A stretch of 54,238 bases of DNA from Dehalococcoidia bacterium (GTDB lineage: Bacteria > Chloroflexota > Dehalococcoidia > GIF9 > AB-539-J10), in the NCBI GenBank assembly GCA_021162545.1, contig JAGGYM010000063.1, forward strand, positions 1 through 54,238. The letters run 5' to 3'. Shown here piece after piece: positions 1 to 54,238 of the stretch (positions are counted from its first letter, which is position 1; each line of letters opens with the position of its first letter). A program made the position numbers and the translations under genes. The notes beneath the pieces were generated by a model. It had not been told where the DNA came from. It worked only from the letters and a program-made list of their open reading frames with translations, and made no database searches.

Positions 1-2
1 AA

Positions 3-245
3 GCAGGTGGGAGCATAAGGGGCGGGCGCGATAGTCAGTCAAAGCGCCTGGGGGTAAAAAAATACGGAGGAGAGCAAGTGCGCGCTGGAAATATTTTGAT
101 GAGACAGCGCGGAACGCGCATATTTGCGGGCAACAACGTGGGCATGGGAAAAGACCACACCCTTTTCTCCTTGATCGACGGGTACGTTAAATACGAGACA
201 GCAACTAAATACAAGAAAAAGGTCAGCGTTTACGATGAAAGATAA
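3..245 (+). CDS. rpmA: 50S ribosomal protein L27, 5'-truncated by window edge
   Basis: Large-subunit ribosomal protein L27, which lies near the peptidyl-transferase centre. The reading frame is open from base 3 and gives 80 residues beginning [12 protein letters not shown], matching the start of mature L27 just after the usual AHKK lead. The conserved block [20 protein letters not shown] and the [12 protein letters not shown] motif are present. The start codon and first few residues lie left of the window, where rplU would be expected. The stop codon at 243-245 lies inside the next gene, rpmE, so the two overlap by 11 bases and are probably translationally coupled. The identification is secure; only the start is missing. 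Confidence 0.96.
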
Positions 246-441
246 GATTCACCCCAAATATTACGACAATGCCAGGGTAAGCTGTCTCTGCGGCAATACT
301 TTCACCACAGGATCTACGAAGCCAGAGATCAAGGTGGAAATATGCAGCAAGTGTCATCCCTTCTACACGGGAACCCAGAGAATAGTGGATACTATGGGAA
401 GGGTTGAACGGTTCAAGAAACGCTACCAGATAAAGGATTAG
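235..441 (+). CDS. rpmE: 50S ribosomal protein L31, zinc-binding type
   Basis: Ribosomal protein L31 of the long, zinc-binding (C+) class, 68 residues. It starts [10 protein letters not shown], as L31 normally does. Cys17 and Cys19 form a CxC pair and Cys37 and Cys40 a CxxC pair, the four-cysteine set expected for zinc binding. The family signature around [11 protein letters not shown] is intact. The ATG lies inside the end of rpmA and no strong Shine-Dalgarno sequence precedes it, so coupling to rpmA translation is likely. A DUF1385 gene follows after 47 bases, an arrangement common in Chloroflexota and Firmicutes. The cysteine-containing form is usually the zinc-replete version; no cysteine-free paralogue is seen here. 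Confidence 0.97.
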
Positions 442-488
442 ATTAACCTTCCGCTTGCCCGTTCTGCAGAGAAGTTTCACATAGCTTA

Positions 489-1385
489 ATGGCAAAACCC
501 TTTTATTACGGTGGGCAGGCAGTTATTGAGGGGGTGATGATGCGGGGTGAGGATGAGGTAGCTATATGCGTGCGTTCCCCCAACGGCAAGTTGAACCTGA
601 AGAAACAACCGCTTCCCAGCATCTATAAAGGCCGCCTCAGAAAAACTCCGCTGGTAAGGGGAATTATCGTTCTTCTCGAATCTCTGGTTCTGGGTACCCA
701 GGCCCTGTTTCATTCCGCCCAAATTGCCGCAACAGAGGAAGAAGAAGAGGAAAATGCCATATCTCCGGCACTTTTGTGGGGCACTGTGGCTATTAGCGTT
801 GCCTTCGCCATGGCTTTGTTCTTTATCCTCCCTCTTCTGGTCACCCGCTACTTCATCGACCCATATATCAGCTCTTCTCTGGCAAGTAATGTTGTTGAAG
901 GCTTCATCCGCATGGGCCTCTTCATCGCTTACCTCAAGCTCATCGGCCTGATACCCGACATCAAAAGGGTCTTCGCCTATCACGGGGCAGAACACAAGGT
1001 AGTTAATGCCTATGAAGCAGGTGTCCCCTTAGAAGTAGCTGCCATTAAAAAGCACTCCACGGCAAACCCTCGCTGTGGCACCAGTTTCATTTTCATCGTC
1101 CTGGTCGTTGCCATCTTTGCCTTTGCCCTGCTTGGCCGCCCTCCCTTGTGGCTGGGCATCCTCTCTCGCATAATTCTCATCCCCGTTATTGCTTCTGTCA
1201 GCTACGAAATGATGAAGTTCGGGGCACGTCACGCTGAGAATCCAATAGCCCGAATTTTCCTGGCACCAGGGATGGCTTTGCAAACCATGACCACCAGAGA
1301 GCCAGATGAGAGCCAGATGGAAGCTGCACTGTACGCATTGAACGAAGTTATCAAAACCGACAGCCCGGCGGAGAAAGAAAGCTAG
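489..1385 (+). CDS. DUF1385 family membrane protein (YqhQ-like)
   Basis: A 298-residue integral membrane protein of the DUF1385 family, whose Bacillus member is YqhQ. The function is not established. The N-terminus has the family's opening [14 protein letters not shown], and the middle holds the hallmark [15 protein letters not shown] followed by a segment with His, Asn, Pro, Arg, Cys and Gly ([12 protein letters not shown]). Hydrophobic segments lie near residues 90-120, 135-155 and 195-240. It sits directly after rpmE, and in many genomes the family lies beside ribosomal protein or release-factor genes. No clear ribosome binding site precedes the ATG. The stop overlaps the stop of the convergent hisI gene by four bases. 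Confidence 0.9.
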
Positions 1386-1720
1386 GCCAGATCCTGCTCC
1401 TGCAAAGACCTCGGCTCTTCTTTATTTTGCAAGAAACATGTCCGATACCCCAGATGACACACAGGCCCCACGGGTTCAGCCTTTATCAGCAGCGTGTCTC
1501 CGTCACAATCGTTGGTAATGGAACGCACCCTGAGAAAGTTACCTGAAGTTTCTCCTTTGTGCCACAACTGCTGTCTACTACGGCTGTAGAACCAGACATC
1601 ACCGGTGGCAACCGTCCGCCTCAGCGATTCCTTATTCACATAACCCAGCATAAGGACTTCACCATTTCGGTCATCCTGAATGATTGCAGGAATTAACCCC
1701 CTGCCATCGAACTTCAACAT
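1382..1720 (-). CDS. hisI: Phosphoribosyl-AMP cyclohydrolase
   Basis: Third step of histidine synthesis: hydrolytic opening of the adenine ring of phosphoribosyl-AMP in the cytoplasm. The 112-residue protein is the stand-alone cyclohydrolase without the HisE pyrophosphohydrolase domain. The metal-binding block NDCDGDTLL gives Asp71, Asp73 and Asp75 for magnesium, and Cys72, Cys88 and Cys95 as the zinc ligands of the family. [19 protein letters not shown] is the family core. A GGAGGG sequence lies upstream of the ATG. It is the last gene of a minus-strand run with hisA and a cobalamin adenosyltransferase, seven bases after hisA. The other his genes, such as hisF, are not in the window. Confidence 0.96.
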
Positions 1721-1727
1721 TTAATTC

Positions 1728-2444
1728 CTACCCTCCAAAACTAATTATTGCTTCCTGTAAATCGACATCGCCGGTATAAAGCGCCCTGCCTATTATAGCT
1801 CCCTCGACTCCGATCTCCTTCAGCCTTTGCAAATGCTCCAGTGAAGAAATGCCTCCAGCGGCAACAATGGGCACATCTACCTCGCCAATCAAATTAGCTA
1901 TCACCTCAAAATTGGGTTCTGTGAGGGTGCCGTCCCGACTTATATCGGTATAAATAAGCCGTCTCGCTCCAGCTTTGACCATTTCCCGACTTAAATCCAG
2001 GACATCAACGGCTGTATCCTTTCGCCAGCCACGGATAGCTATTTTGCCCTCCCTGGCATCCAACCCCACTACAATGGACTCACCAAAGCGCTGGCAGAGC
2101 CTTTTTACCATATCAGGGTTCTCTATCGCTACCGTCCCCAGAATAACGCGGCTTACCCCCTTTTCAAGCAACCTCTCTACCACATCCTCCTGTCTGATGC
2201 CACCACCCAATTCCACAAACAGGCCTTCCCCCTTAATTATCTCCTCTACCACATCTATATTTTTCAATTCACCCATGGCTGCCCCATCCAGATCGATCAC
2301 GTGAAGCCACTGGGCTCCCTGAGAACACCATTTCAAAGCTACCGCCGCCGGTTCCTTATCAAAGATAGTCTGCCGGTCATAATCTCCCTGATACAACCGA
2401 ACACATCTACCATCCCTGAGATCAATAGCTGGAATTATTTCCAT
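1728..2444 (-). CDS. hisA: ProFAR isomerase (phosphoribosylformimino-AICAR-P isomerase)
   Basis: HisA catalyses the Amadori rearrangement of ProFAR to PRFAR in histidine synthesis. The protein is a 238-residue (beta/alpha)8 barrel. Asp8 in AIDLRDG and Asp129 in GLDARE match the two catalytic aspartates. The phosphate-binding loops GGGIR (about 80-84) and AAGGIS (about 195-200) are present. The frame stays open for 34 more codons upstream, but the ATG at 2444 is chosen because MEIIPAIDL is the family start and GAGGAGGGAG lies directly upstream. The start overlaps the 3' end of the adenosyltransferase gene by 23 bases. hisI follows. Confidence 0.96.
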   Translation of the reverse strand: MEIIPAIDLRDGRCVRLYQGDYDRQTIFDKEPAAVALKWCSQGAQWLHVIDLDGAAMGELKNIDVVEEIIKGEGLFVELGGGIRQEDVVERLLEKGVSRVILGTVAIENPDMVKRLCQRFGESIVVGLDAREGKIAIRGWRKDTAVDVLDLSREMVKAGARRLIYTDISRDGTLTEPNFEVIANLIGEVDVPIVAAGGISSLEHLQRLKEIGVEGAIIGRALYTGDVDLQEAIISFGG

Positions 2445-2967
2445 CTCTAACTCCCTCCTCATAGCGAGCCAGGATAAAAACCAGATCAGATAAACGATTA
2501 AGATATCGCAGTAATTCTCCGCTGGCAAAATCCCCCCCACGACCAAGGGTAACTACCCTTCTCTCGGCACGCCTGACGACCACCCGGGCTACATCAAGAG
2601 CTGCCGAACCTGCACACGCACCTGGAATGATAAATTCTCGAGGCATGGTAACTCTGCTCTCAAAACCATCTATCAATTCCTCCAATCTCTGAACCATCTC
2701 TGGCTTAACCGTCATTCCCTTTGCTTCCAGACCGGCATAATGTTCCTGTGGGGTCGCCAGCTCCGTCCCGACAGCAAACAAGTCCCGCTGTAAACCGGTT
2801 ATTACATCCCTGACCTCTGGCAGGCAAAAATTCTTAGCCAATCCCAGCATAGAAACAGCTTCATCAACAGTCCCATAAGCTTCACATCTCAAATCGTCTT
2901 TAGTCACCCTGGTGCCATAAAGCAGGCTCGTTTCACCTCCATCGCCCTTCCTGGTATATATCTTCAT
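2422..2967 (-). CDS. Cob(I)alamin adenosyltransferase, PduO type
   Basis: Transfers the 5'-deoxyadenosyl group of ATP to cob(I)alamin to make adenosylcobalamin. At 181 residues it is the usual length for a PduO/MMAB-type enzyme. The N-terminal ATP-binding motif TRKGDGGETSL and the C-terminal helix with RVVVRRAERRVV are clear, as is AYGTVDEA, which contacts the corrinoid. GAGG lies seven bases before the ATG. It heads the run adenosyltransferase-hisA-hisI. A link between cobalamin and histidine is not implied; this may only be co-transcription. Corrinoid use fits an anaerobic Chloroflexota, and a radical SAM protein related to B12-binding families lies at 6.7-8.5 kb. Confidence 0.93.
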   Translation of the reverse strand: MKIYTRKGDGGETSLLYGTRVTKDDLRCEAYGTVDEAVSMLGLAKNFCLPEVRDVITGLQRDLFAVGTELATPQEHYAGLEAKGMTVKPEMVQRLEELIDGFESRVTMPREFIIPGACAGSAALDVARVVVRRAERRVVTLGRGGDFASGELLRYLNRLSDLVFILARYEEGVRDGNNSSY

Positions 2968-3092
2968 CGCGTTACCTCGAACAGGTCAACTCTCATCCGA
3001 CAACCTAATGATACAAGAGCTGTCGCGGCTACACAAGCCTGGAAGAGCAGGAATGCTCCCATCTCCGATAGCCCTGATATATCGCCATGAAT

Positions 3093-4766
3093 TCACTTAG
3101 TACATATCCTTCTCTGGGCAGCGATAATTTCCTCAACCTGAGCCTCCGGCATCTTCAATTGACACAGGATATGTCGCACGATTTCTATACTGGCTTCCGT
3201 TTCAGGCCGAACTATTCCAGAGATGCTCCTGCCCTGCAGAAATTCAAACTCAGCATCGCTATGCGTGCGGGCAATTATATCTATGTTTGCGTTAAGCAAC
3301 TTTGCATGATCCAGAGCAAGCCTTACCGATTTGGGGTCAGGAATAGCCAGCACCAGAACCGCAGCATTCTCTATTCCCGCTTCATGGAGAATTCTCCGGT
3401 TCCCTGCATCACCGTAAACAGAGGGGATTTCCCTGTCACGAAGGTCAGAGATAGTTTTGGGATCGAGATCAATTATCACGTGGGGAATATTCAACTGGCT
3501 GAGCAACTGGGCAACATTACTGCCCACGCGTCCATGCCCACAAACAATTACATGGTTGCTCAAATTTGGAACCTCTGCAGCCCCACCCGAAATTTGAATA
3601 ACTTCCCTCCGCCTGACGCAGGCCTTAGAGGCCAGGCCAAAAACAAACGGGGTGAGCACAATGGTAATAACGGCGCTGCCCAGCACCATGGAATAAGTAT
3701 ACCCGGTAATTACTCCAGCCCCGAGGCACAGCTGCGCCAGAACAAAGCTGAATTCTCCAACCTGCCCCATGCCAGCCCCCACAAGTGGAACGGTCTTACC
3801 CCGATAGCCAAAGACCCGGGTGACACCAGCGCATATAACAAATTTGCCAAGAATTATGGCCGCCGCCAGCACAAGAAAGGGAACGATATTGGCTGCCAGA
3901 AAGTGCAAATCTATCAGCATGCCAATCGACACAAAAAACAGCGCCGCAAATAAGTCCCGCAAGGGTGTTATATCGCCCACGGCCTGGTGTGCGAAGTCCG
4001 ATTGGCTAACCATAAGGCCTACGATAAAAGCCCCCAGGGCCGCAGATAACCCAAAGTAATAAGCACCGAAAGCACTACCAAAGCACAGAGCGGTCACAGC
4101 GATGATAAACAACTCGCGGGACTGCCGCAGAGCTACGCGCTTCAACACGCGGGGAAGCAACCAGATACCCGCGACCAGCACCAGGGCAATGAATACAGCA
4201 GCTTTGAGGAAAGCTTCCACCAGTACGGGCAATAAATTTCCCTCTGCCGAACCTAACGCCGGCAGGATAAACATGGCAAAGGCAGCAGCGACATCCTGCA
4301 GTAACAGGATGCCTATCATTACCCTTCCGTGCACCGACCCCGATTCCCCGCGGTCAACCAGCATCCCGATCACCACCATGGTACTGCTCAGCGCGAGCAT
4401 AAAACCAAAAGCTACTGCCTCACGGGTGTCCTGTCCCAGCAGGAACACGCCCACAAGTACCCCAAAAGCCATGGTAACTGCTACCTGTGCGATGCCACCA
4501 CCAACAGCTATCTTTCTTATTCGTGCAAGCTCATGGAAAGAAAATTCGATTCCCAGCGTGAAGAGGAGCAAGACCACTCCAATACTAGCCAGGATATCTA
4601 TGTTTTCCATGCTCTGCACCAGGCCCAGAGCATGAGGACCAATAGCAATACCCGCTACGAGATAGCCAAGTAAAGGAGGTTGTTTTAACAGTCTGGCAAG
4701 CAAACCTCCCACTAAAGCAACGCCAAAAGCTATTGCCAGGTCCAGAACCAGCCCCTCTTCGCCCAT
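3093..4766 (-). CDS. CPA2 family cation:proton antiporter with TrkA-N domain
   Basis: Membrane cation/proton exchanger of the CPA2 (Kef/YbaL-like) family, 557 residues. The first roughly 380 residues form about 12 hydrophobic segments starting LDLAIAFGVALVGGLLARLL. The family block PPLLGYLVAGIAIGPHALGL is near the N-terminus, and paired aspartate regions follow. From about residue 405 a RCK/TrkA-N domain begins with HVIVCGHGRVGSNVAQLL, a GxGxxG nucleotide-binding fold, and ends near residue 520. This domain probably gates transport by NAD(H) binding, as in KefB and KefC. No glutathione-site evidence was found, so the transported ion (K+ or Na+) is undecided. The gene stands alone on the minus strand, with 263 bases upstream to hpf. 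Confidence 0.9.
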   Translation of the reverse strand: MGEEGLVLDLAIAFGVALVGGLLARLLKQPPLLGYLVAGIAIGPHALGLVQSMENIDILASIGVVLLLFTLGIEFSFHELARIRKIAVGGGIAQVAVTMAFGVLVGVFLLGQDTREAVAFGFMLALSSTMVVIGMLVDRGESGSVHGRVMIGILLLQDVAAAFAMFILPALGSAEGNLLPVLVEAFLKAAVFIALVLVAGIWLLPRVLKRVALRQSRELFIIAVTALCFGSAFGAYYFGLSAALGAFIVGLMVSQSDFAHQAVGDITPLRDLFAALFFVSIGMLIDLHFLAANIVPFLVLAAAIILGKFVICAGVTRVFGYRGKTVPLVGAGMGQVGEFSFVLAQLCLGAGVITGYTYSMVLGSAVITIVLTPFVFGLASKACVRRREVIQISGGAAEVPNLSNHVIVCGHGRVGSNVAQLLSQLNIPHVIIDLDPKTISDLRDREIPSVYGDAGNRRILHEAGIENAAVLVLAIPDPKSVRLALDHAKLLNANIDIIARTHSDAEFEFLQGRSISGIVRPETEASIEIVRHILCQLKMPEAQVEEIIAAQRRICTK

Positions 4767-5029
4767 CTTTCTATAAACCTTCCCGCACTCTACCTGCTAA
4801 CCACGACTTATCTTTCACCATCCACCACCAGAGAGCAAAATTACCCGTACACCAGCAGTGGAGCAATTCAACACAGCCATCTGTCCCTGTCCAACGGGTA
4901 AAGCTTCATTTCCACATCTCCCTGACACCACGACCCAACTCAGAAATAACCAACAGAATATGAATAACCTGGTTTACCTCTTCAGAATCTTTCAGAAGCA
5001 AGAATTTTCCCTCAAGACGCCACTCCTAT

Positions 5030-5575
5030 TTAGCTCATATCGGGCTCAATGAGCCCATAGTTGCCATCGTTACGGCGATACAAGAGATTGACCTTGTCGT
5101 TCTCAGCGCTGATAAAAAGGAAAAAGTCGTGTCCCAGAAGATCCATTTGGTTGATTGCCTCATCAAGTGACATGGGCTTAATTACAAACTGCTTGGACCT
5201 TACTACCTTTTTGGGCAATTCATTGTCCTGTGTCTCCGCTGCACCCTGCCGGAGCGAAGAAACTCCCCTCCCCCTGTAATATAATCTCCCCTTATATCGC
5301 TCGATCCTGCCAGTCAATACAGCCACAATCCTGTCAATAGCTGTGCGGATATCTTCCGCTTTCTCCTGAGATCTAATCAACATGCCCTTGCTGTCAAGGG
5401 TAACCTGAACGATAAATCGCTGGTCAGGCGACTTCGTTCCCTCCTGGGAGACTTCCACCTTGCCCCCGGTAATACTGGGTAAATGATGCACTAACTTCTC
5501 AATTTTCTTCCTGGCATAATCCTGCATCACTTCAGGAATTTTCGCGTTGTTCTTGGCAACAAATTGCAATTCCAT
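5030..5575 (-). CDS. hpf: Ribosome hibernation promoting factor, long form
   Basis: HPF binds the 30S decoding region when cells stop growing and drives 70S dimerisation. The 181 residues comprise the N-terminal HPF/YfiA domain (about 1-100, MELQFVAKNN...) and a separate C-terminal dimerisation domain (about 125-181) containing KQFVIKPMSLDEAINQMDLLGHDFF. This two-domain layout is the long HPF that forms 100S ribosomes without RMF. An AGGAGG sequence precedes the ATG. It follows comF by 15 bases and is probably in one operon with comF and the small zinc-ribbon gene, as often seen in bacteria. Confidence 0.96.
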   Translation of the reverse strand: MELQFVAKNNAKIPEVMQDYARKKIEKLVHHLPSITGGKVEVSQEGTKSPDQRFIVQVTLDSKGMLIRSQEKAEDIRTAIDRIVAVLTGRIERYKGRLYYRGRGVSSLRQGAAETQDNELPKKVVRSKQFVIKPMSLDEAINQMDLLGHDFFLFISAENDKVNLLYRRNDGNYGLIEPDMS

Positions 5576-5590
5576 AATTCCTCCTAGCTT

Positions 5591-6295
5591 TCAAATCTCA
5601 CAGGCTAAGGTGAGTCCCCACACAGAAATAGCACCTTCACGTTTGAGAGCTCCAGCACAAGACTCCAGCGTCGCCCCCGAAGTACGGACGTCATCAACAA
5701 GAATCACTCGTTTACCCCTGACTCTCCCGTCACGACAAGCAAAGGCATCAGCCACATTTTCTCGCCGCTCCTCCGCACTGGAGGCCTCCACCTGGGGCCG
5801 CGACCGTTTAACTCGAACAAGGCAGTCCTCTACTGCCGGCAGCTGGGTAAGATGGCATATCTCCCGCACTAACAAACTTGACTGGTTATAACCTCTCTGC
5901 TTCAACTTTCCAGGATGTAAGGGCACCGGAACAACAATTTCTCCGGGCAACGAATTCGCCGACAAGTAAGCTGCCTGGAATTCCGCCAAACAGGAGGAAA
6001 TCGCCCTCAAGTTATGGTATTTCAGCTGATGGATAGCCTCGCGAATCACTCCCTCAAATATGAACACCGACCGTATGCCATCAAGGTCAGCTCGACTCCG
6101 CCTGCACCTTGCACACATGATGCCGCTCATCTGAGGTCTACCACACCTGGGACAAAATGGAGGTGACACCCGTGCCAACCCGGCCCTGCAATCAGGGCAA
6201 AGAAACCACCCTCTCTTCCCACAGCCAACACACTGCTTCGGGAAGAAGGAATCAACCCCCAGCACAACCAGCCGCTCTAAGTTAAATAACCCCAC
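5591..6295 (-). CDS. comF: ComF family phosphoribosyltransferase-like protein
   Basis: ComF/GntX family protein, 234 residues. The N-terminal part carries four CxxC pairs (CVGC, CPDC, CPRC, CARC), suggesting two zinc knuckles. The C-terminal half is a type I phosphoribosyltransferase fold with the PRPP loop VILVDDVRTSGATL. The central block HQLKYHNLRAI and the VPVPLHPGKLKQRGYNQS motif are diagnostic. In naturally competent bacteria ComF helps single-stranded DNA uptake, but many members occur without other competence genes, and none are seen here. It sits between a zinc-ribbon gene and hpf; comF-hpf is a frequent pair. Confidence 0.92.
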   Translation of the reverse strand: MGLFNLERLVVLGVDSFFPKQCVGCGKRGWFLCPDCRAGLARVSPPFCPRCGRPQMSGIMCARCRRSRADLDGIRSVFIFEGVIREAIHQLKYHNLRAISSCLAEFQAAYLSANSLPGEIVVPVPLHPGKLKQRGYNQSSLLVREICHLTQLPAVEDCLVRVKRSRPQVEASSAEERRENVADAFACRDGRVRGKRVILVDDVRTSGATLESCAGALKREGAISVWGLTLACEI

Positions 6296-6300
6296 TATCT

Positions 6301-6525
6301 CTAGCGAGTGTATTCTTGACGCGCACGGGAATGAAGCTCGCCGTTAAGGATAGGCTCACCCAGGTAAACTTCACCATTCCTGATCTTAATATTATACCCA
6401 CAATCAGGATTGGTACAAACCCAGGCCTTGTACTGAATTGGTGCGCCCTGACTACCAAAGTCAGACAGGGGAACTAAATCCCCACTGCCGCACTTTTGAC
6501 ACTTTGGAAATGGACTATTCTCCAT
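6301..6525 (-). CDS. Small zinc-ribbon protein of unknown function
   Basis: A 74-residue protein starting MENSPFPKC, not recognised as a named family. Two pairs, CQKC and CTNPDC (CxxxxC-like), suggest a treble-clef or zinc-ribbon fold, followed by GYNIKIRNGEVYLGEPI. The frame is open six codons further up to an ATG at 6543. The inner ATG at 6525 is chosen because GGAGGT lies nine bases before it and itself falls within the longer frame. The gene ends five bases before comF and is probably co-transcribed with comF and hpf. A DNA- or RNA-binding role is only a guess from the zinc ribbon. Confidence 0.7.
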   Translation of the reverse strand: MENSPFPKCQKCGSGDLVPLSDFGSQGAPIQYKAWVCTNPDCGYNIKIRNGEVYLGEPILNGELHSRARQEYTR

Positions 6526-6693
6526 TTTTTCCATACCTCCCATACCAAAATACTAGAGGCTAATTATATCCTAAAAAAGGGCTGCCTACAAGCGAAAGTC
6601 TCTTCCAATACAAAATGAGCCTGGCTTAATTCCCCCACGGTTGTAGCGAGACAGCATTTCACAGGATGAACATCAAAAGCCGGTGTTGGTCTC

Positions 6694-8517
6694 TCACGGT
6701 GAAGATGGCAAACGCTGGCCGGCGCAGGACAGATTATCGAGCTGCCAGTTCTGCAAACCACAGGCATTGCATTCCCCGTAACGGCAATCCGGCGTTTCCT
6801 CACCCTGCCACATCTTATGATATTCACTCATGAGAAACTCAGAACTCACTCCAGTATCAATATGACTCCAGGCCAACGTCTCTCCCAGGTCCCTTTTTCT
6901 ATTGGCATAGAAGCGCGGGTGGAGCCCAAATTCCTGAAAAGCATCCATCCACTTTTGATAATTGAAATGCTCAGTCCAGGCGTCAAATTTACAACCTTCC
7001 CGCCAAGCATAATGAATAACTCTGCCCAGGCGGCGATCGCCCCGGGATAAAGCAGCCTCTATCTGGCTAACTCTGGAATCCGGCCAGGAGAACTTAACCC
7101 CTTCCCGCCGCAAACCGCTCTTCAATAGCTCATACTTGGGAAGCAATTGCTCTTCAGTTTCCTGCGCCAGCCACTGGCATGGCGTATGAGGTTTGGGAAC
7201 GAGTAGCGATACACCAACGCGCAATCTGCTGTTCTTGGCGAGATGGCGTATCCTGGACACCAGTTCCTCGATTCCACGCACATCCTCTATCGTTTCACTG
7301 GGCAATCCCACCATGAAATAGAGCTTGATCTTTGTCCAACCTTTATCCATGATAGAACCCAGCGTACTTAAAATGACCTCATCAGAAAGGTTTTTGTTTA
7401 TGACCCGTCGCAATCTCTCGGAACCTGCTTCAGGGGCAAAGGTGAGAGTCACCTTGCGTGACAATGGCAGCAATTCCAACAACTTCAATACGCTGGAATC
7501 CAGACGCAAGCTGGGCAAAGATAAAGCCAGGTCCTTTCCATAAAACTGTTGCGCCAGACCAAGTGCAAGCTTCTCAATCTCAGGGTAATCGCCGGCGCTG
7601 AGAGAGAGCAGGGACACCTCAGCGTAACCACAATTTCCCAGCATTTCACTAACAGCAGCGATTACCTCTTCATGAGAACGCTCCCTCACAGGGCGGTAAA
7701 TCATGCCCGCCTGGCAAAAACGACACCCCCGGGTACAGCCCCGTTGAATCTCCACACTGCCACGGTCATGCACCGCCTCAACATAAGGAACAACCGGCCT
7801 CGCAGGAGACAACCCTAACTTGTTCACTGTCCTGCGTCTGATTCTCGCCATGGCTTCAGGAAGCCGGGGCACGATGCTGCGCACAGTGCCATCTTCGTTA
7901 TAGTCAACGCGGTAAAACGAGGGCACATACACACCTTCAATCCCGGCTGCCTGCTTCAACAGCTCCTCTCTATTCCCCTTGTATGCCCGAAGCACATCCA
8001 GCAACTCCAGTATCACTTCCTCCCCCTCCCCGATAACGAAGAGGTCGATGAAATCACTCATGGGTTCAGGATTGAGAGCACAGCTTCCCCCTGCTATTAT
8101 CAGTGGATAATGCCCCCCCCTTTCAGAACTGAACAGGGGAATTTGAGCCAGGTCGAGGATGTTTAATACATTGGTATAGGTGAGTTCATAATCAAGGGAA
8201 AACCCGATGACATCAAATTCCTTCAGAGAATGCCTGGACTCCAGGCTAAAAAGCGCTAGGCTCTCTCTCCGCAGAATAGCTTCCATGTCCATCCAGGGAG
8301 CATAAACTCTCTCAGCCAGAGCATCCTGCCGGCTATTTATAATCTCATAGAGAATTGGCAATGCCAGGTTGGACATGCCGATTTCGTAGATCTCAGGGTA
8401 ACACAAGACGATTCGATTTGGCGTTGCTTCCCATTGTTTGACTATAGCATTCCACTCGCCACCTGTATAGCGAGCGGGCCTGGTGACTTGAGCCAGGATT
8501 TTGTCGAGAGATTCCAT
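6694..8517 (-). CDS. B12-binding-domain radical SAM protein (TIGR03960-like)
   Basis: A large radical SAM enzyme, 607 residues from the chosen ATG, resembling the TIGR03960 family. The N-terminal 200 residues form a cobalamin-binding-like Rossmann region (CYPEIYEIGMSNLALPILYEIIN, IIAGGSCALNPEP). The radical SAM cluster motif RGCTRGCRFCQAG follows. The C-terminus has a Cys cluster CRYGECNACG. The frame stays open 27 codons further upstream, but a good promoter occupies that stretch, so the ATG at 8517 (MESLDKILAQV) is preferred. It lacks the neighbours usual for this family (a DUF2344 gene, rne/rng, rplU) here, although rpmA lies at the start of the window. The substrate is unknown. Confidence 0.85.
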   Translation of the reverse strand: MESLDKILAQVTRPARYTGGEWNAIVKQWEATPNRIVLCYPEIYEIGMSNLALPILYEIINSRQDALAERVYAPWMDMEAILRRESLALFSLESRHSLKEFDVIGFSLDYELTYTNVLNILDLAQIPLFSSERGGHYPLIIAGGSCALNPEPMSDFIDLFVIGEGEEVILELLDVLRAYKGNREELLKQAAGIEGVYVPSFYRVDYNEDGTVRSIVPRLPEAMARIRRRTVNKLGLSPARPVVPYVEAVHDRGSVEIQRGCTRGCRFCQAGMIYRPVRERSHEEVIAAVSEMLGNCGYAEVSLLSLSAGDYPEIEKLALGLAQQFYGKDLALSLPSLRLDSSVLKLLELLPLSRKVTLTFAPEAGSERLRRVINKNLSDEVILSTLGSIMDKGWTKIKLYFMVGLPSETIEDVRGIEELVSRIRHLAKNSRLRVGVSLLVPKPHTPCQWLAQETEEQLLPKYELLKSGLRREGVKFSWPDSRVSQIEAALSRGDRRLGRVIHYAWREGCKFDAWTEHFNYQKWMDAFQEFGLHPRFYANRKRDLGETLAWSHIDTGVSSEFLMSEYHKMWQGEETPDCRYGECNACGLQNWQLDNLSCAGQRLPSSP

Positions 8518-8535
8518 TTGCTTCAAGTTAAAAAT

Positions 8536-8565
8536 ATTATAGCCCGTTATCATCCTCTGCTTCAA
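8536..8565 (-). promoter_or_regulatory. Promoter for the radical SAM gene
   Basis: On the minus strand TTGAAG (8565-8560) is followed after 18 bases by a perfect TATAAT (8541-8536). The start codon at 8517 is only 18 bases past the -10 box, so the leader would be about 12 bases, with no Shine-Dalgarno sequence. Confidence 0.6.
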
Positions 8566-8620
8566 TGAAAATAGTAGCTCCACGATAACTTTGCACATGA
8601 TTCCCTGGTTGCAGTGACTA

Positions 8621-8649
8621 TTGACAATGCACAGTAGATACTGAATAAT
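8621..8649 (+). promoter_or_regulatory. Promoter for the 144-residue membrane protein gene
   Basis: A perfect TTGACA (8621-8626) is followed after 17 bases by AATAAT (8644-8649). The AGGAGGAGG ribosome binding site and ATG at 8685 lie downstream at normal spacing. The surrounding 16 bases recur in the promoter at 39.07 kb. Confidence 0.7.
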
Positions 8650-8684
8650 TCAGCAGGAAGAAAAGTACCAGGAGGAGGTGAAAG

Positions 8685-9119
8685 ATGTTTTGTCCTAAAT
8701 GTGGTGCGGAAAATGAAGAGGGAGTCAAGTTCTGCTCTAAATGTAGTGCCGCTCTCGATGCACAGGTCCAGCAGAGCAAAAGCACATCCGAGACCAGCAT
8801 CGGACTTTCAAACAACGTCGCGGGGCTTCTTTGCTACGTGCTTGGCTGGATTTCAGGAATAGTTTTTCTGGTGATTGAGAAGAAGAGCAAGTTTGTTAAG
8901 TTTCATGCCTTCCAATCCATTATGACCTTCGGCGTATTGACTGTGGCAAGCCTGGTTCTGGGCTGGATTCCCCTTATCGGCGGGGTTCTATCCTGGATTA
9001 TTTTCGTCCTGGCCTTCGTTTTGTGGATTATCCTCATGGTGCAGGCAGTAACGGGAAAGATGTGGAAATTACCAGGGGCTGGCGATTGGGCCGAGAGACA
9101 GGCCAATAAGTCTTCCTAG
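8685..9119 (+). CDS. Zinc-ribbon plus DUF4870-like membrane protein
   Basis: A 144-residue membrane protein. Residues 1-25 form a short zinc ribbon (MFCPKCGAENEEGVKFCSKC), followed by a Ser/Thr-rich linker. From about residue 40 there are three to four hydrophobic segments resembling the DUF4870/Tic20-like family: a segment starting NNVAGLLCYVLGWISGIVFLVIE, then KSKFVKFHAFQS, which is a strong family mark, and GWIPLIGG. The function is unknown. A zinc ribbon fused to a DUF4870-like domain is common in Chloroflexota and archaea. The AGGAGGAGG ribosome binding site is strong. The gene diverges from the radical SAM gene and ends before a possible terminator. Confidence 0.85.
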   Translation: MFCPKCGAENEEGVKFCSKCSAALDAQVQQSKSTSETSIGLSNNVAGLLCYVLGWISGIVFLVIEKKSKFVKFHAFQSIMTFGVLTVASLVLGWIPLIGGVLSWIIFVLAFVLWIILMVQAVTGKMWKLPGAGDWAERQANKSS

Positions 9120-9150
9120 ATTTCATCGCTAACATCAAATTTGTACTGGC

Positions 9151-9186
9151 CCCCATGCCGGTATCCCCCCGTGCGCCTGCATGGGG
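9151..9186 (+). terminator. Possible terminator hairpin after the membrane protein gene
   Basis: An 8-bp perfect stem CCCCATGC/GCATGGGG encloses a 20-base loop. No continuous T-run follows; the first TTTT comes about nine bases later, so this is a weak candidate. Confidence 0.4.
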
Positions 9187-9277
9187 AGGAAGATGTTTTG
9201 CTATTCCTTAGATAAACCTTTCTCCACTTTCCTCGTTTTCTATATAATAGGCACCAACGACGCACAGAGGCCTGCTG

Positions 9278-9817
9278 ATGTCTATTGAAGAAAATATAGT
9301 TTCCCGGGCGGTAAAGGGCGATGGAGAAGCTTTTGCTCTGCTATACGAGGAGTACCTTGATAAGATCTATCGCTATATTTATCTCAGGCTGGGAAACAAG
9401 GAAGGAGCCGAGGATTTAACACAGGAGGTTTTTGCCAGAGCTCTGGAGGCAATCGGGCACTATAAATGGCGCAATTTACCCTTTGCTTCATGGCTGTTTC
9501 GCATTGCCCATAATCAAGTAATCGACCACTTCAGAAAAGAGAGCAAGATAGAGAAAATAGACTGGGATGACAATATAGCTCCCAGCCATGACCCCGGTCC
9601 AGAATCCATCACACAGCACAAACTGGAAGCTAAGGAGCTGGCAGAGACGGTAAAGAAATTGTCACCGGCACAGCGCGAAGTGATCTCTCTCCGCTTTGGA
9701 GCAGAGCTCTCCGTGGCCGAAGCGGCTGAAGTCCTGGGAAAGAACCCAGGGACAATAAAGGCCCTGCAACACAACGCCATAATATCACTGAGGAAAATGA
9801 TGGCAGGGACTGACTAG
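9278..9817 (+). CDS. ECF-type RNA polymerase sigma factor
   Basis: A 179-residue extracytoplasmic-function sigma factor. Region 2 spans about residues 15-85 (AFALLYEEYLDKIYRYIY, EDLTQEVFARALE, FASWLFRIAHNQVIDHFRK). Region 4 spans about 122-175 (LSPAQREVISLRFGAELSVAEAAEVLGKNPGTIKALQ). Regions 1 and 3 are absent, as expected for the class. GAGG lies seven bases before the ATG, and a TATAAT (9243-9248) lies about 30 bases upstream with only a poor -35 box. The next gene begins three bases after its stop and encodes a membrane-anchored protein, so the pair probably acts as sigma factor and regulator. Confidence 0.93.
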   Translation: MSIEENIVSRAVKGDGEAFALLYEEYLDKIYRYIYLRLGNKEGAEDLTQEVFARALEAIGHYKWRNLPFASWLFRIAHNQVIDHFRKESKIEKIDWDDNIAPSHDPGPESITQHKLEAKELAETVKKLSPAQREVISLRFGAELSVAEAAEVLGKNPGTIKALQHNAIISLRKMMAGTD

Positions 9818-9820
9818 CAA

Positions 9821-10651
9821 ATGGCTCAGAAGTTTGAAGATATTCTGAATAGTTGCCTGGAAAGGATGCTCCAGGGCGCAAGCATCGATGATTGCCTTGA
9901 GGCTTACCCCGACCAGGCCATTGAATTAGAACCCCTGTTGAAGACCTGCTCTATTCTGTCTCAGAAGTCAGCTGAAATCAGAGCTTCTTCCGAATTGAGA
10001 AAGAGAGTTCTTTCCCACCTCCAGGCGGTTCTATGCGCTAAACCGGTATCAGCAAGAGAAAGATTTCCTCTCCAGCACAGGCGCTGGGCAGTGGCGCTGG
10101 CCAGCGTTTTAGTTGTCTTCGCGGCCGGTACTGGAATATTTACTGCCTCAGAAAAAGCTATGCCCAACGAACTTCTTTACCCGGCAAAATTAGCCTCAGA
10201 GCAAATCGGGATGGCCTTAACTTTCTCCGACTTGAACAAGGCAAAACTCCACACACAGTTTGCTCAGCGAAGGACAGTAGAAATGACCGAGATGGCCCTG
10301 CGGGGTGAAGACGACGCAGTTTTCCTGCTGTCAGAAAAGGCCAGCGCACATATAACCCAGATGAAGGAAATCATCGAGACAGAAAGCACGCGGGCAGGCA
10401 AAGGAGCAGCGACCCCTGCCCCAGCTTTTTCCATCCCACCAGGCCCAGCCCCCGCCGAATCAGGGACAGTGGATAAAGACAATCTGGTCGAAACACTAAA
10501 TGCAGATTACACCAGAAGTCTGCATTTATTACAGGTAGCACTCGAGGATGCTCCTGAAGAACTCAAACCCTACCTGGAACGGGCTATCGAGAACTTGAAG
10601 GCCGATTATGGCAGGACGATTTCCATCATGAGCAGCTATTCGAACTCCTGA
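9821..10651 (+). CDS. DUF5667 membrane protein, putative anti-sigma partner
   Basis: A 276-residue protein with one membrane segment near residues 88-107 (WAVALASVLVVFAAGTGIF). The cytoplasmic N-terminus opens FEDILNSCLERMLQGASIDDCLEAYP, a module often seen next to ECF sigma factors in Chloroflexota. After the membrane segment comes a DUF5667 region (PNELLYPAKLASEQIGMALTF and helical repeats), then a Pro/Ala-rich linker (about 190-215) and a final helical part. It follows the sigma gene by three bases. By position and topology it is inferred to hold the sigma factor at the membrane and sense an outside signal. No protease site is obvious. The signal is unknown. Confidence 0.8.
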   Translation: MAQKFEDILNSCLERMLQGASIDDCLEAYPDQAIELEPLLKTCSILSQKSAEIRASSELRKRVLSHLQAVLCAKPVSARERFPLQHRRWAVALASVLVVFAAGTGIFTASEKAMPNELLYPAKLASEQIGMALTFSDLNKAKLHTQFAQRRTVEMTEMALRGEDDAVFLLSEKASAHITQMKEIIETESTRAGKGAATPAPAFSIPPGPAPAESGTVDKDNLVETLNADYTRSLHLLQVALEDAPEELKPYLERAIENLKADYGRTISIMSSYSNS

Positions 10652-10667
10652 TACTGTCAATTTCACC

Positions 10668-10697
10668 TTGGGATAATTCCGGTTCAAGGAGTATAAT
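10668..10697 (+). promoter_or_regulatory. Promoter for dnaX with a very short leader
   Basis: TTGGGA (10668-10673) is followed after 18 bases by TATAAT (10692-10697). The dnaX ATG at 10711 is 13 bases past the -10 box, so the leader would be about six bases. The nearest AAGGAG is within the promoter spacer, too far up to serve as a ribosome binding site. Confidence 0.55.
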
Positions 10698-10710
10698 AAC
10701 TAACTGTCAG

Positions 10711-12318
10711 ATGAGCTTCGAAGTCTTTTACCGCAAGTGGCGCCCTCAGACCTTCGCAGAGGTAGTAGGGCAGGAGCCGATAACCCGAACTTTGCGCCGC
10801 GCAGTAGAGAGCAACAGGGTAGTCCACGCCTATCTCTTCTGCGGTCCAAGAGGCACAGGTAAAACCAGCATGGCGCGCATCCTGGCTAAAGCGGTTAATT
10901 GCCCCAACCAGACAGAGGGCGAGCCCTGTAATGCCTGCGAACTATGCCGCTCAATCACAGAAGGCAGCTCCCTGGATATAATAGAAATAGATGCCGCCAG
11001 CAACCGGGGGATAGAGGACATCCGCAGTCTCAGAGAAAAGATAAATTACGTTCCCAGTCTGGCAAAATACAAGGTTTATATCATAGACGAAGTTCATATG
11101 CTCACTGAATTTGCCTGCAATGCACTGTTGAAGACGCTGGAGGAACCACCAGCGCATGCGATCTTCGTTCTGGCGACCACCGAGGCGCATAAAATACTGC
11201 CAACCATAATATCCAGATGTCAACGCTTCGACTTCCAGCGCCTCTCCCAGAAAGCGATAGTCAGCAAGTTGAATTCAATATGCCAGAAGGAAGAGGTTGA
11301 TATCGACACCAACTCACTTAAGCTCATAGCGCATGCCGCTACAGGAAGCCTCCGCGATGCCGAAAATATATTGCAACAGTTAATTGCATATCACGGCAAC
11401 AAGATAGCTTTTGAGCAGGTCCAGATGGTAATGGGAAGCAGCTGTGACTCTCGAGTGGGACAACTGGTCCAGTGCATAGTTGACAGAGATATCTCCGGTG
11501 GCCTGAGAATCATAAACGAAGTAAACGATGACGGGATTGACCTCAATCAATTCAATCAGGGCCTGGTAGAATACTTTCGAGAACTGTTGCTGTCCAAATC
11601 GGGATACGAAGACTTCCTGTCCATTACCACCGAAGATAGAAACGAAAGAGCAAAAATCGCAAGCGCTGTCACCCTGAGTTACCTGCTCAAAGCCACCAAA
11701 ATTTTCGCCAACGTAGAATTTCACAGCGACAACTACTCCTCATTACCTCTGGAGATAGCCCTGGCAGATTGCATCTTATCCTCTCAAGACGAAAGAAAGA
11801 AAACTTTTGCCACCAAAAATGTGGAGGAGGAAAGAAGCTCCGAGTCACCTGAGATATCGTTAAGTCAATCTCCCCAGCGTCAGGAATCGCTTTCCTCAAC
11901 GGGCGAAGCCGAGAGCGAGCACAATGCCGTCACTGGACAGGGAGAGCCCGGGCAAACGCGAGATTTCTATTACCTCTGCAGCAGGTGGGCAGAATTCGTT
12001 CAGTCCTTGCGAGGTAAAGGCTCCAGAGGCAGCCTGGACGCCCTTCTCCGCAATGCCTGTAAACCGGTAGCTCTCGAGGATGGCACGCTGACCCTGGGCT
12101 TTTATCACTCCTTTCACAAAGAAAGTGTAGAAGAGGCCAAGTGCCGGCACTTAATAGAGGAGAGGCTTGGCGAAGTGTTCGGCAAACCATACAAAATACA
12201 TTGCATTTTAGTTGACTCCAAGAAGGGAATTTCATCACAGCCCATCGAGTACCCCCCCTTGGTAAAGGCCGCCATAGATATGGGCGCCGTGCCGGTTAAT
12301 ATTAACGCCGACCAATAA
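10711..12318 (+). CDS. dnaX: DNA polymerase III subunits gamma/tau
   Basis: Clamp-loader ATPase of the replicative polymerase, 535 residues. The start MSFEVFYRKWRPQTFAEVVG is typical. Walker A GPRGTGKTS is near residue 46, the zinc-binding cysteines are in CPNQTEGEPCNACELC (about 64-80), Walker B-like IIDEVHML is near residue 128, and ISRCQRFDF is the sensor/SRC motif. The region after about residue 370 is a variable linker (SSESPEISLSQSP) leading into a tau-like C-terminal domain. The order dnaX-ybaB-recR-recO is conserved in part across many bacteria. Its own promoter sits just upstream. Confidence 0.96.
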   Translation: MSFEVFYRKWRPQTFAEVVGQEPITRTLRRAVESNRVVHAYLFCGPRGTGKTSMARILAKAVNCPNQTEGEPCNACELCRSITEGSSLDIIEIDAASNRGIEDIRSLREKINYVPSLAKYKVYIIDEVHMLTEFACNALLKTLEEPPAHAIFVLATTEAHKILPTIISRCQRFDFQRLSQKAIVSKLNSICQKEEVDIDTNSLKLIAHAATGSLRDAENILQQLIAYHGNKIAFEQVQMVMGSSCDSRVGQLVQCIVDRDISGGLRIINEVNDDGIDLNQFNQGLVEYFRELLLSKSGYEDFLSITTEDRNERAKIASAVTLSYLLKATKIFANVEFHSDNYSSLPLEIALADCILSSQDERKKTFATKNVEEERSSESPEISLSQSPQRQESLSSTGEAESEHNAVTGQGEPGQTRDFYYLCSRWAEFVQSLRGKGSRGSLDALLRNACKPVALEDGTLTLGFYHSFHKESVEEAKCRHLIEERLGEVFGKPYKIHCILVDSKKGISSQPIEYPPLVKAAIDMGAVPVNINADQ

Positions 12319-12342
12319 ATATATAGAGGGAAGGATAAGATT

Positions 12343-12648
12343 ATGGATAAATCTTTGTTGCACCAGGCACAACAACTACAGGCCAATCTGGTCAAAGCCC
12401 AGGAGGAACTGGATGCGCTTACCGTAGAAGCCAGCAGTGGAGGCGGGGCCGTCAAGGTAGTGATGAACGGGCATCAAAAGGTTCACTCGGTGGAAATATC
12501 TCCTGAGGTAACAGAGACCAATGACGTTGAATTATTGCAAGACATGGTCATGGCCGCAATCAACGAAGCTGTCAACAAATCACAGGAAATGGCCAATAAA
12601 CACCTCCGTGGACTGACCGGTGGCTTCAATATACCAGGGTTATTTTAA
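12343..12648 (+). CDS. ybaB: YbaB/EbfC family nucleoid-associated protein
   Basis: A 101-residue DNA-binding protein that forms tweezer-like dimers on the nucleoid. The N-terminal helix (QAQQLQANLVKAQEELDALTVEASSGGGAVKVVMNG) and the C-terminal NKSQEMANKHLRGLTGGFNIPGLF are typical. AAGGA precedes the ATG. It lies between dnaX and recR, the standard location, and is probably co-transcribed with both. Confidence 0.95.
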   Translation: MDKSLLHQAQQLQANLVKAQEELDALTVEASSGGGAVKVVMNGHQKVHSVEISPEVTETNDVELLQDMVMAAINEAVNKSQEMANKHLRGLTGGFNIPGLF

Positions 12649-12653
12649 GAAGA

Positions 12654-13256
12654 ATGTCATTTTTTATCGAGCCCGTAGCCAGACTGGTCAGAGAATTTGG
12701 CAAGCTGCCAGGAATTGGCCCCAAAAGCGCTCAACGGTTAACCTACTACCTGTTGCGGGAGACGGATGAAGAAGCCAGAGCCCTGGCTGAAGCTATTCTG
12801 AGCCTGAAAAAGGAGATAGGTCTCTGTTCAATTTGCTTCAACGTTACCGACCATGACCCCTGCTCTATATGCCAGAGCAAAGAGCGCAACCATGCTACGA
12901 TTTGCGTAGTGGAGAAGCCTTCTGACATCGCTCCTCTGGAGCGAACAGGGAAATATAAAGGCCTTTACCACGTTCTTCATGGAACCATTAACCCCGCACA
13001 GGGCATAACCACCGAGAATCTCAGGATAAAAGAACTTCTGGCCCGTTTACAGGATAGTTCAATAGAGGAAGTAATCATAGCCATCAATCCCAACATGGAG
13101 GGAGAAACTACAGCCCTGTATCTTCAGCACATCATCGCTCCTCTGAACATTCGCGTCACCCATCTGGCCAGGGGTTTACCATTTGGGGCCGAGTTAGAAT
13201 ATGCCGATGACATGACCTTAAATCAGGCCATCGAAGGTAGACAGGAGTTCAAATAG
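12654..13256 (+). CDS. recR: Recombination mediator protein RecR
   Basis: RecR acts with RecO, and RecF where present, to load RecA on gapped DNA. The 200 residues show the helix-hairpin-helix (FGKLPGIGPKSAQRLTYYLL, about 14-33), the four-cysteine zinc finger (CSICFNVTDHDPCSIC, about 57-72) and the Toprim domain (ICVVEKPSDIAPLERTGKYKG onward), ending with the Walker-like ARGLPFGAELEYAD. It starts five bases after ybaB and only a weak AGAAG precedes it. recO follows 13 bases later, so mediator partners are encoded together. Confidence 0.97.
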   Translation: MSFFIEPVARLVREFGKLPGIGPKSAQRLTYYLLRETDEEARALAEAILSLKKEIGLCSICFNVTDHDPCSICQSKERNHATICVVEKPSDIAPLERTGKYKGLYHVLHGTINPAQGITTENLRIKELLARLQDSSIEEVIIAINPNMEGETTALYLQHIIAPLNIRVTHLARGLPFGAELEYADDMTLNQAIEGRQEFK

Positions 13257-13269
13257 TAATTATTTGTAT

Positions 13270-14055
13270 ATGAGCAGACCTCGAAACTACCGGGCCCAGG
13301 CTGTCGTTATTAAACAAATCAAGCTAGGTGAATTCGATAAACTTCTCACCCTCTATACCTCTGAATTTGGCAAATTGAAGGCCGTAGCCAAAGGAGCCTG
13401 CCGCCCAGGAAGCAAATTAGGGGGTAACGTAGAACCGCTGACCCACAGCTCCCTGTCGCTAGCCAGAGGCCGCAACCTCGACATCATCACTCAGAGCCAG
13501 ATTATCAATGGGTTTCCAGAATTGAAAGCCGACTTATGGACCCTTTCCTGTAGCCTTTATATCCTGGAACTCGTTGACCTCTTCACCATGGAAAACAGTG
13601 CCAACCCCGCCTTATTTGAATTACTGCTAGGCACATTACACCGATTAACCGAAATGACCAGCAAGGAAATCACCTTGCGCTATTTCGAACTTCACCTCCT
13701 TGATTGCTCAGGATACCACCCACAATTGCAGAAATGCGTCAGATGCACCTCACCTCTCAAATCAATAACCAATTTCTTCAGCCCCCGACAGGGAGGCGTT
13801 CTCTGCCCACTCTGTGCGGAAAAGGAATTCAAGGCGCACCCATTATCGGTCACCGCCCTGAAAACCCTGCGCTTATGGGAAAGTTGTGACTACGCCACAG
13901 CAAAGCGCGTCAATTTGAGACCCGCTTTGTCTTCAGAGTTAGCACAAGTATTGCAAGATTACATAAAATATCTTTTGCAAAGAGAGGTCAAATCCATAGG
14001 CTGGCTCGAAGAGTTAAAAAAATCTTCAGTTGACAACCATTACAGAACGCATTAA
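13270..14055 (+). CDS. recO: DNA repair protein RecO
   Basis: RecO anneals complementary strands and partners RecR in RecA loading. The 261-residue protein has an N-terminal OB fold (MSRPRNYRAQAVVIKQIKLGEFDKLLTLYTSEFGKL), a helical middle and a four-cysteine zinc site (CVRC ... CPLC, near 155-185). A TTG two codons upstream (13264) could also start translation; ATG at 13270 is preferred because MSRPR is the family start. Neither has a good ribosome binding site, so coupling to recR is likely. It ends the dnaX-ybaB-recR-recO run, before a 163-base gap holding an 8-bp imperfect hairpin (near 14124-14149) without a T-run. Confidence 0.93.
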   Translation: MSRPRNYRAQAVVIKQIKLGEFDKLLTLYTSEFGKLKAVAKGACRPGSKLGGNVEPLTHSSLSLARGRNLDIITQSQIINGFPELKADLWTLSCSLYILELVDLFTMENSANPALFELLLGTLHRLTEMTSKEITLRYFELHLLDCSGYHPQLQKCVRCTSPLKSITNFFSPRQGGVLCPLCAEKEFKAHPLSVTALKTLRLWESCDYATAKRVNLRPALSSELAQVLQDYIKYLLQREVKSIGWLEELKKSSVDNHYRTH

Positions 14056-14218
14056 AATCGCCTTCCGTTGGAATATATAAATATATAATTGCCGCGGAAT
14101 TCAAATTGGATAACAATTAACATGACAGGCCTATCAGCGAGGTCTGTCTACCATTTCCAAACCAGAGCCCAAATTCTAATTCAAGTGAAACAAACGTTTA
14201 CTTAAGGAGAGCGCGGAA

Positions 14219-14875
14219 ATGTACTTCGTAATAGCAGGATTGAGCAGCATTGGAAAAAGTCTGGTCGAGGTTCTCCAGCAAGCAGGAGAAGAAGTGGTAG
14301 CTATAGATTCAGACAAGGAAAAATGCAGCGAGCTGGCCGAGTCTTCCGACATCATGGTCATAGAAGGAGATATCACCAAAAAAGCGGTACTGGAGGAGGC
14401 AGGGGTCAAGAATGCTAAAGCCATGATTGCTTTAACCAACGACGATTCAGATAATTTAATGGCCTGCATGCTGGCCAAGGAAATCGGGGCAAAGAAGGTC
14501 ATCTCCATACTGAATGATATCGTGCATGCGGAAGCCTTCAAGGAAGCCAGGATAGATATCCAGGTAAAACCAGATACCATAGTAGCAAAACACATCTACC
14601 ATACGATTTTACAACCTTATGTCAAGGACTTCGTTTCTATTAACAACTCAGAACTCTTCGATGTAGAAATTGAAGAGAACATGAAATGCGTGGGAAAGAA
14701 CATCAGAGAGCTAGAGACCCCCAAAGGAGTCAAAATTCTCTGGGTGAAGCGGAAAGATACCTACCTGAGCGAAGAAGACACGCTAGCGCCCGGCGACCAT
14801 CTCACCCTCATTGTAAAGGGAGAATTTTCCAAGCGGGGGACAGAATTCATACATAAATGTTTTACCCAAGGGTAA
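14219..14875 (+). CDS. trkA: Potassium uptake regulatory subunit, TrkA/KtrA family
   Basis: Cytoplasmic RCK subunit that gates the TrkH/KtrB potassium channel-like transporter, 218 residues. An N-terminal TrkA-N Rossmann domain (1-120) and a C-terminal TrkA-C domain (about 140-215, FDVEIEENMKCVGKNIREL) are seen. The nucleotide loop reads IAGLSSIGKSL: the usual GxGxxG is GxSxxG, with Ser9 at the second glycine. The acidic residue after the second strand (VVAIDSD, Asp30) is kept, so a nucleotide may still bind. AAGGAGA lies nine bases before the ATG. The 3' end overlaps trkH by 19 bases. Confidence 0.92.
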   Translation: MYFVIAGLSSIGKSLVEVLQQAGEEVVAIDSDKEKCSELAESSDIMVIEGDITKKAVLEEAGVKNAKAMIALTNDDSDNLMACMLAKEIGAKKVISILNDIVHAEAFKEARIDIQVKPDTIVAKHIYHTILQPYVKDFVSINNSELFDVEIEENMKCVGKNIRELETPKGVKILWVKRKDTYLSEEDTLAPGDHLTLIVKGEFSKRGTEFIHKCFTQG

Positions 14876-16278
14876 AGTTAACCCTGCACCTCATCGGGTC
14901 AATTCTAAAATTTCTTGCCCTGGCCTATATAGTTCCCCTGGCTGTAGCCCTTCACTACGGCGAGAATTGGCAAATCTTCCTGTACTCTCTCCTACTCACT
15001 TTTATCGTCGGAATAATCCTCGAATTCAGCTTCAAAACCACCAGGGAAATAGAGCGCGCCGACGGATTCAGCCTGGTTTCTTTTACCTGGCTCATGGTAG
15101 CTCTGCTCGGCATGGCCCCCTACCTGTTCTGGGGATGCAATTTCATTGATGCCTTCTTTGAATCCATGTCCGGGTTTACCACCACAGGGGCCACCATCCT
15201 TACGGGATTAGAACAATGCCCCAGGAGCATACTTATGTGGCGCAGCCTATCCCAATGGCTGGGGGGAATGGGAGTAATCACGCTATTCATCGCCATTCTG
15301 CCCAAGCTGGGAGTGGGCGGCTCCCAGCTTTTTGCCCAAGAGTTCCCCGGCCCCATCCATGAAAAATTCCGCCCCAGGGTTAGAACGGTAGCGCGGTTCC
15401 TCTGGATAATTTATATATCCTTCACTGCAATTGAAGTGGGCCTCCTTTATTTATTGGCCAAGCTTCCTCTCTTTGACTCAACCTGCCTCTCCTTCTGCAC
15501 TCTCTCCACCGGAGGATTCACCCCCACGACAAAAAGCATCGCCGCCTACGCCAATCCCACGGCCGAATATATCATCATGGCCTTCATGTTCCTGGCCGGC
15601 ATGAACTTCATAATTCATTACCGCGCTTCAAGAGGAGACTTCAAGGCATTTAAAGATGAGGAATTCAAGATTTACGCCATTCTTCTGGCAGCAGCCACCG
15701 CGCTGCTAATCTTCTCACAGGGAGCCGGCTCATGTAGAGAGAGCCTCTTCCAAACTATTTCAATCATGACCACCACCGGCTTTGCCACCACGGATTTCGG
15801 CGCCTGGCATTACGGCGCCTGTATGATACTGCTGACTCTGATGCTCATCGGAGGTTGCGGAGGTTCCACTTCAGGGTCAGTAAAAGTGGTAAGGTTCTTA
15901 ACCCTGCTAAAGCGCGTGCGGGCAATGATGAAAAAGGTCATCTCTCCCAAGGCCATAATTCTGGTGAAATACAACCAGAAGACGCTCCCAGAAGAAATAC
16001 TGCGCGATACGATGTCTTTCCTCTTTCTCTATCTCATCGTCGCGGTCATCGCATCCATAACACTGGGATTTCTGGGCCTTGACATGGAAACGTCCTTCTC
16101 GGCGGTAGCTGCCTCTCTGGGCAACGTAGGTCCAGGCCTTGGTGGGGTGGGGCCCGCTTCGAGTTATGCCTGGCTCCCCCCGGCTGCGAAATTCGTCTTG
16201 ATCATCTGCATGTGGCTGGGCAGGCTGGAGCTATTCACAGTGCTCATGATATTCGTACCCCGCTTCTGGCAAAGATAA
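14857..16278 (+). CDS. trkH: Potassium uptake membrane subunit, TrkH/KtrB family
   Basis: Ion-conducting subunit of a Trk/Ktr potassium uptake system, 473 residues with about ten hydrophobic segments. The four pore-loop motifs are visible as GFTTTGATIL (about 107), STGGFTPTT (about 222), TTTGFATTDFG (about 307) and GNVGPGLGGVGP (about 420), each with the filter glycine. It overlaps trkA by 19 bases, which implies coupled synthesis of the two subunits. Length and overall pattern fit TrkH slightly better than the shorter KtrB. pheA follows and has its own promoter. Confidence 0.93.
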   Translation: MFYPRVKLTLHLIGSILKFLALAYIVPLAVALHYGENWQIFLYSLLLTFIVGIILEFSFKTTREIERADGFSLVSFTWLMVALLGMAPYLFWGCNFIDAFFESMSGFTTTGATILTGLEQCPRSILMWRSLSQWLGGMGVITLFIAILPKLGVGGSQLFAQEFPGPIHEKFRPRVRTVARFLWIIYISFTAIEVGLLYLLAKLPLFDSTCLSFCTLSTGGFTPTTKSIAAYANPTAEYIIMAFMFLAGMNFIIHYRASRGDFKAFKDEEFKIYAILLAAATALLIFSQGAGSCRESLFQTISIMTTTGFATTDFGAWHYGACMILLTLMLIGGCGGSTSGSVKVVRFLTLLKRVRAMMKKVISPKAIILVKYNQKTLPEEILRDTMSFLFLYLIVAVIASITLGFLGLDMETSFSAVAASLGNVGPGLGGVGPASSYAWLPPAAKFVLIICMWLGRLELFTVLMIFVPRFWQR

Positions 16279-16285
16279 CTCACAC

Positions 16286-16315
16286 TTCCGAAAGTGAGCG
16301 GATTCAAGCTATACT
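16286..16315 (+). promoter_or_regulatory. Promoter for pheA, predicted leaderless
   Basis: A weak -35 box TTCCGA (16286-16291) and, after 18 bases, TATACT (16310-16315). The pheA ATG at 16324 is only eight bases beyond the -10 box, and no Shine-Dalgarno sequence lies between. A small hairpin (CACTT/AAGTG, 16283-16296) overlaps the -35 box. Confidence 0.5.
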
Positions 16316-16323
16316 AGGCAATT

Positions 16324-17139
16324 ATGATTAAAGTTGCTTTTCAGGGAGACAGAGGCGCCTTCAGCGAAGACGCCACCATAAAGCTTTTTGGCAGAGACAT
16401 TGATTTCCTGCCATGCCTCCACTTCCACGACGTTTTCCAGGCCACCTCGGAAAACAAAGTCAACTTCGGAGTAATCCCGATAGAGAACTCTCAGGCAGGC
16501 AGCATCAACGAGACATACGACCTGTTACTGGCCTACCCCCTCAAGATATGCGCTGAAATCGTTCTCAGGATAAGCCATTGTCTGATGGCCCTGCCAGGAG
16601 AACGCCTGGCCAATATAACCACCGTTTATTCACACCCTCAGGCCCTGGCTCAATGCGACGAGTTCCTGAGCAAGCTGGATGTAGAGATCGTGCCCGTCTA
16701 CGACACCGCTGGCAGCGCCAAAATGATTGAAGAAAAACAACTGCGTGGCTGCGCTGCCATAGCCAGCGGCAGGGCTGCCGAGATATATGGCATGGAGATC
16801 CTGGCACCGAAAATCGAGACCAACATCAACAACTACACGCGTTTCTTTGCTATCTCCAAGAAGGAAGCCAGACCGGGTGAGAAGAATAAGACCTCCCTTG
16901 TCTTCATTGCCAGACATATACCAGGGGCTCTATATCGTGCTCTGGGCGCCTTCGCCACCAGGAACATAAACTTAACCAAACTGGAGTCCAGACCGGGCAA
17001 AAGCAAACCGTGGGAATACGTCTTTTACGTCGATTTTGAAGGGCACCTGAACAAGCAAGTATGCCAGCAAGCCATAGAGGAACTGCAAAAAGAAGCTACC
17101 TTTGTCAAGATACTGGGGTCTTATCCTCAAGCAGAATAA
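16324..17139 (+). CDS. pheA: Prephenate dehydratase
   Basis: Converts prephenate to phenylpyruvate in phenylalanine synthesis. The 271-residue protein is the monofunctional form without chorismate mutase. The catalytic domain spans 1-180, with FQGDRGAFSEDA at the start, VIPIENSQAGSINETYDLL, and the active-site NNYTRFF with its TRF motif. The ACT regulatory domain follows (about 190-268) with GALYRALGAFATRNINLTKLESRP, the phenylalanine-binding GALx and ESRP motifs, so feedback inhibition by phenylalanine is expected. It lies 45 bases after trkH and has its own promoter. Confidence 0.96.
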   Translation: MIKVAFQGDRGAFSEDATIKLFGRDIDFLPCLHFHDVFQATSENKVNFGVIPIENSQAGSINETYDLLLAYPLKICAEIVLRISHCLMALPGERLANITTVYSHPQALAQCDEFLSKLDVEIVPVYDTAGSAKMIEEKQLRGCAAIASGRAAEIYGMEILAPKIETNINNYTRFFAISKKEARPGEKNKTSLVFIARHIPGALYRALGAFATRNINLTKLESRPGKSKPWEYVFYVDFEGHLNKQVCQQAIEELQKEATFVKILGSYPQAE

Positions 17140-17143
17140 AAAG

Positions 17144-17620
17144 CTAAAACTTCTCCGCCCGCAGCCTCTTATAAGTATCATCCAGAGCCTCTGATACCAC
17201 CCTGGTATCAGAGAGCACCGGCATAAAGTTATTATCCCCCACCCATCGCGGCACTATATGAGTATGAAGGTGCGTATCTATCCCTGCACCCGCAACTTTA
17301 CCCAGGTTCAACCCAACATTAAATCCCGCTGGTTTTAGCACCTTCCGCAGAAGCTCCACGCTCCTCTTAATGAAATCAAAGTGTTCCCGCACTTCATCCT
17401 CCGTTAAATCCAGCAAATTTGCTGTATGTCGGTAGGGAGCCACCATCAGATGCCCTGGATTGTAAGGGTAGATATTCAAGATAACGAAGTTCCCACGACC
17501 GCGGTAGAAGACCAGGTTTTCTTCGTCGTTATCTTCCTTAGATTTCTGGCACAGAATGCATCCTTCCTCTTTGGGTCTCTGGATATATTCTATCCGCCAC
17601 GGTGCCCAGATTTGATCCAT
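17144..17620 (-). CDS. HIT family hydrolase (Ap4A phosphorylase-like)
   Basis: A 158-residue histidine-triad nucleotide hydrolase or transferase. The triad is H117-x-H119-x-H121 in THLHTHIVPRW. Cys21 and Cys24 (CILC) with downstream histidines suggest a zinc site. The start MDQIWAPWRIEYI and the long form resemble the Ap4A phosphorylase-like HIT branch found in Chloroflexota and Actinobacteria rather than short Hint proteins. It converges with pheA (four bases apart) and diverges from ffh. No ribosome binding site precedes the ATG, whereas a TTGCAA-17-TATTAT promoter lies nine bases upstream. Confidence 0.92.
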   Translation of the reverse strand: MDQIWAPWRIEYIQRPKEEGCILCQKSKEDNDEENLVFYRGRGNFVILNIYPYNPGHLMVAPYRHTANLLDLTEDEVREHFDFIKRSVELLRKVLKPAGFNVGLNLGKVAGAGIDTHLHTHIVPRWVGDNNFMPVLSDTRVVSEALDDTYKRLRAEKF

Positions 17621-17629
17621 CGAAGCTAT

Positions 17630-17658
17630 ATAATATTACGGACCCATGTTAATTGCAA
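17630..17658 (-). promoter_or_regulatory. Promoter for the HIT gene, predicted leaderless
   Basis: On the minus strand TTGCAA (17658-17653), a 17-base spacer and TATTAT (17635-17630). The ATG at 17620 starts nine bases after the -10 box, so transcription would begin at or within a few bases of the start codon. Confidence 0.6.
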
Positions 17659-17691
17659 TGCGCGCCTTCCTTAAGGAACAGGTGCATTAAG

Positions 17692-17721
17692 TTGACTCTC
17701 AAGTCCAGCAAAGACTACAAT
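17692..17721 (+). promoter_or_regulatory. Promoter for ffh, predicted leaderless
   Basis: TTGACT (17692-17697), an 18-base spacer and TACAAT (17716-17721). Nine bases separate the -10 box from the ATG at 17731, and no ribosome binding site is present. It also supports the ATG at 17731 over starts further upstream, which would lie in or before the promoter. Confidence 0.65.
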
Positions 17722-17730
17722 TCTGCCGCT

Positions 17731-19098
17731 ATGCTAGAAATTCTAACCCGGAAACTGACCAGCGCGTTTGATAAGCTGGGAAGGAAGGGCAAGCTCAGTG
17801 AAGGCGACATAGACGAAGCCCTGAGAGAAGTCAAGCTGGCGCTTCTAGAGGCAGATGTAAACTTCAAAGTCGTCAGGGAATTGCTGGCCAGGATAAAGAA
17901 ACGCGCTCTGGGAGCAGAAGTATTGCAAAGCCTGACTCCCGCTCAGCAGGTCATCAAAATTGTAAATGAAGAGCTAATTGATTTACTGGGCAAGGAGCAC
18001 AGTCATTTGCTGCCGGCCAACCATCCACCCTCCACCATCTTGATGGTAGGACTACAGGGCTCAGGAAAAACCACCACGGCAATAAAATTAGCCTCTCTCC
18101 TCAAGAGGGAAGGCCAGAGCCCCCTGCTGGTAGCCGCCGACATCCGCCGGCCGGCTGCTGTTGAACAGCTCACGCTGCTGGCTGAGCAACAAAGTATACC
18201 GGTATATTCCGAAGCGAAGGCTCAGCCCGGAGACGGTAAAATAACGCCAACAATCATTTGCCAGCGCGCCCTTGCGAGGGCAAAGGAACTGGCATCAACA
18301 TGGGTCATCGTCGATACGCAGGGGCGAATGCATATCGACGAAGTCCTGATGGCGGAATTGTCCGATATGAAGTCTGCCCTGGAACCTGCAGAGACCCTGC
18401 TGGCTGTGGATTCTATGACGGGACAGGAAGCCGTAAAGATAGCTCAGGAATTTCACGACAGAATCGGGCTCACCGGACTCATCCTGACAAAAATGGACGG
18501 TGATGCCAGAGGCGGAGCTGCCCTATCAATCAGGTTTATCAGCGGGGTACCCATCAAATTCATGGGCACAGGAGAGAAGGCAAGTGACCTGGACCCCTTT
18601 TACCCTGACCGTCTTGCTTCCCGTATTCTGGGAATGGGCGACGCCCTTAGCCTGATCGAGAAAGCTCAAAAAACCTTTGACCAGCAGCAAGCCAAAATCC
18701 TGGAGAAGAAAATGCGCACCACGGGATTTGACCTCGAAGACCTCCTCTCCCAGATACGCCAGGTGCACAAAATGGGTGCCTTGAGCCAGTTGACCGAGAT
18801 GGTGCCAGGTTTGTCCAGGACCTCCATCCCCTCATCCAATGACGAAGGGGAAAGAAAACTAAGGAAGATAGAGGCTATCATCTCTTCCACAACCTATGAA
18901 GAGCGACGCAATCCATCTATCATCAATGGCAGCCGGCGCCGGCGCATCGCACGCGGCAGCGGTACTACTCCCCAGGATATCAACCAGATGCTGAACCAGT
19001 TCTACCAGCTACAGAAACTAACCAAATCGCTCACACGCGGCAAACTACCCAAGAACATGATGAATATGCTTGCGGCTAACAAAAATCAATCAAGGTAG
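17731..19098 (+). CDS. ffh: Signal recognition particle GTPase Ffh
   Basis: The SRP54 homologue that binds signal peptides on ribosomes and delivers them to FtsY at the membrane. 455 residues: N domain (1-90), GTPase G domain (about 100-290) and methionine-rich M domain (about 300-440, ending [15 protein letters not shown]). G1 is GLQGSGKTT (108-116) and G4 is TKMD (253-256). G3 reads DTQGR (195-199) where nearly all family members have DTAGR. The 4.5S RNA-binding patch [20 protein letters not shown] is intact. The open frame extends 26 codons upstream, but MLEILTRKL is the family start and the promoter covers the extension. The 3' end overlaps convergent rpoD by 13 bases. Confidence 0.95.
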
Positions 19099-20519
19099 CT
19101 TCTGAGTTTGCGGCTGCGGGTAGGATGACGAAGCTTGCGCAAGGCTTTGCCTTCGATCTGGCGTATCCTTTCCCTCGTCACATTAAATTCCTTTCCCACT
19201 TCTTCCAGGGTTCGAGTATGTCCATCCTGGAGACCAAACCTGAGCTGTAACACCTTTTTTTCTCTCTCGGTAAGTTCATCAAGAACCCTGTCTATTTGCT
19301 CTCTGAGCAACTGCTGCGAAGTTGCTTCAACAGGAGCCAAACTGGCATGGTCTTCCACAAAATCACCTAAACGGCTATCTTCATCCTCCCCCACCGGTGT
19401 CTCCAGCGATATCGGCTCATGGTAGAAAAGGTCAAGGACTTCCTCTACTCTTTCCGCAGTCACGCCCAACCTGTCACCAATTTCTTCGTGAGTCGGCTCA
19501 TGCCCAAGTTCCTGGGTCAACTGTCGCATCGCTCGCAGTAACTTATTGATCGTCTCAACCATATGTACAGGAATGCGTATAGTGCGAGATTGATCAGCTA
19601 TAGCCCGCGTAATCCCCTGCCTGATCCACCAGGTCGCATAGGTACTGAACTTATAGCCTTTCCTGTACTGAAATTTCTCGACTGCCCTGATGAGTCCTAT
19701 ATTCCCTTCCTGTATAAGATCAAGAAAAGACATCCCGTGACCAATATACTTCTTGGCAATGCTAACCACCAGACGCAGGTTTGCCGCAATTAGTTCCTTT
19801 TCCGCTTTCTCCGATTCACGTTTGACTTCCTCGAAGAACTCCTTTAATTCAAACTCTTGCTCACCAAGTTGAAGCAGAAACTTTTCGCTGCGCAGCAGGT
19901 CCTCCACGCCCTGCCATGGAACTTCTTCCCCGATAAGATGCAACACCCCTGGAGGCAAAAGACTACAGTCGAGAGAAATTTCCACCATAGCTTCCTGCAC
20001 TGCTGCAGCATCCTTTTCCATTTCCTGGCTAAGGACATTCACCATCACCAGGTCTATTACTCCGTTTACAACAGAACGGAATTCAGGGTTCGTTACCGCA
20101 CTGACGCCATCACAGGATACATCAATTTGACGGTAATCCCAGATACTTTGAATAAGAGAGCGGTGTCTGGCCAGATCAGAAACTAAATGTGTGACTATAT
20201 TAATTACAGAGGGAATCTTTTTATACTCCTTGAAATACGCCTCCTCAATTTTTGCTAAATATCTCCCCTGCTCTGTCCTGCTGGATATAACCACTTCCTC
20301 ACGAGCCGTAAGAAGCGATACCCTGCCAATCTCTTGAAGATACATTCTCGTGGAATCATCAATTATCTCATGCCCTTCCAGAGCCACCGGCGAAATGCCT
20401 TCCCCTGCCCTGTCCTGTACAGACACCTCGTGGGCTACATCAACTTCAGTTTCCTCCTCAGAAGATTCAGTTGCTTCCTCGTCATCTAATTCACCGTCTT
20501 CTCTCTCAATCGAACTCAT
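19086..20519 (-). CDS. rpoD: Primary RNA polymerase sigma factor (RpoD/SigA)
   Basis: Housekeeping sigma-70 factor, 477 residues. Region 1.2 is near 60-85 ([23 protein letters not shown]), a non-conserved acidic insert of roughly 130-150 residues follows, then regions 2.1-2.4 ([32 protein letters not shown] ... [30 protein letters not shown]), region 3 and region 4 ([27 protein letters not shown]). A classical region 1.1 is not recognisable; the first 55 residues are simply acidic. The start at 20519 overlaps the dnaG stop as ATGA, so the two are translationally coupled: the dnaG-rpoD half of the macromolecular synthesis operon. Confidence 0.97.
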
Positions 20520-22291
20520 TTCATTATTCCTCTTGCCCTCTGGATAAAAATTTCCTGAAGCTGTTGACCTGATCTTACTCCCTCTCTTTCCAACACCCTG
20601 AACAGTCCTTCTTGCAAACGTAGAATACAATCACGGAGAACAATTTGCCGTTCCTTGTTGCTCTGACATATCGGAGGGGGAAAACTTCTATGCAATAAAT
20701 AGTATAGGTGCTCTGAGAGACTATCGTCAAGCTGGCTTTCAAGACGAGAGATATCGGGGAAACGCTGCCACTGGACAAAAAGTTCCCGGTTCTCTATATG
20801 CTGAAAGTATTCCGGGGCCAGATCCTGAGATAGCTGGCGAAGTTCCGGATATTGAAACAGCAGAGCCAGGCAGTATTCCTCAATAGCACTGGAGGCAAGG
20901 TGGTGAGAAAATTGCTGCCCCATGGCCTCATCATCTTTCCGTTTTCCCCTGACAGTTTCCGACTTCTTGATATAAGACAGGAGAATAGCCTCACTTACTT
21001 TCAGCCGTTTTGCCAGCTTCTGAACGTATTGAGCTCGCCTAAGGGGGTCCTTTACCTCCTGAAGCAACGGCAACAGTTTTTGTATGGCCCAGGACTTGTC
21101 CGCAGCTTTGCCGATGTCCAGTTTGCTCAGTACGGTATCGATAGCAAAGTCAAGCAAGGGGAGCGCCTGTTCCACCAGGTTCTGCCACAGGCGTGGGCCT
21201 TCTCTTATTACCTCATCTGGGTCTTTCCCCTGGGGTAAGGCAACAACCCTGATTTCAGCATCAAGTACGCTTTCACATTTGACCAACCCCGATGAAACTG
21301 GTATCGGCACCATTTTCCTGTCCCCAGAGCGACTTATCACCTCCATCCCTCGCAGGACAGCTTCTTCTCCCGCGACATCAGCGTCAAGAGCTAGAAAGAC
21401 GTGTTTGGTCAACTTCTTGATGATAGCCACCTGTTTTTCAGTCAGGGATGTCCCCATAGCAGCCACCACATTTTTCCAGCCATGCTGGTGAAGCAACAGG
21501 GCATCCATGTAGCCTTCCACAATTACTACGGAATTCTTCTCCCTGATGGCGGATATAGCTCTATCAATGCCATATAGGTTGCTACTCTTATCAAAGACCG
21601 CCGTGTATGGTGAATTGATATATTTGGGCAGGGCATTGCCCAGAGCTCTGGCACCAAACCCCGTAACCTTGCCCCGGGCACCACAGATGGGGAACATCAA
21701 GCGGTTAAAGAAACGGTCACCAATGCTTCCATCCTTTCTCTCCACTGCCAATCCAGCCTTAACTAAGTCCTTTGCTTCATAGCCCTTGTCCCTTAAATAC
21801 TTCTTCAGTCCTTCGCGGGCATCAGGGCTGAAGCCCAGGCGGAATTCCTCCACAGTTTCGCGCGCAACTTCTCTTCTGGTCAGATAGTTCCTGGCTTCTT
21901 CCCCCTCCAGGGCATTCAACAACAGGTGGTGGTAATATTCCGCTGCCAATTCGTTGATCTGAAATAACTCATCCTTCTCTCTGTCCTCATTTCCGACTAC
22001 TCTTTCGGGCGAGCTCAAGGCTACGCCGGCTCTCTCCGCCAGGATATGAAGAGCCTGACTGAAATCGACATTCTCTTTTCTCATGAGAAAGGAGAATACA
22101 TCGCCGCCGGTACCACAGGCCCCAAAACAATGCCATGTTTGCTGCTCAGGAAAAACGAAAAATGAAGGTGTCTTCTCAGAATGAAAAGGGCACAAACCCT
22201 TGAAGTTACGCCCCGTCTTTTGCAAAGTGACATATTGAGAGACAAACTCCACGAGGTCTATCCTCTGCTTTACCTCGGAAATCACACTCAT
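20516..22291 (-). CDS. dnaG: DNA primase
   Basis: Makes RNA primers at the replication fork, 591 residues. The zinc-binding domain (1-100) has Cys34, His37, Cys55 and Cys59 (CPFH ... [10 protein letters not shown]); the second pair is Cx3C rather than the usual CxxC, with one extra residue. The Toprim catalytic core follows with [19 protein letters not shown] and [16 protein letters not shown] (catalytic Glu) and [11 protein letters not shown]. The last 150 residues are the DnaB-interaction-like helical part. rpoD overlaps its stop codon. No strong ribosome binding site is seen. The upstream gap of 399 bases contains a 14-bp palindrome that could be an operator. Confidence 0.96.
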
Positions 22292-22690
22292 CAGGATATT
22301 TCCCCATCCAGGCTAATCAACGCCAGACACCACTCCATCAACACAATGTAAACACCAGCTTCATGCTCTCCACTATCGCCCGAAAACAAGCGCTACTTCA
22401 CCGTCCCTGCCTGCCGACGAGCTGACCTACCCTGCCCTTTCCTTTTCTAAAATATGAGCTTGCCCCAAAAGTCAATGCATTGACAACCGTGTTGAAAGAG
22501 ATTCCCCAAGATGCGCTTCTTGCCTCCACCATACCTCTACCAGCCTCACTCCTGCAACGGAATGCCCCCCCTGACACCCACACCACCCGTCCAGCTATCA
22601 CACAGGCAACAGGTTTGAGCGAACTTCCCGACTAACTTCTTAAGTCCCTCTCGCAGCATCCCCAACACCCTCATCTGCCTTCACCTGTTT
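22292..22690. other. Longest gene-free gap, between ppsA and dnaG
   Basis: These 399 bases separate two minus-strand genes. No convincing gene is present; a 67-codon open frame (22398-22601, minus) has no ribosome binding site and no recognisable family. The only clear structure is the 14-bp palindrome at 22471-22484. A TTGACT overlaps it on the minus strand, with TATTTT about 15 bases on, a weak promoter. No strong terminator for ppsA was seen. Confidence 0.6.
22471..22484. promoter_or_regulatory. Perfect 14-bp palindrome upstream of dnaG-rpoD
   Basis: GTCAATGCATTGAC equals its own reverse complement and contains the TTGAC of a possible minus-strand -35 box. It may be a repressor operator for the operon, but no regulator is known and the distance to dnaG is about 180 bases. 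Confidence 0.35.
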
Positions 22691-25093
22691 CTAAATCCCC
22701 AGCTTCTTCTCTGCCTTTGCTATATTCAACCTCGTTGATAGCACGACATCAGAATTCAGCGAGATGGAATCTATGCCACATCTGACCAGGAACTCAGCAA
22801 ACTCAGGAAAATCACTCGGTGCCTGCCCGCATATGCCTATCTTCCTCTTCGGCTCATGCTGATGCACAATTTCTATAACGCTCTTCACCATCCTTTTGAC
22901 AGCTTCATTCCTCTCATCAAAGATATGCGAAACAAGGTCAGAATCCCTGTCCAAACCAAGCGTTAATTGTGTCAGATCGTTCGAACCTATACTAAAGCCG
23001 TCAAATATATCAGCAAATTCCTCCGCAAGGATGACATTCGACGGTATTTCGCACATGACATACACTTCCAGGCCCTTTTCCCCCTGCTTCAGGCCAAATT
23101 CCTTCATCGTCGCTATCACCTTCCTTCCCTCCTCCGGCGTCCGGCAGAAAGGAACCATGACCTTCACGTTCGTCAAACCCATTTTCCCCCTCACCTTCTC
23201 TATCGCCCTGCACTCCAACCCGAAAGCAGGTTTGAACTTCTCGTCATAATAACGGGATGCCCCTCTCCAGCCTATCATCGGGTTGTTCTCCTCTGGCTCA
23301 TAAAGATACCCACCAGTTAAATTGGCATACTCATTCGTCTTGAAGTCAGAAAATCGAACGATAACGTCATTAGGGTAGAAGCTTGCTGCTATCTTGGAAA
23401 TCCCCATCGCCAGGTTGTCAACAAAGAACTGCGCCTTGTCTTCATAAAGGTAGCTTCTCTCATCTATCTTTCCAACCACCTCCGCGACAATGGCATCATT
23501 CTCCGCCATCTTCTTCAGCTTATCATATTCTATCAATGCCAGGGGGTGTATCCCTATATAGGAATTGATAATGAACTCTTCCCTGGCCAACCCCACACCA
23601 TCATTGGGAATCTGACCATGGATAAAGGCACTATCAGGAATACCGGAATTCATCATTATCCGGGTACGCGGCCGGGGGAGATTATCCAGCGCTATCTCAT
23701 CTACCCGATAGCCCAGTTTTCCTTCGTATATCCTGCCTTCACCCTGCGAGCAATCCACCGTAACCTCTTTTACATCCTTTAACACCCCGGTGGCATTACC
23801 ACAGCCTATTATACAGGGAACCCCCAGCTCGCGGCTGACTATCGCCGCATGACATGTTCTCCCTCCTTTGTTAGTGACTATCGCACCGGCGATCTTCATT
23901 ATGGGCTCCCAGTCAGGGTCTGTCATATCGGTAACCAGAATCTGACCCGGCTTAAGTTCGTGGATTTCACTGCTCCCCGATATTATGTTCACTTCGCCGC
24001 TGCCTATTTTCGTTCCAACCGATTCCCCCACGAGCAACAAGTTGCTCTTACCCTCAAGAACATAACTCTTGAGCAAGGCTGCTTTTTCCTGGGAATGTAC
24101 CGTCTCCGGCCTGGCCTGAACTATAAAGAGTTCTTTGGTCTTGCCATCCTTGGCCCACTCTATATCCATAGGCTTCCCGTAATGGTCTTCTATAATACAG
24201 GCCCACCTTGCCAGCACAAGAACCTCATCGTCATCCAGCACAAACCTGCCCCGCTCCTCCACACTAACTACTTCTTGCTCTGTACCCCCCACATCTCCCC
24301 TGTAAACCAGCTTCTGCTTCTTGGTGCCAATTTTCTTTTCAACTATGGGGCTGAACCCCTTTTTCAAAGTGGGCTTAAAAACGTAAAACTGGTCAGGATT
24401 CACCATTCCCTGCACAACGTTCTCTCCCAAACCATAAGCGCCTGTTATGTAAACCACACCATCGAAACCTGATTCGGTGTCTATAGAAAAAATAACACCA
24501 GAACAGGCCAAATCAGAACGGACCATTCTCTGTACCCCCACAGAGAGATAAACATGAAAATGGTCAAAACCCTTGTCTTCCCGATAAGATATGGCCCTGT
24601 TGGTAAAAAGAGATGCAAAGCACTCCATAACCTTGCTGATCAATTCCTCCTCTCCCCGCACGTTCAAATAGGTCTCCTGCTGCCCGGCAAAAGAAGCGGT
24701 GGGCAGATCTTCCGCCGTTGCGCTACTCCTCACCGCGACATCAATGCCTTCGCCATACCTCTTTTCCATTCCCCGGTAAGAAACCCTTATCTCTTCCTCC
24801 AAATCCCCAGGACAGTCTGCATTCCGTATCAGGCTTCTTACTATTTCACCCCTCCGCGACAGATCCTCCATATTATGTGTATCCAAGCCCTCCAGGGCAT
24901 CCTTGATTTTAGGGCCTATCCCCGCTTCCTCTATTAAATGCCTGTAGGCTCCGGCTGTAATGGCAAAACCAGAGGGAACGTTTATCTCCTCTTTATTCAG
25001 ATTTGTTATCATCTCCCCGAGAGATGCATTCTTCCCCCCCACGAGAGCCACATCCTCCAACCCCACATCCTCAAATTGTTTTATAAACTTCAT
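22691..25093 (-). CDS. ppsA: Phosphoenolpyruvate synthase (pyruvate, water dikinase)
   Basis: Converts pyruvate, ATP and water to PEP, AMP and phosphate, feeding gluconeogenesis. 800 residues, the normal length. The N-terminal ATP-grasp domain starts VALVGGKNASLGEM and includes VAVRSSATAEDLPTASFAGQQ. The swivelling phosphohistidine domain has the catalytic His in GGRTCHAAIVSRELGVPCIIGCG (about 420-440). The C-terminal PEP/pyruvate barrel contains FSIGSNDLTQLTLGLDRDS and GICGQAPSD with the reactive cysteine. GGAGG precedes the ATG. It stands alone on the minus strand. An anaerobe making carbon skeletons from acetyl-CoA via pyruvate would need it. Confidence 0.96.
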   Translation of the reverse strand: MKFIKQFEDVGLEDVALVGGKNASLGEMITNLNKEEINVPSGFAITAGAYRHLIEEAGIGPKIKDALEGLDTHNMEDLSRRGEIVRSLIRNADCPGDLEEEIRVSYRGMEKRYGEGIDVAVRSSATAEDLPTASFAGQQETYLNVRGEEELISKVMECFASLFTNRAISYREDKGFDHFHVYLSVGVQRMVRSDLACSGVIFSIDTESGFDGVVYITGAYGLGENVVQGMVNPDQFYVFKPTLKKGFSPIVEKKIGTKKQKLVYRGDVGGTEQEVVSVEERGRFVLDDDEVLVLARWACIIEDHYGKPMDIEWAKDGKTKELFIVQARPETVHSQEKAALLKSYVLEGKSNLLLVGESVGTKIGSGEVNIISGSSEIHELKPGQILVTDMTDPDWEPIMKIAGAIVTNKGGRTCHAAIVSRELGVPCIIGCGNATGVLKDVKEVTVDCSQGEGRIYEGKLGYRVDEIALDNLPRPRTRIMMNSGIPDSAFIHGQIPNDGVGLAREEFIINSYIGIHPLALIEYDKLKKMAENDAIVAEVVGKIDERSYLYEDKAQFFVDNLAMGISKIAASFYPNDVIVRFSDFKTNEYANLTGGYLYEPEENNPMIGWRGASRYYDEKFKPAFGLECRAIEKVRGKMGLTNVKVMVPFCRTPEEGRKVIATMKEFGLKQGEKGLEVYVMCEIPSNVILAEEFADIFDGFSIGSNDLTQLTLGLDRDSDLVSHIFDERNEAVKRMVKSVIEIVHQHEPKRKIGICGQAPSDFPEFAEFLVRCGIDSISLNSDVVLSTRLNIAKAEKKLGI

Positions 25094-25123
25094 TACTTAC
25101 CTCCAGATTTATACTTAAGCACA

Positions 25124-25139
25124 GGAGTGCCAGCACTCC
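25124..25139. promoter_or_regulatory. Short inverted repeat in front of ppsA
   Basis: GGAGTGC and GCACTCC are separated by two bases, 31 bases upstream of the ppsA start. A TATAAA (minus strand, near 25107-25112) lies between it and the gene, so the repeat would overlap the -35 region and could be an operator or a leader hairpin. Confidence 0.3.
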
Positions 25140-25299
25140 CTGTCAGGTAAAGCGAAGCCTTTGTTACCCAGCCCTTCAGAACAAGTAATAAACTCTCGTC
25201 TTTTTTCGATCTCTTACTCCAGCACTGTGCAAGCAACGGCTAAATTATAGCAGACCCGTTGGGGACGGGACAAAAATGCCAAAATCAGGTTAAAAGGTA

Positions 25300-25328
25300 T
25301 TGACAAAACACCACACGTATAGTAACAA
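25300..25328 (+). promoter_or_regulatory. Promoter region for the DUF5679 gene
   Basis: A perfect TTGACA at 25300-25305. The -10 box is ambiguous: TAACAA at 25323-25328 has the right 17-base spacing but poor sequence, and better boxes (TATTAT at 25329) are spaced too far. The region is AT-rich and just upstream of a strong ribosome binding site. Confidence 0.4.
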
Positions 25329-25358
25329 TATTATAAATAAAACCAGGAGGTGGAAATA

Positions 25359-25502
25359 ATGGCAACAGCTTATTGCATGAAGTGCAGACAGAAGAGGGAA
25401 ATTAAAAACCCCAAGCAAATTACCTTGAAAAATGGGCGGCCAGCAGTGCAGGGCGTCTGCCCCATCTGCGGCACCAAGGTATTCAGAATCGGAAAGGCTT
25501 AA
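25359..25502 (+). CDS. Small zinc-ribbon protein, DUF5679 family
   Basis: A 47-residue protein. Two CxxC pairs (CMKC at residues 6-9 and CPIC at 34-37) form a zinc ribbon. The strings KREIKNPKQITLKNGRPAVQG and CGTKVFRIGK match the DUF5679 family, whose members are very short or fused to the C-terminus of larger DNA-processing proteins such as topoisomerase I. The function is unknown, and nucleic-acid binding is inferred from the fold. AGGAGG lies nine bases before the ATG. It is a single-gene unit between a TTGACA promoter region and a strong hairpin terminator, so it is probably well expressed. Confidence 0.85.
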   Translation: MATAYCMKCRQKREIKNPKQITLKNGRPAVQGVCPICGTKVFRIGKA

Positions 25503-25540
25503 TCAGCATTTCCCCCGGAATTTCGGCAAACCGCATCGAT

Positions 25541-25592
25541 GTCACGGTATCTTTCGTGTGGATTCCAGGAAAGATACCGTGACGGTTGTTTT
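25541..25592 (+). terminator. Strong hairpin terminator after the DUF5679 gene
   Basis: Perfect 15-bp arms (25541-25555 and 25569-25583, GTCACGGTATCTTTC and its complement) enclose a 13-base loop, followed by GGTTGTTTT. The U-tract is imperfect, but the stem is very stable. It insulates leuS from the small gene. Confidence 0.75.
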
Positions 25593-25700
25593 GCGAGATA
25601 GGTTATTTCGAATCCGCCAGCTCCCGTTTTTTGTGTGCCGCCTTGAACCAGGTTCTGCTGATAGCCTTTCGCCCCGAATTGAGTTAAACTTCTGCCTGTC

Positions 25701-28151
25701 ATGACGCAACGCTATCACCCGCGAGAAATCGAGAAGAAGTGGCAGGAAAGGTGGGCCTCGGACCATCTCTACCAAGTAGGCGAAGACAGCGACCTTCCAA
25801 AGTTCTACGCCCTAACCATGCTCCCCTACACCTCGGGAGATCTTCATATTGGACACTGGTATGCTATGGCACCATCAGATGTCTGCGCCAGATTTAAGAG
25901 GATGCAGGGATTCAACGTTCTCCACCCCATGGGCTTTGATGCCTTTGGGCTGCCTGCAGAAAATGCAGCCATCAGTCATGGCATCCATCCACATGAATGG
26001 ACAATGAGCAATATAGAAAATATGCGCCGCCAGCTCAAGAGCATGGGGGCAATTTACGATTGGAACCGTGAACTAATCAGCTGTCAGCCCGAATACTATA
26101 AATGGACACAGTGGTTTTTTCTCAAGTTTTATCACGCGGGTTTAGCCTATCGTTCCAGGGCACCTGTTAACTGGTGCCCCAAATGTCAAACGGTTCTGGC
26201 CAATGAGCAGGTAGTAGGGGGAGACCTTTGCGAACGCTGCGGCACCGAGGTAACCAAAAAAGACCTGGAGCAGTGGTTCTTGCAAATCACCAGGTATGCC
26301 GAAGAACTCCTCGATTTTAGCGGGCTGGACTGGCCTGAGAAAATAAAGACCATGCAGAAAAACTGGATCGGCAAAAGCGAAGGAGCTGAAATTTCCTTTG
26401 GACTGGAACATGCAGGATTGGAACAAAAAGAAATAAGAGTATTTACCACCCGCCCCGATACTATTTTCGGAGTTTCTTTCTTCCTCCTGGCACCAGAAAA
26501 CCCCCTCGTCCCCCAACTAACCACCCCTGAGCACCAAAAAGAAGTAGCAGAATATATCTCATGGTGTAAACGGCAAGCTGATTACATGAGAACCTCTACG
26601 GACAGAGAGAAAACAGGAGCTTTTCTAGGGAGCTATGTCATCAACAGGCTAAATGGAGAAAAGGTGCCCATCTGGATTACGGACTATGTGCTGCCATCTT
26701 ATGGCACCGGTGCCGTAATGGGAGTTCCTGCTCACGATGAACGGGATTTTGACTTTGCCAGGAAGTTCCACCTCCCCATCCGCCCCGTCATCACCTCCCC
26801 AGAGCACACAGGGGACGAAGCTATTCAAGCATACAGTGAACCCGGAGTTATGATAAATTCCGGGGACTTCAATGGTTTATCCAGCGAGAGAGGATACGAA
26901 GCAATCTGTGACCTGCTTGAGAGAAAGGACTGGGGTAAGCGAACCGTTACCTACCGCCTCCGTGATTGGCTTATCTCCCGGCAGCGGTATTGGGGAGCAC
27001 CCATACCCATAGTTTACTGTGCCAGGTGCGGCACGGTCCCCGTGCCAGAGGAAAATTTGCCCGTCCTGCTTCCTCCCAATGCCGAATTCAGACCCACGGG
27101 AGAATCACCTCTGAAATACTGTCCTGAATTCGTCAACACGACCTGCCCCAGGTGCTCAGGACCGGCACAGAGAGAAACCGATACGCTGGACACATTCATG
27201 TGTTCTTCCTGGTATTATCTGCGTTATTCCAGCACCAGGGCAGATGCCGGCCCCTTTGATACCAGAAAACTGAAATACTGGCTGCCCGTGGACCTGTATA
27301 CAGGAGGAGCCGAGCATGCCGTCATGCACCTGTTCTACTCCCGCTTTTTCATCAAAGCACTGCGAGATATAGATAGAAATCTAATCGATTTTGATGAACC
27401 GTTCAAACGCCTCTTCAACCAGGGAATCATCGCTTATCACGGGGGAAAGATGAGCAAATCGAAGGGAAACGTGATTTCCCCCGACAAATACGTCTCTGAA
27501 ATGGGAGCCGATACCGTTCGAGCCTACCTGATGTTTATCGGACCATGGGAACTTGGGGGAGGCTGGAGTGACAGGGGCATAAGAGGCATAAGCCGCTGGT
27601 TAAACAGGGTATGGAACTTGATAGAAAACGGATACGCCCACCCGGTTACGAAGGAGGAAGCAAAAAAAGAACTCCTCCACATCATCCACAGGACAATTAA
27701 GAAAACAAGCGAAGATTTAGAAAACCTCCGCTTCAATACCATGCTTGCTTGCCTCATGGAGTTCACCAATCACCTGTCTAAAGTGCAGAAAGAGAGAAGC
27801 GTTCCAACCGCTCTCTGGCAAGAAGCTATTACTTGCCTGCTGCTTCTACTGGCTCCATCCGCCCCACATATTGCGGAGGAACTGTGGAGCAGAACAGGCC
27901 ATGCCTACAGTATCCACAACCAGCCGTGGCCCAGATTTGACGCCAGGCTAGCTGAGGAGGAACAGATTACACTGGCGATACAAATAAATGGTAAACTGAG
28001 GGACAAAGTTCTCGTGTCCGCTTCCATTAGCGAGGCCGAAGCTAAAGGGTTGGTCTGGGAACGGCCGCGAGTTAAAATTTACACAGAAGGTAAAGAAATC
28101 TTGAAAACCATCTATGCTCCCGGGCGCGTGGTAAACATTGTCGTAAAATGA
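25701..28151 (+). CDS. leuS: Leucine--tRNA ligase
   Basis: Charges tRNA-Leu with leucine, 816 residues, bacterial type. HIGH is HIGH at residues 49-52 (SGDLHIGHWYAM) and KMSKS is in GGKMSKSKGN near residue 580. The editing (CP1) domain has FTTRPDTIFGVSFFLLAPE and the YGTGAVMGVPAHDERD block. A zinc-binding insert uses CPKC ... CERC (about 157-180). The ATG at 25701 has no ribosome binding site. No T-box leader was found. Its stop overlaps the proC start as ATGA, making leuS-proC-radical SAM a coupled operon. Confidence 0.97.
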   Translation: MTQRYHPREIEKKWQERWASDHLYQVGEDSDLPKFYALTMLPYTSGDLHIGHWYAMAPSDVCARFKRMQGFNVLHPMGFDAFGLPAENAAISHGIHPHEWTMSNIENMRRQLKSMGAIYDWNRELISCQPEYYKWTQWFFLKFYHAGLAYRSRAPVNWCPKCQTVLANEQVVGGDLCERCGTEVTKKDLEQWFLQITRYAEELLDFSGLDWPEKIKTMQKNWIGKSEGAEISFGLEHAGLEQKEIRVFTTRPDTIFGVSFFLLAPENPLVPQLTTPEHQKEVAEYISWCKRQADYMRTSTDREKTGAFLGSYVINRLNGEKVPIWITDYVLPSYGTGAVMGVPAHDERDFDFARKFHLPIRPVITSPEHTGDEAIQAYSEPGVMINSGDFNGLSSERGYEAICDLLERKDWGKRTVTYRLRDWLISRQRYWGAPIPIVYCARCGTVPVPEENLPVLLPPNAEFRPTGESPLKYCPEFVNTTCPRCSGPAQRETDTLDTFMCSSWYYLRYSSTRADAGPFDTRKLKYWLPVDLYTGGAEHAVMHLFYSRFFIKALRDIDRNLIDFDEPFKRLFNQGIIAYHGGKMSKSKGNVISPDKYVSEMGADTVRAYLMFIGPWELGGGWSDRGIRGISRWLNRVWNLIENGYAHPVTKEEAKKELLHIIHRTIKKTSEDLENLRFNTMLACLMEFTNHLSKVQKERSVPTALWQEAITCLLLLLAPSAPHIAEELWSRTGHAYSIHNQPWPRFDARLAEEEQITLAIQINGKLRDKVLVSASISEAEAKGLVWERPRVKIYTEGKEILKTIYAPGRVVNIVVK

Positions 28152-28990
28152 GAATATCCTTTATTGGCGGCGGAACCATGGGGGAAGCAATGATTAAATG
28201 CCTCCTGGCGACCAGGATCGCCTGTCCCCAGGAAATGGTGGTTCACGATATCAGCGCACCCCGGTGTGAATGGCTGAACACAGAATATGGAATCAGCACC
28301 TCAACTGATCCCTCGAGAACAACAGACAGGGCAGAGATAGTCATCCTGGCAGTGAAACCTCAGGACCTGTCTCAGGTCATGGAAGGTATGGAGATTTCAC
28401 CTGAGCAGTTAGTATTATCCATAGTAGCCGGTGCCAGTTTATCTCACCTATGCCAGGAACTGAATCACACGGCCATAGTTCGAGCCATGCCCAACATGCC
28501 TGCACAGATCGGCCAAGGAATGACCATCTGGGTAGCAACTCCCCAGGTAAAGAAAAAACAGAAAGAGATGGCCCGATCCGTAGTTAGCTCCCTGGGCCAG
28601 GAAATTTACGTTGCCGACGAGAAATATCTGGATATGGCGACAGCTTTGAGCGGCAGCGGCCCGGCTTACGTCTTCCTCTTCATTGAAACGCTCGTGGATG
28701 CCGGGGTGCATATCGGTTTGCCGCGCAAGATGGCCGAGAAGCTGGCGCTACAGACAGTGCTGGGCTCTGCTAAAACCGTGGAAAAGATGGACAAACACCC
28801 TGCCGAGCTCAGGAACATGGTTACCTCACCGGGCGGCACGACCGCAGAGGCTCTTTTTCAGATGGAGAAGGGAAATTTTCGCTCCATCATGCTGGAAGCC
28901 GTTACCGCCGCTTATAACAAAGCAAAGTCTCTGTCACTCTCTCCCAGCGAGAAAACGCCGAAGTCAGGGGGGCGCCGCGCCAGGAAATGA
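28148..28990 (+). CDS. proC: Pyrroline-5-carboxylate reductase
   Basis: Last step of proline synthesis: NAD(P)H-dependent reduction of pyrroline-5-carboxylate. 280 residues. The N-terminal Rossmann loop reads FIGGGTMGEAMI, and the C-terminal dimerisation domain has ALSGSGPAYVFLFIETLVDAGVHIGLPR and MVTSPGGTTAEAL, both diagnostic. The C-terminal tail SPSEKTPKSGGRRARK is basic and longer than usual. It overlaps leuS (ATGA) at the start and the radical SAM gene (ATGA) at the end. Confidence 0.96.
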   Translation: MRISFIGGGTMGEAMIKCLLATRIACPQEMVVHDISAPRCEWLNTEYGISTSTDPSRTTDRAEIVILAVKPQDLSQVMEGMEISPEQLVLSIVAGASLSHLCQELNHTAIVRAMPNMPAQIGQGMTIWVATPQVKKKQKEMARSVVSSLGQEIYVADEKYLDMATALSGSGPAYVFLFIETLVDAGVHIGLPRKMAEKLALQTVLGSAKTVEKMDKHPAELRNMVTSPGGTTAEALFQMEKGNFRSIMLEAVTAAYNKAKSLSLSPSEKTPKSGGRRARK

Positions 28991-29985
28991 GTAATTTTTC
29001 CCCATGGCAAGGCATCAAGGTTGCTACAAAAGGCTGTCACAACTACATAACAGGGAAACCCGTAGTTGTCTCTTTTGAAGTGACCCTTTCCTGCAATTGC
29101 AATTGTCGCCACTGTGACCTTGGCGGTCTGAGAAAAGAGGAAAGCCTGCTTCAACCAGATGACTACAGAAAACTGGTTCAATCGCTAAATCTTCCCGTAG
29201 CACAGATTTCCGGAGGCGAACCGTTGCTGCGCCGCGACATAGTGGATATAGTCAGAGCCATGAAACAAGCTGACGGTTTGCCCTATATCATACTCGTAAC
29301 TAACGGAGTGCTACTCAACAAAAATGTTTACCAGGATTTGCACGAAGCTGGAGTAAACCAGCTGTCGGTTTCACTGGATTTCCCCGATAAACGGCATGAC
29401 CAATTCCGGCGGCACCGCGGTCTATTCAAACACCTCGATGAAACGGTCCCGGAGCTGGCACAGCTCGGCTACCACGATATTACCCTCAATTCTGCCATAA
29501 CGAGGGACAATCTAAAAGACATCCTGCCCCTGGCGCAAAAAGCCATGGACTGGGGCGTCTCTATATCCTACAGCGCCTACAGCAAGTTGCGCACGGGTGA
29601 TGAGAGCTATTGCATTGACAGCAAAGAAGACCTGGAAGTGTTAAGGGAAAACATCAGCGCGCTCATAGAGCTAAAGAAACGGACTCCCTGCATAACCAGC
29701 TCCCCTGATGAACTCCGGCAGACTCTGAGCTTTTTTGAACAGGGCTATATGCCAAACTGCAAAGCAGGCATAAGATTTTTTGTCGTAACGCCCGATGGGA
29801 GTTTTATCCCCTGTTCACATCACCGCATTAAATACTCCTGCCAGAAAGACATGGTTGCCGGATTTTCTCGCAGCAACCGATGCGGCGGTTGCTGCGTCGC
29901 CATAAGGTCCTACAGTGACCAACCCCTCTGGACGCAGTTAAAGGACATCCCACGATACGGAAAACTGCTTTTCTCCCGCCGGTAA
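28987..29985 (+). CDS. Radical SAM protein of unknown substrate
   Basis: A 332-residue radical SAM enzyme. The cluster motif is Cys36-x3-Cys40-x2-Cys43 in LSCNCNCRHCDLGG, with an extra Cys38 inside it. QISGGEPLLRRDI is the SAM-binding GGE motif, and LVTNGVLL follows. A C-terminal cysteine group (CKAG, PCSHHRIKYSC, CGGCC) may hold a further iron-sulfur cluster, loosely SPASM-like but not matching the usual spacing. It resembles the HpnH/MoaA-like branch. Its start overlaps proC (ATGA), but the operon with leuS and proC does not suggest a substrate. Confidence 0.8.
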   Translation: MSNFSPWQGIKVATKGCHNYITGKPVVVSFEVTLSCNCNCRHCDLGGLRKEESLLQPDDYRKLVQSLNLPVAQISGGEPLLRRDIVDIVRAMKQADGLPYIILVTNGVLLNKNVYQDLHEAGVNQLSVSLDFPDKRHDQFRRHRGLFKHLDETVPELAQLGYHDITLNSAITRDNLKDILPLAQKAMDWGVSISYSAYSKLRTGDESYCIDSKEDLEVLRENISALIELKKRTPCITSSPDELRQTLSFFEQGYMPNCKAGIRFFVVTPDGSFIPCSHHRIKYSCQKDMVAGFSRSNRCGGCCVAIRSYSDQPLWTQLKDIPRYGKLLFSRR

Positions 29986-30138
29986 GTCCTCTTCAGGAAA
30001 GAGGCAAAAACAGAGCAAGCTTTAACTTCACACCGACAAGAAAAAGACTTCCTGTCACCATGGTGACTTCTCTCTGCCACTGGCGGAATTGCAGCCAGTT
30101 TCAGGGTTCACCCTGGCACTTCATGCAGCTTCAGCCGC

Positions 30139-30405
30139 TCAGACAGCCTCTGGAGTTTCTCCGGGGTTCAATTTGCGCCACTTTTCTAGAAGTTCTTCCC
30201 GGCTTTCCTCATGCTCAGGGTCCAGGATACAACAATCCACGGGGCAAACTTCGACACATTTTGCCGATTCAAACCATCCCACGCACTCAGTGCATTTGCC
30301 TGGATCGATGACATAAACGGTATCCCCCTCGCTTATGGCATGATTCTTGCATTCCGCTTCGCAAGCTCCGCAACCGATGCACTCATCTGTAATTTTGTAT
30401 GCCAT
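30139..30405 (-). CDS. 2[4Fe-4S] ferredoxin
   Basis: An 88-residue low-potential electron carrier. The first cluster motif is [11 protein letters not shown], with its fourth ligand at the usual place. The second motif [18 protein letters not shown] has an eight-residue insertion between the second and third cysteines, as in the Allochromatium/YfhL-type ferredoxins. A C-terminal helix with many Glu residues follows ([13 protein letters not shown]). ATG at 30405 is chosen because AGGAGG lies about eight bases upstream; a GTG three codons further up is inside this spacing. It is the last gene of an rsmD-coaD-ferredoxin run. It may supply electrons to radical SAM enzymes, which is an inference. 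Confidence 0.94.
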
Positions 30406-30464
30406 TCCTGACACCTCCTTATATTTGCACTTTCATTAAGAATTCAGCGCTCAGCCCATATTCT

Positions 30465-30959
30465 TCAATCCCTGGGAAAATCAGTTGAAACTTTATCTTT
30501 CAGGGCCACAGCAACATGCGCAGGTACTAAATCCTCAAGATTTCCTCCCAACAGGGCAAATTCCTTGATCAGCGTAGAACTGAGGAACTGATATTGAGAA
30601 CTCGCCATCAAACAGACCAGTTCGACATCGGGCGCAAGTTTTTTGTTCAACAACGTCATACCGAACTCACGTTCGAAATCCGAGCCCGCCCTCAGCCCTC
30701 GAAACATAACTCTTGCCCCCGCAGCGTGCATGAAGTTCACAACAAGCCCCTGGAAGGACTCAACCCGAACGTTAGGAAAACCGGCTATCGCTTTTTCTAT
30801 CAGTTCTACGCGCTGTTTTACAGGAAAAAGCGGCCTCTTGCTACTATTTTCATAAACTCCAATAATTAATTCCTGGCACAAAGCTGATGCCCGTTCGATA
30901 ATATCGAGGTGTCCCTTGGTAATAGGGTCAAAAGTTCCAGGGTAAACGCCAATCAACAT
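30465..30959 (-). CDS. coaD: Phosphopantetheine adenylyltransferase
   Basis: Fourth step of coenzyme A synthesis: transfers AMP from ATP to 4'-phosphopantetheine. 164 residues. The nucleotidyltransferase motif is YPGTFDPITKGHLDII (TxGH), and SSTLIKEFALLGG is the ISSTxxR/K-type motif near residue 129. The start at 30959 is set by MLIGVYPGTFDP and an AAGGAGG just upstream; the longer open frame is not supported. It overlaps the end of rsmD by seven bases, a pairing found in many bacteria. Confidence 0.96.
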   Translation of the reverse strand: MLIGVYPGTFDPITKGHLDIIERASALCQELIIGVYENSSKRPLFPVKQRVELIEKAIAGFPNVRVESFQGLVVNFMHAAGARVMFRGLRAGSDFEREFGMTLLNKKLAPDVELVCLMASSQYQFLSSTLIKEFALLGGNLEDLVPAHVAVALKDKVSTDFPRD

Positions 30960-31507
30960 GTCTGTTCCTCCTTGCGGTATATAGAAATAAAACTGTCTCC
31001 ATAGCGACGCTGTTTGACCAACTGCAATCCCCCATAGCCCTCCTTCAGAGGAAAACGATTGGCATGACAAATCACAACCATAGAACCTTCACTCAGTACT
31101 TTGGACTCCGCCAACCTGTCCAACAGGTCCGTCGAATGATACGCGTAAGGAGGGTCGGCAAAAACGACATCATAGCTATCATCAAGGAAGGCAATTGCCT
31201 TATCTACACTACTACAGTAAACATGCGCCCGGTGCGAAGTTTCAGTCTTCCGCAAGTTATGCCTAATAATATCACAGCATTTTCTGTTTTGTTCCACAAA
31301 ATCAACCCATCCCACCCTGCGGCTCAATGCTTCAATTCCCAGGGAGCCGCTACCAGCATACAGGTCCAGCATGCGACCCCACCTGACAGCATCGTTGTTC
31401 AGAATAGAGAATATCGCCTGCCTCACCAGGTTAGTAGCAGGTCTCACAGAACGCTTCCCGGGAACTCTCAGATGAAACCCTTTTACCTCGCCACTGGAGA
31501 TTCGCAT
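30953..31507 (-). CDS. rsmD: 16S rRNA (guanine(966)-N(2))-methyltransferase
   Basis: Methylates guanine 966 of 16S rRNA in the small subunit. 184 residues. The SAM-binding motif is LDLYAGSGSLGIEALSRR and the catalytic motif is FADPPYAYHS (DPPY). The N-terminal MRISSGEVKGFHLRVP...VRPATNLVRQAIFSIL is the family hallmark. The ATG at 31507 is chosen over the 27-codon longer frame because MRISSG is the usual start. It overlaps coaD by seven bases, so the two are probably translated together. Confidence 0.95.
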   Translation of the reverse strand: MRISSGEVKGFHLRVPGKRSVRPATNLVRQAIFSILNNDAVRWGRMLDLYAGSGSLGIEALSRRVGWVDFVEQNRKCCDIIRHNLRKTETSHRAHVYCSSVDKAIAFLDDSYDVVFADPPYAYHSTDLLDRLAESKVLSEGSMVVICHANRFPLKEGYGGLQLVKQRRYGDSFISIYRKEEQTC

Positions 31508-31652
31508 TTCTCTAAATATACCCCCTGACAGCGAGGTATTATACTTAAGTTCCTCCGAAGACACAATCCAGGCAGCGCAATTCTGCATCCGCCCGCAGCA
31601 ATTGAATTAAAAGGTCAAACCATCGTAGAAAAGTGACCCCTCAGACAGATTG

Positions 31653-31681
31653 TTGACTCCACAAAAAGCATATCTTATACT
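31653..31681 (+). promoter_or_regulatory. Sigma-70-type promoter for clpC
   Basis: TTGACT (31653-31658), a 17-base spacer and TATACT (31676-31681), 48 bases before the clpC ATG. No CtsR or CIRCE-type inverted repeat was seen near it. Confidence 0.75.
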
Positions 31682-31729
31682 AAAGCACAGAAATAATTTA
31701 GTAATGGACAGTGCTAAAGTGAAGTAACT

Positions 31730-34192
31730 ATGGCTGCTGGATTTGAGAGATTTTCAGAGGGCGCCCGCAGGGTGTTAACGAGAGCTCAAGGAGAAGCCCA
31801 GCGTTTAGGGCATACCTATATCAACACCGAGCACATATTGCTGGGTCTGGTAGCAGAAGAATCAGGAATAGCAACCAAGATTCTCAACAGCCTGGATGTT
31901 CCGCCGAATAAGGTACAGGCTGCCATAGAGTTCGTCACTGGCAAGGGGGAAAAGCGCAGCATTAGTGGCGATATTGACCTGTCTCCAGGGGCAAAAAAGG
32001 TCATCGAACTCGCCGTCGATGAGGCACGGCGCCTCAATTCCAGTTACATCGGTAGCGAGCATCTGCTGCTCGGGCTGCTACGCGAAGGCCAGGGAGTAGC
32101 CTGCAACGTTCTGGAAAGCTTTGGCATCACCCTGGAGAGAATGCGAGAAGAGGTAGTTCGTATCTCCAAACAGGAAGCAACGCGCCCACACCCTACGGGA
32201 AAATCTTCCTCGCGCACTCCCATTTTAGACCAGGTGGGAACAGACTTAACTGCTCTGGCCAGGGCGGATAAACTCGACCCCACCATCGGCAGGTCAAGAG
32301 AAATTGAGCGGATGACTCAGATATTGAGCCGTCGAACGAAGAATAATCCTGCGCTCATAGGTGAACCGGGCATAGGAAAAACCGCCATAGTGGAGGGACT
32401 GGCTCAACACATAGCAAGCGGAGAAGTTCCCGAAGCACTACAGGGCAAACGGATAATCGCCTTAGATATAGGCTCTCTGGTAGCAGGAACAAAATACCGT
32501 GGTGAATTCGAAGAGCGGCTAAAGAAAGTCCTCGAGGAAGACAAAACGGCAGGCAACTGCATCCTCTTTATCGATGAGATGCAGACCATAGTAGGAGCCG
32601 GAGCCGCTGAAGGTGCAGTTGACGCTGCCAACATGTTAAAACCCGCGCTATCGCGCGGTGAAATACAGTGCATCGGTGCTACCACGCTGGATGACTACCG
32701 CAAATACATAGAGAAAGACCCGGCGCTGGAGCGGCGATTTCAACCTATTCTGGTGCCCGAACCTACCATAGAAGAAACCCTGAAAATCATGCATGGCATC
32801 AAACACAGATATGAGGAATTTCACCGCCTGGATATAACAGATGAAGCACTGCAAATGGCCACATCTCTGGCCGAGAGATACATACCAGACCGCTTTATGC
32901 CTGACAAAGCCATTGATCTCATAGATGAAGCCAGCTCTCGAGTACGCATCACGCGAGGCAGCCCCCCCATGGGCCTAACCGGATCAAAGCGAGCCCTTGA
33001 GAGTCTGAACAAAGAGAAAGAGTCGGCTCTCTCCTCTCAACAGTATGAACGCGCTTCAGAGCTACACAATCAGGAACTTCAGCTAATGGAAAAAATTAAG
33101 AGCATGGAGCAGAAATGGCAGGACAAACAAGAATCAGGCAAGCCCACGGTCACTCCAGAAGACATCGCTGAAGTAGTAAACATGTGGACCGGCATACCGG
33201 TAGCGAGGCTGACCACCAACGAAACCAGCCGCCTGCTACAAATGGAGGAGGTCCTGCACAACCGCATTATCGGGCAGGACGAAGCGGTAAACACCGTATC
33301 CAAAGCAGTAAGAAGAGCTCGGGCAGGATTGAAGGACCCCCGGCATCCTATCGGGGTTTTTATCTTCCTGGGCCCCACGGGAGTGGGAAAAACTGAGTTA
33401 GCCCGGGCTCTGGCTGAATTCATGTTTGGCAGTGAAGATAGCCTCATCAGGCTGGATATGTCAGAGTTCATGGAACGTCACACCGTAGCACGCCTGGTGG
33501 GAGCCCCTCCCGGATATGTGGGATATGACGAAGGGGGACAACTAACCGAAACCGTGAGGCGGAAGTCTTACTGCGCCATTCTCCTCGATGAAATAGAGAA
33601 GGCCCACCCCGACGTGTTCAACATACTGCTACAAATTTTCGACGATGGTCACTTAACCGACGCCAAGGGACGGCACGTCGATTTTCGTAACAGCATCATC
33701 ATCATGACCAGCAACGTCGGAGCACAACTGATCAAGCGGGGAATGAGCATGGGTTTCTCTACCAGCGCTGAGGGCGAAGGAAATGGCCAGATTGAATACG
33801 ATAAGATGAAGGAAAAGGTTCTCGATGAGCTGAAAAAAAACTTCCGTCCAGAGTTTCTCAATCGCGTTGACGCTACCATAGTATTTCACACTCTGGATAA
33901 AGAGGATATACGCCAGATCGTTGACTTAATGCTTAACCAGGTAATAAGCTCCCTCAAGGAGAAAGGCATTAACCTGGAAATCACGCTGGAAGCCAAAGAC
34001 CACATTGGTAGCAAGGGGTATGACCCCGTCTTTGGAGCGCGCCCCCTGCGCCGCACGATCCAGGACCTGATTGAAGATCCGCTATCTGAATCTTTGCTGC
34101 GAGGTGAATTCTCCTCCAGCGATACCGTCCTGGTGGATTATGACGGAGAAAAAATAATAACGCGGCCTCTGGTTAAAGAGACAACCACATAA
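31730..34192 (+). CDS. clpC: ATP-dependent Clp protease ATPase subunit ClpC
   Basis: Hsp100 unfoldase that feeds ClpP, 820 residues. Two Clp-N repeats lie at about 1-145. The first AAA+ module has Walker A GEPGIGKT (211-218). The middle segment carries a UVR-like motif (about 425-450, [24 protein letters not shown]), which separates ClpC from ClpB and ClpA. The second AAA+ module has Walker [11 protein letters not shown] (near 545), and [13 protein letters not shown] is a pore-loop region. A ClpP-binding loop of (V/I)GF type is present near [12 protein letters not shown]. radA follows 59 bases later, as is common. Neither mcsA nor mcsB precedes it. Confidence 0.96.
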
Positions 34193-34251
34193 CAGCATTG
34201 AATCGCGGCAGAAACTAAGACCGACGACGGGTTGGCTGGTGGCGATACCAA

Positions 34252-35664
34252 GTGTCTGGAACGAAAACTGTTTTTGTCTGTCAGCAATGCGGCAAGGAAA
34301 GCCCCAAATGGCTGGGGCGCTGCTCTGAGTGCCACGCATGGAACAGTTTCATAGAAACCCCTGTCATCTCATCCATGCCCAAACGACAATACTCAACGGG
34401 AAATCAACCCATGGAACTCTCCCGGGTGACAAAGAATTCCCCCTCCCGCATATCCCTCGGTTTTATCGAGCTGGACAGGGTTCTTGGAGGAGGTCTGGTC
34501 CCCGGTTCCCTGGTCCTCATTGGAGGAGAGCCGGGAATAGGAAAATCCACTTTGCTGCTTCAAGCTTCAGACAAAGTAGCTGAGCAGGGGAACATCGTTA
34601 CCTACATCTCCGGCGAAGAGTCCATCAACCAGGTCAAACTCAGAGCTGAGCGCCTCAACATCAAGGGGAAAGACATCTATTTCCTCTCCGAGTCCAATCT
34701 GGAGGCAATACTGAATTATCTGGACGCCCTTAACTCGAAACTGGTAATCATCGATTCCATTCAAACCATGTATCTTGGAGACATGATGGGGGCACCGGGA
34801 AGCATCGCTCAAGTCCGAGAGTGCACCTTGAGGCTAGAGCACTGGGCTAAGCAGCATGATGTATCCATTTTGATCACGGGACACGTGACCAAAGAAGGGG
34901 CTATTGCAGGCCCGGGAACGCTGGAGCATATAGTTGATGCAGTACTTTATTTCGAAGGTGATTTTTCCTCCAGCAACTACCGCCTGTTGCGTGGGGTAAA
35001 AAACCGCTTCGGTTCCACCAATGAGATAGGCATTTTCGAGATGCGGCGCACTGGATTCATAGAAGTGAGCAATCCTTCGCAATTTTTCCTGTCCGCGCAC
35101 AAAGAAGGTGCCGTGGGCTCGGCGATAGTGCCAACTCTGGAAGGAAGCCGTCCCTTCCTGGTAAAGATACAGGCCCTGGCCACCATGAACAATTTCACTC
35201 CACCAAAACGCATCGCAAACGGCATAGACTTCAATCGCTTATTGATAATAATCGCAGTATTGAGCAAACACGCCGGACTGAAGCTCTTCAACCAGGACAT
35301 CATCGTCAATGTCACCGGTGGCTTGAAAATCAGCGAACCTGCGGTTGACATGGGAATTGCCCTGGCCATTGCTTCAAGCCTCAGGGAATACCCTCCCGTT
35401 TCCGACCTGGTCGTCCTAGGAGAAGTGGGATTGGATGGAGAAATCAGGGCGGTTCCTCAGATGAATAGAAGGATATTCGAAGCTTCCAGGCTCGGTTTTA
35501 AGTCCTGCCTCCTGCCCGAACTTTCCCCCTCCTCCATCAGTGAAGTGAGGCAATTACTCAATTCCAGTGATATCGAGCTAGTTCAAGCCACCAATGTGAA
35601 CCAGGCTCTGCGCCTGGGGCTCGTCGAAAAGGACAGACAAAAATGTCGCGACAGAACAGCATAA
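34252..35664 (+). CDS. radA: DNA repair protein RadA
   Basis: RecA-like helicase/branch-migration factor, 470 residues. A four-cysteine zinc finger (Cys10, 13, 24, 27; CQQCGKESPKWLGRCSEC) comes first. The RecA-like core has Walker A GGEPGIGKST (91-100) and the RadA-specific KNRFG motif (GVKNRFGSTNEIG, about 245). The C-terminal Lon-protease-like domain has IGALALASSLREYPP-like and GEVGLDGEIRAVPQMNRR blocks. Translation starts at a GTG (34252) with only a weak GGTGG upstream. ispD overlaps its end by 22 bases. Confidence 0.96.
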   Translation: MSGTKTVFVCQQCGKESPKWLGRCSECHAWNSFIETPVISSMPKRQYSTGNQPMELSRVTKNSPSRISLGFIELDRVLGGGLVPGSLVLIGGEPGIGKSTLLLQASDKVAEQGNIVTYISGEESINQVKLRAERLNIKGKDIYFLSESNLEAILNYLDALNSKLVIIDSIQTMYLGDMMGAPGSIAQVRECTLRLEHWAKQHDVSILITGHVTKEGAIAGPGTLEHIVDAVLYFEGDFSSSNYRLLRGVKNRFGSTNEIGIFEMRRTGFIEVSNPSQFFLSAHKEGAVGSAIVPTLEGSRPFLVKIQALATMNNFTPPKRIANGIDFNRLLIIIAVLSKHAGLKLFNQDIIVNVTGGLKISEPAVDMGIALAIASSLREYPPVSDLVVLGEVGLDGEIRAVPQMNRRIFEASRLGFKSCLLPELSPSSISEVRQLLNSSDIELVQATNVNQALRLGLVEKDRQKCRDRTA

Positions 35665-36347
35665 AAAAGCCGAGGATAGGAGCTATCATACTTGCCGCTG
35701 GAGAAAGTCAGCGCACCGGCACCATCAACAAACTCTCCGTTACTCTCCAGGAAAAGCCACTGCTGGCCTGGTCCGTAGATACATGTCAACAGTGCCAGTT
35801 CATTGAGCAGATAATCATCGTAGTGAACGAGAAAACCCAGGAACTGGGACAGAGATTAAAGGAAGAAAGAAAATGGTCCAGGGCCGCTCTATGCCCCGGC
35901 GGAGCACGACGCCAGGACTCAGTGACACAGGGTTTATCCAGGCTAAAGGAATATGACTGGATACTAATCCACGATGGAGCCCGCCCCTTTTTAACTGCAA
36001 AGTTGCTCGAAGATGGCTTGCGGGCAGCCCACGAGACAGGCGCCGCAATTGCCGCCGTACCCGTGAAAGAGACCATCAAGGTCGTCGATGAGAAGAACCT
36101 GGTCAGGAAAACGCCTCTTCGCCACGAACTCTGGATAGCACAAACCCCACAGGTTTTCCGGGGAGACATCATCATCCAGGCATACAAGGAAGTCAATTCT
36201 GAGGTTCCCGATGACGCTGCCGCGGTGGAACTTCTGGGAAATAGCGTAAAATTATATATGGGCGACTACAACAACATAAAGGTGACCACTCTCGAAGACC
36301 TGGCCCTGGCAAAAATCATTGCAGAGAGAATATCGGAGGAGAAGTAA
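35643..36347 (+). CDS. ispD: 2-C-methyl-D-erythritol 4-phosphate cytidylyltransferase
   Basis: Third step of the MEP isoprenoid route: couples MEP with CTP. 234 residues. The N-terminal nucleotide loop is IILAAGESQRTG; the usual glycine-rich AAGxGxRMG is degenerate here. RRQDSVTQGL, HDGARPF and the AQTPQVFRGDII motif are well kept, as is the C-terminal VTTLEDLALAK. It overlaps radA by 22 bases and abuts ispF, so two MEP enzymes are made together. Other MEP genes are not in the window. Confidence 0.95.
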   Translation: MSRQNSIKKPRIGAIILAAGESQRTGTINKLSVTLQEKPLLAWSVDTCQQCQFIEQIIIVVNEKTQELGQRLKEERKWSRAALCPGGARRQDSVTQGLSRLKEYDWILIHDGARPFLTAKLLEDGLRAAHETGAAIAAVPVKETIKVVDEKNLVRKTPLRHELWIAQTPQVFRGDIIIQAYKEVNSEVPDDAAAVELLGNSVKLYMGDYNNIKVTTLEDLALAKIIAERISEEK

Positions 36348-36884
36348 TTGAAGTCATCCACCAATGAGAACAAAGAGTCCTCCCGTGACCACGAAATGAG
36401 AATCGGCTCCGGTTACGATAGCCACCCCCTGGTTCCAGGGCGGAAGTTGATCCTGGGGGGAGTAGCTATCCCCTTCACCAGAGGCCTCCTGGGATGGAGC
36501 GATGCCGATGTGGCAATCCATGCCATAATAGATGCCCTTTGTGGCGCCGCCGATCTTGGCGACATCGGGACATTGTTCCCTCCCCAGGATCCAGAATACG
36601 AGGATATCTCAAGCCTGACCTTGCTGGCTAAAACGGGGAAATTGGTCAAAGACAGAAATTTTGGCATAGTGAATATCGACGTCACCATTATAGCTCAACA
36701 GCCCCATCTATCACCCTTCACTCCAAAAATGAGAGAGCGCCTCGGTCAGGCGCTGAAAATTGATCCGGCACGGATAACGGTCAAGGCCACCAGCACCAAT
36801 GGACTGGGATTCATCGGCAGAGAAGAAGGCATCGCTGCCCAGGCGGTAGCTCTACTGTCAAACTACCCCACCACCATACCATAA
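36348..36884 (+). CDS. ispF: 2-C-methyl-D-erythritol 2,4-cyclodiphosphate synthase
   Basis: Fifth MEP-pathway enzyme, forming the cyclic diphosphate. 178 residues from the TTG at 36348. The metal-binding DxH is in GSGYDSHPL and the third ligand His in GWSDADVAIHAIIDALCGAADLGDIGTLFP. FxPxM-like SPFTPKMRE and the C-terminal KATSTNGLGFIGREEGIAAQAVALL are standard. The TTG start is preferred because GGAGGAG lies nine bases upstream, while the family-like ATG at 36396 (MRIGSGYDSH) has no ribosome binding site; the result is a 16-residue hydrophilic N-terminal extension. It starts immediately after the ispD stop. Confidence 0.93.
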   Translation: MKSSTNENKESSRDHEMRIGSGYDSHPLVPGRKLILGGVAIPFTRGLLGWSDADVAIHAIIDALCGAADLGDIGTLFPPQDPEYEDISSLTLLAKTGKLVKDRNFGIVNIDVTIIAQQPHLSPFTPKMRERLGQALKIDPARITVKATSTNGLGFIGREEGIAAQAVALLSNYPTTIP

Positions 36885-36888
36885 CTCA

Positions 36889-37548
36889 TTATCCCTCCTG
36901 CACTTTCCTCACCAGGGCACATATGTTGCGCGAGAAATTTTTTACAGGGAAACGATAGGCTTTTTCAGGAGACAGGGCGACAATTTCAAACCCCGCTCTG
37001 GCCAACAGGTTTCTCAGTTCCCCGTAGGAGAAAAGGTGATAATAGCGATAAACGGTTTTTCCCCGAAGATTCCAGGTCACCTGCAGGTCCCTGGACCTCA
37101 GCCAGAATCTGCGCTGCCCGTAATTCCACACGGTCAAGAAAGCTTCGCCTCCCTTCTTCAACACCCGGTTCAACTCTCGAAATGCCTCTATCCTCTCCTC
37201 TCTCCCCCGGATATGATGATAGGCTGCCACCGACACCACCCAATCGAAGGTGTTATCGCCAAAGGGCAGAGAAACGGCATCAGCCTGCAGCAGCTCGACC
37301 TCAAACCGGAATTTGCTTGAATACTTCAAGGCCTGTTGCAGCATGCCATCGGAGATATCCACACCACAGAGTTCGAATCCCTTAGCAAAGGGCAGGAAAT
37401 CGGGCCCATGGGCACAGCCAACATTGAGCAGCTTGCCCCCATGCCACTGCTGCGCTCTTTCTTCCAGTTCTTTCCTGAGCAAGGGCCAGTGCCTCACCCT
37501 GTACCAGCTTTCAGCTATCTCGTCAAATACTTGCCCATTTGTGATCAT
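36889..37548 (-). CDS. Class I SAM methyltransferase resembling Trm9/ALKBH8
   Basis: A 219-residue methyltransferase. VFDEIAESWYRVRHWP opens the domain, SAM motif I is LNVGCAHGPDF (about 41-51), motif II GVDISDGML (about 62-70), and motif IV-V reads WVVSVAAYHHIRGREERIEAFRELNRVLKKGGEAFLTVWNYGQ. The opening motif and the xHHI...ER..A..E..R.L..GG.a...VW block resemble the tRNA wobble-uridine methyltransferases Trm9 and ALKBH8, from remembered family features. ATG at 37548 is chosen; the longer frame would run into the elp3 promoter region. It diverges from elp3 with 57 bases between starts. A general small-molecule methyltransferase is the alternative. Confidence 0.75.
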   Translation of the reverse strand: MITNGQVFDEIAESWYRVRHWPLLRKELEERAQQWHGGKLLNVGCAHGPDFLPFAKGFELCGVDISDGMLQQALKYSSKFRFEVELLQADAVSLPFGDNTFDWVVSVAAYHHIRGREERIEAFRELNRVLKKGGEAFLTVWNYGQRRFWLRSRDLQVTWNLRGKTVYRYYHLFSYGELRNLLARAGFEIVALSPEKAYRFPVKNFSRNICALVRKVQEG

Positions 37549-37605
37549 GAGAAAAACCTTGCTACACTGTAACAAAGTAATGCAGCAGCGACAAGAAAGC
37601 GAAAC

Positions 37606-39075
37606 ATGCAGCAACTACAGGAGCAGGAAAAGCCCAAGGTAAAGAAGATGTCCCGGACTATCTCCGGGGTGACACCGGTGGCAGTCATGGCCAAACCCTT
37701 TGTCTGCCCCGGCAAATGCGTCTATTGCCCCACTTCACCCGACGCCCCCAAGAGCTATACCATAGAATCCCCCGCGGTCCTGCGCGCCAGGAAATGCAAC
37801 TTCGAACCCGCTAAACAGGTGCAGTTGAGACTTCACGCCCTTGCCGAAATGGGACACGCCCTGGACAAGGTGGAACTTATAGTCATGGGCGGCACTTTCC
37901 TGGCATATCCCCGGGAATACCAGTATCAGTTCATCAAGGATTGCTACGATGCCCTCAACGACCTCTCCTCTGACAGCCTGGAAGAGGCCAAAAAACTGAA
38001 CGAATCCGCCCTGTGCCGCTGCGTTGGGCTGTGCATTGAGACCCGGCCCGATTTCTGTGGCCAGGAGGAAGTAGCGCGCATGCTGGATTTTGGCACCACC
38101 AGGGTGGAACTCGGCGTGCAGGCCCTGGACGATGAACTGCACCAGATAACCAGGAGAGGACATGGAGTAAGAGAAATAATCGAGGCCACCAGGCTGTTAA
38201 GAGACCATGGCTTTAAGGTCTATTACCACTGGATGCCCGGTTTACCGGGTTCTACCCCCGGGCACGACCTGGAAATGTCGCGCAGTCTATTTGACGACGG
38301 ATACTTCCGCCCCGACGGGCTCAAACTCTACCCCACGCTGGTAATAAAGGGCAGTGAACTGGAAAACTGGTATAGAGACGGGCGATATCAACCCTACAGC
38401 GACGAAGAAATGACGGACCTGCTGATAAAGATAAAAAAACTGGTCCCCAAGTACGTCAGAATCCCCAGACTGATGCGTGACATCCCGAGCAAATTTATCA
38501 CTGCCGGCTGCAAAGACCTGGCGCTCAGGGGAACCATCAAGAAGCGCATGAACGAACAGGGCACGCAATGCCGGTGCACTCGCTGCCGGGAATATGGCCA
38601 CAGGCTAAGAGATGGATGGGCAATTGGCCAGCCTTACCTGACCCGACTGGATTATGAAACTCATGGAGGGAGGGAAATTTTCCTTTCCTATGAAGACGAT
38701 AACGAGACGCTATTTGGATTGCTGAGACTGAGGATAACATCTAGCATGGCCTTCATCAGAGAACTGCACGTTTTTGGCCCGGAAGTTCCCCTGGGCCAGA
38801 GGGCAGAACAAACTGCCCAGCATCACGGACTGGGAGAGAGACTGCTCGTCGAAGCAGAAGAACTCGCCAGGGAAGAGTTCCACAGTGAGAAAATATGCAT
38901 CCTGAGCGGCGTAGGCGCCCGAAACTACTACCGCCCCTTCGGCTATAAACTGGAGGGCGCTTACATGGCCAAGCGACTCCCCCCACCCCAGCAATCGCGG
39001 AACGAGCACGCGATACAACTTGAAGAGCTCTCCTCTATCTCTACAACAGCAAAAATTCTTCTTCCCAACTATTGA
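37606..39075 (+). CDS. elp3: Elp3-type tRNA uridine-34 carboxymethyltransferase
   Basis: Elongator-subunit-3 homologue that installs the 5-carboxymethyl-type group on wobble uridine of tRNA, using acetyl-CoA and radical SAM chemistry. 489 residues. The cluster motif is C34-x3-C38-x2-C41 in KPFVCPGKCVYCPTSPDAP. A central radical SAM barrel contains ELGVQALDDELHQITRRGHG. A zinc/tRNA-binding Cys group reads CRCTRCREYGH. The C-terminal GNAT domain has ELHVFGPEVPLG and HHGLGERLLVEAEELA...NYYRPFGYKLEGAYMAK. Single-gene Elp3 is known in archaea and some bacteria, including Dehalococcoides. An ATG at 37648 (MSRTISGV) is an alternative start. Confidence 0.95.
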   Translation: MQQLQEQEKPKVKKMSRTISGVTPVAVMAKPFVCPGKCVYCPTSPDAPKSYTIESPAVLRARKCNFEPAKQVQLRLHALAEMGHALDKVELIVMGGTFLAYPREYQYQFIKDCYDALNDLSSDSLEEAKKLNESALCRCVGLCIETRPDFCGQEEVARMLDFGTTRVELGVQALDDELHQITRRGHGVREIIEATRLLRDHGFKVYYHWMPGLPGSTPGHDLEMSRSLFDDGYFRPDGLKLYPTLVIKGSELENWYRDGRYQPYSDEEMTDLLIKIKKLVPKYVRIPRLMRDIPSKFITAGCKDLALRGTIKKRMNEQGTQCRCTRCREYGHRLRDGWAIGQPYLTRLDYETHGGREIFLSYEDDNETLFGLLRLRITSSMAFIRELHVFGPEVPLGQRAEQTAQHHGLGERLLVEAEELAREEFHSEKICILSGVGARNYYRPFGYKLEGAYMAKRLPPPQQSRNEHAIQLEELSSISTTAKILLPNY

Positions 39076-39100
39076 CAATGCACGCTTACCTATATATCTT
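39072..39100 (+). promoter_or_regulatory. Promoter for the 54-residue membrane protein gene
   Basis: TTGACA (39072-39077) overlaps the elp3 stop codon; after 17 bases comes TATCTT (39095-39100). The flanking 16 bases are identical to those at the 8.62 kb promoter. Confidence 0.55.
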
Positions 39101-39139
39101 TACCTCATAGACTAAGGCAAAAGGGAGGAGGGAAATCAA

Positions 39140-39304
39140 ATGAACAACGAAGTCAGGCCAACCTGGAAGTTAGCGTGGGGGTTATGGTGGAGGATAGCTC
39201 TTATCACCCTGGGGGTATACGCGATAATTGGGGCAATCGTGCTCCTGCTGGGCATATCCTTGATCCCCTGGGAAAGCCTCACGGGTATTTTCAGCGCATT
39301 ATAA
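39140..39304 (+). CDS. Small single-pass membrane protein, unknown
   Basis: A 54-residue open frame with a strong GGGAGGAGGG ribosome binding site and its own promoter. The first 18 residues are hydrophilic and Trp-rich (NNEVRPTWKLAWGLWWR), followed by one hydrophobic segment of about 24 residues (IALITLGVYAIIGAIVLLLGISL) and a short tail. No family is recognised. It converges with the SPASM-type radical SAM gene, 17 bases apart. The basic residues before the membrane segment suggest an N-in orientation. Support comes from the promoter, ribosome binding site and coding-like hydrophobicity rather than homology. Confidence 0.6.
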   Translation: MNNEVRPTWKLAWGLWWRIALITLGVYAIIGAIVLLLGISLIPWESLTGIFSAL

Positions 39305-39321
39305 AGCAAGCTGGCATATAG

Positions 39322-40401
39322 TCATGCTCGTATGGACAGCCAGCAACCAGGGTCGGCTGCCATCATGTCGCCACTTTCCGCATAGGCCCGGCCGCGGCAT
39401 CCAGCACAGATTTCTTTGAAGGCACATCGGGAACATTCCCCCTTCAGTTCCCGTGAGCGGAGTTGCTGCAACACAGGTGATTCCTGCCATATTTCCCGGA
39501 TGCTCCTTTCCCTGATATTTCCCAGGTTGATTTGCAACAGCATACAGGGGCTCACTTCCCCGTTGGGTGCAATTCTGAGATAGCCAGAAGGCATGCCGGC
39601 GGCACAACCCCTACCATAATAGGGAATGCGCGTCAGATTTTCTTGCGGGAAGTGTCTGGGCTTAATCTGCTTCTCCTGGAGAACAAGGGTGTACATGGGA
39701 CAAGCAGGCACCCTGATCACGATAGGGCAATCTACCTGAGCCTGTGCCAGCCACTCCATCACCCACTTCCTTTCTCCAGCATCCAGAGAACTTCCCCGAC
39801 AATCTACTTTAGCCCTGCCCACCTCCACCAAATCAAAGAATTCCGCGGCGCTGGCTCCACTCGCCACGGCTAAATTCAGCATATCGGGAATCTCGGCGAG
39901 CGTCTCCTTCCTGATGGCCATGCCAAACTGAAACGGCAAGCCAGCTTCCCGGCAGGCCACCACACCATTCATTGCCTGGTAAAAAGCTCCTTTTTTGCCA
40001 CGGAAGGCATCATGAACTTCACCTTGAGCGCTATCTATAGAAATAGCCACCACCTGGATGCCAGCCCGTTTCATGGCCCCTGCCATATCTCTGTCTAGGA
40101 GCATTCCATTGCTACCAATGCCCGTCATGATGCCCTTGCTTGAAGCGTGTGAGGCAATTTCCAGGAAGTCGGGGCGGCATAAGGGTTCCCCACCATCCAG
40201 GACGAGGAACCTGACTCCCCACCCTGCAAGATCATCGATAAGTCCCTTGGCTTCCTCTAGTGAGAGCTCGTCAGGAGAGGCTTCTTCGGTGGCCTCGGCA
40301 TAGCAATGCTTGCAATTCAGATTGCATTTATTGGTAATGCCATAAGAAACCATAAACGGTGGTGGCACGGTCCCGGAACTGAGCCCCTCCGGATTAGCCA
40401 T
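39322..40401 (-). CDS. Radical SAM/SPASM domain protein
   Basis: A 359-residue radical SAM enzyme with C-terminal SPASM domain. The core cluster is Cys26-x3-Cys30-x2-Cys33 (TNKCNLNCKHCYAE), then VLDGGEPL and SIDSA motifs. The SPASM part (about 270-355) has GCAAG, SPCMLLQINLGNIRERSIREIW, and CSRCAFKEICAGCRGRAYAESGDMMAADPGC, typical of the AhbC/AhbD/NirJ haem group and of peptide-modifying enzymes. GAGGAGG lies before the ATG. No haem-synthesis or peptide-precursor gene is adjacent, so the substrate is open. It is followed on the same strand by nothing but the convergent small gene. Confidence 0.87.
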   Translation of the reverse strand: MANPEGLSSGTVPPPFMVSYGITNKCNLNCKHCYAEATEEASPDELSLEEAKGLIDDLAGWGVRFLVLDGGEPLCRPDFLEIASHASSKGIMTGIGSNGMLLDRDMAGAMKRAGIQVVAISIDSAQGEVHDAFRGKKGAFYQAMNGVVACREAGLPFQFGMAIRKETLAEIPDMLNLAVASGASAAEFFDLVEVGRAKVDCRGSSLDAGERKWVMEWLAQAQVDCPIVIRVPACPMYTLVLQEKQIKPRHFPQENLTRIPYYGRGCAAGMPSGYLRIAPNGEVSPCMLLQINLGNIRERSIREIWQESPVLQQLRSRELKGECSRCAFKEICAGCRGRAYAESGDMMAADPGCWLSIRA

Positions 40402-40531
40402 GAAATCTACCTCCTCTTCTGATTTTCCTTCCCTTTTGCAGCGCGGATTTCTTCTGCTTGCTCTCCATCTTTATCGCCCTGCCATGCTTGCAGCGGTTCA
40501 AATTTAAGAAGCCATTTGCCATCATCCCTGC

Positions 40532-41710
40532 CTAAATAAAGCGGTCCTTCAGGTCGAATATCACCTCGTCAAGGTCATCTCCCTGTAAAGCGATGCGCTT
40601 GATGGCCTCTGCTATTTTAGCATGCCTGCCAGTATCATGAAGGTCAGTCAGCTTTTCATAATATCCCACCCTCCTGCCCAACCTGAAGTTGAGTCTTTCA
40701 TCCTGTGGAAGAGTCAGATAGGCGCTTATTATATCCAGGAGCTTTTGTTTATCTTTTGGCATCTTGCCTTCTATTTCAGGCAATAGATTAAGAACATGGT
40801 CGCTCTTGATCCGGCTGGTCACGGACAGGTTTTCTATAAGAACGCCTATCTCCTCCACCACTTCATCCTCCGTTTGCAAGATGAAGTCCCCCTCCACAAG
40901 TTTAGACCTCAGGGGCGAGTCAGGGCGGACGTGAAGGCTGCGCAGCCTGATATAATCGGGCTTGATCTGGTTCAGCACGCGAGCAGTCTCCAGCGCATGT
41001 TCCCGGGACATTTTCCTGCCTCCCAGGCCAGGCATGACGTACTCACAGAGGGAAATACCAGATTCCTGTACCTTCCTGCCACCCACAATGTGTTGCTCGG
41101 CAGTAGTTCCCTTCTCCATATATTGCAGCAAGGGGTCATATCCAGTTTCCATTCCCGTATGAATTCTATCCAGTCCAGCTTCTCTCAGTTCCTGCAATTC
41201 CTGCAATGTCTTCCTCGCCGAGGTATGAGAACGGGCATAAGAAGTCACCCTGCTCAGAGAAGGGAAAGTCTTCTTCAAAAAGGCAATCACCTGAATCAGC
41301 TCGGGGGTTCTCATAATAAGGGAATCGGAGTCCTGCAGGAAGGCGGTCCTGCCTCCTGCCCGGAGCCATAAGGCGACGTTATAGACGCACTCATGATATT
41401 CAAGCTGATTTCCAGCCATCGCCTCCACATTTCCCAGCATCCCATCATAGCCCTTTCCCTCTGCCATTCCCTTGAGGGCATCGCTGATAGCCCTGGCCGC
41501 TTCTATATCCCCGAAAACCTCCTCTACCGTCCTCAACTGGAATTTAGTGCCCCTATAGGTACGACAGAAGCGGCATTTGTTCCAGGGACAATTCCTGGTA
41601 GCCCTGATAAGCAAAGAATTTGCCTCGCTGGGAGGCCGTATGGGCCCCAACTCAAAGGCAGGCGTTAATCGCCCTCTCTCTGTATGCCTGTCGGATGCCA
41701 TTCCAGTCAT
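40532..41710 (-). CDS. Radical SAM protein with Cx4CxxC cluster motif
   Basis: A 392-residue radical SAM protein. The cluster cysteines are Cys41-x4-Cys46-x2-Cys49 in RATRNCPWNKCRFCRTYRG, a spacing different from the canonical Cx3CxxC. RIHTGMETGYDPLLQYMEKG is a HemN/Elp3-like barrel block. The last 80 residues are helical with NLLPEIEGKMPKDKQKLLDIISAYLTLP. The ATG at 41710 is chosen over a GTG at 41749 because GAGG lies six bases upstream. The family is known only as uncharacterised radical SAM proteins of anaerobes. It diverges from the HAD gene; a 130-base gap separates it from the SPASM gene. Confidence 0.82.
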   Translation of the reverse strand: MTGMASDRHTERGRLTPAFELGPIRPPSEANSLLIRATRNCPWNKCRFCRTYRGTKFQLRTVEEVFGDIEAARAISDALKGMAEGKGYDGMLGNVEAMAGNQLEYHECVYNVALWLRAGGRTAFLQDSDSLIMRTPELIQVIAFLKKTFPSLSRVTSYARSHTSARKTLQELQELREAGLDRIHTGMETGYDPLLQYMEKGTTAEQHIVGGRKVQESGISLCEYVMPGLGGRKMSREHALETARVLNQIKPDYIRLRSLHVRPDSPLRSKLVEGDFILQTEDEVVEEIGVLIENLSVTSRIKSDHVLNLLPEIEGKMPKDKQKLLDIISAYLTLPQDERLNFRLGRRVGYYEKLTDLHDTGRHAKIAEAIKRIALQGDDLDEVIFDLKDRFI

Positions 41711-41741
41711 TTTATTCCTCAAGCGGGAGGTTTTCAAATAC

Positions 41742-41771
41742 TTGGACACTCCGCTAGCGATATGGTATTAT
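41742..41771 (+). promoter_or_regulatory. Promoter for HAD-livHM, very short leader
   Basis: TTGGAC (41742-41747), an 18-base spacer and TATTAT (41766-41771). The ATG at 41783 is eleven bases past the -10 box, with no ribosome binding site between. Confidence 0.55.
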
Positions 41772-41782
41772 GTTGACTTTGG

Positions 41783-42412
41783 ATGAGCCGCATCAAAGTA
41801 GTCTCATTTGACGCCGAGGGAACTCTGGTGACGCCTGACTTCAGCGAAGCTATATGGCAGGAGGCTATGCCTGCGTTATATGCCCAGAAACACGGACTCG
41901 AGTTTGAGCAAGCCAGGAGAAGCATGATCGACAAGTACGCCGAGGTGGGAGACCAGAAAATAGAATGGTATAACATAAGATACTGGTTCGACCTCCTTGC
42001 CCTGGGGGATCCCGGGCCAGCGATAGAAAGATGCCTTGATAAAGCAAGCTGTTACCCTGAGGTAAACGAGGTCCTCTCTTCCCTGAAGGGCAAATACCAG
42101 ATGGTTGTTTCTTCAGGCACGCCCATCGATTTTCTGAATCACTTGCTACGGGATATCGACCCTTTTTTTTCACACGTCTTCTCCTCCACTTCTCATTACC
42201 AGCAAATAAAATGCCCCGAATTTTACCTTGCCATCTGTCAGCAACTGAAGGTTGAACCCGGCGAGGTCGCCCATGTGGGAGATAGCCGCCAATTCGACTT
42301 TCTCATACCCCAGCAGATAGGAATAAACGCCTTTTACCTTGACAGGTCAGGGAAAGAGCGCGAGGGAGCACTGGTCAACTTGAGCCAGCTCGAATCTCGT
42401 TTGCAGGATTAA
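41783..42412 (+). CDS. HAD-superfamily hydrolase
   Basis: A 209-residue haloacid-dehalogenase-fold protein. Motif I reads VSFDAEGTL: the nucleophile Asp10 is kept, but the second acid of the usual DxD is Glu12. Motif II is VVSSGTP, motif III is the Lys near KCPEFY, and motif IV is VGDSRQFDF. The helical cap lies at about 18-85. Motif I with D-x-E hints at altered acid-base chemistry or a divergent phosphatase. Its stop is two bases before livH, so it is co-transcribed with the transporter genes. The substrate is unknown. Confidence 0.83.
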   Translation: MSRIKVVSFDAEGTLVTPDFSEAIWQEAMPALYAQKHGLEFEQARRSMIDKYAEVGDQKIEWYNIRYWFDLLALGDPGPAIERCLDKASCYPEVNEVLSSLKGKYQMVVSSGTPIDFLNHLLRDIDPFFSHVFSSTSHYQQIKCPEFYLAICQQLKVEPGEVAHVGDSRQFDFLIPQQIGINAFYLDRSGKEREGALVNLSQLESRLQD

Positions 42413-42414
42413 CC

Positions 42415-43326
42415 ATGGACGTAAACTGGGCCCAGGTATTAGTTAATTCGCTGGTCACGGGAAGCCTGTATCTCATTGCTTCCGTAGGCCTCACCTTAAC
42501 CTATGGCCTGTCTGGATTCCCCAACTTTGCCTATGCCGAATACATTTCCCTGGGGGGCTTCGTAGGGTACTTCGTGGCAGATGAGCTGGGAGCAGGCCTG
42601 CCAGCGGCCTTTATTGTCGCCTTCCTGGTCGTCGGAGTAGTGGGGTTTCTGTGCTATCGCGGCATCTTTCAGCCGATGGCCAGAAGAGGAGCTACAATCA
42701 TCCACCTTATGGTGGCTTCCATCGCCCTGGGACTTATCCTCAGGCACCTGATACCTGTCTTCGGAGACTTCATCCCCGCACTGGGGTGGAGCTGGGCCCC
42801 TTCATATTTCACCATTACCTGGGTTGCCTTTGACTTCGGTCCCGTCAGGCTCACAGGTTTGTGGCTCTGGACTATCTTCACTGCTGTTGCCCTGTCAGTT
42901 GTCCTGCACTTCCTCTTGACGAGAACCAGGATAGGCAAAGCAATAAGGGCAACCTCCAGCAACCCGGACCTTGCTCTGGCCTCGGGAATCGACGTGGAGA
43001 AGGTAATCTGGATAACGTGGTTTCTGGGCGCCGGGCTGGCGGCCGTTGCCGGCATATTCCGCGGTGCAGAAACTCAAGTCTGGCCGATGACCGGGTGGGA
43101 GATGATATTGCCCGTATTCGCCGTCGTTATGCTCGGAGGCATCGGCAATTTCTATGGTGCCATAGCCGCAGCCTTCATCATCGGTTTAGCCGAAAATATA
43201 GGAGTGGTTGCGCTGACGGCTCTGGGGCTTTCTACCTCATATCGCATAGGTATCGCCTTTCTCATCCTCATAATAACTCTGATTGTCAAACCACAGGGCT
43301 TAGCCATGTTTTTCAGGAGATCATAA
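42415..43326 (+). CDS. livH: Branched-chain amino-acid ABC transporter permease LivH
   Basis: One of two inner-membrane permeases of a LIV-type ABC transporter, 303 residues with about eight hydrophobic segments. Family marks are LVNSLVTGSLYLIASVGLTLTYGLSGFPNFAYAE at the N-terminus and IGKAIRATSSNPDLALASGIDVEKV, the cytoplasmic EAA-like loop. The C-terminus holds LGGIGNFYGAIAAAFIIGLAEN. It begins two bases after the HAD stop, and livM starts directly after its own stop. Confidence 0.95.
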   Translation: MDVNWAQVLVNSLVTGSLYLIASVGLTLTYGLSGFPNFAYAEYISLGGFVGYFVADELGAGLPAAFIVAFLVVGVVGFLCYRGIFQPMARRGATIIHLMVASIALGLILRHLIPVFGDFIPALGWSWAPSYFTITWVAFDFGPVRLTGLWLWTIFTAVALSVVLHFLLTRTRIGKAIRATSSNPDLALASGIDVEKVIWITWFLGAGLAAVAGIFRGAETQVWPMTGWEMILPVFAVVMLGGIGNFYGAIAAAFIIGLAENIGVVALTALGLSTSYRIGIAFLILIITLIVKPQGLAMFFRRS

Positions 43327-44271
43327 ATGGATCCATCGATGTATCTGCTTGACCTCGTCGTTTTTATCGGCATCTTTGGCATAATGTCGCTCAGCCTGAA
43401 TCTGGAGTTCGGCTTTACCGGGCTGGCCAATTTTGGCAAAGTAGTTTTCTTTCTCATCGGAGCTTACAGCTACGCCCTTCTCTCCCAGGCTGGCTTCCCC
43501 TTCTACCTTTGCCTCATCATAGGTGCCCTCATCGCAGCCGTCTTTGGCTTTCTCATCTCCCTACCCGCACTGAGGTTAAGAACGGATTACCTGGCCATAG
43601 TGATACTGACCTCAGGTGAAATTATCAGGCTAATTGTCAAAACCGAGGACTGGATTGCCGGGGGCGATTGGGGAACAAGCGTCGCGCCGGCCATCGCTCT
43701 ACCAGGTGCTTCTGCCCACGCTGGCATACTGGTGAACATAGGGCTGGTCTACGTCTGCCTCTTTATCTGCTTTACCATATCCCGGTTACTGACCAATTCT
43801 CCTTACGGCAGGGTGATGCGAGCTATAAGGGAAGACGAGGTGGCTGCCGAAGCCCTCGGCAAGGATAGAGCTAAATACAAGGCCCAAATATTAATGCTGG
43901 GTTCGGCCATGGCAGGACTGGCAGGGGGGCTTTATGTCCAGTACCTTCACTACGTCCTCCCAGGCATGTTCCTGCCCATAGTTACTTTTACCGTGTGGAT
44001 AATGGTCCTCCTGGGTGGACCGGCCAATTGCTGGGGGGCATTGCTGGGAGCCGCTCTGGTCGAGGTTTTCGACAGGGGAGCAAATCTGGCCAAAGACTTG
44101 TTGACCCTGCCCACCGATGCCAGCAATTTGCAATATATTTTGTTTGGTGTTTTAATCCTGCTGGTCTTGCTTTATCGACCACAGGGCCTATTGAAGGAAA
44201 GCGCGGTCAAAACCAGAGCGACAGAGAGAGTTCGCAGCCTGGGAGGTGCTGTCAGGAATAAGGAGGACTAA
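43327..44271 (+). CDS. livM: Branched-chain amino-acid ABC transporter permease LivM
   Basis: Second permease of the LIV-type transporter, 314 residues. MSLSLNLEFGFTGLANFGKVVFFLIGAY is the LivM opening, and GRVMRAIREDEVAAEALGKDRAKYKAQILMLGSAMAGLAGGLY is the loop that docks on the ATPase subunits. AGGAGA precedes the ATG. After its stop a 142-base gap contains a TATAAT (44391-44396), so livG-livF may have a separate start site. A basic C-terminal tail follows the last membrane segment. Confidence 0.95.
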   Translation: MDPSMYLLDLVVFIGIFGIMSLSLNLEFGFTGLANFGKVVFFLIGAYSYALLSQAGFPFYLCLIIGALIAAVFGFLISLPALRLRTDYLAIVILTSGEIIRLIVKTEDWIAGGDWGTSVAPAIALPGASAHAGILVNIGLVYVCLFICFTISRLLTNSPYGRVMRAIREDEVAAEALGKDRAKYKAQILMLGSAMAGLAGGLYVQYLHYVLPGMFLPIVTFTVWIMVLLGGPANCWGALLGAALVEVFDRGANLAKDLLTLPTDASNLQYILFGVLILLVLLYRPQGLLKESAVKTRATERVRSLGGAVRNKED

Positions 44272-44413
44272 CAAAGAGATAAGAACAAGTATCTTCTTTT
44301 ATGCAGCCCTTTTAGCCAGTGGCCTGATGGATAATCCCTCAGAATGTTTCCCTTCACCGCTATAAGGCATCCGGCAGAGGCAATAAAATATATAATCTAC
44401 AGAGCAACTTATC

Positions 44414-45178
44414 ATGGCAGAAACGCTATTAAGAGTAGAGAATGTCTGCAAGCACTTCGGGGGCATCTATGCCGTCGATGGCGTGAACATGAACATCCGG
44501 GAGGGAGGCATCTGGGGACTGGTAGGCCCCAATGGCAGCGGCAAGAGCACCCTCTTCAATACCATCCTTGGCCTGCAGCACCCCAATAGCGGAGGCATTT
44601 ATTTCAAAGGCCAGCGCACCAATAACATGGCCCCACACCAGATCTATGATCTGGGGGTGGTCAATGGTTTCCAGATACCCCGTCTCTTTCCCAGCCTGAC
44701 CGTCCTGGACAATATGCTGGTGGCAGCTCGCGGACAGCAAGGCGATGGTTTTTTCAACAGCCTTTTCCTGAGGGAGAAATGGCAAAAACAGGAAGAATTA
44801 TTGACCGATGAAGCTCTGGACATCCTGGAGTTGATAGAACTGAGAAAACACATATTCTCTACCGCGGGAGAGCTTTCCGGGGGACAGAGAAAACTCCTGG
44901 AGATCGCCAGGGCACTCATGGCTCATCCAACGCTCCTGCTGCTGGACGAGCCAGCCGCAGGAATAAACCCCGTATTGGGCAAGAAGGTATTCCAGAAATT
45001 ACAGGACCTCTCCTGCAGCGGCATGACTTTTTTTATCGTGGAGCACAGGCTGGAGATATTGTTCGAGTTCGCCTCCTGGATTTACGTCATGGACAAAGGC
45101 AAGACCGTAGCAGAAGGAAATCCAGAAGACATAGTTAAAGAAGCTGCCTTTTATCAGGCGTATTTGGGAAAAGAATAA
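44414..45178 (+). CDS. livG: Branched-chain amino-acid ABC transporter ATPase LivG
   Basis: One of the paired ATPases of the LIV-type system, 254 residues. Walker A is GPNGSGKST (about 38-46), the signature motif LSGGQRK and Walker B LLLLDEPAAGINP, with the H-loop in FFIVEHRLE. The typical LivG ending is AFYQAYLGKE. The ATG lacks a ribosome binding site and sits 17 bases past a TATAAT, though a matching -35 box is poor. livF starts on the base after its stop. Confidence 0.95.
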   Translation: MAETLLRVENVCKHFGGIYAVDGVNMNIREGGIWGLVGPNGSGKSTLFNTILGLQHPNSGGIYFKGQRTNNMAPHQIYDLGVVNGFQIPRLFPSLTVLDNMLVAARGQQGDGFFNSLFLREKWQKQEELLTDEALDILELIELRKHIFSTAGELSGGQRKLLEIARALMAHPTLLLLDEPAAGINPVLGKKVFQKLQDLSCSGMTFFIVEHRLEILFEFASWIYVMDKGKTVAEGNPEDIVKEAAFYQAYLGKE

Positions 45179-45904
45179 ATGAAACCCATCCTTGCAGCAG
45201 AAAATGTCAATGCCGGTTATGGAGATGTCATTATTATCCACGACGTTTCGGTAGAAGTCGCCTCAGGAGAGATTGCGGCTATCGTGGGACCTAACGGCAG
45301 TGGCAAATCAACTCTGATCAAAAGCATTCTAGGGTTTGCCAAACTATTCCGCGGCAGCATCCTCTACCAGAATAAGGACATCACCGGAATAGCCTCCCAC
45401 CGGGCGGTGAATTTGGGCATAGGGTATGTTCCTCAAACGGACAACGTTTTCCCCAATCTGACCATAATAGAGAATCTGGATATGGGCGCCTACAACAAGA
45501 AGGGAAAGGATTCCATCAAAACAGGCAAAGGCGACATTCTTCAGATGTTTCCCGAACTGGCAGCGAGAAAAAATGCCCTGGCAGAAAATTTGAGCGGTGG
45601 CGAAAGACAGATGCTGGCCATCGCCAGAGCGATGATGGCAAAGCCGAAAGTTTTGTTGCTGGATGAACCGCTGGCTTCACTGTCTCCCAAGCCATCTGCA
45701 GTAATCGAATCCAAGCTGGAGCAAATTAGAGATGCAGGAATAGCCATATTGATAGTGGAACAAAACGTAAAGAAGGCCCTGGAACTCTCCAACCGCGGAT
45801 ACGTTCTCGTCAATGGTGCTCTCGCCATGGAGGGAGAATCTGCCAGCTTACTCGCTGATGATTCCTTCAAAGAGCGCTTTCTGGGATTGGAGCAGGGGCA
45901 TTGA
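45179..45904 (+). CDS. livF: Branched-chain amino-acid ABC transporter ATPase LivF
   Basis: Second ATPase of the LIV-type system, 241 residues. Walker A is GPNGSGKST, the signature motif LSGGERQM, Walker B VLLLDEPLASLSP and the H-loop-equivalent ILIVEQNVKKAL, where the usual His is replaced by Gln as in other LivF proteins. LENVNAGYG-like ENVNAGYGDV opens the protein. It abuts livG. A hairpin and a separate promoter for livK follow its stop. Confidence 0.95.
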   Translation: MKPILAAENVNAGYGDVIIIHDVSVEVASGEIAAIVGPNGSGKSTLIKSILGFAKLFRGSILYQNKDITGIASHRAVNLGIGYVPQTDNVFPNLTIIENLDMGAYNKKGKDSIKTGKGDILQMFPELAARKNALAENLSGGERQMLAIARAMMAKPKVLLLDEPLASLSPKPSAVIESKLEQIRDAGIAILIVEQNVKKALELSNRGYVLVNGALAMEGESASLLADDSFKERFLGLEQGH

Positions 45905-45945
45905 CACAAAGGCATTCCTTTGTGCATAATTAGCGCCTGTATAAT
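45905..45945 (+). promoter_or_regulatory. Hairpin plus promoter between livF and livK
   Basis: An 8-bp stem CACAAAGG/CCTTTGTG with a CATT loop (45905-45924) starts at the base after the livF stop, and a perfect TATAAT lies at 45940-45945. The -35 box is unclear because the hairpin occupies that place. The layout would let livK be transcribed more strongly than the permease genes, a usual need for binding proteins. Confidence 0.5.
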
Positions 45946-45966
45946 ACTTAAGTACGGGGGTGAAGT

Positions 45967-47145
45967 ATGGTTAAAAAATTGTTGCTGGTGGCAGTTGTGT
46001 TGGGTCTTCTCATTCCAGCTATGGCCTGCTCATCGGGAGCTCCTTCAAGCGAAACGGTCAAGATAGGCTGTTTGCTGGACACCACGGGTGACTTGGGCCC
46101 CATGGGCGGAAGAATACTGAACGGCGCCCGGCTGGCGGTTGACGAAATCAACGCTGCCGGTGGAGTGCTGGGGAAGCAAGTTGAACTGGTAGAAGAGGAC
46201 GGAAAAACGGACCCTGGCGCGGGCTTTGACAGAGTCAAGAAGATGGTCGAAATAGATGGCGTCCAGGTAATCACCGGCCCCATGATCACCGGTGCTTCCC
46301 TGCTGGCAATTCCTTATGTCAAGGGACGACAGGTACCCCTGATATCGCCGTCAGCTACGGGAATTCAGCTCTCCAATGAGGATGGGACGGAGTGGTTTTT
46401 CCGCACCTGTCTTCGCGACGACGCCCAGGGCATGGTGCTGGCCGACCTCATCGCGGAGAAAGGCTATACCAAACTGGCCACCATAGTCCTGGATAACACC
46501 TATGGCAAAGGGCTGGAACAGGCAATAGTCGATGAGCTTGAAGTAAAAGGATGGTCAGGCGAACAGGTAGCATCGATACACTACGCCGAGGGCACGAAGG
46601 ACTATCGCAGTGAGCTGCAGAAAATCAAGGACGCCGGCGCGGATGTCGTGGTCTGCGTTTCTTACTGCGACGACGGTATCATAATCTTCAAGCAAGCCCT
46701 GGACCTCGGACTGGATGAAGTAGCCTGGATGGGTTGCGATGGCAACTATGGTTCCGGATTGTTCAAGGACGCAAAGTCTGCCGAGTTCATGGAAAAAGCC
46801 TTTGTTGCCGGTACCAGAACGGTGGGCACAGGCCCCCAGAATGACCATTTTGTTGCCGCTTACACGGAGAAATATGGTGAAGCTCCTGAAGTTTACTGCG
46901 ACACCATGTACGACGCAGTATGGGCAGCCGCCAAGGCAATCCAGGCTGCCGGTACCTATGATGGCGACGCCATAAGAGTCGCACTGACCGGGATACAATT
47001 CGACGGTGCCACCGGCCCTATAACTTTCAATGACATAGGCGATCGCTCATCTGGTGCCTTCGAAATATGGGAAGTAGTGCTGGATCCCTCGACCGAAACC
47101 GGCTACAAAAATGCTCCAGTAAAGGTAATTACCTGGAGCACGTAA
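45967..47145 (+). CDS. livK: ABC transporter substrate-binding lipoprotein LivK-type
   Basis: Extracytoplasmic binding protein of the LIV-type system, 392 residues. A lipoprotein signal (KKLLLVAVVLGLLIPAMAC, lipobox PAMAC with Cys21) anchors it to the outer face of the membrane. The mature part is a type I periplasmic-binding fold: VKIGCLLDTTGDLGPMGGRILNGARLAVDEINAAGGVLGKQVELV. GGGGGTGAAG is the ribosome binding site. The ligand may be Leu/Ile/Val or another amino acid or amide; the LIV family is broad, and the pocket cannot be read safely. A perfect 34-bp palindrome terminates the operon. Confidence 0.93.
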   Translation: MVKKLLLVAVVLGLLIPAMACSSGAPSSETVKIGCLLDTTGDLGPMGGRILNGARLAVDEINAAGGVLGKQVELVEEDGKTDPGAGFDRVKKMVEIDGVQVITGPMITGASLLAIPYVKGRQVPLISPSATGIQLSNEDGTEWFFRTCLRDDAQGMVLADLIAEKGYTKLATIVLDNTYGKGLEQAIVDELEVKGWSGEQVASIHYAEGTKDYRSELQKIKDAGADVVVCVSYCDDGIIIFKQALDLGLDEVAWMGCDGNYGSGLFKDAKSAEFMEKAFVAGTRTVGTGPQNDHFVAAYTEKYGEAPEVYCDTMYDAVWAAAKAIQAAGTYDGDAIRVALTGIQFDGATGPITFNDIGDRSSGAFEIWEVVLDPSTETGYKNAPVKVITWST

Positions 47146-47165
47146 GAGCAGTAATGTAAGTTCTC

Positions 47166-47202
47166 AGGCCAGGATACCGTTATAACGGTATCCTGGCCTT
47201 TT
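47166..47202 (+). terminator. Strong terminator of the liv operon
   Basis: A perfect 34-bp palindrome (47166-47199, arms beginning AGGCCAGGATACCGTT) is followed by TTTT. It lies 20 bases after the livK stop and should terminate efficiently on the plus strand. Confidence 0.88.
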
Positions 47203-47234
47203 GCGATTAAGTTCCCGGCGGAGCACAGTAGGAT

Positions 47235-48113
47235 ATGGACAGAACTGATGAACTGGACAGTCTAAAAGTTACCGTGCTGGCGGAGGATTCTGTACTTTAC
47301 GAAAGCCCTTACCTGGGGCAACACGGCATTTCCCTGCTGCTTGAAGGAACCCGTGGAGAAGACACAAAGAGAATTCTGGTTGACGTTGGACAGAATTCCC
47401 AAGCGCTTCTCCAGAACATGAAACTCATGGATATTTCCCCTGCCTCCATTGATGCCATCGTTCTAACTCACTGTCACTACGACCACACGCAGGGAGTGGC
47501 AAACATGCTCAGAGAAATGGGCCGAACCGGCGTTACCGTAGTCGCCCATTCAGATATATTTCGCCCTCATTTCATCACCGAGCCGTATCTCAGGCACGTG
47601 GGCATCATGCCAGGCGATTCCAGGGAAGAGATGGAAAAAGCCGGCGGCCGCATTTTTCTCAGCAAAGATCCCTTCACTCTCATGCCCGGAATTATGACCA
47701 CCGGCGAGGTAAGCAGAGAAACCGATTTCGAAGATGTTGGGGTAGCTCTGAAAACGATAAAGAACGGCAAGACCGAAGAAGACCTGATGCTCGATGACAT
47801 CTCGGTGATAGCCAGAATTAAAGAGAAAGGCCTGGTCATCATAACAGGCTGCAGCCATGCCGGAATCGTCAACATTGCCCGCCACTCCATGAAACTAACA
47901 GGCTGTGACAGAATAGAAGAAATAGCCGGCGGCTTGCATCTCATAGATGCACCCGAAACCCGCATAAAGAGGACGGTGGAAGAACTCGCCAGGCTAGAAC
48001 CGGCATGGATATATGCGGGCCACTGCACGGGATTCAGAGCACAGGTTGAGTTGTACCTCGCCTTCAAGGAGCATTTCGCGCCTCTGCATACCGGGATGCA
48101 ATTTGTGGCTTGA
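47235..48113 (+). CDS. Metallo-beta-lactamase-fold hydrolase
   Basis: A 292-residue protein of the MBL superfamily, in the branch that includes archaeal dihydropterin phosphoribosyl-aminobenzene synthase-like proteins. The metal motif is LTHCHYDHTQG (HxHxDH), with later ligands in TGCSHAGIVN and YAGHCTG. LLEGTRGEDTKRILVDVGQ is typical of this branch. The AGGAT before the ATG is weak. It lies beyond the liv terminator and converges with degV. The archaeal-type role in methanopterin synthesis is not implied; a tetrahydrofolate-related or unknown substrate is possible. Confidence 0.85.
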   Translation: MDRTDELDSLKVTVLAEDSVLYESPYLGQHGISLLLEGTRGEDTKRILVDVGQNSQALLQNMKLMDISPASIDAIVLTHCHYDHTQGVANMLREMGRTGVTVVAHSDIFRPHFITEPYLRHVGIMPGDSREEMEKAGGRIFLSKDPFTLMPGIMTTGEVSRETDFEDVGVALKTIKNGKTEEDLMLDDISVIARIKEKGLVIITGCSHAGIVNIARHSMKLTGCDRIEEIAGGLHLIDAPETRIKRTVEELARLEPAWIYAGHCTGFRAQVELYLAFKEHFAPLHTGMQFVA

Positions 48114-48163
48114 CGCAGCAGTCAACTTCCACCACCCTTCTGCAACCACATTACAACCTTGAG

Positions 48164-49003
48164 CTACGCTTCTTCCTCAATTAAAGCTGCCGTTACCGCT
48201 CTTGGGCCCAGGTAAGTTCCTATGGTCGAGCCCGTCCTCGACTTGTACACCTGCCCGCGGGGAAATACCTGGGCCAGGCGCTCAGCCAGTAATTCCATTT
48301 CATCAAGGGCAGTGGTATAAGACAGAGCCAGCTTCTTGATGCGATATCCTTCCACCACCTCGCACAACCTCCCTATTGCACGGGAACGCCCCCGCACCCT
48401 TTCCTGGGGACATACTTCCCCATCTTTAACGACCAGCAGTGGCTTTACGTTGAGGACTGAGCCCAAAAATGTCTGCGCCTTGCCCAGACGCCCCCCCTTG
48501 TGCAGGTACTCCAGCGTATCTACCAAGCCAAAGTAATGCGTCCTGGGGATAGCCTGGTTTACCACATCCTGGACCTCCTTGAGATTTGCCCCGTCCAGGG
48601 CTGCCTGAGCGGCGGTTATGGCTATTAGCTCCAGGCCGATCGACGTCGTCAAGGAATCAATTACCTCCACACGGCAATCTGCTTCTACTCCTTCCTTTCC
48701 TACCAGAGCGGAGTTATACGTTGCGCTCAGCTTAGAAGAGATATGGATGGAGATGATTTCACCGGTTTCTGCAGCGAGCTCTTCGTAGACCTCCCTGAAT
48801 GCCCCCGAAGAGGGCGCCGAAGTTTTGGGAAGTTCGGGCCCCGCCATCAGCCTGCGATAAAATTCATCAGCGCTGATATCAACCCCATCATGGTACACTT
48901 CATGGCCAAAGTGAACGTACAGGGGCACCACCGTAATCCCCAGTTCCCCTGCTATTTCAGGGGAAATATCTGCCGTGCTATCAGTTACAACTTTAACGGT
49001 CAT
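48164..49003 (-). CDS. DegV family fatty-acid-binding protein
   Basis: A 279-residue DegV-family protein that binds a fatty acid and may present it to the FakA kinase for phosphorylation. KVVTDSTADISPEIAGELGITVVPLYVHFG opens the family and TSAPSSGAFREVYEELA forms the ligand loop; SAPS holds the lipid carboxylate. HYFGLVDTLEYLHKGGRLGKAQTFLGSVLNVKPLL is the second signature. GGAGG lies before the ATG. It stands alone between the MBL gene and tRNA-Ala; no fakA homologue is in the window. Confidence 0.94.
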   Translation of the reverse strand: MTVKVVTDSTADISPEIAGELGITVVPLYVHFGHEVYHDGVDISADEFYRRLMAGPELPKTSAPSSGAFREVYEELAAETGEIISIHISSKLSATYNSALVGKEGVEADCRVEVIDSLTTSIGLELIAITAAQAALDGANLKEVQDVVNQAIPRTHYFGLVDTLEYLHKGGRLGKAQTFLGSVLNVKPLLVVKDGEVCPQERVRGRSRAIGRLCEVVEGYRIKKLALSYTTALDEMELLAERLAQVFPRGQVYKSRTGSTIGTYLGPRAVTAALIEEEA

Positions 49004-49221
49004 ATATATTTACCTCCAATTTATGCTTCAACTATCTGGAGCACAGCTCATTCTACAACACCTATTATCAGAAACCTAATAACTGGCAACGCCCTATCTC
49101 TAGCCCCACTCCCATCCCAGGCAACATCTCCATTGAACCATACCTTCTTCCTCACTTAACGACACTCCTTCATTACCTTACTCTCAGATCCCCGCTGTCC
49201 CCACCACACCAACTATGAGAT

Positions 49222-49249
49222 TTGCCATTGCAGAGCAATCTGGTACAAT
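49222..49249 (+). promoter_or_regulatory. Promoter for tRNA-Ala
   Basis: TTGCCA (49222-49227), a 16-base spacer and TACAAT (49244-49249). Transcription would start at or next to the first base of the tRNA at 49255, so little 5' processing would be needed. Confidence 0.65.
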
Positions 49250-49254
49250 ACTCT

Positions 49255-49328
<74 letters not shown>

Positions 49329-49335
49329 TTTATCT

Positions 49336-49354
49336 AACCAGCAATTAGCTGGTT
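49336..49354 (+). terminator. Hairpin after tRNA-Ala
   Basis: A 7-bp stem AACCAGC/GCTGGTT with an AATTA loop begins nine bases after the tRNA. No T-run follows, so it may be a processing or weak termination signal. Confidence 0.4.
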
Positions 49355-49447
49355 GTCACTAAACCATCCTTCCCTTTCAGCACTGCCATATTGCACTAGA
49401 AATCATCCCTCCCTTCATGCTCATCCTGTACTGGAAGAGACTATGAC

Positions 49448-49476
49448 TTGACTTTAGCCTCCTGTATCTATATAGT
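49448..49476 (+). promoter_or_regulatory. Promoter for guaB3
   Basis: TTGACT (49448-49453), a 17-base spacer and TATAGT (49471-49476). A GGTGGAG ribosome binding site and the ATG at 49507 follow at ordinary spacing. Confidence 0.72.
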
Positions 49477-49506
49477 TTGTGACAATTTCCCTTCCGGTGG
49501 AGAATA

Positions 49507-50652
49507 ATGACCCGGCCTAAATTTAAACAGTTGGAACGAGCCTATGGATTTGATGAGGTGTCGCTTGTCACCGGAGATACAACCGTCAATCCCGACCAGG
49601 TAGATATAAACTTCACCGTGGGAAGCCTCACTTTCCCCGTACCCATTCTGGCTTCAGCCATGGATGCTGTCGTCAATCCCTCTTTCGCCATCAAGTTCAG
49701 CAGCCTCGGAGGGCTGGCAATTCTCAACCTTGAAGGAGTGCAGACGCGCTACGATAATCCCGGTGAAATTCTGGAGCATATCTCTCAGACTCCCGAAAGA
49801 GAAACTACCGCCCTGCTACAGGAGATTTACTCCAAACCCATCAAGGAAAAACTCGTCGGCAAATGCATCGAGACGATAAAAAAAGCCGGAGCTGTTTGCG
49901 CTGCATCGGTAACCCCTGCAAACGCCAAGCGGCTGGCTCCCATTGCCAAGGATGCAGGAATTGATGTGCTGGTCGTGCAGTCAACGGTTACTACAGCCAG
50001 GCACATATCCAGAAGCTACCGGGGCCTTGTCCTGCCCGAACTGTGTCAGATGATGTCCCTGCCGGTCATAGTCGGCAATTGCTGCAGCTATAGCACTGCC
50101 CTCGAGCTACTGAGAACGGGTATCGATGGAATTCTGGTTGGAGTGGGGCCTGGAGCCGCCTGTACCACCAGAGAAGTTACCGGCGTGGGAGTTCCTCAAA
50201 TATCCGCCACCATAGAATGTGCTGCCGCAAGGGACTCCTATTTTAAAGAAAGCGGCAAACCTACAGCAGTAATAACCGATGGGGGTATCCGCACTGGCGG
50301 AGACCTGTGCAAATCTTTTGCCGCAGGGGCTGACGCCGTTATGATAGGTTCACCTCTGGCGCAAGCCTATGAAGCCCCGGGAAATGGCTATCACTGGGGT
50401 ATGTCTCACTCGCATCCAGCTTTGCCCAGAGGCACACGAATCAAGGTTGGCCGCACAGCCTCTATAGAGCAAATTCTATTCGGCCCCACCTCCGTAACCA
50501 ATGGCACTCAGAATTTCGTGGGCGCCTTACGCACCAGCATGGGAGTGTGCGGCGCCCGGAACATCAAGGAAATGCACAAGACACGGATGATCATCGCACC
50601 TTCCATAAAAACGGAAGGGAAATACTTCCAGATGACACAGCTCGTCCCCTGA
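49507..50652 (+). CDS. guaB3: GuaB3 family IMP dehydrogenase-related protein
   Basis: A 381-residue (beta/alpha)8-barrel protein of the GuaB3 branch of the IMPDH/GMP reductase superfamily, without the CBS domain insert. The active-site loop is GVGPGAACTTREVTGVGVPQ with catalytic Cys219. ILASAMDAVVNP at the N-terminus and ITDGGIRTGGDLCKSFAAGADAVMIG are the substrate-phosphate loops. MTRPKFKQLERAYGFDEVSLV is the usual GuaB3 start. In organisms with a canonical GuaB the role of GuaB3 is uncertain; in some it has IMPDH activity. It has its own promoter and converges with the lysE-type gene. Confidence 0.93.
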   Translation: MTRPKFKQLERAYGFDEVSLVTGDTTVNPDQVDINFTVGSLTFPVPILASAMDAVVNPSFAIKFSSLGGLAILNLEGVQTRYDNPGEILEHISQTPERETTALLQEIYSKPIKEKLVGKCIETIKKAGAVCAASVTPANAKRLAPIAKDAGIDVLVVQSTVTTARHISRSYRGLVLPELCQMMSLPVIVGNCCSYSTALELLRTGIDGILVGVGPGAACTTREVTGVGVPQISATIECAAARDSYFKESGKPTAVITDGGIRTGGDLCKSFAAGADAVMIGSPLAQAYEAPGNGYHWGMSHSHPALPRGTRIKVGRTASIEQILFGPTSVTNGTQNFVGALRTSMGVCGARNIKEMHKTRMIIAPSIKTEGKYFQMTQLVP

Positions 50653-50664
50653 GTTCCCTCCTCT

Positions 50665-51291
50665 CTACCGGAAGAAAGCAGAGAGGGTAAACGTCGCTCC
50701 GAAGCCAACCAGCACCAAGGCACATACGGTAAATATAATTTTCTGTACTTTGTGAGACCACCATTTCCTCGACCTGAAGGTGGCCACGGAAAGAAACTCA
50801 GACCATATCAAATCCATGGACCAGTGCACCACGATAAAGAGAAAAAACCCGACGAGTCCAAACTCACCGGCTCCAGCTATTAGAGCCATACCGATGGTTG
50901 CCCACCACACATAGAACCCGGGGTTACCCCCCGTGAGGACTATACCGGTAACCAGAGAGCTGGAAGGCAGCCCTTTCATCCCCCCTACCTCAGCGCTCCT
51001 GGAGCGAAACATGCGAAACCCGAGGTAAAAAAGCGCCAGCCCCCCGGCAACATATATAACATCCACAACCCGCGCAGACCCCAGGAAGCGAGCGAGACCG
51101 AAATAAAGGACAACCATGAGAGGGATCTCAACCACGGCATGCCCCATGGCGATCAGGGCACCGGCATGCTTATAACCATACCCCTTGGCTATCGTGGCAG
51201 CCGTCATCGGCCCCGGCAAAATAACACCGGTAAGCGAAATGGCCGCCGCTGACAGCAAGAATAGGCCAAGGCTCGTCTCCACATTTGCCAA
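50665..51291 (-). CDS. LysE/RhtB family exporter
   Basis: A 208-residue membrane protein with about six hydrophobic segments, family LysE/RhtB (amino-acid or metabolite export). GVILPGPMTAATIAKGYGYKHAGALIAMGHAVVEIPLM includes the family PGP motif, and GGNPGFYVWWATIG the later NP motif. The start is uncertain: TTG at 51291 is used because no ATG follows near the N-terminus, and the ribosome binding site is weak. It lies 14 bases after the 51306 gene and ends the exonuclease-unknown-exporter run. The exported molecule is unknown. Confidence 0.88.
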   Translation of the reverse strand: MANVETSLGLFLLSAAAISLTGVILPGPMTAATIAKGYGYKHAGALIAMGHAVVEIPLMVVLYFGLARFLGSARVVDVIYVAGGLALFYLGFRMFRSRSAEVGGMKGLPSSSLVTGIVLTGGNPGFYVWWATIGMALIAGAGEFGLVGFFLFIVVHWSMDLIWSEFLSVATFRSRKWWSHKVQKIIFTVCALVLVGFGATFTLSAFFR

Positions 51292-51305
51292 GGGAAATGC
51301 TCTCT

Positions 51306-52058
51306 TTAGATATCGTCCTCTTCAGCAACCATCCTGCCATCATCATGCGGCAATATGACAGCTGCTCTGGACCGACTGCGCCTGGCCTCCCGGGACGATT
51401 CACCCATCACCTTCCTCACTTCAGCAAGTGTCTCTCCAGTCACCGTTGCCGGAACGACTATGCCACTTACTCCCAGCCGGCACAGGTTGCGGAACACTTC
51501 ACGATTGGCCGAAGCAGGCAATATCACCATCAACGGCTTATCCAGCATTTCCATAAAATGCCGACAAAGAAGCAGAGTTTCCACGGTAAAGGAGGAACTA
51601 CCACCACAATTGAGGAACACGCCATCCACTTCAAGCCCATTGATAGCCCGAACACGGCCCACTTCCAGGGAAGCTTCTACCATCAAGAATTTGCCCGCTC
51701 TTTCCCCGTGCAGAGCCATGGGCGGCATGCTGGAGTGAAGAACTGTGAAGTCACAGCCAGAGCCAGCAAGCTCATTCGCCTCATCTTCGCTGATATCCTT
51801 CAGCAACACGCCCAGAGGAACCCCATTAGCAGCTTTAACCATTTGCCCGATCGTCCCGGAAGTAAATCCACTGCCCATTGCCAACCCGGCATCCACCTCA
51901 CCACCAGCCAGAACAGCGGATTCTTCGTCATCCAGCCGGGATAACCCTGCTATGAGCAGCGCCGACCGGACCTCCGGTTCATCTACAGACGCACGGAACC
52001 CTATGTGCAAAACTGCATTTTCCGAAAGTTTTTTCAGCTTATCCACAAATTTACTCAT
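51306..52058 (-). CDS. Conserved-looking protein of unknown function (possible TIM barrel)
   Basis: A 250-residue soluble protein not recognised as a named family. Strand-like repeats with small-residue turns (AVLAGGEVDAGLAMGSG, NGVPLGVLLKDI, GSGCDFTVLHSS, VDGVFLNCGGSS, KPLMVILPA, GVSGIVVPATV) are spaced about every 25-30 residues, as in a (beta/alpha)8 barrel. The C-terminus is basic then acidic (REARRSRSRAA ... EEDDI). GGGAGAG precedes the ATG. It sits 10 bases after the exonuclease gene and 14 before the exporter, and is near guaB3, itself a barrel. The function is not assigned. Confidence 0.75.
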   Translation of the reverse strand: MSKFVDKLKKLSENAVLHIGFRASVDEPEVRSALLIAGLSRLDDEESAVLAGGEVDAGLAMGSGFTSGTIGQMVKAANGVPLGVLLKDISEDEANELAGSGCDFTVLHSSMPPMALHGERAGKFLMVEASLEVGRVRAINGLEVDGVFLNCGGSSSFTVETLLLCRHFMEMLDKPLMVILPASANREVFRNLCRLGVSGIVVPATVTGETLAEVRKVMGESSREARRSRSRAAVILPHDDGRMVAEEDDI

Positions 52059-52068
52059 GATCTCTCCC

Positions 52069-52581
52069 TTATGGCATTACAGCCAGCATACCAACCAGCT
52101 TTTTCCTGAGGGCCTTCAAGTTAACCACGTCTTCACCGTTATATTGCAACAGCGAGGATAAAGCCTCCCGGTCTCCACAACAACGATACCTCTCCCACAG
52201 CCTTATCGCATCCAATCCTCCTATATCCTGCAGTTGCCTCGGAATTCCCAATTGCCGCTCCACCGATTTAAGCCCCCCATACAGATTAACTGCCCAGCAA
52301 TCGTACATTAAATCACGATGATAAAACTCTTTACCCAGGTCCACCCCCAGGTGAGCGAGAACAAAGGGGAAATCAAATCTACCTCCATTGTAAGTATAAA
52401 TCGAGTCCACCTTCTCCAGGGCTCGCAGGAGATTGTCTCCGGTCACGTCATCGCCCACTAGCTGAATGAGCTCGCTGCCACCATTGCCACAGAGATAAAT
52501 GCCAATCACGGTAATGTAACTGTCACTTACAGACAGCCCCGTGGTTTCAATATCGAAGTAAGCATCAAGCTGGCTTTTCAT
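52069..52581 (-). CDS. RNase H-like 3'-5' exonuclease domain protein (YprB-like)
   Basis: A 170-residue protein of the DEDD exonuclease/RNase H-like superfamily. The first acidic pair is in AYFDIETTGLSVSD (DxE), the second near YTYNGGRFDFPFVLAHLG, and the last Asp in YNGEDVVNLKAL, which together supply the four metal-binding acids. GGLKSVERQLGIPR is a helical linker typical of YprB-like proteins. ATG at 52581 is preferred over 52608 since the domain begins almost at once; both have a weak AGGA. It is the first gene of a minus-strand run of three. The nucleic-acid substrate is unknown. Confidence 0.82.
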   Translation of the reverse strand: MKSQLDAYFDIETTGLSVSDSYITVIGIYLCGNGGSELIQLVGDDVTGDNLLRALEKVDSIYTYNGGRFDFPFVLAHLGVDLGKEFYHRDLMYDCWAVNLYGGLKSVERQLGIPRQLQDIGGLDAIRLWERYRCCGDREALSSLLQYNGEDVVNLKALRKKLVGMLAVMP

Positions 52582-52661
52582 ATTTCCTTTTCTCTGAAGC
52601 ATTCCCATGTGTCCTGTAATCAGGGAAAAACCAGTCGCCAGACCACAGGAAACTATATCTC

Positions 52662-52736
52662 TGGAGCCAGCGATAGGATTCGAACCTACGACCGGCGGTT
52701 TACGAAACCGCTGCTCTACCCCTGAGCTACGCTGGC
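52662..52736 (-). tRNA. tRNA-Thr (anticodon CGT), CCA encoded
   Basis: A 72-base cloverleaf from 52736 down to 52665, followed by an encoded CCA (52664-52662). The acceptor stem GCCAGCG pairs with CGCTGGC, the anticodon stem-loop is GCGGTTTCGTAAACCGC with CGT in the loop, and the T arm has GGTTCGAATCC. The discriminator is T. The tRNA-Ala in this window has no encoded CCA. Confidence 0.95.
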
Positions 52737-52750
52737 ATGCAAGCTAAATC

Positions 52751-52905
52751 CTAGTTTTTACAGGATGTTATGTCTACTGTTGGCGTTAAATTGGCGTTAT
52801 TTTTTCTAGACACCCCTGCCGGTAGCACCTCATCAAGTAGCACCATAGCATCTTCTTGCATCCCTTGGATTATATGCGAGTAGACATCCATTGTAAAGGC
52901 CACGT
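52751..52905 (-). pseudogene. C-terminal remnant of a tyrosine recombinase (integrase)
   Basis: The minus strand reads about 51 codons ending at a TAG (52753-52751). The peptide contains VAFTMDVYSHIIQGMQEDA, the conserved end of phage-type integrases with the catalytic tyrosine in DVYSH. The rest of the gene is absent: upstream the frame runs into the repeat of the adjacent insertion sequence and meets a stop, so the gene has been cut. The missing N-terminal part may lie beyond the right edge of the window. It ends 14 bases before the 5' end of tRNA-Thr on the same strand. Two copies of TGGCGTTA (52781-52788, 52792-52799) lie in its last codons. Confidence 0.75.
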
Positions 52906-52969
52906 ATTCACTCATCTAAAATGTTACCGAGAGGGGTATGATTCACTCAGATAAAAATGTTACTGGGGG
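52906..52969 (+). repeat. Left-end tandem repeat pair of the IS
   Basis: Two units begin 35 bases apart, at 52906 (ATTCACTCATCTAAAATGTT then ACCG) and 52941 (ATTCACTCAGATAAAAATGT then TACTG). They share the core ATTCACTCA-n-ATAAAA(A)TGTTAC. Both recur inverted at the right end. Confidence 0.85.
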
Positions 52970-52975
52970 AGGATC

Positions 52976-54181
52976 ATGCCGAGCAACGAAAGGATGAGCA
53001 TAAACGAACGAAGAAAATATCTGAAACTAGTTCTATCGAGGTATATCCAATCAGGGCGAAAGGAACGTAGCCAATTGCTGACCGAAATGGGAGAGGTAAC
53101 TGGACTACACCGTAAGAGCCTGATACGGCTAATGAATCTGCCGAGTTTGGAGCGTGCTCCCAGGAAGGTGCGGCTCAAAGCAAGGCGGTATGGGCTGGCC
53201 GTGGCTGAGGTGGTACAGATAGTCTGGGAGAGCCTGGACTATATATGTGCCGAGCGGCTAACACCAGCGCTACTGGACACCGCGCAACAGCTTGCGAAGT
53301 GGGAGGAACTCACTCTCAGCTCAGAGGTCGAAGATAAGCTGAGTTCTATCAGCCGGGCGACAGTGCAACGGCTGTTAAGACGTTTCCAGCGGGATACCCC
53401 GAAACTACCCCGACGCAAGTCCCAACCCTCCAACCGTCTCTTGCGGGATGTGCCCATGGAGCGGTTAAGCTGGCAGACTACGGTGCCGGGCAACTTTGAG
53501 ACTGACCTGGTGCATCATTGCGGAGCGGTAGCGGCCGGTGATTATATTCACACCTTACAGCTAGTGGATATTGCTACAGGCTGGAGTGAGAGAGTAGCGA
53601 TCTGGGGGCGCAGCCAGCAAACCATGGTAAAGGGTTTTAAGAAGGTTCAGGAGCGCTTGCCGTTCCCCATTACTCACCTGCATCCTGACAACGGCAGTGA
53701 ATTTTTCAATGACCATCTCATTCGTTATTTCGGAGAGAAAATAATCGGACTGCGCCTAAGCCGCAGCCGCCCTTACCACAAGAACGATAACCGCTTTGTT
53801 GAGCAGAAGAATAGTACCCTGGTGCGGGCTTATGTGGGATATGATCGGCTGGATCAGGCCTACCAGTATGCTGCTCTGAACGCTCTTTATGAGCAGCTCT
53901 GGCTCTACTACAACCTCTTCCAGCCAGTCATGCACCTGGTGGGCAAGGAGATAGTGGGCAGCCGTCTGCATCGTAAATGGGACCGGGCTCAGACGCCTTA
54001 CCAGCGCCTGCTTGCCAGCGGAATACTTTCTCCCGAACAGCAACAGAGACTGGCAAAATTGCATGCCCAAACAAACCCAAGGCAGCTACGTAGGGATATC
54101 TACCAGATAGTCGAACAACTCTGGTGCCACCCACTGGACAAAGTAAATCAAAGAAAGGAGACGGCGGCATTAGCCCGGTAA
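52976..54181 (+). CDS. DDE integrase-core transposase
   Basis: A 401-residue transposase. The N-terminal part (1-150) is helical and basic with helix-turn-helix-like stretches (RSQLLTEMGEVTGLHRKSLIRLM, SISRATVQRLLRRF). The rve-type catalytic core carries the acidic triad Asp177 (FETDLVHHCG), Asp238 (LHPDNGSEFF) and Glu276 (NRFVEQKNS), with spacing D-60-D-37-E. The C-terminal part is typical of this class (YYNLFQPVMHLVGKEIVGSRLHRKWDRAQTPYQRLL). GGGGGAGG lies upstream. The gene is full length, and its stop codon falls inside the inner right repeat. Confidence 0.9.
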   Translation: MPSNERMSINERRKYLKLVLSRYIQSGRKERSQLLTEMGEVTGLHRKSLIRLMNLPSLERAPRKVRLKARRYGLAVAEVVQIVWESLDYICAERLTPALLDTAQQLAKWEELTLSSEVEDKLSSISRATVQRLLRRFQRDTPKLPRRKSQPSNRLLRDVPMERLSWQTTVPGNFETDLVHHCGAVAAGDYIHTLQLVDIATGWSERVAIWGRSQQTMVKGFKKVQERLPFPITHLHPDNGSEFFNDHLIRYFGEKIIGLRLSRSRPYHKNDNRFVEQKNSTLVRAYVGYDRLDQAYQYAALNALYEQLWLYYNLFQPVMHLVGKEIVGSRLHRKWDRAQTPYQRLLASGILSPEQQQRLAKLHAQTNPRQLRRDIYQIVEQLWCHPLDKVNQRKETAALAR

Positions 54182-54234
54182 CATTCCTATTTGAGTGAAT
54201 GTCTCTTCTCCGGTAACATTTTTATTTGAGTTGA
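54175..54234 (-). repeat. Right-end tandem repeat pair of the IS
   Basis: Two units start 35 bases apart, at 54175 (CCGGTAACATTCCTATTTGA then GTGAAT) and 54210 (CCGGTAACATTTTTATTTGA then GTTGA). They are the inverse complements of the left-end units, with the same period. Confidence 0.85.
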
Positions 54235-54238
54235 CACG

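Follow-up and report, generated by a model that had tools for sequence, protein, structure and literature searches.

A satellite-like element end beside tRNA-Thr in a Dehalococcoidia genome, with an integrase 3' end most likely retained as a predicted host tRNA promoter

The sequence from position 52,662 to the insertion sequence (IS) at the right edge of the window is read here as the near end of an integrated element, a small satellite-like one, in which the 3' end of the integrase gene has most likely been retained as a predicted promoter of the host tRNA-Thr. The window is the whole 54,238-nt stretch analysed and makes up the entire contig C1 of a 1.388-Mb genome in 67 contigs that is 99.76% complete. 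Mobile elements that enter tRNA genes usually rebuild the 3' half of the gene and leave its promoter untouched. At this locus and its relatives, sequence comparison documents a duplicated tRNA 5' half, the element ends, their geometry, conserved promoter-like hexamers and stranded native promoters. The start of the feature is best set at 52,662 because the 5' half of the tRNA is itself the attachment core. The features are as follows.

52069..52608, minus strand: chromosomal flank gene on the 3' side of the tRNA, encoding an RNase H-like exonuclease (profile match PF13482)
52662..52736, minus strand: intact tRNA-Thr(CGT), found by ARAGORN; sole full-length genome match among the matches listed
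52700..52706, minus strand: anticodon loop (7 nt), putative strand-exchange region
52700..52737, minus strand: attachment core, equal to the tRNA 5' half (positions 1 to ~37, plus one upstream base); 38/38 identity with G000:C41:2514-2551
52741..52748, minus strand: element-end motif TTTAGCTT, inverse of the AAGCTAAA that adjoins the far core at C41 and C44
52751..52902, minus strand: integrase C-terminal fragment with the catalytic tyrosine (DVYSH), starting VAFTMDVYSHIIQGMQEDAMVLLDEVLPAG; approximately residues 343-384 of a 384-aa relative; stop codon at 52751-52753
52781-52788 and 52792-52799, minus strand: two arm-type repeats TAACGCCA(A) that overlap the integrase coding sequence at its 3' end
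52869..52874, minus strand: predicted -10 box of the tRNA promoter, TATAAT, spaced 17 nt from the -35 box; lies in codons H-I-I and 132 nt 5' of the tRNA
52892..52897, minus strand: predicted -35 box of the tRNA promoter, TTTACA, within catalytic-motif codons F-T
52903..54238, plus strand: insertion sequence ending the contig; intact transposase ORF 52976-54181, 401 aa, with an rve core

The earlier note had recognized a C-terminal integrase fragment with its catalytic tyrosine, ending at the IS beside tRNA-Thr, and this identification is borne out. The fragment shares 70.7% identity with the last 41 residues of a full-length 384-aa tyrosine integrase (E 1e-11), and the homology breaks off exactly at the left end of the IS, 52903. 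The full-length protein, which carries PF00589 and a SAM-like domain, is encoded directly upstream of tRNA-Thr at G044:C9 (DIKK01000022.1, Dehalococcoidia UBA5620). Only a C-terminal fragment of this integrase is found in the present genome; in relatives it is full-length (PF00589). Because the arm-type repeats overlap the 3' coding end, the last residues of the integrase, N-A-N-L-T-P, are partly set by the repeat.

The note had also proposed that the window holds the edge of a former integrative element continuing beyond it, and had suggested looking for a second copy of part of tRNA-Thr as the far attachment site. Both are borne out by contig C41, where positions 2514-2551 repeat the tRNA-Thr 5' half and ARAGORN finds no tRNA. 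Below 2514, the element features of C41 are the arm repeats of the window integrase end (C41:2378-2395) and AAGCTAAA; this is the only end of the cargo visible in this genome. On the other side of the core are a lipoprotein-like gene, TypA, AroH, DAHP synthase and RibF, named by the analyst from their sequences. In the relative G039, tRNA-Thr has AroH-DAHP-RibF on its 5' side at a distance of ~5 kb and homologs of three window genes on its 3' side, and there is no second 5' half; C41 therefore carries the former upstream neighbourhood of the window tRNA-Thr. C1 and C41 together present the arrangement by which Islander recognizes a 5' fragment (an intact tRNA at one end and a 5' fragment upstream in the same orientation), with the two ends on separate contigs and the interval itself unseen here. 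The suggestion that the tRNA belongs to the element applies to its 5' half, which is read as the element-supplied core on account of the copy at the far end. One edge of the anticodon loop is where the core copy begins, and the opposite edge is where the 3'-half copies of other genomes stop, from which we infer that strand exchange takes place within the loop. Another end of this kind occurs in the genome at tRNA-Arg(CCT) on C35, where the integrase scrap breaks off at residue 344. On C44, an element end is accompanied by a displaced 5' half resembling that of tRNA-Arg and by one more integrase end, an arrangement that resembles a section of a tandem array.

The IS abuts the integrase fragment, as the earlier note described, and the interruption of the gene by a simple insertion is unproven because no integrase N-terminus was found. 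Searches of the 1.39-Mb assembly with PF00589 and the relative's integrase as queries do not find this N-terminus, which the note had expected just past the IS. When the rest of the genome is searched for an intact integrase, PF00589 yields just two Xer-like genes (C38 and C19), and the relative's integrase has no match in this genome at E 1e-20. In relatives, integrase remnants without an IS end at the same place as the window fragment. The IS runs to the final base of C1, its end sequences are found again at six further contig ends of this genome, and a partial copy (89%) lies on C20; there are at least four near-identical copies, which break the assembly. Target duplications of 5 bp are seen by eye at two sites, C60+C49 (TGGAT) and C5+C52 (TAGAT). 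Joining C1 through the IS to a right neighbour was rejected, as the remaining right flank, C53, fits neither C1 nor C58. The transposase is only IS481-like, scoring 51 bits with NCBIfam transpos_IS481 against a cut-off of 224.

The position of the integrase on the 5' side of the tRNA, correctly described in the earlier note, had been called atypical; it is instead the rule of the whole integrase family. Among 17 named loci in genome contigs, the integrase ends no more than 90 bp upstream of a co-directional tRNA in 16, the exception being L079 with its tRNA 1.3 kb away. The tRNAs at the named loci are Thr CGT, Leu TAA, Trp CCA, Lys CTT, Arg CCT and Ser TGA, and nine kinds are seen overall with this one family (Thr, Leu, Trp, Lys, Phe, Ser and three Arg). 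Homologs at E<=1e-20 occur in 171 of 393 genomes across the class. A list of 30 loci comprises 20 with a co-directional downstream tRNA, 7 in the conventional opposite orientation and 3 without a tRNA on the stretch.

Direct repeats of a tRNA 5' half on one contig bound 11 distinct elements and lie 2.0-16.7 kb apart, two of them with one mismatch; this count comes from sets of 17 and 22 loci, in which many others are too short or end before a visible far site. A 5'-half copy 6.7 kb away at G007:C17 was not counted, since it lacks this integrase and both copies are similar upstream. All six elements sampled for cargo carry primase, helicase or replication-initiation genes, one carries a terminase small subunit and one a major capsid protein. 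Because of this cargo, the elements resemble phage satellites; a search of viral contigs gives no match. At G044:C9:29562-53300 (L054, L055), a tandem array lies by tRNA-Thr, with one full-length integrase followed by several 5'-half cores, each with an integrase C-terminal scrap; cargo differs between the cores, and core identity drops outward. At G180:C21:25316-38436 (partly L150), tRNA-Phe has an element of this type on its 5' side and a copy of tRNA positions 26-74 lying 5 kb away on its 3' side, which suggests a second element of conventional direction sharing the same anticodon region. At G314:C20 (L115), tRNA-Thr is flanked on one side by an integrase scrap that sits in the 5'-side position and bears the promoter, and on the other by an integrase from a related family in the conventional orientation.

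The predicted promoter is a sigma70-type pair, TTTACN-N17-TATAAT, located ~100-150 nt upstream of the tRNA inside codons A-F-T-M-D-x-Y-S-H-I-I and pointing at the tRNA. All 26 distinct loci recovered by motif similarity, with four base differences allowed, have TATAAT and TTTAC[A/C/T] at a spacing of 17 nt, and nearby wobble bases vary. Since remnants are mostly found through their C-terminal end, which biases their breakpoints, near ends were also ascertained by arm repeats alone, with 42 distinct places read (G068:C207 and G156:C85 left out of 44). The pair is present in 17 of 18 such ends that have a co-directional tRNA within 200 nt, the exception being L144 (the same locus as L102), and in only 1 of the 24 other arm sites, that one also being a near end followed by tRNA-like sequence. 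The 18 include 11 ends with truncated integrases, every one of which keeps the pair (L066 and L140 are cut by contig ends). The embedded pair is absent from all seven conventional-orientation relatives and from all six distant relatives with 5' geometry, and of 14 close relatives that share the geometry, three (L099, L100, L102) lack it and gave no other candidate promoter.

Other promoter candidates lie closer to the tRNA. In the distant relatives L107 and L109, upstream of tRNA-Ser(CGA), TTGCC[T/G]-N18-TATAAT is located between the arm repeats and the tRNA, 9 nt from the latter, and is read as an alternative way of supplying a promoter. At G010:C3, an 11-codon integrase trace has lost the embedded pair and TAGACA-N17-TAAAAT lies 11 nt from the tRNA, while G031 has both an embedded and a proximal pair. 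The window has a weaker proximal candidate, TAGACA-N17-TAGGAT, matching 9/12, so tRNA-Thr may have two promoters here. Proximal sequences at the near ends mostly score 6-8 of 12. When a 260-bp end is shuffled, a promoter scoring 10/12 or better arises in only 0.5-4% of trials. The 5' leader predicted from the embedded pair is ~125 nt, which is long for a tRNA.

The arm repeats at both element ends also allow another reading, in which the integrase 3' end persists as an attachment site on which full-length integrases act in trans to mobilise the element, and the promoter drives element cargo through the core in an integron-like manner rather than the tRNA. The G044 array fits this reading in having internal cores followed by integrase remnants, the three nearest the tRNA with the promoter; its two outermost remnants, which do not adjoin a tRNA, have lost the -10 box, which agrees with a lost need for a tRNA promoter in what are two cases only. 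Arm sites alone would not protect sequence as far as the -35 box, yet integrase breakpoints cluster just upstream of it. Thirteen lie in the stretch from residue 320 to 345 and none from 346 to the C-terminal end, in the numbering of the best-matching relative and with contig-edge cuts excluded; G010 is an exception found later. Clustering of breakpoints is by itself weak evidence because remnants are mostly found via their C-terminal end. Mobilisation in trans is a possible but unlikely reason for retention, and a tRNA promoter is the preferred one.

Synonymous positions of the hexamers in the catalytic-motif codons show a constraint. Phe346 is TTT in 18/20 genes, His353 is CAT in 19/21 and Ile354 is ATA in 18/19, versus frequencies of 0.40, 0.43 and 0.39 elsewhere in the genes; P for each codon is between 5e-7 and 8e-6 under an assumption of gene independence, and the genes are not independent. 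On a tree of 22 genes with 201 conserved columns, I354 ranks first in fewest changes (five tied) and F346 and H353 rank sixth (four tied), placing all three within the nine least-changing columns. When the four motif-lacking genes are removed, which makes a circular subset, H353 and I354 are the sole unchanged columns of 222. The codons of D88, Q225, K229 and F236 are as invariant as I354, without explanation.

These constrained sites also bear on a reading in which transcripts from the integrase's own promoter read through into the tRNA, as stated for archaeal pTN3-like elements (PMC8371274), and the hexamers are incidental. The integrase of intact close relatives is indeed co-directional with the tRNA and ends 19-85 bp from it, but remnants lacking the integrase start and its promoter still adjoin a tRNA, which together with the constraint on the hexamers makes read-through improbable. 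Least probable is that an ordinary decayed integrase at a tRNA island was broken by the IS, its fragment being functionless and its codon bias due to chance or codon usage: the IS does abut the fragment, integrase remnants are common and some other integrase codons are equally biased, but the hexamers persist in all 11 truncated near ends found by arm repeats, their synonymous positions are among the nine least variable columns with full-length genes included, and shuffled ends seldom produce a comparable promoter.

The tRNA loses its own promoter because the element brings the 5' half. Candidate native promoters, with a -10 box 7-10 nt upstream of the stranded 5' half, are found at five of 12 far ends (G000, L150, L151, L156, L158); of the remaining seven, three face another element (L072, L149/L074, L155) and four are ambiguous (L075, L079, L157, L160). 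Among 21 tRNA-Thr(CGT) loci, 16 have no integrase trace, and most of those have a -10 box ~8-11 nt upstream. Apart from the copy adjoining the element, no second full-length tRNA-Phe (G180, G156) or tRNA-Trp (G216) was found at >=90% identity. A point against the preferred reading is that, where ACG is read by tRNA-Thr(TGT), tRNA-Thr(CGT) may be dispensable.

The proposed mechanism, whose consequence for tRNA expression the earlier note had missed, is as follows. The element would enter the tRNA gene at the anticodon loop and replace its 5' half, leaving the native promoter at the far end (C41), where it would face a useless 5' half. The element end would rebuild the tRNA and bring a new promoter, TTTACA-N17-TATAAT, which lies inside the catalytic-tyrosine codons of the integrase and would read via the integrase 3' end into the tRNA. 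After decay of the element, the last part of the integrase gene would be kept as the host tRNA promoter; in the window, everything upstream of the kept part is now IS. Transcription from the hexamers is predicted from their sequence, and we infer that selection for tRNA expression is the reason for their retention.

Promoter donation is known from SXT, which integrates at the 5' end of a protein gene, prfC. For tRNA genes, 5'-half integration and promoter donation are known but rare. The Islander account gives a 5' tDNA fragment in 159 of 3919 islands and an anticodon-centred site in 2083 (PMC4383910), and that of KplE1 intS puts SIT and OD shapes together at <8% of 1273 (PMC2951348). As these sources describe them, Islander 5'-fragment islands and SIT pairs share with the present elements a tyrosine integrase, an anticodon-centred site, a displaced 5' fragment and an upstream, co-directional integrase; they differ in that here one integrase family occurs at nine tRNA kinds with a promoter embedded in its catalytic codons. 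Archaeal pTN3-like integrases likewise use a tRNA 5' half as attB and cut the tRNA from its original promoter, after which the promoter of the integrase is said to drive the tRNA (PMC8371274, PMC5495485), and such integration is described as 'seldomly encountered in bacteria' (PMC8371274). In those accounts the integrase is disrupted on integration, with attP inside its gene, whereas in intact relatives here the full-length gene ends before the core and the promoter is internal, near the integrase 3' end. The islands described for Dehalococcoides have 3' fragments (PMC2764846).

The elements resemble PICI-like phage satellites in size (6-17 kb) and in combining an integrase with primase/helicase genes, with a terminase small subunit or capsid gene in two of six. 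Methylophilaceae tycheposons similarly have a tyrosine recombinase beside a tRNA and carry cargo, and no promoter donation is seen in this account of them (PMC10872708). Literature searches on internal or embedded promoters, on truncated-integrase remnants and on such Dehalococcoidia elements, with subscription papers mostly outside their scope, gave no description of the present arrangement. Two features look new: the overprinting of a promoter on an active site, and the persistence of that promoter in remnants.

The integrase gene probably carries a second, overlapping message, in which the codons around the catalytic tyrosine double as a promoter for the host tRNA beheaded by the element. 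The element would make its own end unremovable, because deleting the integrase 3' end would silence a single-copy tRNA (tRNA-Phe or tRNA-Trp in some hosts), and decayed elements would become permanent tRNA promoters. If true, this would be a form of host dependence on an element without any toxin and would explain why C-terminal scraps of integrases last beside tRNAs. It would also be a clear example of how a regulatory element can be overprinted on the active-site codons of an enzyme. For annotators, such 'pseudogene' scraps may be essential promoters.
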